This document shows positions 1 through 64,000 of a stretch of DNA of 64,000 nucleotides, in pieces. The translations under genes were made by a program, and so were the position numbers. The stretch is taken from positions 146,180,810 through 146,244,809 of the forward strand of contig CM059186.1 in the NCBI GenBank assembly GCA_030323885.1. The letters are read 5' to 3'. This DNA is from Branchipolynoe longqiensis. Taxonomy: Eukaryota; Annelida; Polychaeta; Phyllodocida; Polynoidae. Position 1 is the first letter of the stretch. Every line of letters starts with the position of its first letter. The notes beneath the pieces were generated by a model that did no database searches, was not told the origin of the DNA, and was given only the letters and a program-made list of their open reading frames with translations.

Positions 1-1103
1 ACCCGCGTTCACCCTCACATCTCCTACCGTCTCAAGAACGCCATCACCACCCTCAAGGACTCCCACGGACTCCACATTGCAGACTTTGCCCTGAGCCCTC
101 TCAAGCCACCTTGGGTTTCCATCCCAGTGGAAATCCGAACCACCAACCTAGTTGCTGCCAAGGCGGCTTACACCACCCCAGAACTCCACTCCCCATAACT
201 CAGGCGAAGGTGGAATTTCCTCTCGCAAAGACTGTCTACACCGATGGCTCCCTTAACCCAACATCAGGTAGAGCAGGAGCCGGAATCTTCATCCCCTTCT
301 CCAACACAAAGAACACCACCAGGGTGTCAGACTTTGCTTCCACTCTCGATACCGAGCTCGCCGCCATTCACTTGGCCCTCGAAGACCTCCACAACTCAAG
401 TGCCATCATCATTACCGACTCTTTGAATGCCATCAAAGAGATCGCCCACCCAAATGCCCGACACTCCCTTGCCGACGCAATCCATATTAAAATCTTCACC
501 AGACATCAGGCACACCTCAAAACAGTCCTGCTATGGGTCCCCTCGCATATAGGACTGTATGGTAATGACCAGGCCGACTATGCCGCTCTAGCCGGTGCCA
601 ACCGAGCAGACGTAGAGACAGCCATCCTTCCATCCATCACCAAACTGGCCGCCGCCGCTTCTCGAGCCACCACCAAACTCTGGGAACGAGCCACACAGAA
701 GGAACAAGTACGGAACCCTTATTCAATAAGCTGGCTCTGGTACACCCTGGTCAGAACGAACATCCCCCATCCAGTCGGCCTTCCTGCTTCTACACAAGTC
801 GCCATCAACCGCTTCAGGACTGGCTACCGCCGTTGGATTGATGTCCCCAACCTCCAGCGCTGTCCCTGCGGAACTAATATCTTTAATGTGGCCCACATAC
901 TCGCCTCATGTGGCGCCATCGACAGATCTGCCATCAGCGACTTCATGGAGGATGCTGACCGCCAACTCAGCGACAATAGGGCCGCTCTGGCTATCCTCTC
1001 CAGGATTTCCAAGTCATCCTGGAACGCACTTGCGCGCTTCTACCGCCAGAATGCAGACATCATCAACACTGTCGGTCGCCCAGTTCATGACATCGGGGAC
1101 TAG
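1..1103 (+). pseudogene. LINE ORF2 C-terminus with RNase H domain, frameshifted
   Basis: The reading frame at 1-195 (including GLHIADFALSPLKPPWVSIP) stops at 196-198, and the protein continues in another frame to the stop at 1101-1103, so a frameshift lies just before 195. RNase H would remove the RNA template during reverse transcription. In the frame read from 111, the catalytic acidic residues are Asp45 (YTDGS), Glu82 (TELA), Asp103 (ITDS) and Asp156 (GNDQAD), with His146 in PSHIGLYGN, so all key positions are present. A zinc-knuckle-like CPCG...H...C motif (C251, C253, H262, C267) follows. The intact catalytic set argues for fairly recent decay; the copy is broken and cut by the window edge. 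Confidence 0.8.
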
Positions 1104-1235
1104 CAGGCCCCACCTCATCGCCATAGCTGACTTGGTGCCACTACTAACTAACCACTAATTTTCACTGCAACAAACAGGTAACCCCACCCTCTGCCTAACT
1201 AATCCTCCTCACTTCACTTCTTCCTCTGGCCTTGG

Positions 1236-1543
1236 CCGGACTTACGGTGCATACCGGTGAATCTGGAGGGACTGAAGTTTGGATCCTGGTCGAGTCAAAC
1301 CAATGACTTATAAAATGGGTACCTGTTGCTGCTAGGCGCTTGGCGTTATGAAATCAGGACAGGGACTGGGCGCACAGTGTCAGGATAATGTGACTGTGTG
1401 GGACATCGGGTCATGGCGCCGGCGGCCTGATTTCCCAGTGGGGCAGCACTATAAAGTCGCCATGAGTGCGCGCTGTTACAAGTCGGTGCACATCCTTGTA
1501 TGGCCTAGGGTCTTACGGGGGTGTAAAACTACACCAACCACCC
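1236..1543 (+). mobile_element. SINE-A copy inside the LINE 3' UTR
   Basis: The body matches the window's most abundant SINE, called SINE-A here. Conserved blocks are GAGTCAAACCAATGACTTA, a GGATAGGGCAAGGACTGG-like stretch, GTGGGATATCAGGTCATGG, CAGTGGGGCAGCACTATAAA, and a terminal GTAAAACT followed by CAAC repeats. The tRNA-like head (A and B boxes) is degenerate. It separates the LINE coding region from the LINE's own tail, so it inserted after that LINE copy. Confidence 0.75.
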
Positions 1544-1767
1544 AGCCTCCCCCGGCCCTCTCAGAGGACTGTGGTTGGACTCTTAGGCTGCCTTGTTCTT
1601 CCTCCGCCCCCTCCCCCATGCCCCTCAATTCCTCTGATCACTACACACCGGAACCCAACTCCCGACCACATGGGACTGCTTTCAGCGGTGCCCATTCAGT
1701 GCTGCAGATTTGCAGCCTTCAGCGCACCAATGCGACTGAAAACTCCCCAAAACAACAACAACAACAG

Positions 1768-2154
1768 TAGGAGAGTCAACCGAGAAGTGGCAGAGTCACG
1801 GGGAGGAAACGAGGTCAGTGCCGAGGTCAACCTTTACCTCGTGCGTGAATTACACATGTTGACTCGTCAACATGCCTAATTACATCAAAACCAGGGGTGG
1901 TAGTGATATTTTGTTTTTGGTTGATGATTTCACTCATGTGGAAGTTTATAAATAGTATACAATAGATGTGCAGAATACATTTTTATCTTTGACACCAATG
2001 CAAAAATCGGGTTCCCAATTCTGGAGAATCACTCATATATAGGATAATTATTTTGATAATATAAATAGCATTTGCAAGGGAACATTTATAAAACAACCAA
2101 CACTACTACTCAAGAAGATATTGCAAGTTTCTATAAATGACTATCTCAACCGAT
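1768..2154. other. Unassigned AT-rich spacer
   Basis: No gene, RNA or recognisable repeat is seen between the LINE tail and the TTAA MITE. Confidence 0.4.
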
Positions 2155-2503
2155 TTAAAGTTGCATAGGCTGATGATTTTGAGTTTTCGTAATTGTGTGA
2201 GATAAATATATTGGATTGATCATTATTATCTATCTTACTTCACTTTGAAGTAACTTTTGTCTTAAATGGCTAACTTTTGAGATATTTGAAGTGCAAACAT
2301 GCTAAATTAATTTCGGTAAGCATGCCAAAACTCTGACACCATGAGCTTCTGCAGTCACATGTCCTGTTACATTGCCTCAGTATTCCCTTCTATGTGGCGA
2401 CATGTGTTTTATGAACCAATTTCTAAGTTAGATAATAATATCAAAGGTACCTAATTCTTTGCATTAGAAAATGTGATGTTTTCATCGGAGTACGCAGCTT
2501 TAA
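2155..2503 (+). mobile_element. MITE-A copy (TTAA-flanked, about 350 bp)
   Basis: Begins TTAAAGTTGCATAGGCTGAT and ends ATCGGAGTACGCAGCTTTAA, giving inverted ends close to the family consensus TTAAAGCTGCATAGTCCGAT. It has no coding capacity. TTAA target sites are used by the piggyBac and Kolobok superfamilies, so one of these probably mobilised it; no transposase is present to decide. Other copies are at 14000, 36225, 45750, 47826 and 60587, with a fragment at 5993. Confidence 0.75.
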
Positions 2504-3573
2504 TCTTTGTATTTCATCCTATTAGTTTGGAATTACAAATCATATATCTATTATGGGTTGTGGAGTTCTGAATTAGAAATACAATCCTACAACGATATTT
2601 TCTCACAAGTTAGTAGAACAGGAAATCACTGCCTCCTCCCCCCCCCCCCCCCCCCCCCGGCCACCACACCCAGCCCAGCTCAGGTCACCCACAGTATTCA
2701 TCTCATCCATACGAAACCCCACCTGGCAAAGCCCACCAGGGCCAACACCCACAAACACCCACACACCCACACACATCCACACACCTTCCCCCTACCACTA
2801 CCAACAACACTAAGCACACCGCTTCCTACCCACACACTCACCCTCCTCACATGCCTAGCCACACAGCTCCTCCATCCCCCCATACACACATCCAGCTCTG
2901 CATCTCCCACTTCACTGCTCAGCGCTCACTCCTCCCACCTCACTCCTTTCAGCCCAATCCACATGACCCATAATGCACTTCGCGCCTGCGCAAAGCCTTC
3001 GTAAGGCTGCGCCGATTACCCCCCACACTTTACTGCTCTACCCATACCCACACCTCACCTTACCGCAGCTGAACCACAATCACCACTCTAACCTCACATT
3101 CCCACCCCAATTTCCATTCCACATTGCTTTTGTTCAGATACACATATCCCCAGCCCTAATCAATGCCACATACATCACCCCATCTTCCTGTCCTCCCAGC
3201 TTACCTCAACCGACATTACTTCCTAAATCATTCACTCCTACTCCAGTTGGACCTCACCTTAGCCAGAATTACCACCCTACCTTCTCACTCCTATCACAAT
3301 CAGACATTTCCCTGAGCCATGCCCAAAATACACTACCACATATTTCTCCAGCCACACAAACAAACACACCATCCGCCACCCCTGCATTTCTGTCCCACAG
3401 ACACCATCTATATTACCTCACCTCCCCTTAGCCAACATTGCCATCCCAACCTTTCCTTCTCATCATAATCAGACATTCCCTTGAGACTCTTCACCTCTTA
3501 CACATTTCCCCACCCGCAGAAAACAGCCCACCCTAACCCACCTCATACTTCTTCCCCAGAGACACCCTCCATC

Positions 3574-4356
3574 TAACCTCACCTCACCTCACGTCACCTC
3601 ACCTCACGTCACCTCACCACACGTCACCTCACCTCACCTCACCCCACCTCACCGCACGTCACCTCACCTCACCTCACCTCACGTCACCACACCTCACCTC
3701 ACCTCACCTCACGTCACGTCACCTCACCTCACCTCACGTCAGCTCACCTCACCACACCTCACCTCACCTCACCTCACCACACCTCACCTCACCTCACCTC
3801 ACCTCTCGTCACCTCACCACACCTCACCTCACCTCACCTCACCACACCTCACCTCACCTCACCGCACCTCACCAGACCTGACCTCACCACACCTCACCTG
3901 ACCTCAACTCACCTCACCTCACCTCACCTCACGTCACCTCACCTCACCTCACCTCACCACACCTCACCTCACCTCACATCACCTCACCACCTCTCGTCAC
4001 CTCACCACACCTCACCTCACCACACCTCACCTCACCTCACCGCACCTCACCTCACCACACCTCACCTCACCACACCTCAACTCACCTCACCTCACCTCAC
4101 CTCCCGTCACCTCACCTCACCTCACCTCACCTCACCTCACCTCACCGCACCTCACCTCACCACACCTCACGTCACCTCACGTCACCTCACGTCACCTCAC
4201 CTCACCACACGTCACCTCACGTCACCTCACGTCACCTCACCACACCTCACCTCACATCACATCACCTCACCACACCTCACCTCACCACACCTCACCTCAC
4301 CACACCTCACCTCACCTCACCTCACCTCACCTCACCTCACCTCACCTCATCTCACC
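3574..4356. repeat. Pentanucleotide-based array, CCTCA and variants
   Basis: Nearly 800 bp of CCTCA units with recurrent variants CGTCA, CCACA and CCGCA. Variants recur in clusters (for example runs of CGTCACCTCA), which suggests higher-order units created by unequal exchange or slippage. Confidence 0.9.
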
Positions 4357-4619
4357 TTAGACAACATTACCACCACAACCAATATGTACCACACAACCCC
4401 CCCCCCCCACCCCCACAAAAAACAACACCATCAACCATCCCACATTTCTATCCCACACACATTGTTTACCTCACCTCACCTTAGCCAAGATTACCCTCTC
4501 CCCCAACCTCTCTCTCTCTCAACCCAATCGGACATGCCCCTTAGCCTCCTCCAAAATATACTATCACACGTCCCCTACCACCCCAACGCCCAACACCAAC
4601 CCCCAACATCAACCCCACC

Positions 4620-5175
4620 GACCCCAACACATAGCCCGCCATTCCACACCACCCAGCTGCCTCCCAGCACCAAACTCTACACCACCCAACCTCCCACTTC
4701 CCCCCTCCCCCTTCCTCCACTCCCTCCCCCTCTTCTCCTTCCCCTCCACCTCACACAACTCACACCACCACCCTCCCCTCCCTCCCCCCCTCCCCTCCCC
4801 TCCCTCCCCCTCCCCTTCTTCCCCTCCCTCCCCGCCCTCTCCTCCTTCCCCTCCACCCCACACAACTCACAACACCCCACCTCCCCTCCTTCCACTCCAC
4901 CTTCTCCCCCTACATAACCTCACAGCCACCTACACCCCCACATCCCTCCCCTCCCCGCCCTCCCGCCTCCCCTCACATAACTCCACCAACCCCATTCCCC
5001 CATCTCCCCACCGCCCCTCCCTCCCCTCCCTGACATATCTCACACCACCCACATCCTTCTCCCTGCCCTCCCTTCCCCTTCCCCCGCACCCCCCAAATAA
5101 CTCACACCACCCACATTCCCCCACCTCCCCATAATTCGCCCCCCACTCCCCCACCCACATCCCCTCTCTCTCTTC
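4620..5175. repeat. Polypyrimidine (C/T) tract
   Basis: Over 500 bp of mostly C and T on the plus strand with short mirror-symmetric blocks. Such tracts can form triplex (H-DNA) structures in vitro; any role here is unknown. Confidence 0.75.
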
Positions 5176-5180
5176 CACAC

Positions 5181-5992
5181 ATTAAGCAATATGATACAGT
5201 AGGTCTTTCATCTTGACAACAGTCGCAGCGCCGTTATCCCCCTGGCGGTGTGTTGAGAAGATGCCATCTCATGTGTGTCGATCCCCTGGATGATGCCACC
5301 CAGTGATGGCCCCCCTCCTCTTCCTGTGTGTAGATCCTTTGGATACTGATGCCTCCGTTTCGCAGAACTATTCTGTGCTGTTCTTATATTTCCTAACAGA
5401 TCAACAGAACAGAAAGAAAACAACCACACAAACACCCAGAAACGTAGCAAAACCCCAGGACAAATAGTACTATCAATTGCATATAATAAATTTAATTTAA
5501 ATTGCATATATAGTAACATAATTTATAATAAAAAGTGCATATAATATTTATAATAAATTGCATATAATAAAGTATTTTAAGTCACATTCTATACAACGAT
5601 GGCTAGGCCTTTAAGTAGATCACAATCTTTGACATCTATTTTCGCAAGCTAATCGATGATTGGTTGATGAAATGGAATCCTTTCATCAGACGCCATCTTT
5701 TGGTAGGTCACGACCTGACTAGATTAGTACACGCCATACAGGAGTGTAGGTGGCGGTTTACTAATTTTGCACACACACAAATATATGAGGGTTTTCTCTC
5801 CCTGATAATTTAAAAGTACAACACTATTTGAAACTGGGAATTGAACCGGCTATTTCGTTGTTTACCTTTTGTTGTATTAGTTGAATAAACAGAGAAGAGC
5901 GGCTTTGAAAACAAATGATGTACTCGATCTAGGCGGAACTCAAAGCCCCATCTCTACCATTCTGGGGAAAGCGTCTTAATTAATTATATATT
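5181..5992. other. Unassigned spacer
   Basis: AT-rich unique-looking DNA with no supported gene or repeat family. A short local duplication of TTGCATATAATA-type sequence occurs near 5480-5565. Confidence 0.35.
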
Positions 5993-6137
5993 TTTGAACT
6001 TAAAATATCTCCGAAGTTAGACATTTAAAAAAGAAAAGGTGCTCGAAACTAAAGCATGATAGATTATAAACATAAACCTAATATATTTATCTCAGAAAAC
6101 GACACAAACTCAACACCATCGGAGTATGCAACTTTAA
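5993..6137 (-). mobile_element. MITE-A fragment
   Basis: Contains the family blocks CTAATATATTTATCTCAGAA and CCATCGGAGTATGCAACTTTAA in reverse orientation and ends at a TTAA (6134-6137). The other half of the element is missing. A G-rich TGGG/GGTGG microsatellite follows directly (6158-6210). Confidence 0.6.
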
Positions 6138-6337
6138 ATATTGAAGCCCTTTTACTTTTGGGGTGGTGGGGTGGTGGGGTGGTGGATGGGTGGGTGGGTG
6201 GGTGGGTGGGGGGACCATAATTCCACATCTTGCTCCATGATTTACGGACGGACGGAGGCAGAGGCAGTAGTGGTAGTGAGAATCGTAGTTCATTCAATGA
6301 AGCGAGGAATTTATTAAAAAGAAGGTCTGTAAGGCTT

Positions 6338-6612
6338 CTCTGTGGCGGAGTCGTTAGAGTGTCTGACTTTTTTCTAGGTCAGACTCCTAATCTGAGGGTC
6401 GGTGGTTCGATTCCCCATGCCCCCAGCTCTGCCAATTTGGATTTCCACCGCTGTGTATAACTTAGAACATCATCAAAGGCCGGTTGCTCTCATACCATGT
6501 CTATGTGGTGTGGGTCGGTAAAAGTATAGGCTCGGGCTTTCTATCGACCAGCAGTGGAATGAGGAAGACCAGTCATCTATGACTGAAATTTCCCCTGCTT
6601 AAACAACTAATA
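6338..6612 (+). mobile_element. SINE-B copy with class-2 hairpin tail
   Basis: A tRNA-like head (TCTCTGTGGCGGAGTCGTTA, then a B box GGTGGTTCGATTCCCC) is followed by a body with CTCATACCATGTCTATGTGG. The tail is GAAGACCAGTCATCTATGAC, then TGAAATTTCCCC and GCTTAAACAACTAAT. The tail folds as CAGTCA-TCTA-TGACTG. A second SINE-B at 38577 has the same head but a different tail. Confidence 0.75.
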
Positions 6613-8340
6613 CACCCAAAAAAAAATAAAAAATAGGTAGTCAGTGAGTACCAAGTGGAATGAGTATATATATATGGGTGCATACCGAGCGCTTGGTGTG
6701 CGAGCCTGCCGTCTCCCTAATGTATTACGAACCAATGGAACTTTCACTAATGGCGAATATCGATTTTTGCCTAATGCATTGCCCTTTATAAAGCATACTT
6801 CTGATATGTAGGTGCCGCACCCTCTTAGGTTACTTCGGACTTTAGGGACGTAAGTCATTAGATATGTGAATCTAGATTGCTGCCTGGTGAATCTAGAGCT
6901 TGAATTACAACACTAATGTGGGATATATATATATTTATATATTTATGTGATGCATAACAAATGATGCGAGTATGAAGATACGTAAGGGAATTATTATCAT
7001 TATTTTTATACTCCATGAGACCCAACACTGTACATGTGGCGCCACCTGCGGCCTCCTCGGCTCCACCGAATGTAGACTAGTGTCAGTCGCACCGGAGGAT
7101 AAATAATGCATAACGGATTATACAAGAATAAATGCTCGGAGGGGAATAGAAGTTTCTGACTTCCTGCTGATCGGCACATTGGTGAAGTCCCCCCCCCCCC
7201 ACACACACACCTCATGGGCGGTTGTAAAAATATACGGATTTTCGGTTTAGAATTATATATTGGCAGGGAGCATCCTTATTCTTGAATGACAGTGTGGGGA
7301 CAATGTTATGTAAACTAAAAAGGAAGGATGCCATCCTCACAGTATGACATGATATAGAATAGGGAAATAGATGTCCTGCATGCTGCCTAGGATTGGGGAG
7401 GAGCTGTGTTATATAAAAAACAGTTCAAGGTGTTCTAGGGGAAACTGCCCAAGGGGTGGACATTTCCTATGTGTAGTTCTAAGCATGTACCATCACCAAG
7501 GAGGGACGTTCTTGGTATATATATATATGGATATATATATGTGTGTAACTGTATACCACTTCTGGTTCACCCCTGTGACCACAAGAGAGGCCCAACTTCA
7601 GCCTCATTTGCATATGCACTCAGGGTGCCACCTGCAGCTGAGTAGGGTGACAGTCACCTCCACTGGGGGGGTTGGCTCCCACCCCAGCTGTGGGGTCACC
7701 TGATTGGCTGACTGCGGGACTGCTCAGTCGCCTGCACTGCCTTGACCATCTGACCACACTAAAAATACACAAGATGCAGAGAATTATGTAATATGAAGGA
7801 TCGATGCTCCAGTCACACTTGGCACCGGCACTCTAGTACTGGCTCTTGAGTGAAGCACACATACTTTTGAGCAGGAACCCCAGACACTCTGTCTGATGCT
7901 ACCTAAATTCACCTATTCAAATTGAGTGTATCCACAGCCATAGGACTCCTGTCCCATGGGCTGTGGGCACTGCTTTCAGTATACAGGCTAAGTGGTAATG
8001 AGAACTAGTGTGGACAGAAGGTGAGGAGTGAGGGTGCTAGGTCACATGTAGGGGAATGGACAGGAGTTGCTGCCAAATAAAGCACAACTTATTCACTGTT
8101 CATTTGTGTGACTAGTTTTCCTTCCTCTTTTCAGTACTGATTCATGAGTTGGGTTGATTAGGCTAATGGCATCACAGGTGATATGAAGGGGGGAGTTTTG
8201 TGGTCTCATGGGGTGCTCACAGCGGCCGAGCAACCTCGTGTTTCTATACGGTGTTTTGAAACCGGCCCCCCCATCGTCCCACACTTCTTCTTTACTAGGC
8301 AAGGGCTAATTAATCCATAGACAGAGATTAAAATATATGG
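6613..8340. other. Unassigned spacer with microsatellites
   Basis: No gene supported. It includes a sequence related to GATGCATAACGCATTATACG (6947, 7088) that recurs elsewhere in the window, short AT microsatellites (6665, 6925, 7515) and a C-run with CA repeat at 7190-7210. Confidence 0.35.
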
Positions 8341-8665
8341 ACATATATATATATGTATATATATATATTATATTAAAAACTAAATGTAGTTTATTTATTG
8401 AATATAATGTCTTTTGTCAGCGCCAAAGCACTGGTCTTCCAGCTGCAGAGTAATATTGCTTGATTCACAAATAAAATTATCTGTTGTAAGCTGCATGCAA
8501 TTCCAGTTGGATATATGCACTTAGTATGGATATATATATATAAATAAATGTATATAAATATATATATATATCCATATGTATATCCACCTATGCCAACATA
8601 AGGATACATGGATATATATTTATATATATATTATATATATCCATATATGTCCATATATACCTACT
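8340..8665. repeat. AT-rich microsatellite cluster around a LINE tail
   Basis: TATA/TATG microsatellites at 8343-8372 and 8528-8665 flank the reversed LINE tail at 8400-8446. Confidence 0.7.
8400..8446 (-). mobile_element. Retroelement 3' tail, class 1 hairpin
   Basis: Read on the minus strand: CTGGAAGACCAGTGCTTTGG, then CGCTGACAAAAGAC. CAGTGC-TTTG-GCGCTG forms a six-base-pair stem with one G-U pair. The same tail occurs at 16572, 35830, 39006, 41550, 58908 and 62245. Confidence 0.65.
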
Positions 8666-8666
8666 T

Positions 8667-9232
8667 ATTACAACTGCCATTAACACATTTAGATAGTATT
8701 AATTTTATGATAGAATCAATCTTGTAATCACCCTCACCCCCAAAATAGACCATGGACATCGCTGATACAATTACTAAGTTCAAATTACACCACACGCTTG
8801 TTATATCAATATAAATTGGAGCCATGAATAAAGATTTGAGCCATAAACACAAACTTCAAAACGGATTAGAGCAATAGAAAAAAAAAAGATAGCTATAGCG
8901 ACAAACGGCCCAATATGTATGACACAATATCCATGGATGGTATTCAGGTGGGGTAAGTGTTGAAGGGGGTCACCAGGGGGCGCATCCTACCTTGTCTACT
9001 ATTGAATAAGGACATGAGATACACGGACAGCAGTGGCACAGAGCAACAGATAATAAGCCCAGGCATCAATATCTCACGTGAAGGCAACACCAGCTTATCA
9101 AATCAGGCCGGGCAATTTCCGCCATGATACTCGAGAGGCAGAGGCACAGCAGGGGTAATATCTGGTCTGTAATGAATACCTTGATATGGAACTACCTTGT
9201 ATATTATACATACCTATGTACCTACCTATATA
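8667..9232. other. Unassigned spacer
   Basis: No feature recognised. Confidence 0.35.
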
Positions 9233-9870
9233 GCCTTGTATACAGCCACTGTATGCATGTGTAGGGCGAAGAGGCTCCGGCAACCGGTTATCATTATATT
9301 ACTGATCTAATATTGACTGGTTGTTGATATTGCCTATTGTCAACGTATGATATCGCACTATATATATACTTTATTGTTATTTGATTGCTTAGTGTTACTC
9401 TGAGCAATAAAAATGATATCGCCCATACTTATTCACCTTGTTGCCCCCCTTCCGCTTACAGCCTTGTATACAGCCACTGTATGCAGGTGTAGGGCGAAGG
9501 GTCTCCGGCAACCGATTCTATTCTTGGCTACCATTAGCGTTTCGCGGGTTCGACACTAGGCGCACGTGCAGCGCCATTGTCGCAGCACTGAGTGCGCGCA
9601 CTGGCATTCTTGGCCGTGATACGGCACTGCGCTGCCTCCATCCAAGAGCGACACACCTCCGATTTTCTCTTTTTTTTTCTTTCTGGTAGGGCAGTTGCCC
9701 AGCCAGATGTCATTATATTACTGATCTAATATTGACTGGTTGTTGATATCGCCCATTGTCAATGTATGATATCGCACTATATATATACTTTATTGTTATT
9801 TGATTGCTTACTGTTACTCTGAGCAATAAAAATGATATCGCCCATACTTATTCACCTTGTTGCCTCCCTT
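9233..9870. repeat. Tandem duplication (B-A-B'-X-A') with an insertion
   Basis: Block B (GCCTTGTATACAGCCACTGT...CGGCAACCG, 9233-9285) and block A (TATCATTATATTACTGATCT... to about 9455) recur in the same order at 9461-9514 and 9703-9868. In the second copy about 190 bp (9515-9702), containing a run of nine T, separates B' from A'. The simplest reading is a head-to-tail duplication followed by an insertion into one copy. Confidence 0.75.
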
Positions 9871-10345
9871 CCTACCTGTATATTTAGCTAAATACACCTA
9901 TAAATAACTAAATAATACATATATACATACCTATATAACTACCAATAGATACCTACATAGCACCTATATATACCTATATATATCTATTTACAGCTATATA
10001 CATCCATATGCACGTATATAATACATATGCATACTTATCTATGCCTATTTATACCTACATATAGCTATATTAAGATATACCAATAACTATATACACATAT
10101 GCACACCTATATGCAGCCAAATAGACCTATATATACATATATATACTTACATATGCCTATATATACCCATATATACCTATATCTACCATATATTCCAATA
10201 TTTACCAGTGTACACCAATATAAATGTATTATATAGATACCCATAGATAGAGATATTCATGCATGTACACATGTATACGTGTATACATGTACACATATAC
10301 ATATACACATATATATGTATGCATAGCACATATAATTATGTATAT
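9871..10345. repeat. Degenerate AT-rich array, CTATATATACC-like
   Basis: Nearly 500 bp of imperfect 10-14 bp units such as ACCTATATATACC, passing into alternating TACACATG repeats at 10260-10320. No coding potential is assigned. Confidence 0.75.
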
Positions 10346-10544
10346 GAGCCAGGATCACGAAAAGAGGCCAATTGGGGGAAGTTCTCGGCGTCGAGCATGG
10401 ATGTCGGCGTCGATCGGTATAATTATAATTTAGCACTGACAGAATGTAAAGGTCGAGAAAATACAACAACCTCATTTGTTTCTAGGATAATTTAATATAA
10501 AACAAAGAAATGCACCACACTTTAAGAATTGCGACGCCGACATC

Positions 10545-10746
10545 AGGGGATTCGAACCCATGGATTCGTGGGTTTGAACCCTCGTAGTGTCAAACCAATG
10601 ACTTACAAGTTGATACTTGTCACTTCCTGGCCAGGTGCTCGGCATTATTAGGATAGGGCAAGGATTGGATGACTATGACTGAGTGGGATATCAGATCATG
10701 GTGCTGGCGGCTGGTCTCCCAGTGGGGCAGCACTATAAAATCTAAC
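10545..10746 (+). mobile_element. SINE-A copy, partial
   Basis: Starts in the tRNA-like B-box region (GGATTCGAACCC, repeated as GGGTTTGAACCC) and continues with TCAAACCAATGACTTACAAG and GTGGGATATCAGATCATGGT. It ends after the GCAGCACTATAAAA block, so the CAAC tail is missing. Confidence 0.75.
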
Positions 10747-11248
10747 ACCACCCTAGCCCGGCTCCCCCACGTCGACTGGCGGGTCCTTCAGGAACTAAGC
10801 AGCCGGCCACCACCTCCAAGGCCGTAATGCCTCCACCGCCCAGGAGTCAAATGTCCCGCCAAAACGGTCACATGACCGCTCCCCACCAAGTTCAAACGAC
10901 ACAATGCCAGAACCACCCAACACGAAAGGACCAATACCCTTCCTTCCTCCACCCACCTACACGGCTGAGAAAACAACTAATGGGTAGGGTTGCGGGCTTG
11001 AGCCCCGCCCACATGACCTTGACATTTGAACTTTGAACTTTGAATTTTGATGACCTGATGACCTGTTGCTTGATTGTTACATAATGCTCATTTGGCCTTA
11101 AGCCCTTCTCACATGCTCTGAATAAAACCATTATACCCACACTGTCTCCGCCCTTCGTGAATTAGCACCCAAGCCCAGATTCAAAATTTGTGAGTGAATA
11201 AAATTGGAAACATATATTTGTTACTAGTGGTAACGGATTACCACACTA
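10747..11248. other. Unassigned spacer
   Basis: C-rich unique sequence, then AT-rich sequence. A short TTTGAACTTTGAACTTTGAA repeat lies at 11027-11046. No gene supported. Confidence 0.35.
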
Positions 11249-11559
11249 TCGGACGCGGTGGCCAAATCGGTAAGAGTGCTGGATTCCTGTGTGCAAGGTC
11301 GGGGGTTCGAAAATCCAACCGAGTCAAACCAATGACTAATAAAATTGATACGTGTCACCACCAGCATTAATATGATCGAGAAATGACTGGTTGGGTCAGG
11401 GTCAGGATAATGTGAGTGGACTAGGTAGGATATTGGGTCATAGTGATGACAGCCTGGTCCCCCAGTGGGCCAGCACTATATATGCACTGTGATAATCAGT
11501 ACCCATCCTGATGTGACCGTAGATGTTTCTGGGATGTAAAAGCACAACAAACAAACAAC
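11249..11559 (+). mobile_element. SINE-A copy, near full length
   Basis: The tRNA-like head is complete: CGGACGCGGTGGCCAAATCG (A box) and GGGGGTTCGAAAATCC (B box). The body blocks and an ACAACAAACAAACAAC tail follow. Internal promoter boxes indicate RNA polymerase III transcription in the source element. Confidence 0.85.
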
Positions 11560-11583
11560 GTAGTGCTCTTTTACTGTTTTCTA

Positions 11584-12304
11584 AAGGGGCTGTCACATTA
11601 TGACGCATCGTGCCAATGTACGCCGGCATATGTGATTATTGGCCGCTACGTCGGGATATGTTGTCATGCATTATGCATGCGTTAGGTGCTCATTGGTATA
11701 CGCCAATGTACGTCGACATTCGTTGAGATACGGCGTGGCGCATCAGGGGGTCAGCAAAGTTTTGTGCATGTGCAAAACTTTTGATGTACGACAACGTTCG
11801 ACAACGTGTGGATTTTACATCCGCCGTACACTATGTATACGTTAGGCATATGTCAATGTACGTTAAATGTACATTAGACAAATGTTGTTCACTATGTTGC
11901 ACTACGTTGACCTACGTTAAAGGCAGTGGGAAGGTACAGTCTGCATACTGACAACATATGGATAACGTAATCTAACATACGTCTAACATACATCTAACAT
12001 ACGCTTAGCATTTCCCGAGCAGGTCTTGACATATGGTACGTATGAGGTGTAGTTCTGGCGATCGAATACCGTATATAACATTAACTGGCATTCTGCGAAT
12101 GTACCATTAGCATAATACGATAATTTTTTGTCAGGAGGCCCGTTAGCCATATGTTGGTCATACTTTGACCATAAGCTATGTATGCGGTATGTATACGTCC
12201 AACTTTGCTCCCCATGCTGAAAAGTTTGGTTCTTCTCGACGTAAAAAAGTGATTTTATGTGTTCGCCGCGCACTTGCAAGATGCGTCATAATGTGACAGG
12301 GCCT
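11584..12304. mobile_element. Foldback element FB1 (TA-flanked) with 11-bp repeats
   Basis: Long inverted ends: left AAGGGGCTGTCACATTATGA, right (reverse complement) AGGCCCTGTCACATTATGAC, flanked by TA (11582-11583 and 12305-12306). No transposase reading frame. Inside are three 11-bp units TCTAACATACG/A (11971-12003) and scattered TACGTT/ACGTAC palindromes. The TA target recalls mariner-type elements, but the superfamily is unproven. Confidence 0.75.
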
Positions 12305-12306
12305 TA

Positions 12307-12824
12307 AAGGCCCTGTCACATACACATTAGTGGACGTAGTTGAACGTAGTGGAGGCTAACATAGTTGAACGTAGTTGAACGTACCAGCATCCATTCTTGT
12401 CCGTGATGTTAACCTGGTAATAACATGGGTGAGCAGTGAACTTCGATTTAATTTTTGGACATATTCAAAGGAGCAGTACATTAGAGGCTGAATTTTCATC
12501 CGTGATGCTAAGATACTCTAGCATACTCAAGCATACTCTAGCGCACTCTAGCATACTTGGACGAAGCCCTGGTCACATAGACATTAGTGGATGGAGGTGA
12601 ACGTAGTGGAGGCTAATGTAGTTCAACATAGTTGAACGTAGTTGTACATACCAGCATCCTTACCATATCGTATTTATCCATACCGTAGCTTATAATTTAT
12701 CCATACCAAAATCTCCAGTACCGTAACGTATTTCAATGTAGGTTAATGTACTTACACCATGTTTGACCCACGTTAATCTATCCTACGTATCACTACGTCC
12801 ACTAACGGCTATGGGACCAGGGCT
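12307..12824. mobile_element. Foldback element FB2 (TA-flanked), composite, with 10-bp repeats
   Basis: Left end AAGGCCCTGTCACATACACA, right end (reverse complement) AGCCCTGGTCCCATAGCCGT. Flanking TAs are at 12305-12306, shared with FB1, and 12825-12826. A second internal start (GAAGCCCTGGTCACATAGAC, near 12563) makes it composite; FB3 has the same architecture. It carries 10-bp units GCATACTCTA (12515-12556) and single GTTGAACGTA motifs. Confidence 0.75.
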
Positions 12825-13327
12825 TAAGTCTATATATTTGTGTTGCTAGGCACATTTGAAACTCTATGAGCTGGTTCAATTGATCAACAAGCATCATTGA
12901 TGGCTGAGGGGGAAAAAAGCAACATCAGTATCTATTGGGGATTCCACATATTTATTGTAATTACCAACTCTCAATCTAATCATAGCTAACTTGATATGTA
13001 TCACATCGACTCAAATTTAATACTCTAAAAATTAAAACTAGATTCCGCCTTTGGAGATAGGTGGCTTGCATTCTGCTGAGTCACATTTCAATAAAAGTCG
13101 GAACCATTCCCAGATGTCTCGAGTCTGATTTCTACGTTTTAATAAGCAGGCGGGACACTGCATTGCGATAACTGGAAGTCCGAGGTGTTATGTCACAAAG
13201 GATATTCGCTTCTTTGTTTTTAGATTAGTTCTACTTTTTGACATAAGAACTATTTTCTCATACTTTAAAACTTGTGTTTGTTTATTACTCAACCAACACA
13301 GCACAGCGTAATTAGAACATTTTGTAT
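12825..13327. other. Unassigned spacer
   Basis: AT-rich; nothing recognised. Confidence 0.35.
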
Positions 13328-13590
13328 GCCTGTTTGTGGGAGTTTTACGTCCTGGTAACATCTAAGTTCATATTAAGATGGGTACTAAATTGTGACAGTG
13401 CACACTCATGGTGACTTTATAGTGCTGCTCCACTGGGAGACCAGGCAGCTGGCACCATGACCTGATATCCTACTCAGTCACATTATCCTGACACTGAGCA
13501 AACCAGTCCTTGCCCTATCCTAATAATGACATGCACCAGGCTAGGAAGCGACAAGTATCAATTTTGTAAGTCATTGGTTTGACTCAATTT
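13328..13590 (-). mobile_element. SINE-A copy, head missing
   Basis: Reverse-oriented SINE-A: begins at the tail side (GTTTGTGGGAGTTTTACGTC) and runs to AAGTCATTGGTTTGACTCAA. The tRNA-like head is absent. Confidence 0.8.
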
Positions 13591-13999
13591 TGAGTGATCA
13601 GTAATATATATAACGGTCATTAAAGACCGACCGTTCTTTAATCAAACAAAAACCTGAGACGAGCTTAGTTGTAAATGGCGGGAACCAGGCTACTTGCAGT
13701 ACCGGAACCGAACCACACACCCCTCATTTTAGATCCACACTGTGCAGAATTCCGTTAACAAAATCTATAAAAAAAGATGTGGCTGTATACTGTAAAAGTA
13801 CAACGTCTGAACACTTTGACTTCTGGATACTGAATGCTTTATTCACCGTCAAGGGCTCTGAACCACTGGCTAAACTTTCCATGACGTCATCTCATTAATG
13901 ACTGGGTCCCATTGTGCATCTCATTAGCATCTCATTAGCATATATTACATATACCTTTCCCGCCGATAACATATTTACAATGCCAAGAGTATTCTTAGC

Positions 14000-14358
14000 T
14001 TAAAATTGCATAGTCCGATGGTTTAGAATTTCTGTCATTTTCTGAGATAAACATATTAAGTTGATCGTTATCATCTATATTACTTTAGTTGGAAGTAACT
14101 TTTATTTTAACTGGCTAACTTTTGAGATATTAGAAATGCAAATGTGCAAAATAAAATTTGGCAAGCATGCCAAAACTCTTTCCCCATAGGCTTCTGCAAT
14201 AACAGGTTCTATTAAATTGACTCAGTATCCCTAACTATGCAGCGACAAATGTTTAATAAGTGCACCAGTATCTAAGTTAGATATGGAGAATCAGATCTAG
14301 ATAATTGTTTTGGTTATATAATGAAAATTTGATATTTTCATCGGACTATTTAGCTGTA
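14000..14358 (+). mobile_element. MITE-A copy, about 360 bp
   Basis: Starts TTAAAATTGCATAGTCCGAT and ends TTCATCGGACTATTTAGCTG. The right-hand TTAA is mutated. The internal sequence aligns throughout with the 2155 and 47826 copies, for example TGATATTAGAAATGCAAATG-like and CAATAACAGGTTCTATTAAA blocks. Confidence 0.75.
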
Positions 14359-14613
14359 TGGGTAAGGAAATGAGAGATCTCTACGATAGCGATGGCGTGG
14401 CTGGAATTCTCATTCAGTATAAGTCGCTTATGGAAGGGGAGCACGGAGAAAAAAAAGGCGATATTGTATGCCAGAGAGATCAGGTGGCATTAGCGCGCTA
14501 CTAATTCTCAATTAAGTTAGACTTGGAGGGAAGGAGGCGGCAGCCGCAGTGCATGCCGGGAACTGGCTGCGTTCAGACCAGCCTAGACACATCGCTGTCA
14601 CGAGGCGGGCTCA

Positions 14614-14765
14614 CCGGACGCAGTGGCTGAATCGGTAGAACGCAGGCTGCCCGTGCGGAAGGTCGGGAGTTGGGACCCCGGTCGAGTCACACCAATGACT
14701 TACAAAATTAATACTTGTCGCTAACCTAGACTGGTGCTCCGGCATTGCTAGGATAGGGCAAGCTG
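14614..14765 (+). mobile_element. SINE-A 5' half
   Basis: tRNA-like head CCGGACGCAGTGGCTGAATC with B-box region GGTCGGGAGTTGGGACCCC, continuing to GGATAGGGCAAGCTGG and then breaking off. GAGGCGGGCTCA just before it is repeated inverted just after it, near 14820. Confidence 0.75.
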
Positions 14766-14838
14766 GAGATGAAGCTGTCCTTGCAAAGATGGCAGTCGCA
14801 CATCACAGTGGGGGACGCTGAGCCCGCCTCTTTGTTTG

Positions 14839-15178
14839 CTTTGTTTGTTGGAGGTTTACATCCTGGCAACATCTAAGGTCATATCAGGGCAGGTACCGAT
14901 TTGTGAAAGTGCACACTGATGGCGACTCTATAAATATAATGCTGACCCATTGGAAGACCAAGCTGCAAACACCATGACCTGATTTCTCAATCAGTCACAT
15001 TATCCTGATACTAAGCTAACCCTGTCCTTGCCTTATCCTAGTAATGCCGAGTGCCAGGCTATGTAGCGACAAGCAAAATAAGTTTTGTAAGTCGTCGCTT
15101 AGAGTCGACCAGGAATCGAATTCCCAACCTTCCGCACCGGAAGCCAGCACTCTTACAGATTGAGCCACTGCATCCGCT
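14839..15178 (-). mobile_element. SINE-A copy, near full length
   Basis: Reverse orientation, from the TTTGTTTGTTGGAGGTTTAC tail to the head (GAATTCCCAACCTTCCGCAC and GATTGAGCCACTGCATCCGC). It faces the 14614 copy. Confidence 0.85.
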
Positions 15179-15870
15179 TTCTGTGAGTAAGACATTTATA
15201 TGTCTTCACCGGATCTCTAAGAAGAATATATATAATAGATATAATATATATATCTATATGTACATATATTTATAGATACATAAATTACATCATGATGTCC
15301 CTGATTCGATAGCATTGTGAATATACTAACATTGACTGGTTTTAATAGGCATATGCATCCATCAAAGTAAGTTAGCTAATTTAAACGCGCTATGCATTTA
15401 AAAAGCATGGACATCCATTAACCATTAAGTTACTGTCTTCTCTGTTTCATAATCAATCATAATTCATCAGCCAGTTGCACCTACACGTGCTGCCATACAG
15501 GCACACATCATCAATTATTCTGGATACTCTCGCCTCGCATTGAAAAACAGTGACTTTAGAAAATGTAATTAAAAAAAGTCTAATGGATCGCTACAGTTCA
15601 TGACCATGATATATCATATTCTCTATGGATACGACTCTGGGGCTAGTTCCCGCCGACAGGACGTACGGTACCGATACCTCAGTATGACGTAGGGGGGTGT
15701 TTTACTAAGAATCTCGTGGTATATCCGTTAAATAATTAATCAACAGCACTGTATTGATTGATATTCATATATGAGTGCAAATATGTACATACGTACGTAT
15801 GTATGTATGTAATTATACATTTATTATTGATATGTCTAATGGATCGGCCGCCCAGCAAGTACCCGACAGC
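15179..15870. other. Unassigned spacer
   Basis: AT microsatellites at 15220-15280 and GTATGTACGTACGTATG-type repeats near 15785; otherwise nothing recognised. Confidence 0.35.
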
Positions 15871-15875
15871 TGGGA

Positions 15876-16085
15876 GGGGGGGGGGGGGGGGCGCTCCACC
15901 AATGCGCATGAGGAAATATAGGATGTACATGTTATCCTTGCATTTATACTGGCATAATGCATTATACATCACGTATATTTATATATATTTATATATTATA
16001 TTTACATATGCATTTATATATTATATATTTATATACATTTACTTATACATTTATATATTATATAGTCATAGTTATATATCAATCA
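15876..16085. repeat. Poly-G run and AT microsatellite
   Basis: A run of about 18 G at 15875-15892, then imperfect TATATTTATACATTTATA repeats at 15970-16080. Confidence 0.75.
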
Positions 16086-16091
16086 CAAATA

Positions 16092-16306
16092 ACCAGACGG
16101 GATGGCCGAATGAGTTAGAGTGTCCGTCTCCCGTGTTGGTAGATCGTGTGATCGTGGGTTCGAATCCTGGTCGAGTCAAACCAATGACGTAAAATTGATA
16201 CTTGTCGCTTCGTAGCCAGACTATTAGGATAGGGCAAGGAGCAGTGGAATGAGGAAGACCAGTCGTTTGCGACTGCAATTTCCGCTACTTAATCAACTAA
16301 TGTACC
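16092..16306 (+). mobile_element. Chimeric SINE: SINE-A head with class-2 hairpin tail
   Basis: Head CCAGACGGGATGGCCGAATG, B box GGGTTCGAATCCTGG, and the SINE-A core through ATTAGGATAGGGCAAGG. It then switches to AGCAGTGGAATGAGGAAGAC plus CAGTCG-TTTG-CGACTG and ATCAACTAATGTACC instead of the usual SINE-A 3' half. The same chimera is at 35185 and, reversed, at 33706. Confidence 0.8.
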
Positions 16307-16424
16307 CCCCCAAAAAAGCATTAAAATAGATATTATACATTTATTTATACATTTATTTCTATATAATTATGCACTTATATATGTAGTATATATTTACATT
16401 TGTATACTGATCTGGTTATATGAC

Positions 16425-16640
16425 ACTACTGTACCATATTGTTAGGGAACTTTTGGGTTTTAGAATTTCATTGTGTTACATGGTGCAAATTGTCTATTCA
16501 ACAGGTATTGTACACCTTATTCTATATACCTTTTGTGTAAATAACCCTGAATTGAAAAATGGCTGGAAGACCAGTGCTTCGGCACTGACAAAAGATTTAT
16601 TCAGCAGAATAAACATATTTACCAAAAAAAAAAAAAAAAA
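16425..16640 (+). mobile_element. LINE 3' end, class-1 hairpin tail
   Basis: About 200 bp nearly identical to 41400-41620. Landmarks are GGAACTTTTGGGTTTTAGAA, TTTTGTGTAAATAACCCTGA, and the hairpin CAGTGC-TTCG-GCACTG (16572-16587), followed by CAGAATAAACATATTTACC and poly(A). The hairpin has a UUCG tetraloop, an exceptionally stable RNA loop. It is probably the 3' UTR end of a CR1/L2-like LINE. Confidence 0.75.
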
Positions 16641-16689
16641 TACAGCTACATATTTACATATTTATTTATGTACATCTTTACAGGTATAG

Positions 16690-17930
16690 TAGTCCGTGAT
16701 GAGCCCCACTACCACATGGTGGTGGTTGTGACGACACTGACCTCTGTTTGCTAAGAAGTAACAACAGCTGGCAACGTTAGTAGCAGGAACAGTCGCTAGG
16801 GTAGACTGTTCCACCCGTTGCTCGTGGCCACCCCCGAGGGAAGTCATGTGCTACCCGACGGAGAAGTGACAGGTCATCCCTGTTTTGTTTTGGGCATGGC
16901 GGGAAAAAGCAGGGTTCTGTGCACCCAACCCGCGGTCATACCCCCTTCTGAGTCTCCCTAAGAATGGGCAACGAGTGACTCGCTGCCTTTTTCGCGTACG
17001 ACTCAGTTCACGTATGAAACTTATTTTGTAGGTGGCTCACTCGGCCTAAGGGCATTCTGTGCCACTTTCCCGTGAATATCTGTTGTTCTTGTCAGGAGGG
17101 GCCGGAGCGCCGCGTTTGTCCAAGGTTGACCTATGTAAAGACTGAGCCTACATAAAGCCACATGTTTGTCCAAAGTCTGACATATGAAAAGACTGAGTCT
17201 ACATAAAACCCCACATTCGTCCAAAGCTATCAAAAGAGGCGGGACCGATTGGCGGAGGCTGCATAGGTGTCATTGCAGGAGAGTAACAACAGTAGTTACC
17301 GGCATTTATTAATTTATGCATTTATTTATGTATTTATTTATTTAATTATTTCTATAGTTCACCACGTTGCCTTACGCTACCGCCGATAACCTTCGAACGC
17401 ATTGATAGAGTTGTGACAATACAACATTTATATAGGACGCAACAAAATCCCGAATTTATTTTTGCTGTGTGGAAATCAAGGAATAGACTTTTCTTCTACT
17501 GCATCGACTTTTCTTCTACTGGATGAAGTAACAACCATGGTTTTTGCAGCTGTACATCTGCTTCCCGCCATAGGCACTAGGTGGTGCCATCATTGATCTT
17601 CAGGGTTCTAACCTAATATCTCCAGGTGGCAGCACCAGACAACAGAGGTCAGACGGTCGTCTTCTTTTCTAGTTACAAATCTTCACGCCCGATGGCACCA
17701 CCTGCATGAAACATACTTCATTTCGTTACCACTAGGTGTCTGACCGCTTGACCGATTGACCGATTGACCTCTTGACCATGCCTCGCCTCACCGCACTGCT
17801 CGCACACCCACCAGCTCAAATCTACTCGCACACTCTCACACTCGCGCACCACACACACCTCACCTACCACCAACAAATGTTTTAATTTACAACAGTTCAT
17901 AGATACACTTCATATACATATTTATAGTAT
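16690..17930. other. Mostly unassigned; short tandem repeats
   Basis: Two and a half copies of an approximately 48-bp unit (GTTTGTCCAAAGTCTGACAT...) occupy 17114-17225. GACTTTTCTTCTACTG is duplicated at 17487 and 17507, and TTTATTTATG repeats lie at 17305-17350. No gene supported. Confidence 0.5.
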
Positions 17931-17934
17931 ACAA

Positions 17935-18500
17935 TTATTTTTTTATTTAGAATAGTTCTTGGACACAGAGATTTGGTACAGAAGGCTTTTGCTCACCGAA
18001 ATATACAGAAGGTACAGAAGGGGTGGGGAGTAGAAACGTGTTTATATAATTCCATATGGGCAACTACGAAATACACTCTGAGAGCAAAATATAGTAAACA
18101 ATTATTTGTTTATTTAGAATAGTTCTTGTATACATAGAGATTTGGTACAGAAGGCTTTTGCTCAACGAAATATATATTTAATTCATATATACACATCTGT
18201 AATTTAGAATTCATATATACACATATAATTCATATATACACATATTTACACACAAAATACCTGTCGCCTTTTGCTCAGTCTCTTGTGCACAGATATCACC
18301 GAGATTTGGTACAGAAGGCTTTTGCTCACCGAAATATATATTTAATTCATATATACACCTCTGTAATTTAGAATTGATAATTAATTCATATACACACATA
18401 TTTACACACAAAATACCTGTCGCCTTTTGCTCAGTCTCTTGTGCACAGATATCACCGAGATTTGGTACAGAAGGCTTTTGCTCAATTGCTCAGACATAAT
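17935..18500. repeat. Complex tandem repeat, GAGATTTGGTACAGAAGGCT units
   Basis: GAGATTTGGTACAGAAGGCT followed by TTTGCTCA occurs four times (about 17968, 18137, 18300, 18458). The longer unit of about 155 bp, including AAATACCTGTCGCCTTTTGC, is repeated head to tail at 18140-18450. It leads directly into the hairpin array that follows. Confidence 0.8.
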
Positions 18501-18576
18501 CACACACTATATACAAATAATACATATAAACAACTAAATAAGTTGATCGGTCACTCCATATAGCAATTGATCGACA

Positions 18577-19338
18577 AGCAGTAGAAGGTGAGCATTAGAC
18601 GGTGAGCAGTAGAAGGTTTAAAACCCAACCAGGAGTTAGACCATCTACTGCTCAACATCTAATGCTCACCGTCTACTGCTAACATACACCGAAATCAACA
18701 ATATTACACACATAATTTCCTAAGTTCATTGGTATTTCATCACATCATACTGGTACAGTTATTTTGCTCGACAAGCAGTAGAAGGTGAGCATTAGACAGT
18801 GAGCAGTAGAAGGTTTAAAACACAACCAGCCAGGAGTTAGACCATCTACTGCTCAACATCTAATGCTCACCGTCTACTGCTAACAATAAACATCACATCA
18901 TGCTAACATACACCGAAATCAACAAACACACACTATATACAATTAATACACAAATTTAGACACATAATTTCATTAATTCATTGCTCAGTTACACCTCACT
19001 CCATATAGTAATACTTCATATAGTAATACTTCACATACACTATTGCTCATCACATCATACTGGTACGGTTATCTTGCTCGACAAGCAGTAGAAGGTGAGC
19101 ATTAGACAGTGAGCAGTAGAAGGTTTAAAACACAACCAGCCAGGAGTTAGACCATCTACTGCTCAACATCTACTGCTCACCGTCTACTGCTCACAATAAA
19201 CATCACAATGGTACATTGATTTGCTCGACAAGCAGTAGAAGGTGAGCATTAGACAGTGAGCAGTAGAAGGTTTAAAACACAACCAGCCAGGAGTTAGACC
19301 ATCTACTGCTCAACATCTAATGCTCACCGTCTACTGCT
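18577..19338. repeat. Array of four long near-identical hairpins
   Basis: Each unit has a 40-bp 5' arm (AGCAGTAGAAGGTGAGCATT...), a 24-28 nt loop (TTTAAAAC...CAGGAGTTAGA) and a complementary 40-bp 3' arm (...TGCTCACCGTCTACTGCT). Units: 18577-18680, 18774-18881, 19084-19191, 19231-19338. In the first, 36 of 40 arm positions pair. Most units are preceded by TTGCTCGAC. RNA from either strand would form long hairpins; function unknown. Confidence 0.85.
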
Positions 19339-19680
19339 AACAGACACCAAAATATTAAAACCACACCCACCACACACGAGACAAACCGCTTGGTACACAT
19401 TTTCAATAAAAAATAGACGTTTTGCACTGCGCGTAACGGCAAACTCAATGCATTGTCACTGGCCTTGGCCAATCTTAAACTTTTGAAACTAATACTGGTC
19501 AAATTGAAACAGTAACAAAATGAGGACGTAGATAAATATGTGCTCTAGGGCATGCAACCAAGACTTAAATTGTAGCTAGAAATCCATCCTTTTGGCGACC
19601 TGAAACGTAACACATACTACAAAGCTAGCGTTATCATCCTTGCCGAACACATTCACGGTGATCGGCAGTATTCACACATA

Positions 19681-20124
19681 CTAGCTAGACATAGCATTGA
19701 CAATTTCGAAACATAACATGCGTGTATAAAAGTAAATACCTTCATCAATCGGTTGGACTTGTGGTTGACATTGAGGTTCACGTTGGGGTTCAGGTTCAGG
19801 TTCAGGTTCAGGTTCAGGTTCAGGTGCAGGTGCAGGTGCAGGTGCAGGTGCAGGTGCAGGTTCCGCTTCAGGTTCCGCTTCAGCTGGAGCAGGAGCAGGA
19901 GCTGGAGCTGGAGCTGGAGCCTCAAGTGGAGCTAGAATTCGGGCTTGAGCTTGAGCACGGGCTATAGCTTGGACTTGAACGATTCTCTCTGCAATTGTGC
20001 CCCTAGTACGAATAGGTTCACGACGATAGTAACTGGTTTCCCTCCCATTGACAATCCGTGTATGGCGCACTAGTTGGGTTGGTCGGGGATTCGATCTCCA
20101 ACCAATGTTGTTAATACGACGCAT
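19681..20124 (-). CDS. Candidate first exon, Ala-Pro/Glu-Pro repeat protein, unrecognised
   Basis: A 147-codon open frame starting at the ATG at 20122-20124. The N-terminal third (MRRINNIGWRSNPRPTQLVR...) is compositionally normal and basic. It is followed by QAQAR and a tract of AP, EP and EAEP dipeptides encoded by GCACCT/GAACCT hexamers (about 19790-19920). Near the end, GATGAAG|GTATTTACT resembles a splice donor (exon end about 19740), so the last residues may be intronic. A possible acceptor lies near 19500 before a hydrophobic stretch. No family is recognised. It could instead be chance coding of a microsatellite; the non-repetitive N-terminus is the main argument for a gene. Confidence 0.35.
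   Translation of the reverse strand: MRRINNIGWRSNPRPTQLVRHTRIVNGRETSYYRREPIRTRGTIAERIVQVQAIARAQAQARILAPLEAPAPAPAPAPAPAEAEPEAEPAPAPAPAPAPAPEPEPEPEPEPEPQREPQCQPQVQPIDEGIYFYTRMLCFEIVNAMSS
19785..19920. repeat. Hexanucleotide array GGTTCA / GGTGCA
   Basis: Perfect to near-perfect hexamers, first GGTTCA then GGTGCA, then GGAGCT-like units. All are in frame with the candidate exon, so length changes add or remove dipeptides without shifting the frame. Confidence 0.85.
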
Positions 20125-21735
20125 TGTGATTGCGATGGCGACAGAGGCAGCACTAACTCGTGTCTAGTGCCCCACAAGATATATATCAGTCCTGTTAAAC
20201 AAAGGACCACTTCATTTCAAATCGACCAATCAGAAGCCCGTCAGCCACGCTGTCCTGGTGGGATAACCTAAATTAACAATAAAAGATTTATTGCGTAACG
20301 ACCAACCGCCGAAACGCCCGGTGTCGCAGTTTCCGCCGTTCAATAAATTTTTCGGTGCGCATCATCAGTAACCTTATAAATTGAATAGAATGTTTTGGGT
20401 ACGGATGTTTTCTGTATGTGTACCAACCGATTTGTTTCGAGATGCTGAGGTTTTAGAGATTTGTCACTTTTCGGTAGGGAGAATGCTCAAGTCCATGGAA
20501 AATGCATTTTTAGTGTTGCCGTTCCTCGGCGTAATGGCGGACGGTCTCAATTGCCACACCGGGCAAGCCGGGCACCGGCGCATTTAATTCGAGGGGGGAG
20601 GGTGTGTGTGTGTGTGGGGGGGGGGGGTCCGGGGACCGGCGAGCTGTGCTGGGCTGATATAATCTGATATAATCTGAACAAATATACTTTGATTTAGATT
20701 AATTATCTAGAAATTTGGAGCAACTCTGTCAAATCCAATGTTTAAGTAGGCACTTCGCCATACAACATTCAAATTATTGAAGCTAATGTTTTGCACTGCG
20801 CGTTAAATGCACTGCGCGTTAAATATAGTTTATGTTTTATTTGGACGAATGCTACTAAAGGAGAATCGTTGCGCATATTCAATTCAATCAATTCTTTTAT
20901 TTTAACTCTCTGCAAGGTATGTTTACAATAAATTGAGGTGATACAATAAATGCATACAAATTCCTTACAGACAGAAAGCTGGTCTCCATGATGTGAATGA
21001 ACAAGTGATGACAATAGCAAATGAGTAAACTTAAGCTACATTTTTAACTAATGATTATGATGAGATACTGATGGATTCAGGTACTTACATGCAGTATCAG
21101 TAGTTATTTTGCATTTATGTTAATAGGGGTATTATATATATTCTTTACTGGTAATCGATTTAGTATGCATTGAGATAGCTTATCTTTAGCACTAAAAAGT
21201 TAATTGTACGCTATCAGGTGTACTCGGAAAACAGGGCTCGATTAGGAAAGAAATGCGATCAAGCAAATCGGGTCAGATACGAATTACACAGTTTCTCACG
21301 TTATTCTGCCGCCCATAAATAAAACAACCCTCACCCCCACCGACACCATCGACCAAGGTCTTGCCGTGGTACGCGTTGTACCGGATATTAATCGGTTAAC
21401 AGAAATTACAACAACATACTATTTGAGAGATAATGTAGTCTAGTCTAGTCCATATTGTTAAATAAAATATAGGTGGGGATATCAGTTTGTCGGGAGCACA
21501 TTACCAAATACAGACTTCATAAATCAAGAGTCGCAGAAAATGAATATTTTCGGGTTTGTGTCATTATAGTGTTTAAGTGTAACTCGGACTGCTTTGATAA
21601 GGAGCTGAGGTAAAGCGATGAAAGTAAAGATAAGGGGACGGTAATTGCGTTTCCGTAAAGAGCATGTAGGTCACATTCGAATACAGCTAAATACTTTATT
21701 TATGCATCAGGTTCGTTTTGTGGTAATTAGCATCT
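20125..21735. other. Unassigned; possible upstream region of the candidate exon
   Basis: No supported gene. A GT repeat and a run of G lie at 20602-20627. GCACTGCGCGTTAAAT is directly repeated at 20795-20826, and a variant (GCACTGCGCGTAACG) occurs at 19424 near the hairpin array. Confidence 0.35.
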
Positions 21736-21739
21736 GACA

Positions 21740-22008
21740 TTATCATCATCATCATGCTGTCGGTCGCGAAGCGATAAAGACTGCTTTCATTACTTGACTG
21801 CCGCTCTGCATTTATCTGTGCGGTTGTACATTTCATGAAAGCTTTTATGCTGCCACAGTGACATGGTTTTCTGTTTAGGGTTTGCTCCCTTAGCCTTCGG
21901 TTCGGTTCTGTCAAGAACCTGTACCACAAGGCAGTGGTTTACAACTCTGCAAGGCAGGGGCGTCAAACTCCCTGAGGTATTGCTATACCTACAATACCTG
22001 CATACTCG
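21740..22008 (-). mobile_element. LINE-D 3' end with internal deletion
   Basis: Read on the minus strand it shares GCAATACCT...GGGAGTTTGACGCCCCTGCC and GGTACAGGTTCTTGACAGAA with the 40660-41396 copy. It lacks about 450 bp in the middle, then resumes with GCGGCAGTCAAGTAATGAAA and ends in ATG repeats. Confidence 0.65.
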
Positions 22009-22610
22009 AAATCGGCGCGATCTGACATTATAGATACTGACATAAATACATACGTAGGGACAGCAGTAGGGATGGCTAACTCCACACAAACGCTTGTTTT
22101 GACAACCACCAAGTATGAAACGGCTGTGTGCAGTTTACATCCGATGTGTTTGTTTAGTGGGTTTGTTTAGTGGCAAAATAACAGATGGAGGTGGAGGAAA
22201 AACAGTGACAGTAATGCCTAAATTAATTTCCAATGTTTGAATTTTGAATTTTGAATTTGAATATCTCATCATAAAAAGGAAATAATATAACACTATCAAA
22301 TGGCATTACGCACAAATGAATAATGTGAAACAACATACGAAGCGTTGGTTAATTTACTGGTCTCACCCAACCAATGATCGCGGCCTTCATAAGAACCGCA
22401 CGAAAATGCTGTCATAAGTATAATCCGAATGCAATAGATAACAAACAATCCACCTAACAACCGTATGGCTGTCAAACTACGACTACGTAGTTTTTGGTAG
22501 GGCGGGGGATATAGACACTGACACTAGAGTGACATAATAGAAAGTGACATAGTCATTGATTTCTAATAGTCTAGAATCAAATGGCATACGCACAAATGAT
22601 AAGTGATTAG
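22009..22610. other. Unassigned spacer
   Basis: Nothing recognised apart from a short TTTGAATTTTGAATTTTGAA repeat near 22237. Confidence 0.35.
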
Positions 22611-22611
22611 A

Positions 22612-24020
22612 TGTTGTGGTTGAGGATGTTGTGATCGGTTGTGAATGATTAGGTACTTGCTGTTGTTAGGTTGTTGTGGTTGTTGTGTTGTTTGGTTGTG
22701 TCGACTGTTGTTGGTTGTTGGTTGTGGTTGGTTGTTGGTTGGTTGTGGTGTTTGTTGTTTGGTTGGTTGTGTCGACTGTTGTTGGTTGTGGTTGGTTGTT
22801 GGTTGTTGGTTGGTTGTACCCGTGGGTTGTGTTGTTTGTTGGTTGTTGGTTGGTGTTGTTATTGGTGTGTTGAGTGTTGTTGGTTGCGGTTGGTTGTTGG
22901 TTGTGGTGTTTGTTATTTGGTTGTGTTGATTGTTGTTGGTTGTGGTTGTTGTTGGTTGTGTTGGTTGTTGGTGTGGTTGTTTGGTTGCTGGTTGTGTTGT
23001 TTGGTTGCTGGTTGTGTTGATTGTTATTTGGTTGTGTTGACTGTTGTTGGTTGCGGTTGGTTGTTGGTTGTGTTGTTTGGTTGTTGTTTGTTGTTTGTGA
23101 TTGTTTGTGTTGTGGTTGTTGATTGTTGATTGTTTGTTGGGTGTTGTTGGTTGTGTTGACTGTTGTTGGTGATTGGCGTGATGATTGGTTGTTCAGTTGG
23201 TTGTTGTTGGTTGTTGTTTGGTTGTTGTTGGTTGTGTTGTTGTTGTGTGTTTGTTAGTTGGTTGTTGGTTGTGTTGTTTGTTGGCTGTGTTGTTTGTGTT
23301 TGTTGATTGTTGTTGTTTGTTGTTGGTTTGTTGTTGGTTGTGTTGACTGTTGATATGGATTGGTTGTTCAGTTGGTTGTTGTTTGGTTGTTGTTTGGTTG
23401 GTTGGTTGGGTGGTTGGTTGGTTGTGTCGAATGTTGTTGGTTGTGGTGGTTGTAGTTGGTTGTGGTTGTGTGGTTGTGTTGTTTGTTATTTGGTTGTGTT
23501 GACTGTTGTTGTTGGTTGCGGTTGGTTGTTGGTGGTGTTGTTTGTTGGTTGGTTGTGTTGTGTTGTTGTTGTTGTTGTTGGTTGTTGGTTGTTTGTTGTT
23601 GGTTGGTTGGTTGGCTGGTGTTGGTTATTTGGTTGTGTCGACTGTTGTAGGTTGTGGTTGTGGTTGTTTGGTTGGTAGTTGGTTGTGTTGTTTTGTTGGT
23701 TGTGGTTGTTTGTTTGTTGTGGTTGTTGATTGTTGTTGGTTTGTTGGTTTAGGAGTGGTTGTTGTGGTTGTTGTGGTTGTTGTGTTAGTTGTTTGGTTGT
23801 TTGTCTTGTTTGTTATTTGGTTGTGTTGTGTGTTGGTTGTGTCGACTGTTGTGTCATGGTTGTTTGTTGATTTGTTGTTGTTGTTGTTCGGTTGGTTGGT
23901 TGGTTGTTGGTGATTGATTGCGGTTGGTTGTTGGTTGTGTTGTTTGTTAGTTGGTTGTGTCGGCTGTTGTTGGTTGGTTGTGGTTGTGGTTGTTTGTGTT
24001 GGATTGTTGTATGTTGCAAT
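22612..24020. repeat. G/T-only asymmetric minisatellite (GTTGTTGGTTG-like)
   Basis: About 1.4 kb in which the plus strand is almost only G and T, made of GTTG, GTTT and GGTTGTG blocks. A recurring longer phrase, TTGGTTGTGTCGACTGTTGT or a variant, carries almost the only C and A. Long leucine/valine/cysteine/tryptophan open frames here are by-products. Confidence 0.9.
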
Positions 24021-25366
24021 GTTGGTGATTGGCGATTGGCGATGGCATTAGGCGCGATTGGCGTTAGGCGCGATCAGACAATAAACACTACGTTCAGCAT
24101 TTACGTTTGCAAAATTGATTTGGCATGTTTTTCGCTTCAAAGATCACCGAATCAATTTGTCGATAAAAACTCGGCGCTGACGACACAACACGACACAACA
24201 CTACGCGATGCTAATCCACAAATGAACGTATCATCCGAGCTAACTTTTGTAAAAATAACAGATTTAAAAAGATTTAAAAAAATAAAAGATATAAATCCTA
24301 ACAGTGCACCAGCAGGAGTATGGTGCTACAGTGGCGTCTCCTAGTGGGGAAAGCAAGAGTTAAGGGGTGGGGAGGCGACGACTGGCGACGACTGGCGCCA
24401 CCTAGAGTATATTGGCAGATGTAAACAAAGACAGCGGTCGGCAATATTGTTCGGAGAATAAAAGAGAAGCGCAATGGTGTAGGTCCCCGACTCGTTCTGA
24501 CTTGTTTTTATATCGTACTTATATCGTATTTGCAGGACGATGCTACAAGGACAGATAGCGATACATGATAGTACTTAGGTGAGCCTTTTTTTTTTTGTTA
24601 TGGTGAGTGCGGCCCTATGGGGCTCAAAAAGGCAGAGGATACGACAGCCAATTATCCACACATCGATGTGCGGTGACCACTTCTATCGTCTTTTTATTAT
24701 TGTCCAAAGCTATTTGAATCGCATTGCAGGCTGAAAAAGAATCAGATGAAGAGGAATCCATATTATTACTTTGTTGTGATATTGTTGAAAACGTAGGGGG
24801 GCCACCTCGGGAGTTGACCAGAGTTGACCAGGTCAATCGTGTGTACCGAAAACATTGATGGCGATATTAACAAAAACGAAGTCTGTGTAATCCAATATCT
24901 CCAATTTCGACTCAAAAGCAATAATAAATAACATTTGAAGCGTACGTGAGGTAGCAAAATACGGAGGTGAGCGCAAACACAAGAGTACAACTTGATCAAG
25001 TTGTTGTTGATGTGCTATGGGGCCGGGCCGAGCACAGCTTGGTCACCGATAAGTCCACCTGCTGGACGGATACAGTAAGAACAGTAGCTAGTAGCAACCA
25101 CTGAGCCGTGGATGGCGGTCCCTTTTGTAGTAGACTGAGTCGTTGCTGATAGTAAGCGTCCTCAGTCACTTAATACAACAACTACGCTTATTAGGACCCA
25201 TGTACCATCATCAATTACAAATACGTGAAGTTTACATGCATAATACAGTTGTTATTTGTATGCAGTAACAAGCTCTGAACCAGTTGACACATATTGATAC
25301 TGCCCTCATTCCGGTTAAATATCCAATGAAAAGGATCTATTGGCCCCATATATAGCACGGTCTTAT
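24021..25366. other. Unassigned spacer
   Basis: A short GGCGATTGGCGATTGGCG-like repeat at 24030-24075; otherwise no feature recognised. Confidence 0.35.
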
Positions 25367-25368
25367 TA

Positions 25369-25701
25369 CAGTATAACCCTGTTAAACCAAGCTCGGTTAA
25401 ACCAAACGATCGGTTAATTCAAACATTTTTCGGATGCCCGGCAAAATACTACCATTTATCATATAAAAAAGTTGGTTAAACCAAAGTCAGTTAATCCAAC
25501 TTATCGATAAATCCAAGCAAAATTGTCGGACCCCAGGCCACCCCGATATGGTTAAACCAAACATTCATGTGGTTATAAGGTTATCTGAGACCCCACCGTC
25601 TTTTTTATATGATAAATGGTAGTATTTTGCCGGGCCACCGAAAAAGCTTGGATTAACCAATCGCTTGGTTTAACCGAGCTTGGTTTAACAGGGTTATACT
25701 C
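25369..25701. mobile_element. pogo/Tigger-like MITE, TA-flanked
   Basis: Inverted ends CAGTATAACCCTGTTAAACC (left) and GGTTTAACAGGGTTATACTC (right), flanked by TA at 25367-25368 and 25702-25703. The ends resemble the CAGTAnAACCtcGTTAA-type termini known for pogo/Tigger elements. Extended internal inverted repeats (CGGCAAAATACTACCATTTA against TAAATGGTAGTATTTTGCCG) make it foldback-like. No transposase is present. Confidence 0.85.
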
Positions 25702-25784
25702 TATATACATAAATAACAATAATCAAAGTGTCCACATATATTGTATATTACATGTGCCATACATACTTACTCAAAATCAAAGTT

Positions 25785-25872
25785 GAAGCCAAAGCTCGGT
25801 TAGACCAATGATTGGTTATATCCAAACAAATTTCTAGGGTCCCTTCAAGTTTGGTTTAACGGAGTTATACTG
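25785..25872. mobile_element. pogo-like MITE remnant
   Basis: Contains CCAAAGCTCGGTTAGACCAA and ends GGTTTAACGGAGTTATACTG, followed by TA. The right terminus is intact, the left is lost. Confidence 0.7.
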
Positions 25873-26092
25873 TATGATGAACGGATAAAAGGAAGGTTAA
25901 CGAGGTTACACGCATTGCGATCTGATGTAGTGCCTTTCCATTTCATGGTAATTGTCCTTCTGCATAGAGAGTGTTGCTTAATTAGAAAATGAAGGCCACT
26001 TCAGTCCTTCTGTTTGATGGATGCCATACCCTCACCCACTCTACTTAACTGTTCAAGTTAGTAATTGAATGTATGCTTAACCATTAAATTAG

Positions 26093-26436
26093 ACCAGACG
26101 AGATGGCCAAATGAGTTGAGCGTCCATCTCTCGTTTTGGGAGATCGTGGGATTCAAATCCATTGGTTAGAACTCTGGGCGAGTCAAACGAATGACTTAAA
26201 AATTGATACGCATCGCTTCCTAGCCAGGCACTCTGCATTATTAGTATAGGGAAAGGACTGGTTGGCTCAGTATCATGATAATGTGGCTGAGTGGGATATC
26301 AGGTCATGCTGCTGGCGTCCTGGTCTCCAAGTGGGGCAGCACTGTAAAGTCACCATGAGTGCACACTGTCACAAGTCGGTACCCGTCCTGATATGACCTT
26401 AGATGTTGCCAGGATGTAAAACTCCAACAACCAACC
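26093..26436 (+). mobile_element. SINE-A copy, full length
   Basis: Head CAGACGAGATGGCCAAATGA, core, and tail CCAGGATGTAAAACTCCAAC followed by AACCAACC. The anticodon-side region contains a duplication (GATTCAAATCCATTGGTTAG) also seen as two B-box-like copies at 51994. Confidence 0.9.
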
Positions 26437-27000
26437 TTAAGTCCTGGAGTGATGGTACTAACCTACTGTATGCGCATCTGAACCTGGAAGTGGGATGATG
26501 TCACAAATTAAATATCCACTAAGTGAAGTAATGCACCAATTACAGTTTGCTTTCTTTCTCCTACGACGGGAACCTGGCGTGATGAGCTAATTCTCCTTAC
26601 AGGAAAGGTTGCCACTTCATTATGTATTAAAAATGTGTTTCAAATTAATGACAATTAGCCATGCTTTACTATTGGCAATGGCAATCAAGGTTGAATGAGA
26701 CTTTCAAAGGAAGAACAAGGCAACATGCAAAGAATGATGATTATACTATTGATTGTCTGCTATGTCATACTTAGGCATATCAATGTGTAACCTTACCCAT
26801 CATTAGAGCCCTTAAGTGAAACAAGGGGTTCCAGAAGCAGTTATAAATGAGCCTTAGGAGCATGTGCAGAGGGAAAACCGGGGCAACTATGTCATATTGT
26901 TACTCAGTAAGTAACGAAATAGAGATGGTAGTATATCTATACATATTCATAATATAGTGTATGAACGATGGCAGCATACCTATAAATATTCATAGAAAAG
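26437..27000. other. Unassigned spacer
   Basis: No feature recognised. Confidence 0.35.
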
Positions 27001-27021
27001 ATATCTACGAAGAGTGCCAAT

Positions 27022-27155
27022 ATCTATCTATCTATCTATCTATCCATCCATCCATCCATCTATCTATCTCTCTACATATATTTTGTATGTCTGTCTGTCT
27101 ATCTCTCTATATGTCTCTCTGTCTCTCTAACTATCTATCTAATAATCTAGCTATC
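27022..27155. repeat. Tetranucleotide microsatellite ATCT/ATCC/GTCT
   Basis: Degenerate ATCT repeats shifting to ATCC and GTCT/CTCT. Confidence 0.85.
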
Positions 27156-27163
27156 CAGCAGAT

Positions 27164-27266
27164 GCTGTGTGGTAAGATAACACCAACACTACAACTGGCT
27201 GTGTGGTAAGATAACACCAACACTACAACTGGCTGTGTGGTAAGATAACACCAACACTACAACTGG
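27164..27266. repeat. Three tandem copies of a 34-bp unit
   Basis: GCTGTGTGGTAAGATAACAC...CAACTG repeated at 27164, 27198 and 27232 with almost no differences. A single inverted copy lies at 28720-28760, so the triplication occurred in one of two related elements. Confidence 0.85.
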
Positions 27267-27345
27267 CCATCATTGAAAACAAGCCTGGGTACCCGGGCTT
27301 ATATGCTATGGACAGTATAAATACAGCCTCAATAAAAAAATCTTT
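27267..27345 (+). mobile_element. Retroelement 3' tail, class 3 hairpin
   Basis: GAAAACAAGCCTGGGTACCC then GGGCTTATATGC, CAGTATAAATACAGCCTCAA and an A-run. AAGCCTGGG-TA-CCCGGGCTT forms a nine-base stem. Compare class-3 tails at 38826 and 53950. Confidence 0.65.
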
Positions 27346-27459
27346 TTTTTAAATACATCAACCCACCCACATAGCCCTCTAGTCCGCTGCTCCTCTATTC
27401 ATCAATTCATCCATGCATCCATCTACCTATCTATCTGTATCTATATGGATAAACATAGC

Positions 27460-27495
<36 letters not shown>

Positions 27496-28647
27496 ATATA
27501 CTACATAGGTATAGACATATAGATACAGATCTGTGTGTGTACACATATATGAACATGTAGCTTAAAAAAATAGAATTAGGTGAAAAATGTTATGTCAATT
27601 TATATGTTCTGTAGTGCATTATGAGAATATAAACGCACTCTATTCTCCTACAGGTTCTTCCCCCTTCTCCCCACCTGCATACAAGGCTTGGTTACCACCC
27701 TGGAGGGACTTAGGTCCCTCTTCAGCCATGTTGGCGCCACCTGCGAGTGGATTGCCTGGTCAGAAATTAGGCCTACAGCAGCGCGCTGTAATACTGGCAT
27801 AAGGTTTACATCAAGGCAGTGTGGTTCAGTTACAGTGCACTCCTATGTAATCAATGGTTTGAAGACTGCTTATTGGCTATTCAGTTTGGTAAATGATTGT
27901 GGAGCTATGGTAAGTGAAATGGTTTGGTTACTAGTACAGGGGCAGTACAGTGGGAGAGTAAAGCCATCATGGTTAATGAGTAGGGAAGTAGTTTACTTGG
28001 CTGTTGGTGGGATGGTGGGATATAAGTGGGAAGCTGGACAGGCCGGGTGCCTAGAGGAAGAATATTTATATTCGCATAATGATTAATCCGGTGGTACAGT
28101 GAGTGTATTTAGGGGGGGAGGAGTGGTGCGTGCACAGATGGGTGGTGCCCCCCAACGGATCTGAATGTGAGTAGGATGGAAGTTTTTAGCTTAACAGACA
28201 GGCTCCTCCATTAGATGACTGAGGGATGAGTTAGGGCTGAGGAGCAGATGGAAGCTTCCGGCCTTATTATACTCGCATAATGGCTTATACAGCATATCCT
28301 TTGGTTTTCAGAAGAGAGACAAAAAACAAAAAACTATAGAAAATATTATATGATCTTTTAGCACGACGTTCCCAGCTGACGTCTCTGAGCGTCGCTTGTC
28401 ATTGCATCCGTCGTTTGTGCAGCAGAGCGCCGATTCATGTCGATGAGATCCCTCGGGATCGGCACCCATGTTGGCGCTGCTGTCTAACAGTCCGAACTGC
28501 CACATTCAGTTAGCAGGAACGCGCTTAGCAATCCGGGTCACAGGCGCAAAATGAGCACGCCTGCATCTACGCCGTTTTTAGTTTACTTCATGTGCCAAAA
28601 GTGGCATTTTGAATTTCAGAGCCACCGCGTGGTAGCAAAGCACACTA
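27346..28647. other. Unassigned DNA between inverted retroelement tails
   Basis: A TA microsatellite at 27466-27492 and sequences related to TTATACTCGCATAATG near 28064 and 28268. An open frame at 27688-28086 has no recognisable domain and is not called as a gene. Confidence 0.35.
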
Positions 28648-28768
28648 TTTTTTTTATTGAGGCTGTATTTATACTGTCCATAGCATATAAGCTCGGGTAC
28701 CCAGGCTTGTTTTCAATGCTGGTCAGTTGTAGTGTTGGTGTTATCTTACCACACAGTAGCTGCTGATA
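28648..28768 (-). mobile_element. Retroelement 3' tail, class 3, inverted copy
   Basis: Reverse complement of the 27198-27345 sequence: TTTATTGAGGCTGTATTTAT, CTCGGGTACCCAGGCTTGTT, GTTGGTGTTATCTTACCACA. It carries one, not three, copies of the 34-bp unit. Confidence 0.7.
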
Positions 28769-29410
28769 AGGTATTTGATTGCCTGCATTTCAGTAGCAGA
28801 TAGATAATTGGTTGGTATGGTTAGTAGCCTATGTTAGTTTCTTAAAATTTTCTTGGCATATATGTATTTTATTTTGTTCTACTCTTATTACTAAACTAGC
28901 CTACTCCTATTTACATATCATAGGCTTGTACGTAGCTGTGTGGTGTGTTATCTGGCTACTTTTGGCATGGTTACCTTCCATAGGTTGTCCCGCTAGTGGC
29001 GCTATGAATTATATTACAATACAAACAAAGGGATACGGCCAAACAAATTCTACAGTCAGTATTCAAAATAAGTTCAGATATTAACAATGATACACAACAG
29101 AGTAACAACCTAAGACAAGTATTTGCAAGAACGACCCTTAAATCTCAATGTATATTTATACATGGTATAACAATATGGAATTCACGTGATAATAATATTA
29201 AATGTTCAAAAAACATCTATATGTTTCAATGAATGTATAACAAGAAAATCCTTAGGCTTTACCACAGTGAAAATACATAGTAGTCTAGTATATAAACAAT
29301 GAGATGCCATTTACAATATTAAAGGTAATGTGTAATGTACTTTTTACTTTCATTTTTGTAATTTATTATTTGTATGTCTTGTCTTACGAGGCTAAGGTCG
29401 AAGTAATTCG
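28769..29410. other. Unassigned spacer
   Basis: AT-rich; nothing recognised. Confidence 0.35.
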
Positions 29411-30192
29411 AATATCAGGTCATGGTGCTGGCAGCCTAGTCTCCCAGTGAGACAGCACTATGAAGTCACCATGAGTGTGCGCTGTCACAATATGAAATCC
29501 CGTATTTGCGGGGTTTCAAAAGTTATGAATGGCTGATCCCGCTAGGTGGCACACAAAGTTGTGACTCTTTGCACAGTTGGCTCCCATGTCATTGGCTGTA
29601 CTGCCAAAAGGGCTATACTGCCCCGATCTCCACTTCAGGCCTACGGTTCATAACTCCACTTTCCTCCCTTCTACCTTCTATGCATCCTAAATTAGAGCTT
29701 GACCCATAATAGACACAACACACGATCTGAGCTCAGCACCATCCAGAAGAAGACTGAATACTTAGTTTTATTCACCTATATAATGTTTTTAGACACATAC
29801 AATGGTCGATGATACCAATCTCCTTATTTGATATTACACCCATGCACACCAGTCATTCCTAGCCCGCATGATCCCTCCCTGACATAGCTCCTCATTGGCT
29901 GCCTTCATGACCCACCCCCCTCCCACCCAGACCTGGCCACTACCCAGCTATCGTGGGATTACCACGTATCATGCGGTGACCGTGTGGCTGAGAGAGATAA
30001 GGGGGGGAATCATGATTAAAGATGCACCTCTTCCCTCCCCCAGTGAGAGCATTTTAAAGGGAGTACTGTTTCCCATCCAGCCATGTTGATACCCACTACA
30101 TACTTAATCGGAGAATTTTACAACAAGTCAGTAGCCGTCCTGATATGACCTTAGATGTTTCCTGGATGCAAAATTCCAACAAGCAACCAACC
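29411..30192 (+). mobile_element. SINE-A 3' half split by a 632-bp insertion
   Basis: 29411-29490 carries AATATCAGGTCATGGTGCTG to GCTGTCACAA. The SINE resumes at 30123 with ACAAGTCAGTAGCCGTCCTG and ends in CAAGCAACCAACC. ACAA is duplicated at 29487-29490 and 30123-30126. The inserted 29491-30122 starts TATGAAATCCCGTATTTGCG and is not recognised. Confidence 0.75.
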
Positions 30193-30440
30193 TATTAAAT
30201 CATGATAATTGTGAATAAATGAAATCATGTTGGTTATGTTCTTCCACCTTTAACGAGGGCCCTCAATGATGGAAGCACTGAAGGACAGACAGAAACAGAA
30301 AACAAATTAATACCTGCGGGAATTCGTAATGCATGTTGGCAAATGTCTCTTCAGTTCCCCTAATCCCAATGTAATATGATTCCATTTGATTGTGCTCATA
30401 TTTATTTCAATTAATTTAAATTTAAACCAATGTCCTTCGA

Positions 30441-30818
30441 CAAAGACCCTATAATACTAAGACGGCTCACCCCCTATCTCTCCCATGGTAATGTAAATTT
30501 CGCAGTGCCACCTTGTGGTGGGTTTGATCAGCCTGGCTGCTGGTTGGTGTTTCACATGTAAACACATACAATTATATTATACATCAGATAGGTAAGTATG
30601 AATGCACATCAATATGAAATTGCTGTGAACAAATACACATGATCATCAGCATCATCATCATCATCACCATCATTGCACATCTTTCACATTCATATATACA
30701 TTTATACATACAATGTAGCAACCGTTTAACCAAGAGAACAGCCAACACACCAAGTGGTGGGTTTGATCATTTTGATTACACAGGCTGAGTGAGCCATCTT
30801 AGTATTGTAGGGTCTTTA
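30441..30818 (+). mobile_element. MITE-C copy 1, 378 bp, 7-bp target duplication
   Basis: Inverted ends CAAAGACCCTATAATACTAA (then GACGGCTCAC) and the matching right end (AGTATTGTAGGGTCTTTA), flanked by CCTTCGA at 30434-30440 and 30819-30825. Non-coding; contains an ATC microsatellite at 30651-30672. The 7-bp duplication does not match the 8 bp typical of hAT, so the superfamily is left open. Confidence 0.85.
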
Positions 30819-31029
30819 CCTTCGAGTAGCTCATTGGATTCTTTTACCCCACGCTTGTGTCGGGCCCTAATTTAAGTTTCCGGGATTGTTGTGTGTTCTG
30901 TGTTGTGTCATCGGATATTAACGCGGGGAAGCTTTGTAAACGACCATTGAAGATTTCTATCAAAATAGTTTAGTTAATCCAGAGATAACCACCCGCTTAG
31001 AAACAACTGAATGCCATCCTTGTCTATGG
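30819..31029. other. Unassigned spacer
   Basis: No feature recognised between MITE-C and the SINE. Confidence 0.3.
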
Positions 31030-31289
31030 ATTGGTTGTTGGAGTTTTAGTCCTGGCAACATCTCAGGTCATATTAGGATGGGAACTGACTTGTGAATGTG
31101 TGCACTCATGGCGATTTCATAGTGCTTCCCCACTGGCAAATCAAGCTGCTGGCACCATGACCAGATTTCCCACTCAGTCACATTATCCTGATATTGAGCT
31201 AATCAGTCCTTCCCCTATCCTATTAATGCCGAACTCCCGACCTTCCGCATGGGAAGCCTGCGCTCTACCGATTCAGCTACCTCCTGACC
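31030..31289 (-). mobile_element. SINE-A copy with internal deletion
   Basis: Tail TTGGTTGTTGGAGTTTTAGT to head CTCTACCGATTCAGCTACCT. The segment between TTAATGCCGA and ACTCCCGACC is deleted, joining core and head. Confidence 0.8.
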
Positions 31290-32109
31290 ACATCTGGTTC
31301 ATATGTCTATATGGGACATGTATGCAGATATGCATACTGATGGACTTGAAACGAATATCACTTCCTGTTACTGGTAAAATGCTGACATAGCAGTAATGTA
31401 AAAATGATGCTTAAAGGGCCAGGAACAAGACCAGCACAACTTTACTTTTTCTTATTTATCATGATCAAATATGATTCCTGATAGTTTGTATTTTTTACAA
31501 CCACATATTATTTACCAATTACTTAGAGAGCCAATCGAGAATACATGCGTATGTGGTCAGAGTGTGACTATTACTAGTATTAGGGCCATCCTATCCCTTC
31601 ACTACCTGATGTCACAAGACATGTATATTTCAGCTTTAACCCAGTTGGGAGGGATTCTTCTTCTCATTAAACGAACATTAGACAAAGTAGTCCATGGGTA
31701 CATTATTTAGCAGTACTGTGCTCAATATATTTGATATTTCGTAAATGGGAGTAGTTCACACATATATATATATCGAATATCCAGGTAAAGAATACAAGTT
31801 AAATTATTTGTTTGACCCAATCTTTAAATTGATCTAATAAGCATTAGCTGCACACTTCAGTCGAGCAAAACCATCTCCCATATGACCACTTTGCCTCGAG
31901 GTGGGAATTACTTAAGTAGACATCAATTAGGAACTACTGGACTTAATGCGATTGCCATGTTTCGCACAAGTCCAGCTTTCAAATGAAACCATTGGATAAA
32001 TGAAACAAGGCTCCACATCTTAAGAGGGAGCTGCGTAGATTTTACCCCATCGCTTTCTTTACCAGGGAATGTGGTCTGGAGAAAGAAAGGATGGGTGCTC
32101 AGACCCTGA
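31290..32109. other. Unassigned spacer
   Basis: No gene or known repeat family seen. Confidence 0.35.
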
Positions 32110-32116
32110 ACATGAT

Positions 32117-32492
32117 CAAAGACCCTATAATACTAAGACGGCTCACTCAGCCTGTACTGCGTAATCAAAATGATCAAGCCCACCACTTGGTGCGCTGGCT
32201 GTTCTCTTGGTTAAACAGGTGCTATATTATACACATATATGAATGAATCATTTTAATATATGAATGTATATATGAATGTGAAAGATGTGTGACGATGGCG
32301 ATGCTGATGATGATGCTGATGATGATGGGTATTTGTTCATAGCAATTTCATATTGATGTGTATTCATACTTACCTATGTGAAACACCAACCAGCAGCCGG
32401 GCTGATCAAACCCACCACAAGGTGGCACTGCAAAATTTACATTACCATTGGAGAGATAGGGAGTGAGCCGTCTTAGTATTATAGGGTCTTTG
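32117..32492 (-). mobile_element. MITE-C copy 2, 376 bp, 7-bp target duplication
   Basis: Same family as 30441 but inverted. Ends CAAAGACCCTATAATACTAA and TTAGTATTATAGGGTCTTTG, flanked by ACATGAT at 32110-32116 and 32493-32499. Having both copies fixes the termini exactly as CAAAG...CTTTG. Confidence 0.88.
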
Positions 32493-32523
32493 ACATGATG
32501 GCCAGAAAAGAGATTAACAGGCA

Positions 32524-32805
32524 TTTTCCATCACCAACCCGCCCTCTAACGGCAATGGAGGAACTATTGTTGTGGGTAGCAGTTCACTGTGCAGGATACT
32601 CTGCGGAATATGTGTTGTAGAGGATTTCCACTACAAACTCGCCCTCTGACGGCAATGGAGGAACTATGGGTGTGGGTAGCAGTTCACTGTGCATCATGCT
32701 CTATGGTTAAGATGCTATGGAGGATTTCCATCAACAACCCGCCCTCTGACGGCAGTGGGAGAACTAAGGTTATGGTTAGTATTTCACTGCCCATGTTCTA
32801 TCAAA
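32524..32805. repeat. Three tandem copies of a 100-bp unit
   Basis: TTTCCAT/CTAC...CCGCCCTCTGACGGC...GTAGCAGTTCACTGTGC repeats with starts near 32524, 32624 and 32724, a period of almost exactly 100 bp. Origin unknown. Confidence 0.85.
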
Positions 32806-33705
32806 CAGAAAATATTACTTATTAAAATGATTCATTCAGCTAGGAAATATAAATGTTTCCTCTCATCACCATTCCCATAGTTTGTTTATGCAGAGAAAAT
32901 TGCATCAATACTAATTGTTGAAGTTACAACTGAGCAAATTAGCAAGACTTGTGCCTAATTAAAAGTAGAATTTATGAAAATTATGCATGTTGGCCCGCCA
33001 ACATGGTTAATTCGAAAACGAGGCTAGTCGAAACCCAGCACACGTGACCTCCCCACCCACTTTCGATCACTTGACACTACGCTCTCGTCGGAGCAACTAC
33101 AAATTTTCCCACCCACACACCCTCTTTATTAAGGGTTAAGTGCTGCTCCTGACATTTGTTTCTGACATTTGATTCCGACATTTACCAGTATGCTTCTTCT
33201 TGATTACTCATTAGGCCATTTCTAAATTGGTCCAGGCTTACATAACGCCTCCGATTCCATGATTGACTCACTATTACATACCACCTGTTATCGGAAGCCG
33301 GCCTTCCATGATTCGCACGGTGACTCACCTGCACTGCCGAGCCAGATTCCTCAGCCTCAGGGCAACAATCTGATTACTTGACATTTGTTTTGTTTTCAAA
33401 ATAAATATAAAGTTTGCATAACCTCTCTTGTGTCCTCTCTCCGAGTGAAGCGAATTATCAACAGCATTTGTAGCCAATACAATAAGTAGAAAGATAATTA
33501 CAGACAGAGGCATGTGTACCACTAAGCAAGTAGAGGTAATACAAAGAAATGCAAGGTCAATTAAAACTATCTTAACTAACTTACACAGCCTTCAACTAAA
33601 TGCAAGGGGTCTTAAAATTGTACAAAAAAACATGCAACGAATCTTTGGTAAAAGCGGTCATTTTAATTTTTTTAATTAAAAATTAATTCTTATAATATAT
33701 TCACT
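32806..33705. other. Unassigned spacer
   Basis: No supported gene or repeat. Confidence 0.35.
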
Positions 33706-33909
33706 GATTAAGCAGGGGAAATTTCAATCACCGAAAATTGGTCTTGCTGAATCCACTGATCCTTGTCCTATTATAATAATACCGAGCATTAGGATAGGTA
33801 GTGACAAGGATAACACCTGAAGTCATCGGTTTTACTCTGACAGGGTTTGAACCCGACAGGTTCGAATCCCACGAAGTCGACCCTCAACTCATTTGGCCAC
33901 CCGTCTGGG
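33706..33909 (-). mobile_element. Chimeric SINE (SINE-A head, class-2 tail), degraded
   Basis: Reverse orientation: AAGCAGGGGAAATTTCAATC (class-2 tail), then core and head ending CTCATTTGGCCACCCGTCTG. The hairpin region is mutated. It has two B-box-like blocks (GGTTTGAACCC and GGTTCGAATCCC). Confidence 0.7.
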
Positions 33910-34286
33910 AGCAATAAAAGAAAATTATCTACGAAGGGAAATGGAGGTAGTGGCACACTATAAGGAAAACAAAGGACACTAGGCACCAGTTTCCCCAAAT
34001 TGCCACTAAAATACAGTCACATAATTCTTAAGGAAATAAAGCCGTTCACACTGTCCATTAAAACCATAACCAGCATTAAGAAGCCACAGAAAGGCTAATA
34101 TAAAACATCTCTCGTCTTCTCCATTGCCACATTCCACATTAGCTCACCTCATTTAGTTTCTTTTTGTTAGCCTTTTATGGACCGTCGGCAATGAGACAAA
34201 AAGAAATCACAAAGAATAACTTATTTACCAAAGGAAAACCAAACTAAAAAAAAAACCCAGCTAATTTTGACTTTGATTCAGTCAAT

Positions 34287-34882
34287 AGCCCTGTTCACAC
34301 GGGGCAGTTAATTCAAATCATATAAATCGACTTGCCTAGTTCGGCTCACATTTGGCGTGTGAACGCGCATCTGAGTCGATTTAGGGCTGATTCGAATCAT
34401 ATAAGCCGGAATTTATAAACCACCTCTGTAGGTGGTTTATATGAAGCGAATTTTATGAATCGACTTATATCGCCCGTGTGAACGCAACCGACTTACTTGA
34501 GGCGGATTAAGGATGTGACAGTCGAGACCTGAGTGTGTTGATTTTCCGGTAAATTTGCTCTATGAAACTGCTAGCTGTGCACAGATATTTTTTTCATCAT
34601 TTATTTTTAGGGTTTCACTGCCCAGCAGAGGTTTTGACCGTTCCAAAACAATACGTTTCAGTCAAAACAGATCTAGGTCGAACCCACACTCTCTCGTGCC
34701 GACGTCGACTAATCGAAACTGGCGCTGGTTAGTCTGGACTTGTTCATGCGCAGATATCCACTTCCGCCTTAAACCGACTCAAAGCACTCCCCGTGTGAAC
34801 GCGAAACACTTTCAAACTAAATCGATTCATATGATTCGCCTTGTCTTAATCGCTTTAAACTTTTCCCATGTGAACACAGCAT
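34287..34882. mobile_element. Palindromic MITE with GTTCACACGGG ends
   Basis: Left GCCCTGTTCACACGGGGCAG, right (reverse complement) ATGCTGTGTTCACATGGGAA, with TA on both sides. Repeated half-palindromes such as AATCATATAAATCGA / TCGATTCATATGATT and GTGTGAACGCG occur throughout, and CCACCTCTGTAGGTGG forms a central hairpin at 34420-34435. Non-coding. Confidence 0.7.
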
Positions 34883-35184
34883 TAATGACCGAATGAGTTG
34901 AACCTCCGCTTTCTAGGACCGTAATCGATTAACACGACCCGGGCGACTCGGGTCACCCGAGTCGTCAGAATTTCAAATCGAACACCGTGAGTGGAGTCGA
35001 GAAATACACGTGCTGTGTGCAAAAAGGCCCCACCCCAGTAACCCACCTCTTGCCTGGGGGTGGCTAGGAGCTATGATGTCACATTTGTGCTAGTACCATC
35101 CTGCACGATAATGGCTACCAGTACCAGTCATACATGCTTTTTTTTGGTAATAACCTAGATTAATGAAATGGAAATATAGCTAAT
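34883..35184. other. Unassigned spacer
   Basis: Contains the short inverted motif GACTCGGGTCACCCGAGTC at 34947-34965; otherwise nothing recognised. Confidence 0.35.
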
Positions 35185-35403
35185 GACCAGACGGGATGGC
35201 CGAATGAGCTAGAGCGTCCGTCTCCCGTGTTGATAGATCGTGGGTTCGAATCCTGGTCGAGTCAAATCAATGACTTAAAAATGTATACTTGTCGCTTCCT
35301 AGCCAGATCCTCGGTATTACTAGAATAGGACAAGGAGCAGTGGAATGAGGAAGACCAGTCTTCTGCGACTGAAATTTTCCCTGCTTAAACAACTAATGTA
35401 CCA
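35185..35403 (+). mobile_element. Chimeric SINE: SINE-A head with class-2 hairpin tail
   Basis: Well-preserved head ACGGGATGGCCGAATGAGCT and GGGTTCGAATCCTGGTCGAG, core through AGAATAGGACAAGG, then AGCAGTGGAATGAGGAAGAC, CAGTC-TTCTGC-GACTG and GCTTAAACAACTAATGTACC. Confidence 0.85.
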
Positions 35404-35807
35404 AAGAAAACCCCCCAAAACAACTAAACTATGCCATCATAAATTACTTTAAATCCTATTTTGCTGTAGTTATATTGGTTATTAAAAAAAAAAAACCTTT
35501 TGGATTAAGCCACCATTTTTTCCACCCCAAGCGTGAAGAAGCGTATTAGATTATTCGACTCGAGTCTGTAGGATGTGCGCATGCGCCAAAATGTGGTGCG
35601 GGTGACCCGAGTTGATTAATCAATTACACCCAATGTGGCGGGTCTACTCATTCGGCCGTTCTGTCTTGCTTCTATTATAATGTTGTGAAAAATGCAAGAT
35701 AGTGTACTGTTTTGATTTTATCTCAGTACTGACATCTAGTCTATTGTTCATCTTCACTCAAGATACGGATAAAACCAATTTCATGTGATATGGGATGAGT
35801 TTAATTC

Positions 35808-35895
35808 TGCTGATTCACACATGACCGGAAGACCAGTGCCTCGGCGCTGAAAAAAAGACTTCAGATGAATAAAACATGTTTACCAACAAAAATAA
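35808..35895 (+). mobile_element. Retroelement 3' tail, class 1 hairpin
   Basis: ACCGGAAGACCAGTGCCTCG, then GCGCTG: stem CAGTGC/GCGCTG with one G-U pair and loop CTCG, followed by GATGAATAAAACATGTTTACC. Confidence 0.7.
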
Positions 35896-36224
35896 ATGCA
35901 TTTACACAGCCCCTGATCTGCCTCATCCCACTCCCATGCTGCATTACACGTGACCAAGTTTCATACCCGGATGGGCCCATTCCATAACCAACTTCACGAC
36001 TGCAAAAAAGGGTATTACAGCCTCATTAATTAGTCAAGAATTCAGTGGTAAGATGACTATCAAATGTTATGAAGGCAATTGGTATAGTTCTATCGAAATT
36101 CGGGGCTTTCTGAGAGAAGTGATCTATAATCATTAAATCTCTTTTAACGCAGTTGTTATTAGGGTTATGTATTATTTAGGGCTACTTCGTTTAGGGATAC
36201 TGTCATGCACAATTTCGCAACTAC
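35896..36224. other. Unassigned spacer
   Basis: Nothing recognised. Confidence 0.3.
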
Positions 36225-36548
36225 TTAAAACTGTCAGATGAAAACAGCAAATTGTCATAACCGAAACAATTATCTAGATTTTATTCTACATATCTATCTT
36301 AGATACTGGGAATATTTGTCATCACATCGAAGGGAATACTGAGGCAATTTGACTAAATCTGTTACTGCAGAATCCGATGCTGTCAGAGACTTGGTGTGCT
36401 TGCCAAAATTAATTTGGCATGTTTGCACTTTTAATATCTCAAAACTTACCCATTTAAGATAAAAGTTACTTCAAACTTATATAACCACCCTAATATATTT
36501 ATCTCAGAAAATGAAGAAACTCAAGACCATCGGACTGTGCAATTTTAA
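36225..36548 (-). mobile_element. MITE-A copy, 324 bp
   Basis: TTAA at both ends (36225-36228, 36545-36548). Inverted relative to 2155: ends with AAGACCATCGGACTGTGCAA. Internal landmark TTTATCTCAGAAAATGAAGA. Confidence 0.75.
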
Positions 36549-37122
36549 CTAATAGTAGTAGTTGTGTTTTTTACAAAATTGCTCTCAAACCAATTTCTCA
36601 CACCTTAAAATGTAAATATTCTTCAAATATATAGAACTAACAATATTATATATATGTTTCTATTTCTCTCTCTATATATAGATAATATATATACATGTAA
36701 TTATGGTTTCTCCAGAACACTTTGTTCACCAATAAATGGATATATAAATAAGGATTATATGAGTATAAATACCGGGAGTTCTTAAACACCCACCTCAGAC
36801 TGATTGCTTCGCTCTGTTACTATCAGACTCGACTGGTGGCGCCATCTATGTGCGCCCACCTTATTAACCACTCCTCAATGCATATACCGGTCTTACCAAA
36901 AAGATGCCGGGTTCCACATGCTATTGCTCGCTTTCTATCTCTATATAGAAATATACATATATATCTTGTCTGTATATATATATATACATATATATATAAA
37001 GAGAGAGAGAGTGATATCAGTGGACGGTATCTGTACCTAGGCGATGTCTTTAGCTACGATTAGCAGGAAAGAATTAACCTAATTAAGGGTATGGAATGAG
37101 TGTGAGGATGATACGCCTCTCT
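36549..37122. other. Unassigned, TA/GA microsatellites
   Basis: TA microsatellites at 36640-36695 and 36950-37000 with a GA run; no gene supported. Confidence 0.35.
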
Positions 37123-37185
37123 ACCCCCCCCCCCCCCCCCCGGCGCCCGGCGTTGTGGGGGGGGGGGGAGCCGGGGGGCAGGCTG
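37123..37185. repeat. Poly-C / poly-G hairpin
   Basis: A run of about 18 C (37124-37141), a short GGCGCCCGGCGTTGT spacer, then a run of about 12 G. The two homopolymers can pair, and the G-run could also form a quadruplex. Exact lengths are prone to sequencing error. Confidence 0.75.
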
Positions 37186-37960
37186 GCAGGGCCCATGGAC
37201 TGACGTACCGCCCTCGCCGCCCTTGCACTAAGTCACTCACCCTACAACAATCCCCTCTCGCCTCGCAGCCAATCAAAACACAGCCCCCCCAGGCTGCCTC
37301 CGCGCCACATCCGAACTGGTCAGTCTGCCTCAACCTGCCGCACTGACCACCTCCAACCTCCAATTTGACCCACCCACCCACACCTGCCATTGATTGGCCA
37401 CAGCTCAATCAACAAATACTCAACAATAAATCAATTAATCTCTGATAAAATCAATTACCATTCACTTTTTAACACAACTGACACCCGAGCAGTTGATTAT
37501 TACCATATAAATTGTCAAATAACTATCAGCATGTACAATTAGTGTTGATTATCTATTTGAATGTATAATTGTAATGTGTAAATGTTACTCCTGTATTTTG
37601 CTCACTAAAATGTTACTTTGTTCATATGTCTCATCCTCCTCATAACATTATCATTCCCCCCACCTTGCATTGATAATAACAGGACCTTCGCTCGAGCGCT
37701 ACTCGCCCACCAGCCTCACTCATGATTGTACAATTCCCCAGGTGGGCGCCGCCCGAATAAAAGTATTGTTTTACCCATCCCAGACTCTGTGTCAGCTGTG
37801 TCCGTGAGCAATGAATTTTTAATATTAACAAAAGCACAAGAAATAACAAAATAATGTTCTAAGATGTTTCTCTTTTACCATTAAAGAAGAAACCGAACCC
37901 AAAACAACATTAAAGAAGAGCTTTTTTAAAAAAGAATTTCAAAATGCGATCAGCCCCGAT
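37186..37960. other. Unassigned spacer
   Basis: No feature recognised. Confidence 0.35.
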
Positions 37961-37964
37961 CCAA

Positions 37965-38160
37965 GATATGAGCTTGCAATGGCAATGCCAGGTTCGTGGA
38001 TCCTGCTTCGGAAAAGAGCTCTTCATATATGTATATATATATGAAGAGCTCTTTATATATATATGAAGAGCGCTTTTCCAAAGCACGAGCTATGAGCTTG
38101 GCATTGGCATTGAAAGCTCATTTTTGGGTTGGCGATTATCGCGTTTTAGAAAAAAGCTCT
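37965..38160. repeat. Short palindromic repeat, MITE-like
   Basis: ATGAGCTTGCAATGGCAATG near 37969 and ATGAGCTTGGCATTGGCATT near 38093 bracket nested inverted motifs: CGGAAAAGAGCTCTTCATAT against ATATGAAGAGCGCTTTTCC, around a TA core. It can fold over about 120 bp. Class unknown. Confidence 0.55.
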
Positions 38161-38576
38161 TCATTAGTTTCATTATTTTATTTCACAAATCAGAACTTTA
38201 ACATTAATCAAAACCTTCCTGGGCAACAATTTTCCTGGAGAATAATTTGAGAGTGACAACAATTCTTAAGGTCAGGAACTGCAATGTCAAGGCGGCACAG
38301 GCATATTATCCACCTGCAATATATGCTGATGCATAGTATGAACACAAACACATAGTTTGCACCCAAACCACACACTGATTTCCTGCCCGTGGTAGTCTGC
38401 CCCGCCCCTTCCTTGTCGATGTGGCGTGGCAAGATGGAGGGGGATGGAGTTGAGGCACTTAGTGATCTACTATTTCACAACGTATTAGCTGTTTCCTGAG
38501 TATTGCATTCATACACAGACTCAACTGGCTTCTCTTCAGAGCGATACTCTATATTTCCAATCAGTAAGCAAGGCGA
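38161..38576. other. Unassigned spacer
   Basis: Nothing recognised. Confidence 0.3.
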
Positions 38577-38892
38577 TGTTCTCTGTGGCAGAGTGGTTAA
38601 AGTGTCTGACCTTTTTCTAGGTCGGACTGCTAATCTGAAGGTAGGTGGTTCGATTCTCCATACCCCCCCCCCCCCACCTCTGCCAATTTGGATTTCCACC
38701 GCTGTGCATAGACTTACAGTGTCATCAAAGGCCAGTTGCTCTCATACCATGTCTATGTGGTGTGGGAGGTTAAAAATCCCTTGGGTCATTAAAAGGGTAG
38801 GCTCAGATTTTCTATCGACAAACTGTCTAATGGTGAAAACAAGTCTATTCAGACTTATCCATGATAGGCAGTATAAATCTTCAAGAAAAAAA
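38577..38892 (+). mobile_element. SINE-B copy with class-3 hairpin tail
   Basis: Head TTCTCTGTGGCAGAGTGGTT and B box GGTGGTTCGATTCTCC, and the same body as 6338 (CTCATACCATGTCTATGTGG). The tail, however, is GGTGAAAACAAGTCTATTCA, then GACTTATCC and GGCAGTATAAATCTTCAAG plus poly(A). The tail hairpin is AAGTCT-ATTC-AGACTT. It carries a run of about 14 C just after the head. Confidence 0.8.
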
Positions 38893-38989
38893 AAGATAGC
38901 AGACCTAAGGGTGCACTCCTAGTTACGGAGTGAAAACCACATAAATGTAATTAAAGACTTTTGTGTGTAAATACCCATATACATGTAAC

Positions 38990-39062
38990 TCTTACGATTG
39001 GAAGACCAGTGCTACGGCACTGACAAAAGATATATATGAATACAATTCATTTACCCCCCAAA
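38990..39062 (+). mobile_element. Retroelement 3' tail, class 1 hairpin
   Basis: TTGGAAGACCAGTGCTACGG then CACTGACAAAAGA: perfect stem CAGTGC/GCACTG with a UACG (UNCG-type) loop. Confidence 0.7.
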
Positions 39063-39344
39063 AAAGGGTTTTATCGAAAATGCGCAAGGAATGCAATGCT
39101 TCATGATCGATAAAGCGGTCATTCCGATAAAGAAACATTTGATCAAAATAGTATATACATACTCATCAATATACCTATGTACCTAAGAAAAAAGTCGAAA
39201 TATTGAACAGATGTCTAAATTCTCTTTTCGGCTACCTCACTATCTGGTTATTAATTGCTTAGTTCCACAGATAGTCGAAGAAAAGGTATTTCATTGTGTT
39301 GGTAAAAATAAAACAGATGTTAAATCAATACCACATTGTGTCTT

Positions 39345-40235
39345 CTTGGTTGGTGTTCGTGACTATTAATTCTGGCTCCTATTGTGGACTGTTAATCTTG
39401 GCTGGTAATTTTGGCTGGTAATCTTGGCTGGTAATCTTGGCTGCTAATCGTGTCTGCTACTCTTGGTTGGTATTCTTGGCTAGTATTGGCCGGTGTTCTT
39501 GGCTGGTGTTCTTGACTGGTAATCATGGCTTTTAATCTTGGCTGGTAAGCTTTTGTGGTATTCTTGTCTGGTAATCTGGCATGGTATTGTAGTAGTCTGC
39601 ACTTACCTCTCAGGCATAGACAGGTGGGCGTGGGTAGTCTGGTGACATCAGGGAGCCTAGGTGGTGTAATGGTTAGCACCCTGGCCCGGAATGCAAAGAG
39701 ATGTGGGTTTGAGTCCCGCTCTAGACACAATATTTCCCATTTGCATCACCCCAAACAACACTGGAGCGGTGACCACGATCCTGTACAATCTACGTGATGT
39801 ATAGTTGAACCTACCCTGTGTATGTATATGTAAGTCTATTGCCTGTATGTATGTAATTGTAAGCATTAAAAGACTGACAATTCCAGGGGGACAGGTGTAG
39901 TAGTCTGCACTGACCTCTCAGGCAAGGAGCCGCATAGACAGGTGGGTGTAGGTAGTGTGATGACATCAGGGAGCCTAGTCAGTGTAATGGTTAACACACT
40001 GGCCCGGAATGCAAGGAGATGTGGGTTCGAGTCCCGCTCTAGGCGCAATATTTCCGATTTTCATCACCCCCCCCCCATGACAGTATTCTTGGCTGATATT
40101 CTTAACTGGTATTGTCTTGTGTTCTTTGCTGGTGTTCTTTGCTGGTGTTCTTGACTGGTGTTCTTGGCTGGTATACTTGACTGGCAATCTTGTCTAGTAC
40201 TCCTGGCTGGTATTATTCGCTGGCATCCTTAAATT
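39345..40235. repeat. 13-bp minisatellite interrupted by a SINE-C dimer
   Basis: Units like GGCTGGTAATCTT and CTGGTGTTCTTGG run from 39345 to about 39590 and resume from about 40085 to 40235. The block between is the SINE-C dimer, so the SINE landed in a pre-existing array or the array grew around it. Confidence 0.75.
39590..40078 (+). mobile_element. SINE-C, head-to-tail dimer
   Basis: Two tRNA-like modules (39655-39726 and 39973-40044), 318 bp apart. Each has GCCTAG pairing with CTAGGC or a near match, a D-arm-like GTGTAATGGTTA, and a T-arm-like GTGGGTTCGAGTCCCGC. Each is preceded by AGTAGTCTGCACTGACCTCT or a variant, then CAGGCA and TAGACAGGTGGG. A related dimer is at 61785-62197. Confidence 0.75.
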
Positions 40236-40659
40236 TTACCTAAATACGTCTGAATTCAGAAAGTGAGCCAAAATACATGTGTCTGCAGAAAAAAATAAGC
40301 TAAAGATTCCATTAAGGAGAGGTAAGAAAATGACACACGCCGAAGACACCATTTTAGTAATGCATTTCACCTCTGTGGATAACGAGGGGATTCACTCCTT
40401 AAGTGTCTTTCTGTCCATTCCTTTTTGTACATATCATAAACATGTAGTGCTTTATGGGAGACAGCTGAAGCTGGGCAAATGGAGCTGGTCTATTAACTGA
40501 ACTCCTGGGATAAGATATTTCTAACAAACTGACATTTATACACCGCTTGCCTAACTGCAACTGAACATTAAAACTTACTACAACTTCACCAACTGAATAC
40601 AGAAGATAACTTCTGCTTACATTCTAAATACTATGGAAATACTCATATTGATATTACAC
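40236..40659. other. Unassigned spacer
   Basis: Nothing recognised. Confidence 0.3.
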
Positions 40660-41396
40660 TCATCATCATCATGCTGTCGGATTTTTGCGATGCGACAAAG
40701 ACTGCTTTCATTACTTGACTGCCGCTCTCCATTTAGCTCTCTGCTGTGAGAGTTTGCGTCCATGATGTCAGTTCTTAATGTCTCTCAGCTTCAGGTTTCT
40801 CTTGTATGGTATCCTTGAAACCAGAGATGAGGGTCGCCCTGTCTTTCTGGTAACCAGAGGGATCTGCTTTGGTAGCCCTTGTCTGATGAACATCCTCATC
40901 AGTTCCCACTGGATATCCTTTTTTGATCAGAGGATCTTCCAACAGAAGGGCAGGCCCCGTCCCGGTTGAGTATTTCCTTTTTTGTCAGGCTTTGTCCCTT
41001 TCCAGGTTAGGTTTTGCCCTCATGATTTGCAACAGCAGATGTCCACAAAAGTGGTTGAAGTGCTGCTGTGGCTTTTGCAAGTTACCCAAGCGGCATTCTC
41101 TGCGGTGAGCAAATAGAGGTTTCAACACACCAGCAAGAACATTGTCCAAGACAGAGCGCAAAACTATTTGTCCCATCAGGTGGGCATCAGTGGCTGGTCG
41201 GGAGAATGTTGGGAGTTCCATACATCAACCGCCCTTCAATGTTGCCACAGTTGACATGGTTTTTCTGTTTAGGGTTTGCCCCCTTAGCCTTCGGTTCTGT
41301 CAAGAACCTGTACCACAAGGCAGTGGTTTACAACTCTGCAGGGCAGGGGCGTCAAACTCCCTAAGGTATTGCTATACCTGCAATACCTGCATACCA
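40660..41396 (-). mobile_element. LINE-D 3' end, about 735 bp, ATG-repeat tail
   Basis: On the minus strand the last coding stretch reads SQQRAKWRAAVK then stop, resembling the WR..V-type endings of many LINE ORF2 proteins, followed by a short hairpin region and ATG repeats. Four copies in the window (21740, 40660, 48886, 59648) share the 3' end but differ in length, which is the 5'-truncation pattern of LINEs. The upstream frame is broken, so the clade cannot be assigned. Confidence 0.65.
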
Positions 41397-41399
41397 CAT

Positions 41400-41625
41400 A
41401 CTACTACACTACTGTTACCATATTGCTATGGAACTTTTGGGTTACAGAATTTCATTGTGTTACATGCCGCAAAATGTGTATTCAACAGTTATTGTATACC
41501 TTGTTCTATATACCTTTTGTGTAAATAACCCTGAATTGAAAAATGGCTGGAAGACCAGTGCTTCGGCACTGACAAAAGACTTATTCAGCAGAATAAACAT
41601 ATTTACCACCAATAAAAAGAAAAAG
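41400..41625 (+). mobile_element. LINE 3' end, class-1 hairpin tail
   Basis: Nearly identical to 16425-16640: GGAACTTTTGGGTTACAGAA, TTTTGTGTAAATAACCCTGA, CAGTGC-TTCG-GCACTG, CAGAATAAACATATTTACC. The A-rich tail follows. It sits tail-out next to the oppositely oriented LINE-D. Confidence 0.75.
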
Positions 41626-41983
41626 AACAAGAAATGAAAATTGGGGGACGGTGGTCACTGCTACCGAAGTAACTAAAGTACTGAATGCCTTTTATATCAT
41701 TTTATTTAAAAAAATTAAAAAAAAGATTTACTTTGTTTAATTAAAGAAAAAACATAGCGATACCTTGAATCTTTTAGGCGTAAGTGACTCATTTGCCATC
41801 AGGATATAGATGCGGAGGGACACTTGGAGATGGCTGCAATATATAAACTAACACTGTGCATTTCATTAGCGGTGTAGGTGGACTTTCCCACTGCACACAA
41901 AATACTTCCTTCATTCAGTACCCGCCATGCATTGCTCGAAAGGCGGCAATGTTTTATTCACTGAACAGGTTATGCTGATACTC
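41626..41983. other. Unassigned spacer
   Basis: Nothing recognised. Confidence 0.3.
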
Positions 41984-42325
41984 TGGTTGGTTGATTGTTG
42001 GAGTTTCACGTCCTGGCAACATCTGAGGTCACATCAGGACGGGTACAGACTTGTGACAGTGCAGCGCACTCATGGCGACTTTTCATTATAGTACTGCCCC
42101 ACTGAGAAACCAGGCTGCCAGAACCATGACCTGATATCCCACTCAGTCACATTATCCTGACACTGAGCCAACCAGTCTTTGCGCTATCCTAATAATGCCG
42201 AGCACCTGGCTAGGTAGAGACACGTGTCAATTTTGTAAGTCATTGGTTTGACTCGACTGGGAATTGAGCTCCCGATCTCCCGCACGCGAGGCCTGCGCTC
42301 TGTCGAATCGGCCACCGCGTCCGGT
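41984..42325 (-). mobile_element. SINE-A copy, full length
   Basis: Tail GTTGGTTGATTGTTGGAGTT through head CGAATCGGCCACCGCGTCCG. Near-consensus throughout. Confidence 0.9.
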
Positions 42326-43180
42326 GGTAAACAGGAGGAGGTCACTGCATGTAGGGCAGTCATGTTTAGTAACCCAGACGACAGGTCTGGGTGGAAGTCA
42401 GGCTTCGGGAGCAAGCAAACATGTTATATCTAGAAGGCTCAGGTCACACTTACTCATTTCTCTGTGAATTTAGTCAACAAACAGAGCGGATAACAATAAA
42501 TAAGCTTGTGGAAGCATATAGCCAAACACCAGGTGAGGTAGTAACTAGTACACTTGAGTTCATTGGCTTCACTCAGTCGGAGATGGGTTTCCATGTACCT
42601 CCCACACAGGAAGTGCACACTCAGCACATTTGGCCATCCAGTCTGTTGCCATGGGGCTAAAAGCATGATAAACACCAAGTGGCGAGTTCATGCTATAATG
42701 TCTAATTGACAAATTTAATCATCAGGCATTGTAATCTAATTATAGTTCAGCTCTGTGCCTTCTAAGACACAGATATATATGTGTGTGGTATAAAACATTT
42801 ATATGAATATTATTAACATGGAACCGTCAACCCCCAGCTTTCAAACTTGGCAGTAGGTGTGGGAAGTTACAGGGACCTGGATACTGTAATGTATGAGCAT
42901 ATACGAGTATAATGGAGCGGAAGGGACTGTATTATTATTATTATCCATTTATTACCATTTATGACTCGCAATGTATTTGCTTTGTTGCTTCCATCCTGTG
43001 ACCGGTGGCACCACCACCTGCCCTAACCCTAACTATGGGGGCGCCCATTGTCATGCGCGCCCTAGAGCTACGCAACATATGGTAGAACGTATGGAAATGT
43101 ACATTCCGGAGTATTACAGACTCTATGCTGGCGGAGATCAGGTGGTTTTAGCCAAAGCTATAAGAATAATGCCAAGGCTG
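42326..43180. other. Unassigned spacer
   Basis: No supported gene. A sequence related to the TATACGAGTATAAT repeat occurs at 42898. Confidence 0.35.
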
Positions 43181-43189
43181 GGGATGGGG

Positions 43190-43629
43190 TAGGGGTGGGG
43201 TTGGGTGGATGTGAGGGTAGGTGTGAGGATGCAGGTACTGGTGAGGAAGGGAGTGGGCGCGGGCGTAAGCGTAGGGTTGATGTTGAGGTTGGGGGTGGGA
43301 GTGAGGGTGGATGTGAGGGTGAGTGTCATGGTGGAGTTACTGGTGAGGAAGGGAGTGGGCGCGGGCGTGGGCGCGGGCGTGGGCGCGGGCGCGGGCGTGG
43401 GCGTGGCGCGTGGCGTGGCGTGGGCGTGGCGTGTGCGTGGGCGTGTGCGTGGGCGTGGTGCGTGTGCGTGTGCGTGTGCGTGTGCGTGTGCGTGTGCGTG
43501 TGTGGCGTGTGCGTGTGCGTGGGCGTGTGCGTGTGCGTGGGCGTGTGCGTGTGCGTGGGCGTGGTGCGTGGTGTGGCGTGTGCGTGTGCGTGTGCGTGTG
43601 CGTGGGCGTGGGCGTGTGCGTGTGCGTGT

Positions 43630-43660
<31 letters not shown>

Positions 43661-43800
43661 GGCGTGTGCGTGGGCGTGGGCGTGGGCGTGGGCGTGGGCG
43701 TGGGCGTGGGCGTGGGCGTGGGCGTGGGCGTGGGCGTGGGCATGAGTCTAGGGTTGATGGTGAGGGTAGATGTGAAGGTGGGGGTGGGGGGTGGGTGGGG
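43190..43800. repeat. GGGCGT / GTGCGT hexanucleotide minisatellite
   Basis: Core at 43355-43742 of GGGCGT, GTGCGT and GCGCGG hexamers in higher-order blocks, flanked by GGTGAGG-type degenerate repeats. A 43-bp phrase (GTTACTGGTGAGGAAGGGAG...) near 43336 echoes one at 43236. Six-base units keep all frames open, explaining long arginine/valine or threonine/proline/histidine frames. Confidence 0.9.
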
Positions 43801-43983
43801 GGTCGGGTGTGGTGGGCACGCAGAGGTTACAGGCCAGCAAGCAGATAACAAACACGAGCATTGATACATCATGCAAAATCCCAACTACATCTAGTTCACC
43901 AAGCAGCCCCATGCGTATGTGAATCGATCAATGTCCACAGTTCATGTACTATATAGCCAAATAATATAAATAATGGAGGGGGA

Positions 43984-44620
43984 GGTTGAATTAAAATATC
44001 TTTAAAGAAGGTCAGACATTAGTTAAAGATGATTCGAAGGGTAAGGAGGAGAGGTTTGAAGTAAACCCTCATTAAATAGGGTCCGAGATCAGGGCCCATA
44101 TTCACGACGCGGTGTTAGCTTACACTCGGTGTGTTTGCGCTAACACCACTCCTTGCGTACTGAGTTTTCGCCGCTAACCCAGAAATCCCGGCCAAAACCA
44201 GTTTTGGCTCGCTAACACCGCGTCATGAATACGGCCCCTGGTAAAGATGCTTCGGGTGGTAAAGGGGGGGGGCGTAAATTAAACGGTCCTCAAAGAAGGT
44301 CAGACATGAGCTAAGGATGCTCCAGATGACAGGGAGAGGTTTGAATTAAACCATCCTTAAAGAAGTTCAGACATGAGTCAAATGACAAATGGGTTTTAGA
44401 ATTAAACCCTCATTAAAGAAGGTCAGACATAAGTTAAATATGCTTCGGATGATAATGTGGAGAGAGGTTTGAGTTCAACCCTCCGTAAAGAGGGTTCGTT
44501 TTGAGATAAGGATGCTTCTAATGATAAGAGGGGGGAGTTTGAATCGAAACCTCTTTAGAGAGGGCTACATCTGAGGTAAGGACACTTTGAATGATAAGGA
44601 GGGGTTTGAATTAAACAAAC
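43984..44620. repeat. Degenerate minisatellite of about 65-75 bp
   Basis: Seven to eight units with AAGGTCAGACATGAGTTAAG, GATGCTTCGGATGATAA and GAGGTTTGAATTAAACCCTC blocks. Unit lengths vary. A 151-bp MITE interrupts the second unit. Confidence 0.8.
44090..44240. mobile_element. MITE, 151 bp, CAGGG...CCCTG ends
   Basis: Left CAGGGCCCATATTCACGACG, right (reverse complement) CAGGGGCCGTATTCATGACG, each followed by CGGTGTTAGC. The whole element is nearly palindromic. CAGGG termini are common in hAT elements, but no clear 8-bp target duplication is seen. The surrounding minisatellite unit continues on both sides. Confidence 0.8.
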
Positions 44621-44849
44621 ATGTGTGAAATGTGCACAATGACCACACTTACACGCCTTGATGCGTAGGCACTAGATAATATGGTGACTTGGTCAAATGC
44701 CAGGCACCGTTATCAGTTTCAAGGAAGGAAATGCACACCAGGCTGTCCGAGAAAGAAACAAGAGCTGAACTATTTTAGAATTAAAAGGGAAATGTCGTCT
44801 CAGAATGAGAAAGTTCAAGCATTGTGTTCGGAAAGCTGTGCTTTGAGGC

Positions 44850-45620
44850 TGATTGCCTTTGTGTGGCTTCATGTGGCTTCATGTGGCTGTGTGAGGCTTT
44901 GTGAGGCTTTATATGGCTTTGAGTGGCTTTGTGTGACAGTGTGTGGCTTTGTGTGGCTTTGAGTGGTTTCGTGTGGCTTTGAGTGGCTTTGTATGTCTTT
45001 GTGTGTCTTTGTGCATCTTGTTGTGTGTGTGTTTTTGTATGTTATTGTGTGTCGTTGTGCATCTGTGTGTGTCTGTGTGTGTCTGAGTGTGTCTGTGTGT
45101 GTCTTTGTGTGTCTTTGTGTGTCTTTGTGTGTCTTTGTGTGTCTTTGTGTGTCTTTGTGTGTCTTTGTGTGTCTGTGTGTGTCTTTGTGTGTCTTTGTGT
45201 GTCTTTGTGTGTCTTTGTATGGGTTTGTGCGTCTGTGTGCATCTGTGTGCGTCGGTGTGCTTCTGTGTGTGTCTGTGTGTGTCTGTGTGTGTCTGTGTGT
45301 GTCTGTGTGTGTCTGTGTGTGTCTGTGTGTGTCTGTGTGTGTCTGTGTGTCTGTGTGTCTGTGTGTGTCTGTGTGTGTCTGTGTGTGTCTGTGTGTGTCT
45401 GTGTGTGTCTGTGTGTGTCTGTGTGTGTCTGTGTGTGTCTGTGTGTGTCTGTGTGTGTCTGTGTGTGTCTGTGTGTGTCTGTGTGTGTCTGTGTGTGTGT
45501 GTCTGTGTGTGTCTGTGTGTGTGTGTGTCTGTGTGTGTCTGTGTGTGTCTGTGTGTGTCTGTGTGTGTCTGTGTGTGTCTGTGTGTGTCTGTGTGTGTCT
45601 TTGTGCGTCTTTGTGTCTCG
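44850..45620. repeat. GTGTGTCT 8-bp minisatellite
   Basis: About 750 bp: TGTGGCTT units first (44850-45000), then GTGTGTCT with TTTGTGTGTC variants, then a long homogeneous GTGTGTCT block (45255-45600). The long HTDTHRHTQ and CVCVCLCVS open frames derive from this array. Confidence 0.95.
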
Positions 45621-45825
45621 AATACAGATCCATATTCATTTTACACATGAGAGTAGTTCATTGCGAATGGACAGCTTCTGATAAAAGGTGTGCGTGAGAA
45701 GTATTCCACAAATGAATTTAATTCCATTCATATGGATAAGACATTATTATTAAAGGGGCATAATCCCATGAAACCAGCACATCTTCGAAACCAAAATATG
45801 TATCTAGATTTAGTTCTACATATCC

Positions 45826-46152
45826 GACAGGACGCGGTGGCCGAATTGGTAGGCCCACAGGGTTCCCGTGCGGAAGGTCTGGAGTTCGAATCCCGGCCGA
45901 ATCAAACCAATTACTTATCAAATGTATACGTCTTGCTACCTAGCAGGACAGTTGGCATTAATAGGATAGGGAAAAGACTGGTTAGCACAGGATCAGGATA
46001 ATTTGACTGGGTCGGATATCAGGTCATGGTATCTAAGTAGGGCAGGGCAGCACTAAAATGTTACAATGAGTACACACTGTTACAATTTAGTACCCGTAGG
46101 ACGTTATCTGTTGCTAGGACATCAACCCCTAACAAACAAAAAACAACAACGA
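45826..46152 (+). mobile_element. SINE-A copy with 12-bp target duplication
   Basis: TTCTACATATCC at 45814-45825 and again at 46153-46164 flank the element exactly. Head ACAGGACGCGGTGGCCGAAT, B box GGAGTTCGAATCCCGG, tail AACAAACAAAAAACAACAAC. This copy defines both SINE-A boundaries and proves retroposition. Confidence 0.93.
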
Positions 46153-46330
46153 TTCTACATATCCAACTTAGATACTGATGCAGTTATTAAGCTTTTTCTT
46201 TGCAACGCAGAAGTGGACAGCAAGTCAATGTAATAGAATATGTTCCCACTGAAGCCAATGGTGTCAGAGCTTTATGCCCCCGTCACATACACGTTAGTGG
46301 AGGTAGTTGAACGTAGTGGAGGCTAACGTA

Positions 46331-46650
46331 GTTGAACGTAGTTGAACGTAGTTGAACGTAGTTGAACGTAGTTGAACGTAGTTGAACGTAGTTGAACGTA
46401 GTTGAACGTAGTTGAACGTAGTTGAACGTAGTTGAACGTAGTTGAACGTAGTTGAACGTATTTGAACGTAGTTGAACGTAGTTGAACGTAGTTGAACGTA
46501 GTTGAACGTAGTTGAACGTAGTTGAACGTAGCTGAACGTAGCTGAACGTAGTTGAACGTAGCTGAACGTAGTTGAACGTAGTTGAACGTAGTTGAACGTA
46601 GTTGAACGTAGTTGAACGTAGTTGAACGTAGTTGAACGTAGTTGAACATA
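46331..46650. repeat. 10-bp minisatellite, (GTTGAACGTA)32
   Basis: Exactly 32 units of 10 bp. Only five units differ: one TTTGAACGTA, three GCTGAACGTA and a terminal GTTGAACATA. FB2 holds the same motif as isolated copies, so this array is a recent local expansion. Confidence 0.97.
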
Positions 46651-46780
46651 CCGTCATCCGTACTTGTCCGTGATGTTAACCTGGTAATAACGTGGGTGAG
46701 CCGTGATGCCCAATTTAATTTTTGGACATGTTCAAAAGAGCACTACATTAGAGGCTGAATTTGCATCCATGAAGCTGACA

Positions 46781-46860
46781 TACTCTAGTGTACTCTAGCA
46801 TATTCTAGTGTACTCTAGCATACTCTAGCGCACTCATGCTCTAGCATACTTTGGCATACT
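46781..46860. repeat. 10-bp array TACTCTAGCA within FB3
   Basis: Units TACTCTAGTG and TACTCTAGCA alternate, then degenerate. Homologous to the four-unit array at 12515-12556 in FB2. Confidence 0.85.
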
Positions 46861-47499
46861 TGGATGAAGCCCTGGTCACATAGCCATTAGTGCACATAGG
46901 TGAACGTAGTGGAGGCTAATGTAGTTGAATGTAGTTGAAAGTAGTTGAACATACCGGCATCCATACCATAAAGTATTTATCCATACCCTATTTATCCATA
47001 CCATAACGTATTTATCCATACCAAAACCTGCCGTACCTTAACATATTTCAATGTAGTTTAACATACTTACACCCCTTTGACCCATGTTAGCCTCCACTAC
47101 GTTCACCTACGTTCAACTACGTCCACTAACGTGTATGTGACCGGGGCAATACCGTACATGTGGACGTTAATTTGGCATGTTTGTACTTTAAATATTTACG
47201 AAATTACCCATTTAAACTGAAAATTACCTTTAACTAGAAGTAGTAACGTAGATCATAACAACCAGCCTAATGTATTTATCTCAAACACTCCGAACTATGC
47301 AGCTTTAACAAAGGTGTGTTTTGTGCAGAATATTAATTGGGAGTTTGCATTATGGAGGAGTGGAGTGAAAACGCGCTATGAGGCGATTAATGAGAGTTAT
47401 TAATTAAACATGTTTTATCGCTGTGACGCCGACACAGTCACAGATTCACAGTTGCTTGTGATTATAGTATTTAGCCCCAAATGTGACCCATATCCGTCA

Positions 47500-47729
47500 C
47501 GCTGTTAGCCAGATGGTCGGCATTGTTAGAATAGGGCAAAGAATGGTTGGTTCAGTGTCATGATAATGTGACTGAGTGGGATATCAGGACATGGTGCTGG
47601 TGGCCTGGTCTCCCAGTGGGGCAGCGCTATAAAATCGCCATTAGTGTGCACTGTCAAAAGTCGGTACCCGTCCTGATATGACCTTAGATGTTGCCAGGAC
47701 GTAAAACTCCAACAACCAACCCACCAACC
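47500..47729 (+). mobile_element. SINE-A copy, 5'-truncated
   Basis: Begins in the core (TTAGCCAGATGGTCGGCATT) and runs to GTAAAACTCCAACAACCAAC. 5' truncation fits incomplete reverse transcription. Confidence 0.85.
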
Positions 47730-47825
47730 CTCATGGTGACAAGTCCTTGTGGGTTAACAGTGGTTTGCGACAGTCAGAACATTTCATATTGCTTTCCTTA
47801 GAAAAAAACATCAACATAGATTAAT

Positions 47826-48172
47826 TTAAAGTTGCACAGTCTGATGGTCTACTTTTTAGTCATTTTTCTGAGATAAATATATTAAATTGATTGTTGCAAT
47901 CTACCTTAGTTTAATTTGAAGCAACTTTTATTTTAAATAGCTAACTTTTGAGATACCTGAAGTGCAAACAGGCAACATTAATTTTTCCAAGCGCACCAAA
48001 GCTCTGACCGCATAGACTTCAGCAGTAATGGCTTCTATTAAATTCATCCATTTCTATGTGACAACAAATGCTCCATAGGTGCATCCGTATCTAAATTAGA
48101 TACCTATAATCAATTCTAGATACCTGTTTTGGTTTTGACAATTTGAAGCTTTTTTGAACTATGCAGCTTTAA
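47826..48172 (+). mobile_element. MITE-A copy, 347 bp
   Basis: TTAAAGTTGCACAGTCTGAT to GAACTATGCAGCTTTAA with TTAA at both ends (47826-47829, 48169-48172). Uninterrupted reference copy. Confidence 0.8.
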
Positions 48173-48184
48173 GGACATGAAGAT

Positions 48185-48510
48185 ACAGACAAGATGGCCT
48201 AATGAGTAGAGCACCCACTTCCAGTGTGAAAGGACCAGGTGGGGTGGACTATTCGGTTAGGGCGCCCAGGCAGATTTCCCATGTGGGAGGTGTTCGAATC
48301 CCGGCCGAGTCAAACCAATGAAGTACACACTTTTGTACACGTCACTGCCAACACTGGAATTCAGCATCACTAAGTTAGGGCAAGGACTGGTTTGTTCAGT
48401 ATCAGGATAATGTGCCTGAGTGGAATATCAGGGCATGGTACCATTGGCACAGTCTCCTAGTGGATGGAGCAGCATTATACATTCCTGTCAAGTAAGCATT
48501 GTCACTATCA
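48185..48510 (+). mobile_element. SINE-A related copy, diverged
   Basis: Head ACAGACAAGATGGCCTAATG with an extra approximately 45-bp stretch before the B box (GGTGTTCGAATCCCGG); the body blocks are recognisable and the 3' part is degraded. Confidence 0.7.
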
Positions 48511-48884
48511 AATTATGCGACTTTAACATGAATCTACCTGCGTTCCAAATGTTATAAAACGCCCTGGCAACCTAACTCACCGGAAGAAAAAGGGCCAACA
48601 GCGCCACCGCTTCACCCGAGGTCTGCGATGTATCACTCCGCAGCCGCTGTGGGATCGAGCCCATGGTTAATTAATGCTAATCACTGCGCAGGCGCGGCCT
48701 GCAGTACCGTCCGTACAGGTGGCGCTGTACCACTGCAGGCCCCCTCTGCACTGAACACACGCACATATATGGGGCACTCTCCTGAAAACTGGGCAGAAGT
48801 GGCACATGGAGCGTTAAAATCTAATATTTGAATTTATAATTTTTTGTTGTTGCAAATGAAAGCTGGAAATCTCCCCTTTACATC

Positions 48885-48885
<1 letters not shown>
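48511..48885. other. Unassigned spacer
   Basis: GGCCTGCAGTACCGTCCGTA and its imperfect inverse form a hairpin at 48697-48742; nothing else recognised. Confidence 0.35.
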
Positions 48886-48918
<33 letters not shown>

Positions 48919-49008
48919 GCTATTGGTCGCGATGCGACAAAGACTGCTTTCATTACCTGACTGCCGCTCTCCATTTAGCTCTCTGCTGTGAGAGTTGCGT
49001 CCATGAGT
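48886..49008 (-). mobile_element. LINE-D 3' end, 5'-truncated
   Basis: About 120 bp: on the minus strand GCTAAATGGAGAGCGGCAGT, then GTCGCATCGCGACC and a longer ATG repeat (48886-48918). Confidence 0.75.
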
Positions 49009-49756
49009 CGGTCTTTACATCTATGTAAAATATAAATTGATGAGATAAAAAATAAAGGTGTAGTCCATGATTAAGCTATGTCTTATGGCAGGATAACATG
49101 TGTTGCTCAGATGTAATACATGCTTAGGACACCACACAGTCTACTTAATAAAAGTCTAAGCAGAATTAAATAATTTCATACTTAGAAGCATATTAATCAT
49201 GGCATAATATACAGAAATATGTAGTGCTTATATTGATTTAAAAATGTAATTCCCAGCCAGGCCTTATTCACTGAATAATTAGTGTACAATATTTGTGTTG
49301 CATCCAGACACCACTAGTTATATCTGTGATGGAAATTTGTAATGTTATTTCTGAAGACATCAAATAATCAAAAAAAGATTTAAGCATGCACACATGTTAA
49401 TAAATACTCCCTTTTTGATTTGGGAACTGTTTTGTTTGATACATCAATGCAATACAAGATGCTAGTAAGGATTCAACCACATCCCATATGTCATGTTACA
49501 AATGGCAGACTGTAAAATGTTTTTTTGTGTACAAAAACACTTACTAACTAAAAGGACCAAAGTTGTACACAGTTTATTTTATTTCCCTTATTTCTTAAAT
49601 CAAATCTGAACATGAATATGAAAAGCATAAGGGACAAAATAAGTAGGATGTTTGTTTATTGATGTTTTAAAATCCCATTCCATGCTGACCAGTTTTCAGG
49701 AGAGTGACCCATATACATGATTGCATTCTATATCTGAGTGTATATAGCATGCTATT
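49009..49756. other. Unassigned spacer
   Basis: AT-rich; nothing recognised. Confidence 0.35.
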
Positions 49757-49892
49757 TGGACGGAATGGCCGAGTGGGTAGAGTGCCCGCATCACGTGCAA
49801 GAGATCGTGCCCGGACGAGTCAAAGCAACGCCAAAAGTAAATTTATATTTGGTGTTACCATTGCTGATGGTTGGAATTTCTAGAGCAAGGGC
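49757..49892 (+). mobile_element. SINE-A-like subfamily copy, 5' part
   Basis: tRNA-like head GACGGAATGGCCGAGTGGGT, then GAGTCAAAGCAACGCCAAAA and AAATTTATATTTGGTGTTAC, which distinguish this subfamily. A related copy is at 50232. Confidence 0.7.
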
Positions 49893-50231
49893 ACCGGACG
49901 GGGTGGCCAAATCGATAGAGCGCTGGCCTCCTGTGCGGAAGGTCGGGAGTTCGATTCCCGGTGGAGTCAAAGCAATGACTTGCAAAATTGATACTTGTCG
50001 CTTCCTAGCCAGGCATTCGGCATTATTAAGATAGGGAAATGACTGGTTCAGTGTGAGGTTGGTTGGTTCAGTGTTAGGATAATGTGACTGAGTGGGATAT
50101 AAGATCAAGACACTGTTGGCATGGTCTTCCAGTGGGTCAGCACTGTAAAGTCACCATGAGTGTGCACTGTCACAAGTGGGTATGCGTCCTGCTATGACCT
50201 TAGATGTTGTCAGGATGTAAAACTAATAACC
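49893..50231 (+). mobile_element. SINE-A copy, full length
   Basis: Head ACCGGACGGGGTGGCCAAAT, B box GGGAGTTCGATTCCCGG, full core and CCATGAGTGTGCACTGTCAC, ending GATGTAAAACTAATAACC. TTGGTTCAGTGT is locally duplicated in the core. Confidence 0.88.
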
Positions 50232-50505
50232 AGGCCGTATCCCGTGGAAGAGATCTTGCCTGGCCTGACTCAAAGCAACGACAAACGCAAATTTATATTT
50301 GGTGCTACCTTAGCTGATGGTTGGAGTTACTACTACTAGAGCTGGGCCTAGTGGTGGCACCTGGGTCAGGGTAACGTGAGGTGATTGAATGGGATGGCCG
50401 GGTTATGTTGCCGGTGGAACGGAATCTCAATGAGGCAACACTATAATTCTCACCAGTCGGTACCTCGAAATATTACTAAACATAAAACGCCAATAAGAAA
50501 ACAAA
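50232..50505 (+). mobile_element. SINE-A-like subfamily copy
   Basis: Starts inside the head, with CTGACTCAAAGCAACGACAA, AAATTTATATTTGGTGCTAC and a body parallel to SINE-A (GGGTCAGGGTAACGTGAGGT ... CATAAAACGCCAATAAG). The diverged body suggests an older subfamily. Confidence 0.65.
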
Positions 50506-51257
50506 AAGCACGACAATAGTATATAAATATATATATATGATGCATAACGCATTATACGAGTATCACTGTATTATTATGATTCCTCCATAGGAACCTTGGT
50601 GGAGTGTGCCCTTCCCATCTGTCAGGGTAATGTATTCGGGCAGGCTTCCGCGCTCGCACACACTGAAGGAATTATATATAAACATTGTATGCATATATAT
50701 ATGCTGCAAAACTTATTATAAGGAATACAAATAATGAATATACTCCCACCAGCATAACCTATATCCACATATGCAATATACCACTCATCCACCTGAAGTT
50801 TATCCAGACAGTGGCGCCACCAACGGCCATCTACTACACCATACCCTGCTGAATGTGTGTGTTTGGTTGTGAGATTTATTCCGGTAAATATCTTCGTATT
50901 AGGACTGGCAGAGCTTGGCTTATGTTGGCTCCCGACATCCGATCAGAGAGAGTTACTAGGCCGTATATAAAATCGTTGCAGTTAATTGATGGAGGGCCAC
51001 GAAGCAATCATTGGAGGCTGTTATTGTGTTTTTAATTCGGCTAAACTCAGATCTATTTTCTGCTCTGCGCAAACGAGGCTGGCACTGTCACACCTGCCGG
51101 CACGCGTTCAATTAGTCCGGTTCCAATGACGCCAGTGTCGCTGTAGTTTTCCCCTTCCCACTGTTCCATTAAAAGCGCCATGTGGCGCAGCGGCGAATAG
51201 TGGAACTAAATTATGGGTTTGTAGGTCAATTCCATAAACTGGGCAGTGGCCAACTAG
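50506..51257. other. Unassigned; includes a GATGCATAACGCATTATACG repeat
   Basis: GATGCATAACGCATTATACG at about 50539 is shared in diverged form with 6947, 7088, 28064 and 42898. No gene supported. Confidence 0.4.
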
Positions 51258-51569
51258 ATTGCTTGGGTTTTTGGAGTTTTATGTCCTGGCTACATCTAAA
51301 GTCATAACCGGACGGGTACCGACCTGTGACAGTGCACATTCATGGTGACTTTATAGGGCTGCACCACTTGGAGATCAGGCTGCCAGTACCATGACCTGAT
51401 ATCCCACTCAGTCACATTTTCATGACACTGAGTCAACCAGTCCTTGCCCTATCCTAATAATGCGGGCGCCTGGCTAGGAAGCGAAAAGTATACATTTTAA
51501 AGTCATTGGTTTGATCAACCAAAATGGGAAACGGACACTCAACTGATTTGGACATCCCATCTGGTCTGG
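51258..51569 (-). mobile_element. SINE-A copy
   Basis: From GGGTTTTTGGAGTTTTATGT to the head region GATTTGGACATCCCATCTGG; the B box is degraded. A run of 14-15 C follows at 51608. Confidence 0.8.
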
Positions 51570-51993
51570 CCATCTAGATACCCACACACTAAACTCTCCT
51601 CTTCCCCTCCCCCCCCCCCCCCAGAAATATATGTAACATCCTTTTTTAAAAGATAGTAACATATGCTATAAATCAATAGCTATCATAAGTTCTGTAATGT
51701 GAGTAATATTTTTCGTATAGATCACGCGAAAAGTAAAGTTTATTTGCTTGGTGAGATAGGTGATGTGTCATCAGACATCTGCTACTTATTTGTAATGCTG
51801 TCAGCTACTTGTGGGTCAGTGGCTATAGAGTAACCTGACCTGACTCCCATCAACCATCCTGAGCAAGCACACTCCCATGGCGCAGTCCATGACCATACCA
51901 GAGGCTCTGTGAGTCACTCATGGCAAAGTCAGTAATATAAGACTATACTTAGCAGTTAAACCCAAGCAATCAGACATTACCAACAAAGGTAAA
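51570..51993. other. Unassigned spacer
   Basis: Nothing recognised beyond a homopolymer C run. Confidence 0.3.
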
Positions 51994-52340
51994 ACCAGAC
52001 GGGATGGCCGAATGAGTTAAGCGCCCGTCTCCCGTTTTGGTAGATCGTGGGATTCGAACCCACGGGTTCGGACCGTGGTCGAGTCAAACCAATGACTTAA
52101 AAATTGATAGTTGTCACTTCATAGCCAGGCGTTCGGCATTATTAGGATTGGGCGAAGACTGGTTGGCTCAGTGTCAGAATAATGCGACTGAGTGGGATAT
52201 CAGGGCATGGTGCTGGTGGCCTGGTCTCGCAGTGGGATAGCACTTTAAAGTCGTCATGAGTTCGCACTATCACAAGTTGGTACCTGTCCTGATATGACCT
52301 TAGATGTTGCCAGGACATAAACCTCCAACAACCAACCAAC
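51994..52340 (+). mobile_element. SINE-A copy, full length
   Basis: Head ACCAGACGGGATGGCCGAAT with two B-box-like blocks (GGGATTCGAACCC and GGGTTCGGACC), complete core, and CCAACAACCAACCAAC tail. Confidence 0.92.
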
Positions 52341-52998
52341 AAAATTCAATGGATGGAAATCATTTTAATCAAATATTTTATATCATATGGTAAATGGTAA
52401 TATGCATTGCATATATGTTATAACCAGATAACACAATGTATGGTAGAAGTTCGATTTGGAACTTTTTGCAATCTACAAACAGTGACAACCCAGAAACAAG
52501 AAACAAGACAACCCAAATTATTTCCAAAGCAAAATTCAAAAGCTTTAAATCAAATTGGATGAGTGTTGCCCGGCAGTGAAGACAAGCTTTACTGTTAACA
52601 CACTTACCCGTTATGGGCAGGGTCAATACATTCATCACAATTCCCCGGCCCTCCCCCCCCCCCCCCAAAAAAACCCCCCCCACAAAAAACCCACACCTGA
52701 AAAAAACACCTTATAATGCTGTATTCTAAGGTACGGTTCATACACAAGAATTGGAATATAGCAGTTTGGGGTACACTTTTGATTTGTTGATTGGTAATGG
52801 TTGGAAGCAAAGACCATAGTCACAGCGAAATGTTAGTTAAAGTTATTATTATGTCACTATTGTTTCACGCAAAATGCATCAATAACATTTATGTGTATGC
52901 TCAAATGTAGAGGAAATTCTTCATAGATATTTGCCAGGCTTTCTGTTTTGCACGCAGTAATCATCACCACGTATCTGACTTGAATTATTGTCCCCGTT
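52341..52998. other. Mostly unassigned; degraded class-3 tail
   Basis: AGTGAAGACAAGC...TTACCCGTTATGGGCAGGGTCAATACATTCATCAC (52573-52637, in broken form) resembles the class-3 retroelement tail but the hairpin is mutated. C and A homopolymers lie at 52652-52690. Confidence 0.45.
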
Positions 52999-53858
52999 GT
53001 TTGCTTGTTGCTGTTTTACAACCAAGGAACATCTAAGGTCATATCAGGACAGGCACTGACTTGTGGCAGTGCACACTCATGATGCCTTTATAGTGCTGCC
53101 CCACTGGGAGACCAGGCTGCTGGCAACATGACCATCGATATCCCACACAGTCACATTGTCCATGATGTGCGCAACATGGGTAATTGAGAGCGCGAGACTG
53201 TACATTCTCAGTAGATTTGAAAACGACTGTTGGCGCCGACTATATTGTTCTTTTTGAACTGACGAAATTGGCCGCCGATCGATGCGCCACCTATTGTAAT
53301 CCATAAGAAATGGTTATTATGCAGTTAAGCGAATATGCGCAGTAGAATTAAAATGAGACTATTGGCGCCATCTATATTGTCCTTTTGTACTAACAAATGG
53401 CCGCCGATCGATGTGCCACCTACTGTAAATTCCCGACAATGGCTATGATGCAATTAGCGAATCTAGACACTTCGACCAGAACTTTCAACCGATCGGACAT
53501 GTTTCCTTAGCGTAGAATTGCCGTCCCACCCACCCAACTAATATATAGATCGATAGGGTTAAGTGCCTGAAATCCTCGAAACATCTAAAATCATCAATAT
53601 CATGAATCTAACTGTAACAAACTTAAATAGAAAGAATAAATGCCACTTTATACTACTGTCTCGTGTTTGTTCAATTATCTTGATCCTGTGCTTACCAGTC
53701 ATTGTCTCCTATCTTATTAATGCCAAGCGCCAGGCTAGGTAGTGACAAGTATCAATTTGATAAGTCATTGGTTTGACTTGGCTGGGTTTCGAGCTCCCCC
53801 ATCTTTGGAATAGGAATGGGAGGCTTGCGCTCTACCGATTCGGCCACCACGGCCGGTG
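52999..53858 (-). mobile_element. SINE-A copy split by a 512-bp insertion
   Basis: 52999-53161 is the tail half (to CCCACACAGTCACATTGTC). 53674-53858 resumes at ATTATCTTGATCCTGTGCTT and ends at the head (GATTCGGCCACCACGGCCGG). The joined parts span the normal SINE length. Confidence 0.8.
53164..53673. mobile_element. LTR-like insertion (possible solo LTR)
   Basis: Starts TGATGTGCGCAACATGGG and ends AATAAATGCCACTTTATACT...GTCTCGTGTTTGTTCA: TG...CA ends, with a polyadenylation-type AATAAA about 40 bp from the end, as in many LTRs. It contains an imperfect tandem duplication of about 130 bp (GGCGCC...TATATTGT...GGCCGCCGATCGATG at 53230-53295 and 53365-53420). No clean target duplication, so the solo-LTR reading is tentative. 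Confidence 0.4.
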
Positions 53859-53939
53859 TTGTCTCCCCTATTCTCAACCAACCATGCATGCATTTAGTAG
53901 TTAGCTACACAACAACTGAAAGTGATAAAAAGAAGGGGA

Positions 53940-54035
53940 GTCACAAGACTATTACTGTCTATCGGCGAAAACAAGTCATTAGACTTAACCGTTATGGGCA
54001 GCATAAATACATCCATAACAAAAAAAAACACCAAA
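53940..54035 (+). mobile_element. Retroelement 3' tail, class 3 hairpin
   Basis: CGGCGAAAACAAGTCATTAG, then ACTTAACCGTTATGGG and CAGCATAAATACATCCATAA with A-run. Hairpin AAGTC-ATTA-GACTT. Confidence 0.65.
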
Positions 54036-54184
54036 AAACAAACCAACTCCTCCCCTCACTATGAAGTATATGGGCATCAAGTGCCTGAGTTGCACTCTCG
54101 ATAAACCAAACCCCTCACGCTTCATGTATGCATAACGTGATACAAAAGGGATGAAGGGAAAAGCCAGAGCTATGTGAAGATGTG

Positions 54185-54895
54185 ACTCTCTGTATCAATG
54201 ATACTGACAGCAGTAGTGGTAGTGACAGTGACAACATTCGCAGCAGTGGAACTGACAACATTGGTGCCAGTGATACTGACAGCAGTGGTGATAGTGACAA
54301 TGACAGTGACAGCATTCACGGCAGTGGAACTGACAACATCGGTATCAGTGATACTGACAGTATTGGCAGCAGTGAAAACTGGCATGCATTCATGACACTG
54401 ACATTGTTGGCAGAAGTGACACTGACGGTAATGGTATCAGTTATAATGACAGCAGTGGTGGTAGCGACATTGACATTGATGGTAGCAGTGAAACTAACAC
54501 CATTGGCGACGGTATCACTGACAGTAGGCCTATTAGTGGTAGTGATACTAGCAGGATTGCTAACAGTTGCATTGCCAGTATTATCAGCAATGGTACTGAC
54601 AGGCTTGATGCCAGTGACACAAACAGTGTTTACATCAGTGATACTGACAGTGTTGGCGAAAGTGACACTGACAACACTAGTGGCAGTGGCTCTGACAGTG
54701 TTGGCAAGAGAGTAACACTGACTCAGCATTGGTGGTGGTGACAGTGTTTGCAGCAGTTTTCGGCAGTGACACTGACAGTATTAGCAGCAGTGACACTGAC
54801 AGTGTTGGTAGCAGTGAAACTGACAGTGCTAGCAGAGGTGACACTGACAGCATTGCTGACACTGACGGCAGTAGTATCGGCAGCGGGCACAACCT
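54185..54895. repeat. 24-bp minisatellite, AGTGACACTGACAGTGTTGG units
   Basis: About 700 bp of imperfect 24-bp units (AGTGACACTGACAGTGTTGG plus CAGC). In one plus frame (54182-54400) it would encode Ser/Asp-rich repeats, but that frame changes composition at about 54400 and lacks exon evidence. The unit length is a multiple of three, so open frames are expected on both strands. Confidence 0.85.
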
Positions 54896-55114
54896 CAACT
54901 GAATAGGAGGCGACCTTCATACTGGAATTCCGGAACCATGGATATTAATGGCTCTCCAGGTTTGGTTTTATTTGTATTTGTGTCTGTGCCCCGCTTTCTT
55001 CCGCTCCATAACACGCCTGCAACTAGTGAACCGTGTTGTCTCCTCGTGACGTCACACACTCCGCTGATCCTGCCGGCGTAGTCGTACAATCACCCCCACC
55101 GGTCACGCTCATTT

Positions 55115-55560
55115 CCATCTCCCTCCCCCTCTCCCCCTCCCTTCCCTCCCTCGCTCCTTCCCTCCCCCTTTCTCTGCCCTCTCTGCTTTTTTCTGTCTCT
55201 GTCTCTCTCACTCTCCCCCTTCCCTCCCTCGCTCATTCGGCCTCTCGCTCCTTCCCTCCCCTCTCCCTCTCCCCTCTCTGCTCCTCTCTCTCCCTCTCCC
55301 TCCTTCCCTCCCCCTCTGCCTTCCCTCTCTGCCTCGTTCTGTCTCTCTCACTCTCTCTCCATCTCCCGCTCTCCCCTCCGTATATCGCTCCTCCCCACTC
55401 TCTCTCTCTCCCCTTTCTGCTTCTCTCTCTCTCCCTCCCTCCCTCCCTCCCTCCCCTCCCTCCCTCCCCCCATCAAGCACCCGTCTCACATATCTCCTTC
55501 TCTATCTCCCCCTTCTCTCTCTCTCTCCCTCCCTTCCTCCTCCATCAGGCACCCCTCGGT
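55115..55560. repeat. Polypyrimidine tract CTCCC/CTCTC
   Basis: About 450 bp of C/T with duplicated phrases (TCCCTCCCTCGCTC; CTCTGCTCCTCTCTCTCC). It overlaps a Ser/Pro/Leu-rich frame that is not called. Confidence 0.85.
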
Positions 55561-56215
55561 CCAGCCGGGTCTCCTGGTCAGGCTGGTGCCCGGGCTGTGG
55601 TCGGCCGTGCGAAGCCCCTTTATAGACATGGCTGCCCCTGAAATATCCCCCTAAATCAGCACGGGTGCCGGTAGCGTCAGCGGTCGCTGCGCCGGGGCAG
55701 GCCCGCCCCCAGCCCGCCCACCACTCCACCTTCCCCCTTCCCACCGCCCCTCACTGTGCCCGGCCGGGCTCAGCCAGCCGCGCCCCCTCACGGCGGTGGT
55801 GGCCAGCCGGCAGGCCCGCTCCTCCAGCTGTTCGGGGCTGATGTCACTGCCTCGCACTGCTCCTTGGGATTTGTCTCTAATGCGCTCCCGCAGACCAAAC
55901 ACTGGATTTATGCGCGCCCCCGAGCGGTCAGGGGCCGGCCATTTTATAAGTCGTGATGGGATGGGGCGGGGGGTGGGGGTGGGGATTGGGGGTAGGGGAG
56001 GCTGACTGGACCTCAGCGCGTTGTCAATCATCGTAAATATTATTGCCCTTCTGGAACAGGCTTCTGTGAGGGTTTATGTGTGCCCCACCACCCGGTAAGT
56101 TTAGCGAAGGCCCCACGGCCGGAGTCCCCAAGTTTCCTCGGGACATGAAAGCTGTCGCATATTATAGACACTGCCGCCTAGTGCGTTCTTTGTTCATGTC
56201 AAATGTCTGCTGTAT
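55561..56215. other. GC-rich unique-looking segment
   Basis: The most GC-rich non-repetitive stretch in the window. No clear reading frame, splice pattern or domain was recognised; a CpG-rich regulatory region is possible but unsupported. Confidence 0.3.
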
Positions 56216-56217
56216 GT

Positions 56218-56385
56218 GTGTATAGACATATACATATTACACATATATACATATATATACATATATATGCATATATATACACATATATACACATATATAC
56301 ACATATGTACACATTTATGCCCATGTATATACATATATACACATATATACACTTATATACACATATATACACATATATACGGATA
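56218..56385. repeat. ACATATATAC microsatellite
   Basis: Imperfect 10-bp ACATATATAC repeats, of the same type as 56820-57110. Confidence 0.85.
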
Positions 56386-56819
56386 ATACCGTTATCGCGT
56401 GTAATAAGACCCCCCCCACACACACACTCAGGCGGGTGGGGGGTCCAGCCTGCACCGCTCACCTCCTGCGCGGGGCTTGACAATCCACTCGCTTGGAAGT
56501 TTTTGCCAGGATGTAAAACTCCAACAACCAACCTATAGCACCCTTTTATCATAGCAACAACCTCTTTCCACCCTTTTTATATCGTATGAGATTCACACCT
56601 TGGTTCTTTGCGTTGCTCTCGCTCTTGGTTCTTTGTGCTGCTCTCACTCACACACAACACACAGCACTCACACACAACACACAGCACATGTGGGGCTGCC
56701 ATCTGGAGTTGGGGAGGCTGGAGCAGTAGATGACTATGACAGACTCCCACAGTCCATGGAGCTGAGTGAGTGATGAGGGAAAGGAGGGATATTCCGGGTT
56801 ATTATACTTGTATAATTCT

Positions 56820-57110
56820 TTTACAGCATATATCGATATATATATGCACATATATGCACATATATACACATATATACACATATATACACATATATACACA
56901 CATATATACACATATACACACATATTCACATATACACACATATATATAAACACACATACACACATGTACATATATATACATATATATATACACATGTACA
57001 TACATAAATATAGACATGTATGCATATATACACATATATTCACATATATGCACATATATACAGGTATATATACATATATAAAACAAATATATACACATGT
57101 ATATATAGAG
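56820..57110. repeat. ACATATATAC microsatellite in the loop of the inverted duplication
   Basis: Imperfect CACATATATA / CATATATACA repeats of about 290 bp. Confidence 0.85.
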
Positions 57111-57199
57111 GTATACCTGGCTTGGCACTGTAGATACATTCCTAAAAGCACTCAATGAAACAATGCTATATGGGGTCATTATAACATAGCATAAATAGA

Positions 57200-57276
57200 G
57201 TTTGTGTGTTGGGGTTTTACATCCTAGCAAGACTTAATATCATATCAGGATGGGTACCGGCTGGTGACAACCTCAG
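57200..57276 (-). mobile_element. SINE-A tail fragment
   Basis: GTTGGGGTTTTACATCCTAG to ATGGGTACCGGCTGGTGACA; only the 3' 70 bp remain. Confidence 0.65.
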
Positions 57277-57417
57277 TGGTAGATTGTGCTATAGTTAGAT
57301 GGCAGCCCCCACATGTGCTGTGTGTTGTGAGCGAGAGCAGAGCAAAGAACCAAGGTGTGAATCTCATACGATATAAAAAGGGTGGAAAGAGGTTGTTGCT
57401 ATGATAAAAGGGTGCTA

Positions 57418-57566
57418 TAGGTTGGTTGTTGGAATTTTACTTCCTGGCAATATCTACGGTCATATCAGGACATGTACCGACGTGTGAAAGTGCGCACTGA
57501 TGGCGACTTTATAGTGCTCCCCCACCGGAAGACCAGGCTGCCAGCACTATGACCTGATATTCCGAC
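57418..57566 (-). mobile_element. SINE-A 3' half
   Basis: AGGTTGGTTGTTGGAATTTT through CAGCACTATGACCTGATATT. Its first about 20 bp belong to the right arm of the inverted duplication. Confidence 0.8.
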
Positions 57567-58506
57567 TCCAACGGTCTCCCGGCTCTCACTTCAAATACAT
57601 GTATATTTATATATCTATATTCAAAGTAATCATACCTTTCTCCATCTGGGCGAAACCAGCTACAGTCAGCTTGCATTTGTAGTCTGACCTGGTTTAATTT
57701 CCCGTTAATTATTAGATCAACTCGCATAACTAATTATACAGGAGAGCATCTATATGTCCACCAACCCACACTTTCCCATAGAGAGAGAGAGATAGAGGAA
57801 GGGGGGGGAGGGGGGTGGAGGGGAGGGTGGTTGGTGGTATGTTATTTAGTACCACAAAACACTGATCAATATCATGAAAGCCCGCCTCGTCCATTTCACC
57901 TCAGTGCCAGTGAAGCTGCTTTATATATATATTTAAACAGTAGCCGCCACCCGGCACACCTCCAACGCGATCCTACCGAACCCTAAAGATTGCCTTCCAC
58001 AGTGGCGCTCTATGAGGATCTATCGCTGTACACTGGACCCCGAGGCCATAACTGCCTTCTGCCACTTCCCTACATATTGAACCGCCCCGGAGATAAACTA
58101 CTTTTCGCCGGCGGTCTAACCATGGTATGCAGACGACAATGAGATTAAATGAGCCTTCAGTCTGTCCGACAGCTGCACCTGTGGTACGCACCCTCTACGA
58201 GTCCGCGCAAGCCGACCAGGGGTCAAAGGTCGCGACCTTGCTAGGTCACGTGGTCACTGCTGACCCACCAAGCGGTGAACTCTTCAGAGGGTGAGTGGGA
58301 AATGACTGCGTCCGTCTGCAATGGAGCGATTGTTTTTTTTCCCTCCAGGGATGTATGTGCATGGGAATCACGTTCAAGCCGGAAGTGGAATTGTCGCGAG
58401 CCGGCAGAGGGCGTGTGTGTGTTATTATCTGGGAACTGGGTTTGCCATTTGGAGGAGAGAGCGTCTTTGCGCATGCTCGGTTCAACTTCAAGGTCTTCCT
58501 CTGTAT
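57567..58506. other. Unassigned spacer
   Basis: GA-run and G-rich stretch at 57780-57835; no gene supported. Confidence 0.35.
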
Positions 58507-58508
58507 AG

Positions 58509-58745
58509 TTAAAGCCCCAGTCACACCTACCCAGATCAGGGGCCGGACGAGCCCCGGACCCTCATCCGGGGTGGTCCGTGGCAATCCGGGGTGATCTGTG
58601 GCTGGTCCGTGGCTGGTCCGTGGTGATCCAGCCTGATCCAGCCTGATCCAGCCTGATCCGTGGCTCGTCCGGCCTCATCCGGGGTCCGCCCCGGATGTTT
58701 TAAAATGTTTAAAACATCCGGCGCGGTCCGGGGCATTTTGCGGTT
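58509..58745. mobile_element. Half of a foldback element (FB5) with 10-bp repeats
   Basis: After a TA, AAAGCCCCAGTCACACCTAC resembles the left ends of FB1-FB4. It is followed by GC-rich tandem GGTCCGTGGCT / GATCCAGCCT units; GATCCAGCCT is repeated three times at about 58625-58656. The other terminus is not seen, so this is a truncated or diverged member. A short inverted motif ACATCCGG...CCGGATGT lies near 58690-58720. Confidence 0.5.
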
Positions 58746-58839
58746 GGTATTCGATGGTGTTCATAGGCTGCTCATTTCTAGGTATTTCAAAACCTAGATA
58801 ACATATATAGCAATTGATGAATGGGGTGTGCTGCACAGA

Positions 58840-58972
58840 ATGCAGCATATTCCAATTCCCCATCTCCATGTACAAACCAAATGTGATCACTTCAACGGCT
58901 GGAAGACCAGTGCCTCAGAACTTACAAAATACATATTCAAATGAATAAAATATTTACCAAAAAACCCAAAAG
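58840..58972 (+). mobile_element. Retroelement 3' tail, class 1, hairpin decayed
   Basis: ACGGCTGGAAGACCAGTGCC, then TCAGAACTTACAAAATACAT and GAATAAAATATTTACC. The 3' arm of the hairpin is mutated. Confidence 0.6.
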
Positions 58973-59300
58973 TAACAAGAGTAGTAGGGGGAGGGAATTC
59001 CATTGGTATATTATCTAGGTTTTGAAATACCTAGAAATTAGCAACTTATGTGCACCTTGGAAGGTAGACATAAGTTATATACCAATAGATCTCCCTCCCA
59101 CGGAACTACCTTGTATATGATTATTGAAACCTGCCTATGCATACATAACAGAAATATGGATAAAATAAAAAAGCAACCATTAATGTGTGTGCGATGTTTC
59201 TCTGGATTCTTGATCTGAAATATAAACATAGGTACCAACATAGCAGCTAAAGTAGTAAATCTAGAGATGTCTAGATGTAGATCTCGATCTATGTGTGTGC
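58973..59300. other. Unassigned; short inverted repeat
   Basis: TTCTAGGTATTTCAAAACCT at 58777 and AGGTTTTGAAATACCTAGAA at 59017 are exact inverses about 240 bp apart, bracketing the class-1 tail. Confidence 0.6.
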
Positions 59301-59627
59301 TCTGTTTGTTGTTGTTTTACATCCTAGCAACATCTAAGGTCATGTAAGGATGGGTACCGACTTGTGACAGTGCACACTCATGGTGACTTTATAGTGCTGC
59401 CCCACTGGGAGACCAAGCTGCCAGAGCCATGACCCTATATCGCACAGTCACATTATCCTGATACTGTCCGAATCAAGTCTTGTCCTATCCTATTAATGCC
59501 GAGCGCCAGGCTAGGTAGTGATGAGTATATATTTGATAAGTCATTGGCTTGACTTGGCCGGGAATCGAATTCCCGACCTGCCGCATGGGAAGCCTGCGCT
59601 ATAACGATTTAGCCAGCGCGCCCAGTC
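59301..59627 (-). mobile_element. SINE-A copy, full length
   Basis: Tail TTTGTTGTTGTTTTACATCC to head CGATTTAGCCAGCGCGCCCA; core complete, B box CGGGAATCGAATTCCCG present. Confidence 0.9.
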
Positions 59628-59647
59628 ATTTAGATTTATCTTACTTA

Positions 59648-59697
59648 TCATCATCATCATCATGCTGTCGGTCGCGATGCGACAAAGACTGCTTTCA
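59648..59697 (-). mobile_element. LINE-D 3' terminus, 50 bp
   Basis: ATC repeat, then ATGCTGTCGGTCGCGATGCG and ACAAAGACTGCTTTCA: the shortest 5'-truncated copy of the family. Confidence 0.75.
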
Positions 59698-60171
59698 CTT
59701 ACTTATAGACTTATAATATATACCTAAATGTAGAAAAATTATTTTTTCCCAACAGGATTTTTTTGTTTGCTTCGTAGGCTTGCATATAAATTATAATACC
59801 TGGTGGACCATATTCATCCTCTGCTCTTGCTATAAATAACGACAACAATTAGTATGCTCCAAATACTGAACAAGTAATGCCGGGCTGAAGAATCTAGTGG
59901 ACAACATTTACATATATTTACAGATTGTTTATTTATGCACTTTTTGTAGTGAACACTTGCTCTGTGATCTAAGCAGGCAGATATAGGAGGAGGCCGCTGG
60001 TGGCTCAGGCTTGATTGTACCTGGGTAGTCATAGAGGTCCCCTTTGGTTGTCACGTCACGTGAGATATGTGATGTAATAACTCGCGACTTGCGAACATGT
60101 CTTGCACGGATGCACTATCCAGCTGTCCAATCACGCCTTTAGTGGTGGACATGTTGTACAATACCAAACTC
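59698..60171. other. Unassigned spacer
   Basis: Nothing recognised. Confidence 0.3.
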
Positions 60172-60322
60172 GCTGGTTGGTTGATTGATCGATTGGTTGA
60201 TTGCTTGTTGTTTATTGGGGCAGCACATATGAGGTCATATTACAATAGGTACCGACTTGTGACAGGATTCACTGAAGTTTGCGTTATAGTGCTGCCCTAC
60301 TGGGATGAGGTGCTGTTCTAAC
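60172..60322 (-). mobile_element. SINE-A 3' fragment, degraded
   Basis: GGTTGGTTGATTGATCGATT, TAGGTACCGACTTGTGACAG and TTATAGTGCTGCCCTACTGG are recognisable; the rest is lost. Confidence 0.65.
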
Positions 60323-60668
60323 CACTAGGTTAAGGCAGTTGGAAGACAACTATGAACGGTTCCTCCAATTTCTATTGTTATTGTTTCTATTCTTATGTTT
60401 GTAGAACGATGTATGGAAATTGTGAATACAAAATATCTCAAATGATTAAAAAAAATGTCTAGGTGTTTCCTGTCTAAGGAACACGTTTGGATTCGGTGTG
60501 GAGAAATTATCAAAGTGCCCAGTCTGGGGAACATATGTAAGTTTGGTGCGGAAGAATTAGCAGTGTACCCTTTATATTAAGGTTATTTAAAGTGGTATAG
60601 TCCGATGGTTTTGAGTTTCTCACATTTTCTGAGCTAAACATATTAGGTTGTTCATTATAACTACCTTA

Positions 60669-61359
60669 TACCCCTGTCACACTACGACGTAACAAGCGAA
60701 CGTGAGCCTAACGTGGCGATCTTTCGTCATTACGTTGATGTATGTTGGATTACGTTATGATGACGTCATAATGATGTTAGACTGACATCGAGCTATGACA
60801 CATTACGTCGTGTTACATCGAGTTGCGTTGAGGTTTTGGACAAGTTCAAAAATTTCGACGTAGCTCGAACGTAAGGGTTTACATTCGCCGTACGTTCTGT
60901 TCACGCTCAGTGAACGTCAATGATGTTAAACGGACGTTTTTCCAACGCTGCTCACTACGTTCAACTACGTTCCACTATGTTGACCCACATTAAACCGAGT
61001 GCAAATGCCCACGTGGTGTAATGGGAACATCAGGAGAACGTCAGGAGAACGTCAGGAGAACGTCAGGAGAACGTCAGGAGAACGTGCATTCAATGTACGT
61101 TCAACGTCTCATGACGTAGGTAACATCACATAACGTTCTTCTGGCGATGGAATAACATTCATAACGTTCCGTGAGCATAGTGACGTTGTCCTCTCTCGTT
61201 GAATGACGGTATCACTACGCTTTACCGACGTTACGCTCTCGTCCACTACGCTGCATCCACGTTCAACTTGTGCCCAAATTTGCATACTACGCCGAGAAGT
61301 TCAACGTTCTTCACGTTCTCCCTACGTTGACGTCATTACATCATAGTCTGACAGGGCCA
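60669..61359. mobile_element. Foldback element FB4 (TA-flanked) with 11-bp repeats
   Basis: Left TACCCCTGTCACACTACGAC, right (reverse complement) TGGCCCTGTCAGACTATGAT, TA at 60667-60668 and 61360-61361. It holds five exact 11-bp units CAGGAGAACGT (61031-61085) and many ACGTT/AACGT half-sites. Non-coding. Confidence 0.85.
61031..61085. repeat. 11-bp array (CAGGAGAACGT)5
   Basis: Five identical consecutive 11-bp units inside FB4. Confidence 0.95.
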
Positions 61360-61784
61360 TAACTTTAGTTTGAAGTAACTTTTATTTTATATTGCTAACT
61401 TTTGAAATATTTGGAATGGAAACATACTAAATTAACTTTGGCAAGCTTGCCAAAACTCTATCACCATAGGCTTCTGCAATAACAGGTTCTATTAATTGAC
61501 TCAGTATCCCCTTATATGTGACGACAGATGTTTAATAAGTGCACCAGCATATAAGTTAGATATGTAGAATCAAATTTAGATAATTGTTTTGGTTTTGACA
61601 ATTTTATGTTTTCATCGGACTATGCAGCAGCTTTAAGCTGCATGAGTACAGACAGTAAAAGGAATATCCGGCGTGTGGGCGGAACTGGGCACTCCCAGGT
61701 GGCGCCACCGGGTCAGTTAAAGGAACTAGAGCACGACAGTGGCAATGTTATTGTCGTGGGTGTGATGAAAATGGAAAGTATTCT

Positions 61785-62197
61785 GCCTCCAGCAGGGTTC
61801 GAACCCAAACTTCTTGCCATTCCGGGGCTAGCATGCTAAGAATTACACTACCTAAGCTTCCTGATGCAATCACTCTATCCATGCCTACCTGTCTATGTGG
61901 CTCCTTGCACTCTTGTGCATGAGGGGGTCAGTGTATTACTACACTTTTGTCCCTGGAATTGTAAGTCTCTTAAATGGGTTACGTCCATATGTTGTTTAAT
62001 GATTACAGTTGCATAGCTACAGGAAATGCACTTATATATACCCAGAGTAAGTTCAATAACCATACAGCACATAGGTTTTAGAGAGTTTTGGTCATGGCAA
62101 GCAGTATCGTGGAGCAAGATGAACATGGGCAACATCGTGCGTAGAGCCGGATTCAAACCCGCACTTCTTGTCATTCCAGGGCTGGCCTGCTAACCAT
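61785..62197 (-). mobile_element. SINE-C, head-to-tail dimer
   Basis: Minus-strand tRNA-like modules at 62138-62197 (5' end missing) and 61785-61860, about 350 bp apart, each with TGTAATTCTTAGC/AATGGTTAGC and GGTTCGAACCC-type boxes. The linker carries AGACTTACAATTCCAGGGAC and AAGGAGCCACATAGACAGGT, as in the 39590 dimer. Confidence 0.75.
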
Positions 62198-62234
62198 TAT
62201 TTCTTTTACTAACGTGTATTTTATCCATCGAATA

Positions 62235-63635
62235 ATATCTCTTGTCAGCGCCAGAGCACTGGTCATCCGGCCGTACAGTACAATTCATTAATACATACAT
62301 GACACTACTATCAGTTGTAATAGTAACTCCATGCAAATCCTGTTTGATGCTAAAAGTATTATACATTTTATAAATGAAGTATCAGCTGTAGTAGTAACTG
62401 TGTACAATTCCAGTCCAATAAAAGTATCATGCATTCAGTGAATATGTATTGCATGGTTTTAGAATTGTCTTTAAACACCTTTTTTCCTTCTTTCCTTTAT
62501 TTTGTAAAGAAATATATCAAAATATATATACCTACTTTCAAATACATGCACAGAATATATGCAAATCAGTGGATCTAATCACAATTAATATGGTGGTATC
62601 TAGTAAATACCTGCACTGATTTGCCCATAAATGTATGTCATTATATACTGAATGATATGGTATGATGGTGAGAGGAACACTGGATGTCAATGTGTATGAT
62701 GTTAATTTTTGCAATACTGTTTGAGTCATTTAATTAGTAATTCTTAGTTCTTTGTATTGTATGATTTGATGAATGGAATGGAGGTCTGAGATTGTAGTGG
62801 GGATTTATATGTGACTGGTATTGGGTCAATTTCAAGAAAATGTTAGGTACTAGGTATGTAATGGGCGTTGAAAGAGAGGTGGGAGGGGCTTAGTGTGCTG
62901 GGCCGTGCAGTGCATTTGAGACCATTTGTATACATGTATCTACAGGGGTCAGGGCAAGGGTGGCCTTTAGAATACCTGTAACTGTGTAGGGGTCTGACAG
63001 CCCTGTTGTATTTTTATTAAGTTTTTGAATTCAAGGAGACTTGTGGAGCGTCTTGTCCTCACTGGGAGTTTATTCCATAATGTACCACCTCTGTAAATCG
63101 GTGCTTCAGTCAGCTTGTTTGTTAGTGGCTTGGGAATTTTTAGGAGTGTAGCATCACTCTGTTTGGTTACTCTGTTTGTATGGTCAACATATTGCTCATC
63201 ATTCGATCTTTTATACATGAGAGTCAGGAGATGTGAGTCCCTCCTTTGGCTCAGGTAGCTGATTTGTGCTTTCGAATGCATTTCCTTTCCAGACAGGTTT
63301 TTACCTCTGTAGCCAGTTCTAAGTGCCCTGTTTTGAATCCTCTGTAATTTGGTTTCTTGTTGTTTCATCAGCAATCCATAGATTAAATCATTGTAGTCAA
63401 TTATTGGAACAATAGTGGCTTTGTATAGCAAAAGGGCTGTGTTCTCACTCATGAAGTATCTAATCTTCCTAAAAGTTGTAATTTTTATGGCTATCATTTG
63501 ATTGAGTTTTGACAGTTGTCGATTACCATTAACCATTGAATCGAGTGTGGTCCCTAAATATTTGTATGTGTCTACCTCATTCAATGCTGTATCACCCAAA
63601 TGTAGAGTGATCGGTTGTGCTCTTGATTCTTTTGA
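62235..63635 (-). mobile_element. 5'-truncated CR1/L2-like LINE with class-1 hairpin tail
   Basis: An RT C-terminal frame (62967-63635) is followed by about 700 bp of AT-rich sequence ending at CCGGATGACCAGTGCTCTGG, then CGCTGACAAGAGA: hairpin CAGTGC-TCTG-GCGCTG at 62245-62260. This is the only place where a coding region sits upstream of the class-1 hairpin in the same orientation, so it suggests, but does not prove, which LINE owns that tail. Confidence 0.6.
62967..63635 (-). CDS. LINE reverse transcriptase C-terminal region (5'-truncated)
   Basis: About 220 open codons with no internal stop, beginning without a start codon at the junction near 63635 (SKESRAQPITLHLGDTALNE). Typical RT thumb/C-terminal motifs: TYKYLGTTLD, then IVPIIDYNDLIYGLL, KLQRIQNRALRTGYR, RRDSHLLTLMYKRSN and GTLWNKLPVRTRRSTSLLEF. 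The KYLG, PxxDYxDxxYG and LWNxLPxxxR pattern is characteristic of the CR1/L2/Jockey-type LINE RTs. The catalytic YxDD box would lie upstream and is absent, so the fragment is not functional, yet the frame is intact, implying a young copy. Confidence 0.85.
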   Translation of the reverse strand, partial: SKESRAQPITLHLGDTALNEVDTYKYLGTTLDSMVNGNRQLSKLNQMIAIKITTFRKIRYFMSENTALLLYKATIVPIIDYNDLIYGLLMKQQETKLQRIQNRALRTGYRGKNLSGKEMHSKAQISYLSQRRDSHLLTLMYKRSNDEQYVDHTNRVTKQSDATLLKIPKPLTNKLTEAPIYRGGTLWNKLPVRTRRSTSLLEFKNLIKIQQGCQTPTQLQVF

Positions 63636-63718
63636 CTACCTAGGCTCCCTGATGCAATCACCCTTCCCACGGATACCTCTGTCTATGTGGCTCCTTGCCT
63701 GATATGTCAGTGCAAACT
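63636..63718 (-). mobile_element. SINE-C 5' end fused to the LINE fragment
   Basis: Minus strand: GTTTGCACTGACATATCAGG, CAAGGAGCCACATAGACAGA, GATTGCATCAGGGAGCCTAG, then GTAG joined directly to LINE coding sequence. It matches the first about 80 bp of SINE-C and stops inside the tRNA-like module. Both parts have the same orientation. Confidence 0.7.
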
Positions 63719-64000
63719 ACTACACTATACATATGTGTGCACACATATATGTATAGTGTGTCTGCTACACTATACACTATACTGATACCTGCAGGTATCA
63801 TTTAAAAAAAATGCAAAAGTTGGGTAAAGTAAATATGATCTCTTGTAACACCTGAGTAACACTAACAGTGACTCTATCATTGAATGCCTTCAGACCTACA
63901 GCTCTCTCAACCCACCCACACTGTTGCTTGATTTGATGCAACGACACACCCATTAGTAAAATAAAACTCCATCAATTAAAAGCAGATCCTCCTCCTGTAG
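63719..64000. other. Unassigned right edge
   Basis: Short palindromic ACTATACATATGTGTGCACA-type repeats at 63722-63790; nothing else recognised. Confidence 0.35.

Follow-up and report, generated by a model that had tools for sequence, protein, structure and literature searches.

The four complete elements, FB1 to FB4, in the 64,000-nucleotide stretch of Branchipolynoe longqiensis DNA analyzed here (the window) are MITEs with CCCTGTCACA-type ends, and the bodies of the elements of this group recur at 10-11 bp in a family-specific, mostly CG-centered word, laid out around an AT-rich palindrome that they have in common. Each tandem array is a stretch of clean unit repetition within such a word-built body. 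We regard the group as MITE families of the PIF/Harbinger type built from words, in preference to the view of the preliminary description, that of foldback elements founding minisatellites singly. The explanation that we favor, with a probability of roughly 0.55, is that FB1 to FB4 are nonautonomous PIF/Harbinger-type (Tourist-like) MITEs at TWA targets, the words being putative protein docking sites and the arrays slippage expansions.

The Elements in the Window

The ends of the group are written as TWA + GGCCCTGTCACA, and for FB1 to FB4, all on the forward strand, the element coordinates, ends and arrays first described were borne out. FB1 (11585-12304), of the ATACG/TACGT word class, has a TIR of ~24 bp (23/24 match), an exact match to the central palindrome AAGTTTTGTGCATGTGCAAAACTT at 11757-11780 (palindromes are given without strand), and an array, called by TRF and on the forward strand like the other arrays of FB1 to FB4, of three 11-bp units, TCTAACATACG, at 11971-12003; by pairwise scores, its relatives elsewhere in the genome are the loci L045, L049, L056, and L060. 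FB2 (12308-12824), of the GTTGAACGTA word class, adjoins FB1, and the TAA at 12305-12307 is common to the two, the target duplications as read from the sequence being TAA at 11582-11584 and 12305-12307 for FB1, and TAA at 12305-12307 and 12825-12827 for FB2. The TRF arrays of FB2 hold 2.6 units of AACGTAGTTG at 12358-12383 and 4.5 units of ATACTCTAGC, present in FB3 too, at 12513-12557. FB3 (46275-47149), with flanks of TTA on the left and TAC on the right and with an empty-site comparison that gave no decision, holds 32.3 units of AACGTAGTTG (98% matches) at 46325-46647, 5.5 units of TACTCTAGCG at 46779-46835 (both TRF), and a weak copy of the palindrome, with 4 mismatches, at 46717-46740. 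With 76% identity over 551 bp in BLASTN, and with both arrays at the same positions, FB2 and FB3 are copies of one element. The array unit had been described as different in each element, and differing units do recur in the group, but those of FB2 and FB3 are not different, since the two are one element whose pair of arrays occupies matching positions. FB2 and FB3 each enclose a further left end (at 12567 and 46870, respectively), which is directly oriented. A first look at the genome gave 6253 candidate copies of FB2, and the best matches of the 40 that were scored are 79-100% identical; in 30 of these 40, FB2 included, the best match spans the query from base 8 or before to at least base 509, so that the composite seems to move as a unit.

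FB4 (60669-61359), of the AACGT word class and flanked by TTA and TAA, has the central palindrome at 60831-60854, with 3 mismatches, and 5.5 units of the 11-bp GAACGTCAGGA at 61025-61085 (TRF). Its alignment with FB1 runs end to end at a score of 170 (100 shuffles, mean 6.6, sd 3.9; reversed strand, 28), with the 11-bp arrays at aligned places, and the two are distant relatives. FB4 has 32 occurrences of the tetramer ACGT in its 692 bp and FB1 has 13, the background over 589 windows of 700 bp outside elements being 1.0 on average and 14 at most. When array units were compared, with rotation and strand allowed and 200 shuffles for each of 15 pairs, the FB2 unit and the unit of the second FB3 array were found to be 1 edit apart, and FB1 TCTAACATACG and the FB2 unit 2 edits apart (p 0.005, among 15 pairs compared); the 3 edits between the FB3 and FB4 units (p 0.025) are not safe given 15 pairs, and the remaining 12 pairs have p of at least 0.075.

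Five elements had been credited with common ends, which is true of FB1 to FB4, but FB5 (58513-58735, end approximate; forward strand) has one end only, and a search of 57,000-62,000 with one pattern found no partner end. FB5 has a CCGG-type word and is probably a truncated relative, with 3.6 units of TGATCCAGCC at 58624-58659 and a palindrome of like design, judged by eye, at about 58696-58718. Its recurrence at lag 10 has a z of 14. The list of elements to which this value belongs was chosen in part by eye from arrays of this kind, and a z of 3.5 at lag 10 or 11 was also attained by 52 of the 297 random segments.

Arrays with units of 10-11 bp make up 13 of the 17 inside FB1 to FB4 versus 22 of the 136 elsewhere in the window (TRF, non-redundant, score of at least 30; Fisher p = 8e-7), and, at a score of at least 50, 4 of 7 versus 6 of 65 (p = 0.006). 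Genome-wide, a three-unit pattern of AACGTAGTTG has 3223 + 3180 matches, many of them overlapping. The GTTGAACGTA array, seen at L021:195-490 and at 46325-46647 of the window, varies from 2-3 to more than 30 units across copies, and, among the first genome matches on contig C1, some runs extend across more than 400 bp. Arrays of 10 bp are common more generally across the genome, and long ones, mostly AT- or GT-rich, lie outside recognized elements at 9879-10206, 44857-45616, 56228-56380, and 56840-57103. Some arrays are devoid of CG, examples being ATACTCTAGC in FB2, TGATCCAGCC in FB5, and ATTTTGATAC in L017, and these count against the explanation that we favor. At 18577-19342, repeated hairpins arise from 14-bp arrays of AGCAGTAGAAGGTG plus its inverse.

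Inheritance of Arrays and Target Sites

The genome assembly (1.85 Gb, 1914 contigs) was searched with FB4, yielding 7607 first-look candidates, and the 40 scored all match at 92-100% over 691-692 of the 692 query bases. We examined 24 FB4-type copies, namely FB4, 20 of its 39 best-scoring relatives, and three from sampled DNA. The GAACGTCAGGA-type 11-bp array is found at the same place in all 24, so that the array belongs to the family and not, as had been claimed, to each member on its own. The array stretch is 56, 67, or 78 bp long in 7, 9, and 8 copies, respectively, all 24 lengths being 1 mod 11: arrays are inherited by the copies of a family, with gain or loss of whole units. In the L018 copy, most of the array units share an altered form, which would be expected from array homogenization. 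Two FB4-type copies outside the 24 have 2.5 units only by TRF (L007, which is cut by the end of its stretch, and L072).

The 24 copies are flanked by TTA/TTA in 10 cases, TAA/TAA in five, mixed TTA and TAA in six, TTA/TAC in two, and GAA/TAA in one, i.e., 15 have equal TTA or TAA flanks and 21 have TWA on both sides; the nine with unequal flanks count against the PIF/Harbinger reading. The TA previously noted on both sides of the elements is indeed present; in most copies it belongs to a duplicated TTA/TAA of 3 bp. Given the TWA flanks and the shared array, we therefore take the FB4-type elements to be TWA-targeting MITEs, with the array as part of family inheritance. Their assignment to PIF/Harbinger rests on the TWA target duplication, which is given for this superfamily in PMC4482050; the same source has PIF TIRs beginning usually, not strictly, with A or G, and the first base is A in FB1 and FB2 and T in FB3 and FB4, the latter counted against PIF. 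A dispersed repeat of ~320 bp has many copies in the window and in the sampled DNA (13995-14320, 60588-61600, 46151-47283), and FB3 and FB4 are each inserted in copies of it. Among five window relatives of the FB4 host repeat that are without FB4, four have TTA at the insertion place and one has ATG. Elements of the piggyBac type target TTAA, and we rejected this assignment since the fourth base beside the TTA or TAA varies among the copies.

The Wider Group and Its Words

The sampled DNA amounted to 200 kb, taken by position as 20 stretches of 10 kb each, two of which flank the window. The sample has 19 end-like matches, of which seven were not counted as members (one in L008, four in L011, which are simple repeats, one at 824 in L018, and one in L019). 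Further elements, whose ends are identical or similar, are built of other words, such as CATACGC (L015), GCGCG (L021), and TCGTC (L014), and elements with CCGG/CGGA words are found in L010, L017, L018, and L024. A palindrome close to AAGTTTTGNNCATGNNCAAAACTT is present in most sampled elements of the group. With up to 4 mismatches, AAGTTTTGNNCATGNNCAAAACTT has 12 matches in 276 kb, including L003, which was fetched by end-pattern search, and leaving out two matches with 5 mismatches, versus a mean of 0.7 and a maximum of 7 for 30 permuted palindromes. The 24-bp palindrome pattern has 11,231 exact copies in the genome, and its reversed control has none.

Twenty loci were picked by palindrome from 50 places listed, all lying within 11 Mb of the start of one contig; this is a small sample, with a few loci chosen for rarer middle bases, and it represents the exact-palindrome classes, by our reading mostly those of CCGG/CGGA words. 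In ~1.1 kb around each palindrome, flanks included, TRF called 54 arrays, 42 of 10-11 bp, six of 20-22 bp, and six others, and an array of period 10-11 or 20-22 is present in 19 of the 20 loci, L054 being without any. When pieces of 320 bp are compared, such arrays are found in 16 of the 20 palindrome loci. By comparison, none of 20 copies from a dispersed repeat family and none of 37 SINE-like repeat copies carry one, and random pieces do so in 28 of 300 cases. The association of the MITE group with 10-11 bp arrays that had been proposed is thus well above the level of two other repeat families and of random DNA, and this comparison did not refute it. We rejected chance in a 10-bp-rich genome as its source: arrays of 10-11 bp do account for 22 of 136 and 25 of 182 outside (the latter including eight or nine in elements recognized later, in L007, L010, L014, L017, L018, and L024), yet the two other repeat families have none.

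The period is a property of the bodies and not of the arrays only. When each array is reduced to one unit by masking, the recurrence of 4-mers in the 20 palindrome-picked loci is 3.2x and 3.5x the shuffled level at lags 10 and 11, respectively (1.4x and 1.7x in 60 random segments), and 2.9x, 1.8x, and 1.6x at lags 20, 21, and 22, with lags 31-33 also raised; a z of at least 2.5 at lag 10 or 11 is reached by 17 of the 20 loci (L055 at 2.5 as printed) versus 8 of the 60 controls. One word runs both in and out of arrays in most elements, which does not support the notion that the period recurs rather than the sequence. Pairwise scores among 19 elements, the palindrome removed, are 43-756 within classes and 18-86 between them, these ranges overlapping and some between-class pairs being at chance (150 shuffles, mean 20, maximum 27), and suggest about six word classes among the 19; L003 matches none of them.

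Alternative Explanations for the Period

Neutral slippage, in which ancestral short CG-rich repeats expanded, homogenized without benefit, and were then inherited by copies, would give rise to much of this pattern as well, including the whole-unit steps in 24/24 FB4-type copies, the 32 near-identical units of FB3 versus 2.6 in FB2, the joint change of most units in the L018 copy, and the presence of 10-11 bp arrays elsewhere in the window (22/136); but we consider it somewhat unlikely, as the 10/11 period persists in bodies with arrays masked, is the same across about six word classes, and has no counterpart in the arrays of two other repeat families of the same DNA (0/20 and 0/37).

Helical or nucleosome phasing, by which selection would hold CG steps one turn apart irrespective of sequence, is improbable. 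Periods of 10 and 11 do bracket the 10.5-bp turn, and CG-CG distances, pooled over 14 elements with arrays left in, do peak at 10 and 11; further peaks, however, are at 20, 22, 30, and 33 and not at 21 (0.7x), while the masked bodies do have a 1.8x excess at lag 21, beside those at 20 and 22, and the CG-step spectral peak at 9.5-11.6 bp beats shuffles (p < 0.05) in 5 of 14 elements only, FB4 being at 0.06. Because the unmasked distances skip 21, the units look discrete and not helix-phased, with some lag 21 seen in masked bodies, and the steady helical phase earlier ascribed to the arrays is not what these distances indicate.

The best inverted repeats are 24, 40, 53, and 21 aligned bp long in FB1, FB2, FB3, and FB4, respectively, and 19-46 aligned bp in 13 of 15 elements, so that the long inverted repeats of the foldback class, making up most of an element, were not found, and this class was rejected; the arrays lie outside the TIRs in FB1 and FB4, partly within the inverted repeat in FB3, and within it in L021a. 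That long inverted repeats extrude hairpins and found a new minisatellite in each member is very improbable, for, even with the 96 aligned bp of L021a, with arrays in both arms, and the 53 bp of FB3, one array is common to 24/24 FB4-type copies and both arrays are common to FB2 and FB3, on which grounds independent founding, copy by copy, was also rejected.

Proposed Docking Sites and Known Systems

If the elements are PIF/Harbinger-type MITEs, a word would be a docking site for the Myb/SANT-like protein of an autonomous partner, or for the transposase. Slippage would multiply such sites, more sites may bring more mobilization of the element and selection for site number, and the word may differ between families because the specificity of the protein drifts. 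More tentatively, a single PIF/Harbinger-type chassis, consisting of ends and palindrome, may have been rewritten repeatedly in various CG-centered words, each word being the binding code of a separate Myb/SANT-like partner that evolves fast, in which case the MITE bodies would be a genome-wide record of specificity switches, and the minisatellites a by-product of selection for a larger number of docking sites. Both proteins are needed in PIF elements (PMC2836001), the Myb-like protein of Harbinger3_DR recognizes a 9-bp subterminal motif, and partners of the MADF type are described as evolving fast (PMC9710019).

PIF/Harbinger elements and Tourist-like MITEs share with the group the TWA duplication, short TIRs, and thousands of nonautonomous copies. 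Unlike in these, the bodies here recur at 10-11 bp in a family-specific word, and a 24-bp palindrome is common to several word classes. One parallel is presented by the foldback-like Galileo and Tetris of Drosophila, which also have internal tandem repeats of variable number, proposed to contain transposase sites (PMC3573991, PMC4079207); in one Galileo subfamily or more, secondary binding sites are reported within the tandem repeats of the TIRs (PMC3573991), and Tetris repeats have given rise to a satellite (PMC4079207). Their repeats, however, are of ~210-220 bp in long TIRs, and the units here are of 10-11 bp in short-TIR MITEs. Another parallel is the minisatellites derived from transposable elements, where arrays likewise grow within an element from short direct repeats, by slippage or unequal exchange (PMC6947457, PMC9659126); unlike in these, the period here recurs across many families of one group, in different words. 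The ISL2EU elements (PHIS group) have a target duplication of AT and not the TWA of the group here (PMC4482050), and DDE_Tnp_4 transposases such as theirs are also present in this genome. Among the literature matches listed, word-built MITEs were not found by title or abstract start, most subscription journals being outside the scope, and nothing relevant to the end sequence was found by title.

If the docking-site reading is true, thousands of minisatellites of one period and many sequences would be explained as expanded docking sites inherited with transposon families. The about six word classes on one chassis would then be a natural set for studying how a DNA-recognition code changes, and such change in a transposon would be directly testable, because words can be matched to Myb/SANT-like proteins.

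Transposases and a Two-Gene Element

Both a PIF-type transposase and a Myb/SANT-like gene are present in the genome. A genome-wide search for DDE_Tnp_4 gave 5155 first-look candidates, and the 150 scored are all above the curated cut-off; the named relatives of one of the transposases, from three animal groups, are 48-50% identical to it. Viral contigs were also searched, with 0 matches. Among six DDE_Tnp_4 loci examined, an autonomous element with CCCTGTCACA ends was not found, which counts against the favored explanation. One two-gene element of the PIF/Harbinger type (L067-L065-L068), which looks autonomous, has ~5.6 kb between inverted copies of AGCTGCGTTTACACGG and carries DDE_Tnp_4 and Myb_DNA-bind_4. 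The word AAACG/CGTTT, chosen after reading this element, occurs 18 times in its left part (three of these in the second copy of a 170-bp tandem repeat), 23 times in its right part (which includes the Myb exon), and twice in the middle; shuffling gives 4.6, 5.9, and 5.3, respectively, and 0 of 500 shuffles reach the count at either end, while no single 6-mer of the ends is above the highest of 100 shuffles. The target duplication of this element is unsettled because its flanks can be read as ATA/ATA or TAA/TAT. We rejected it as the parent of the MITEs, given these flanks, its different ends, and the spacing of its word, which is not 10-11 bp. Another locus, L066, combines DDE_Tnp_4, a THAP domain, and a frame resembling YqaJ, a domain set like that of ISL2EU; L069 to L071 resemble it, as judged by eye only. 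At L072, a DDE_Tnp_4 frame is open over 359 aa, and an FB4-type copy lies just downstream, at L072:1210-1820.
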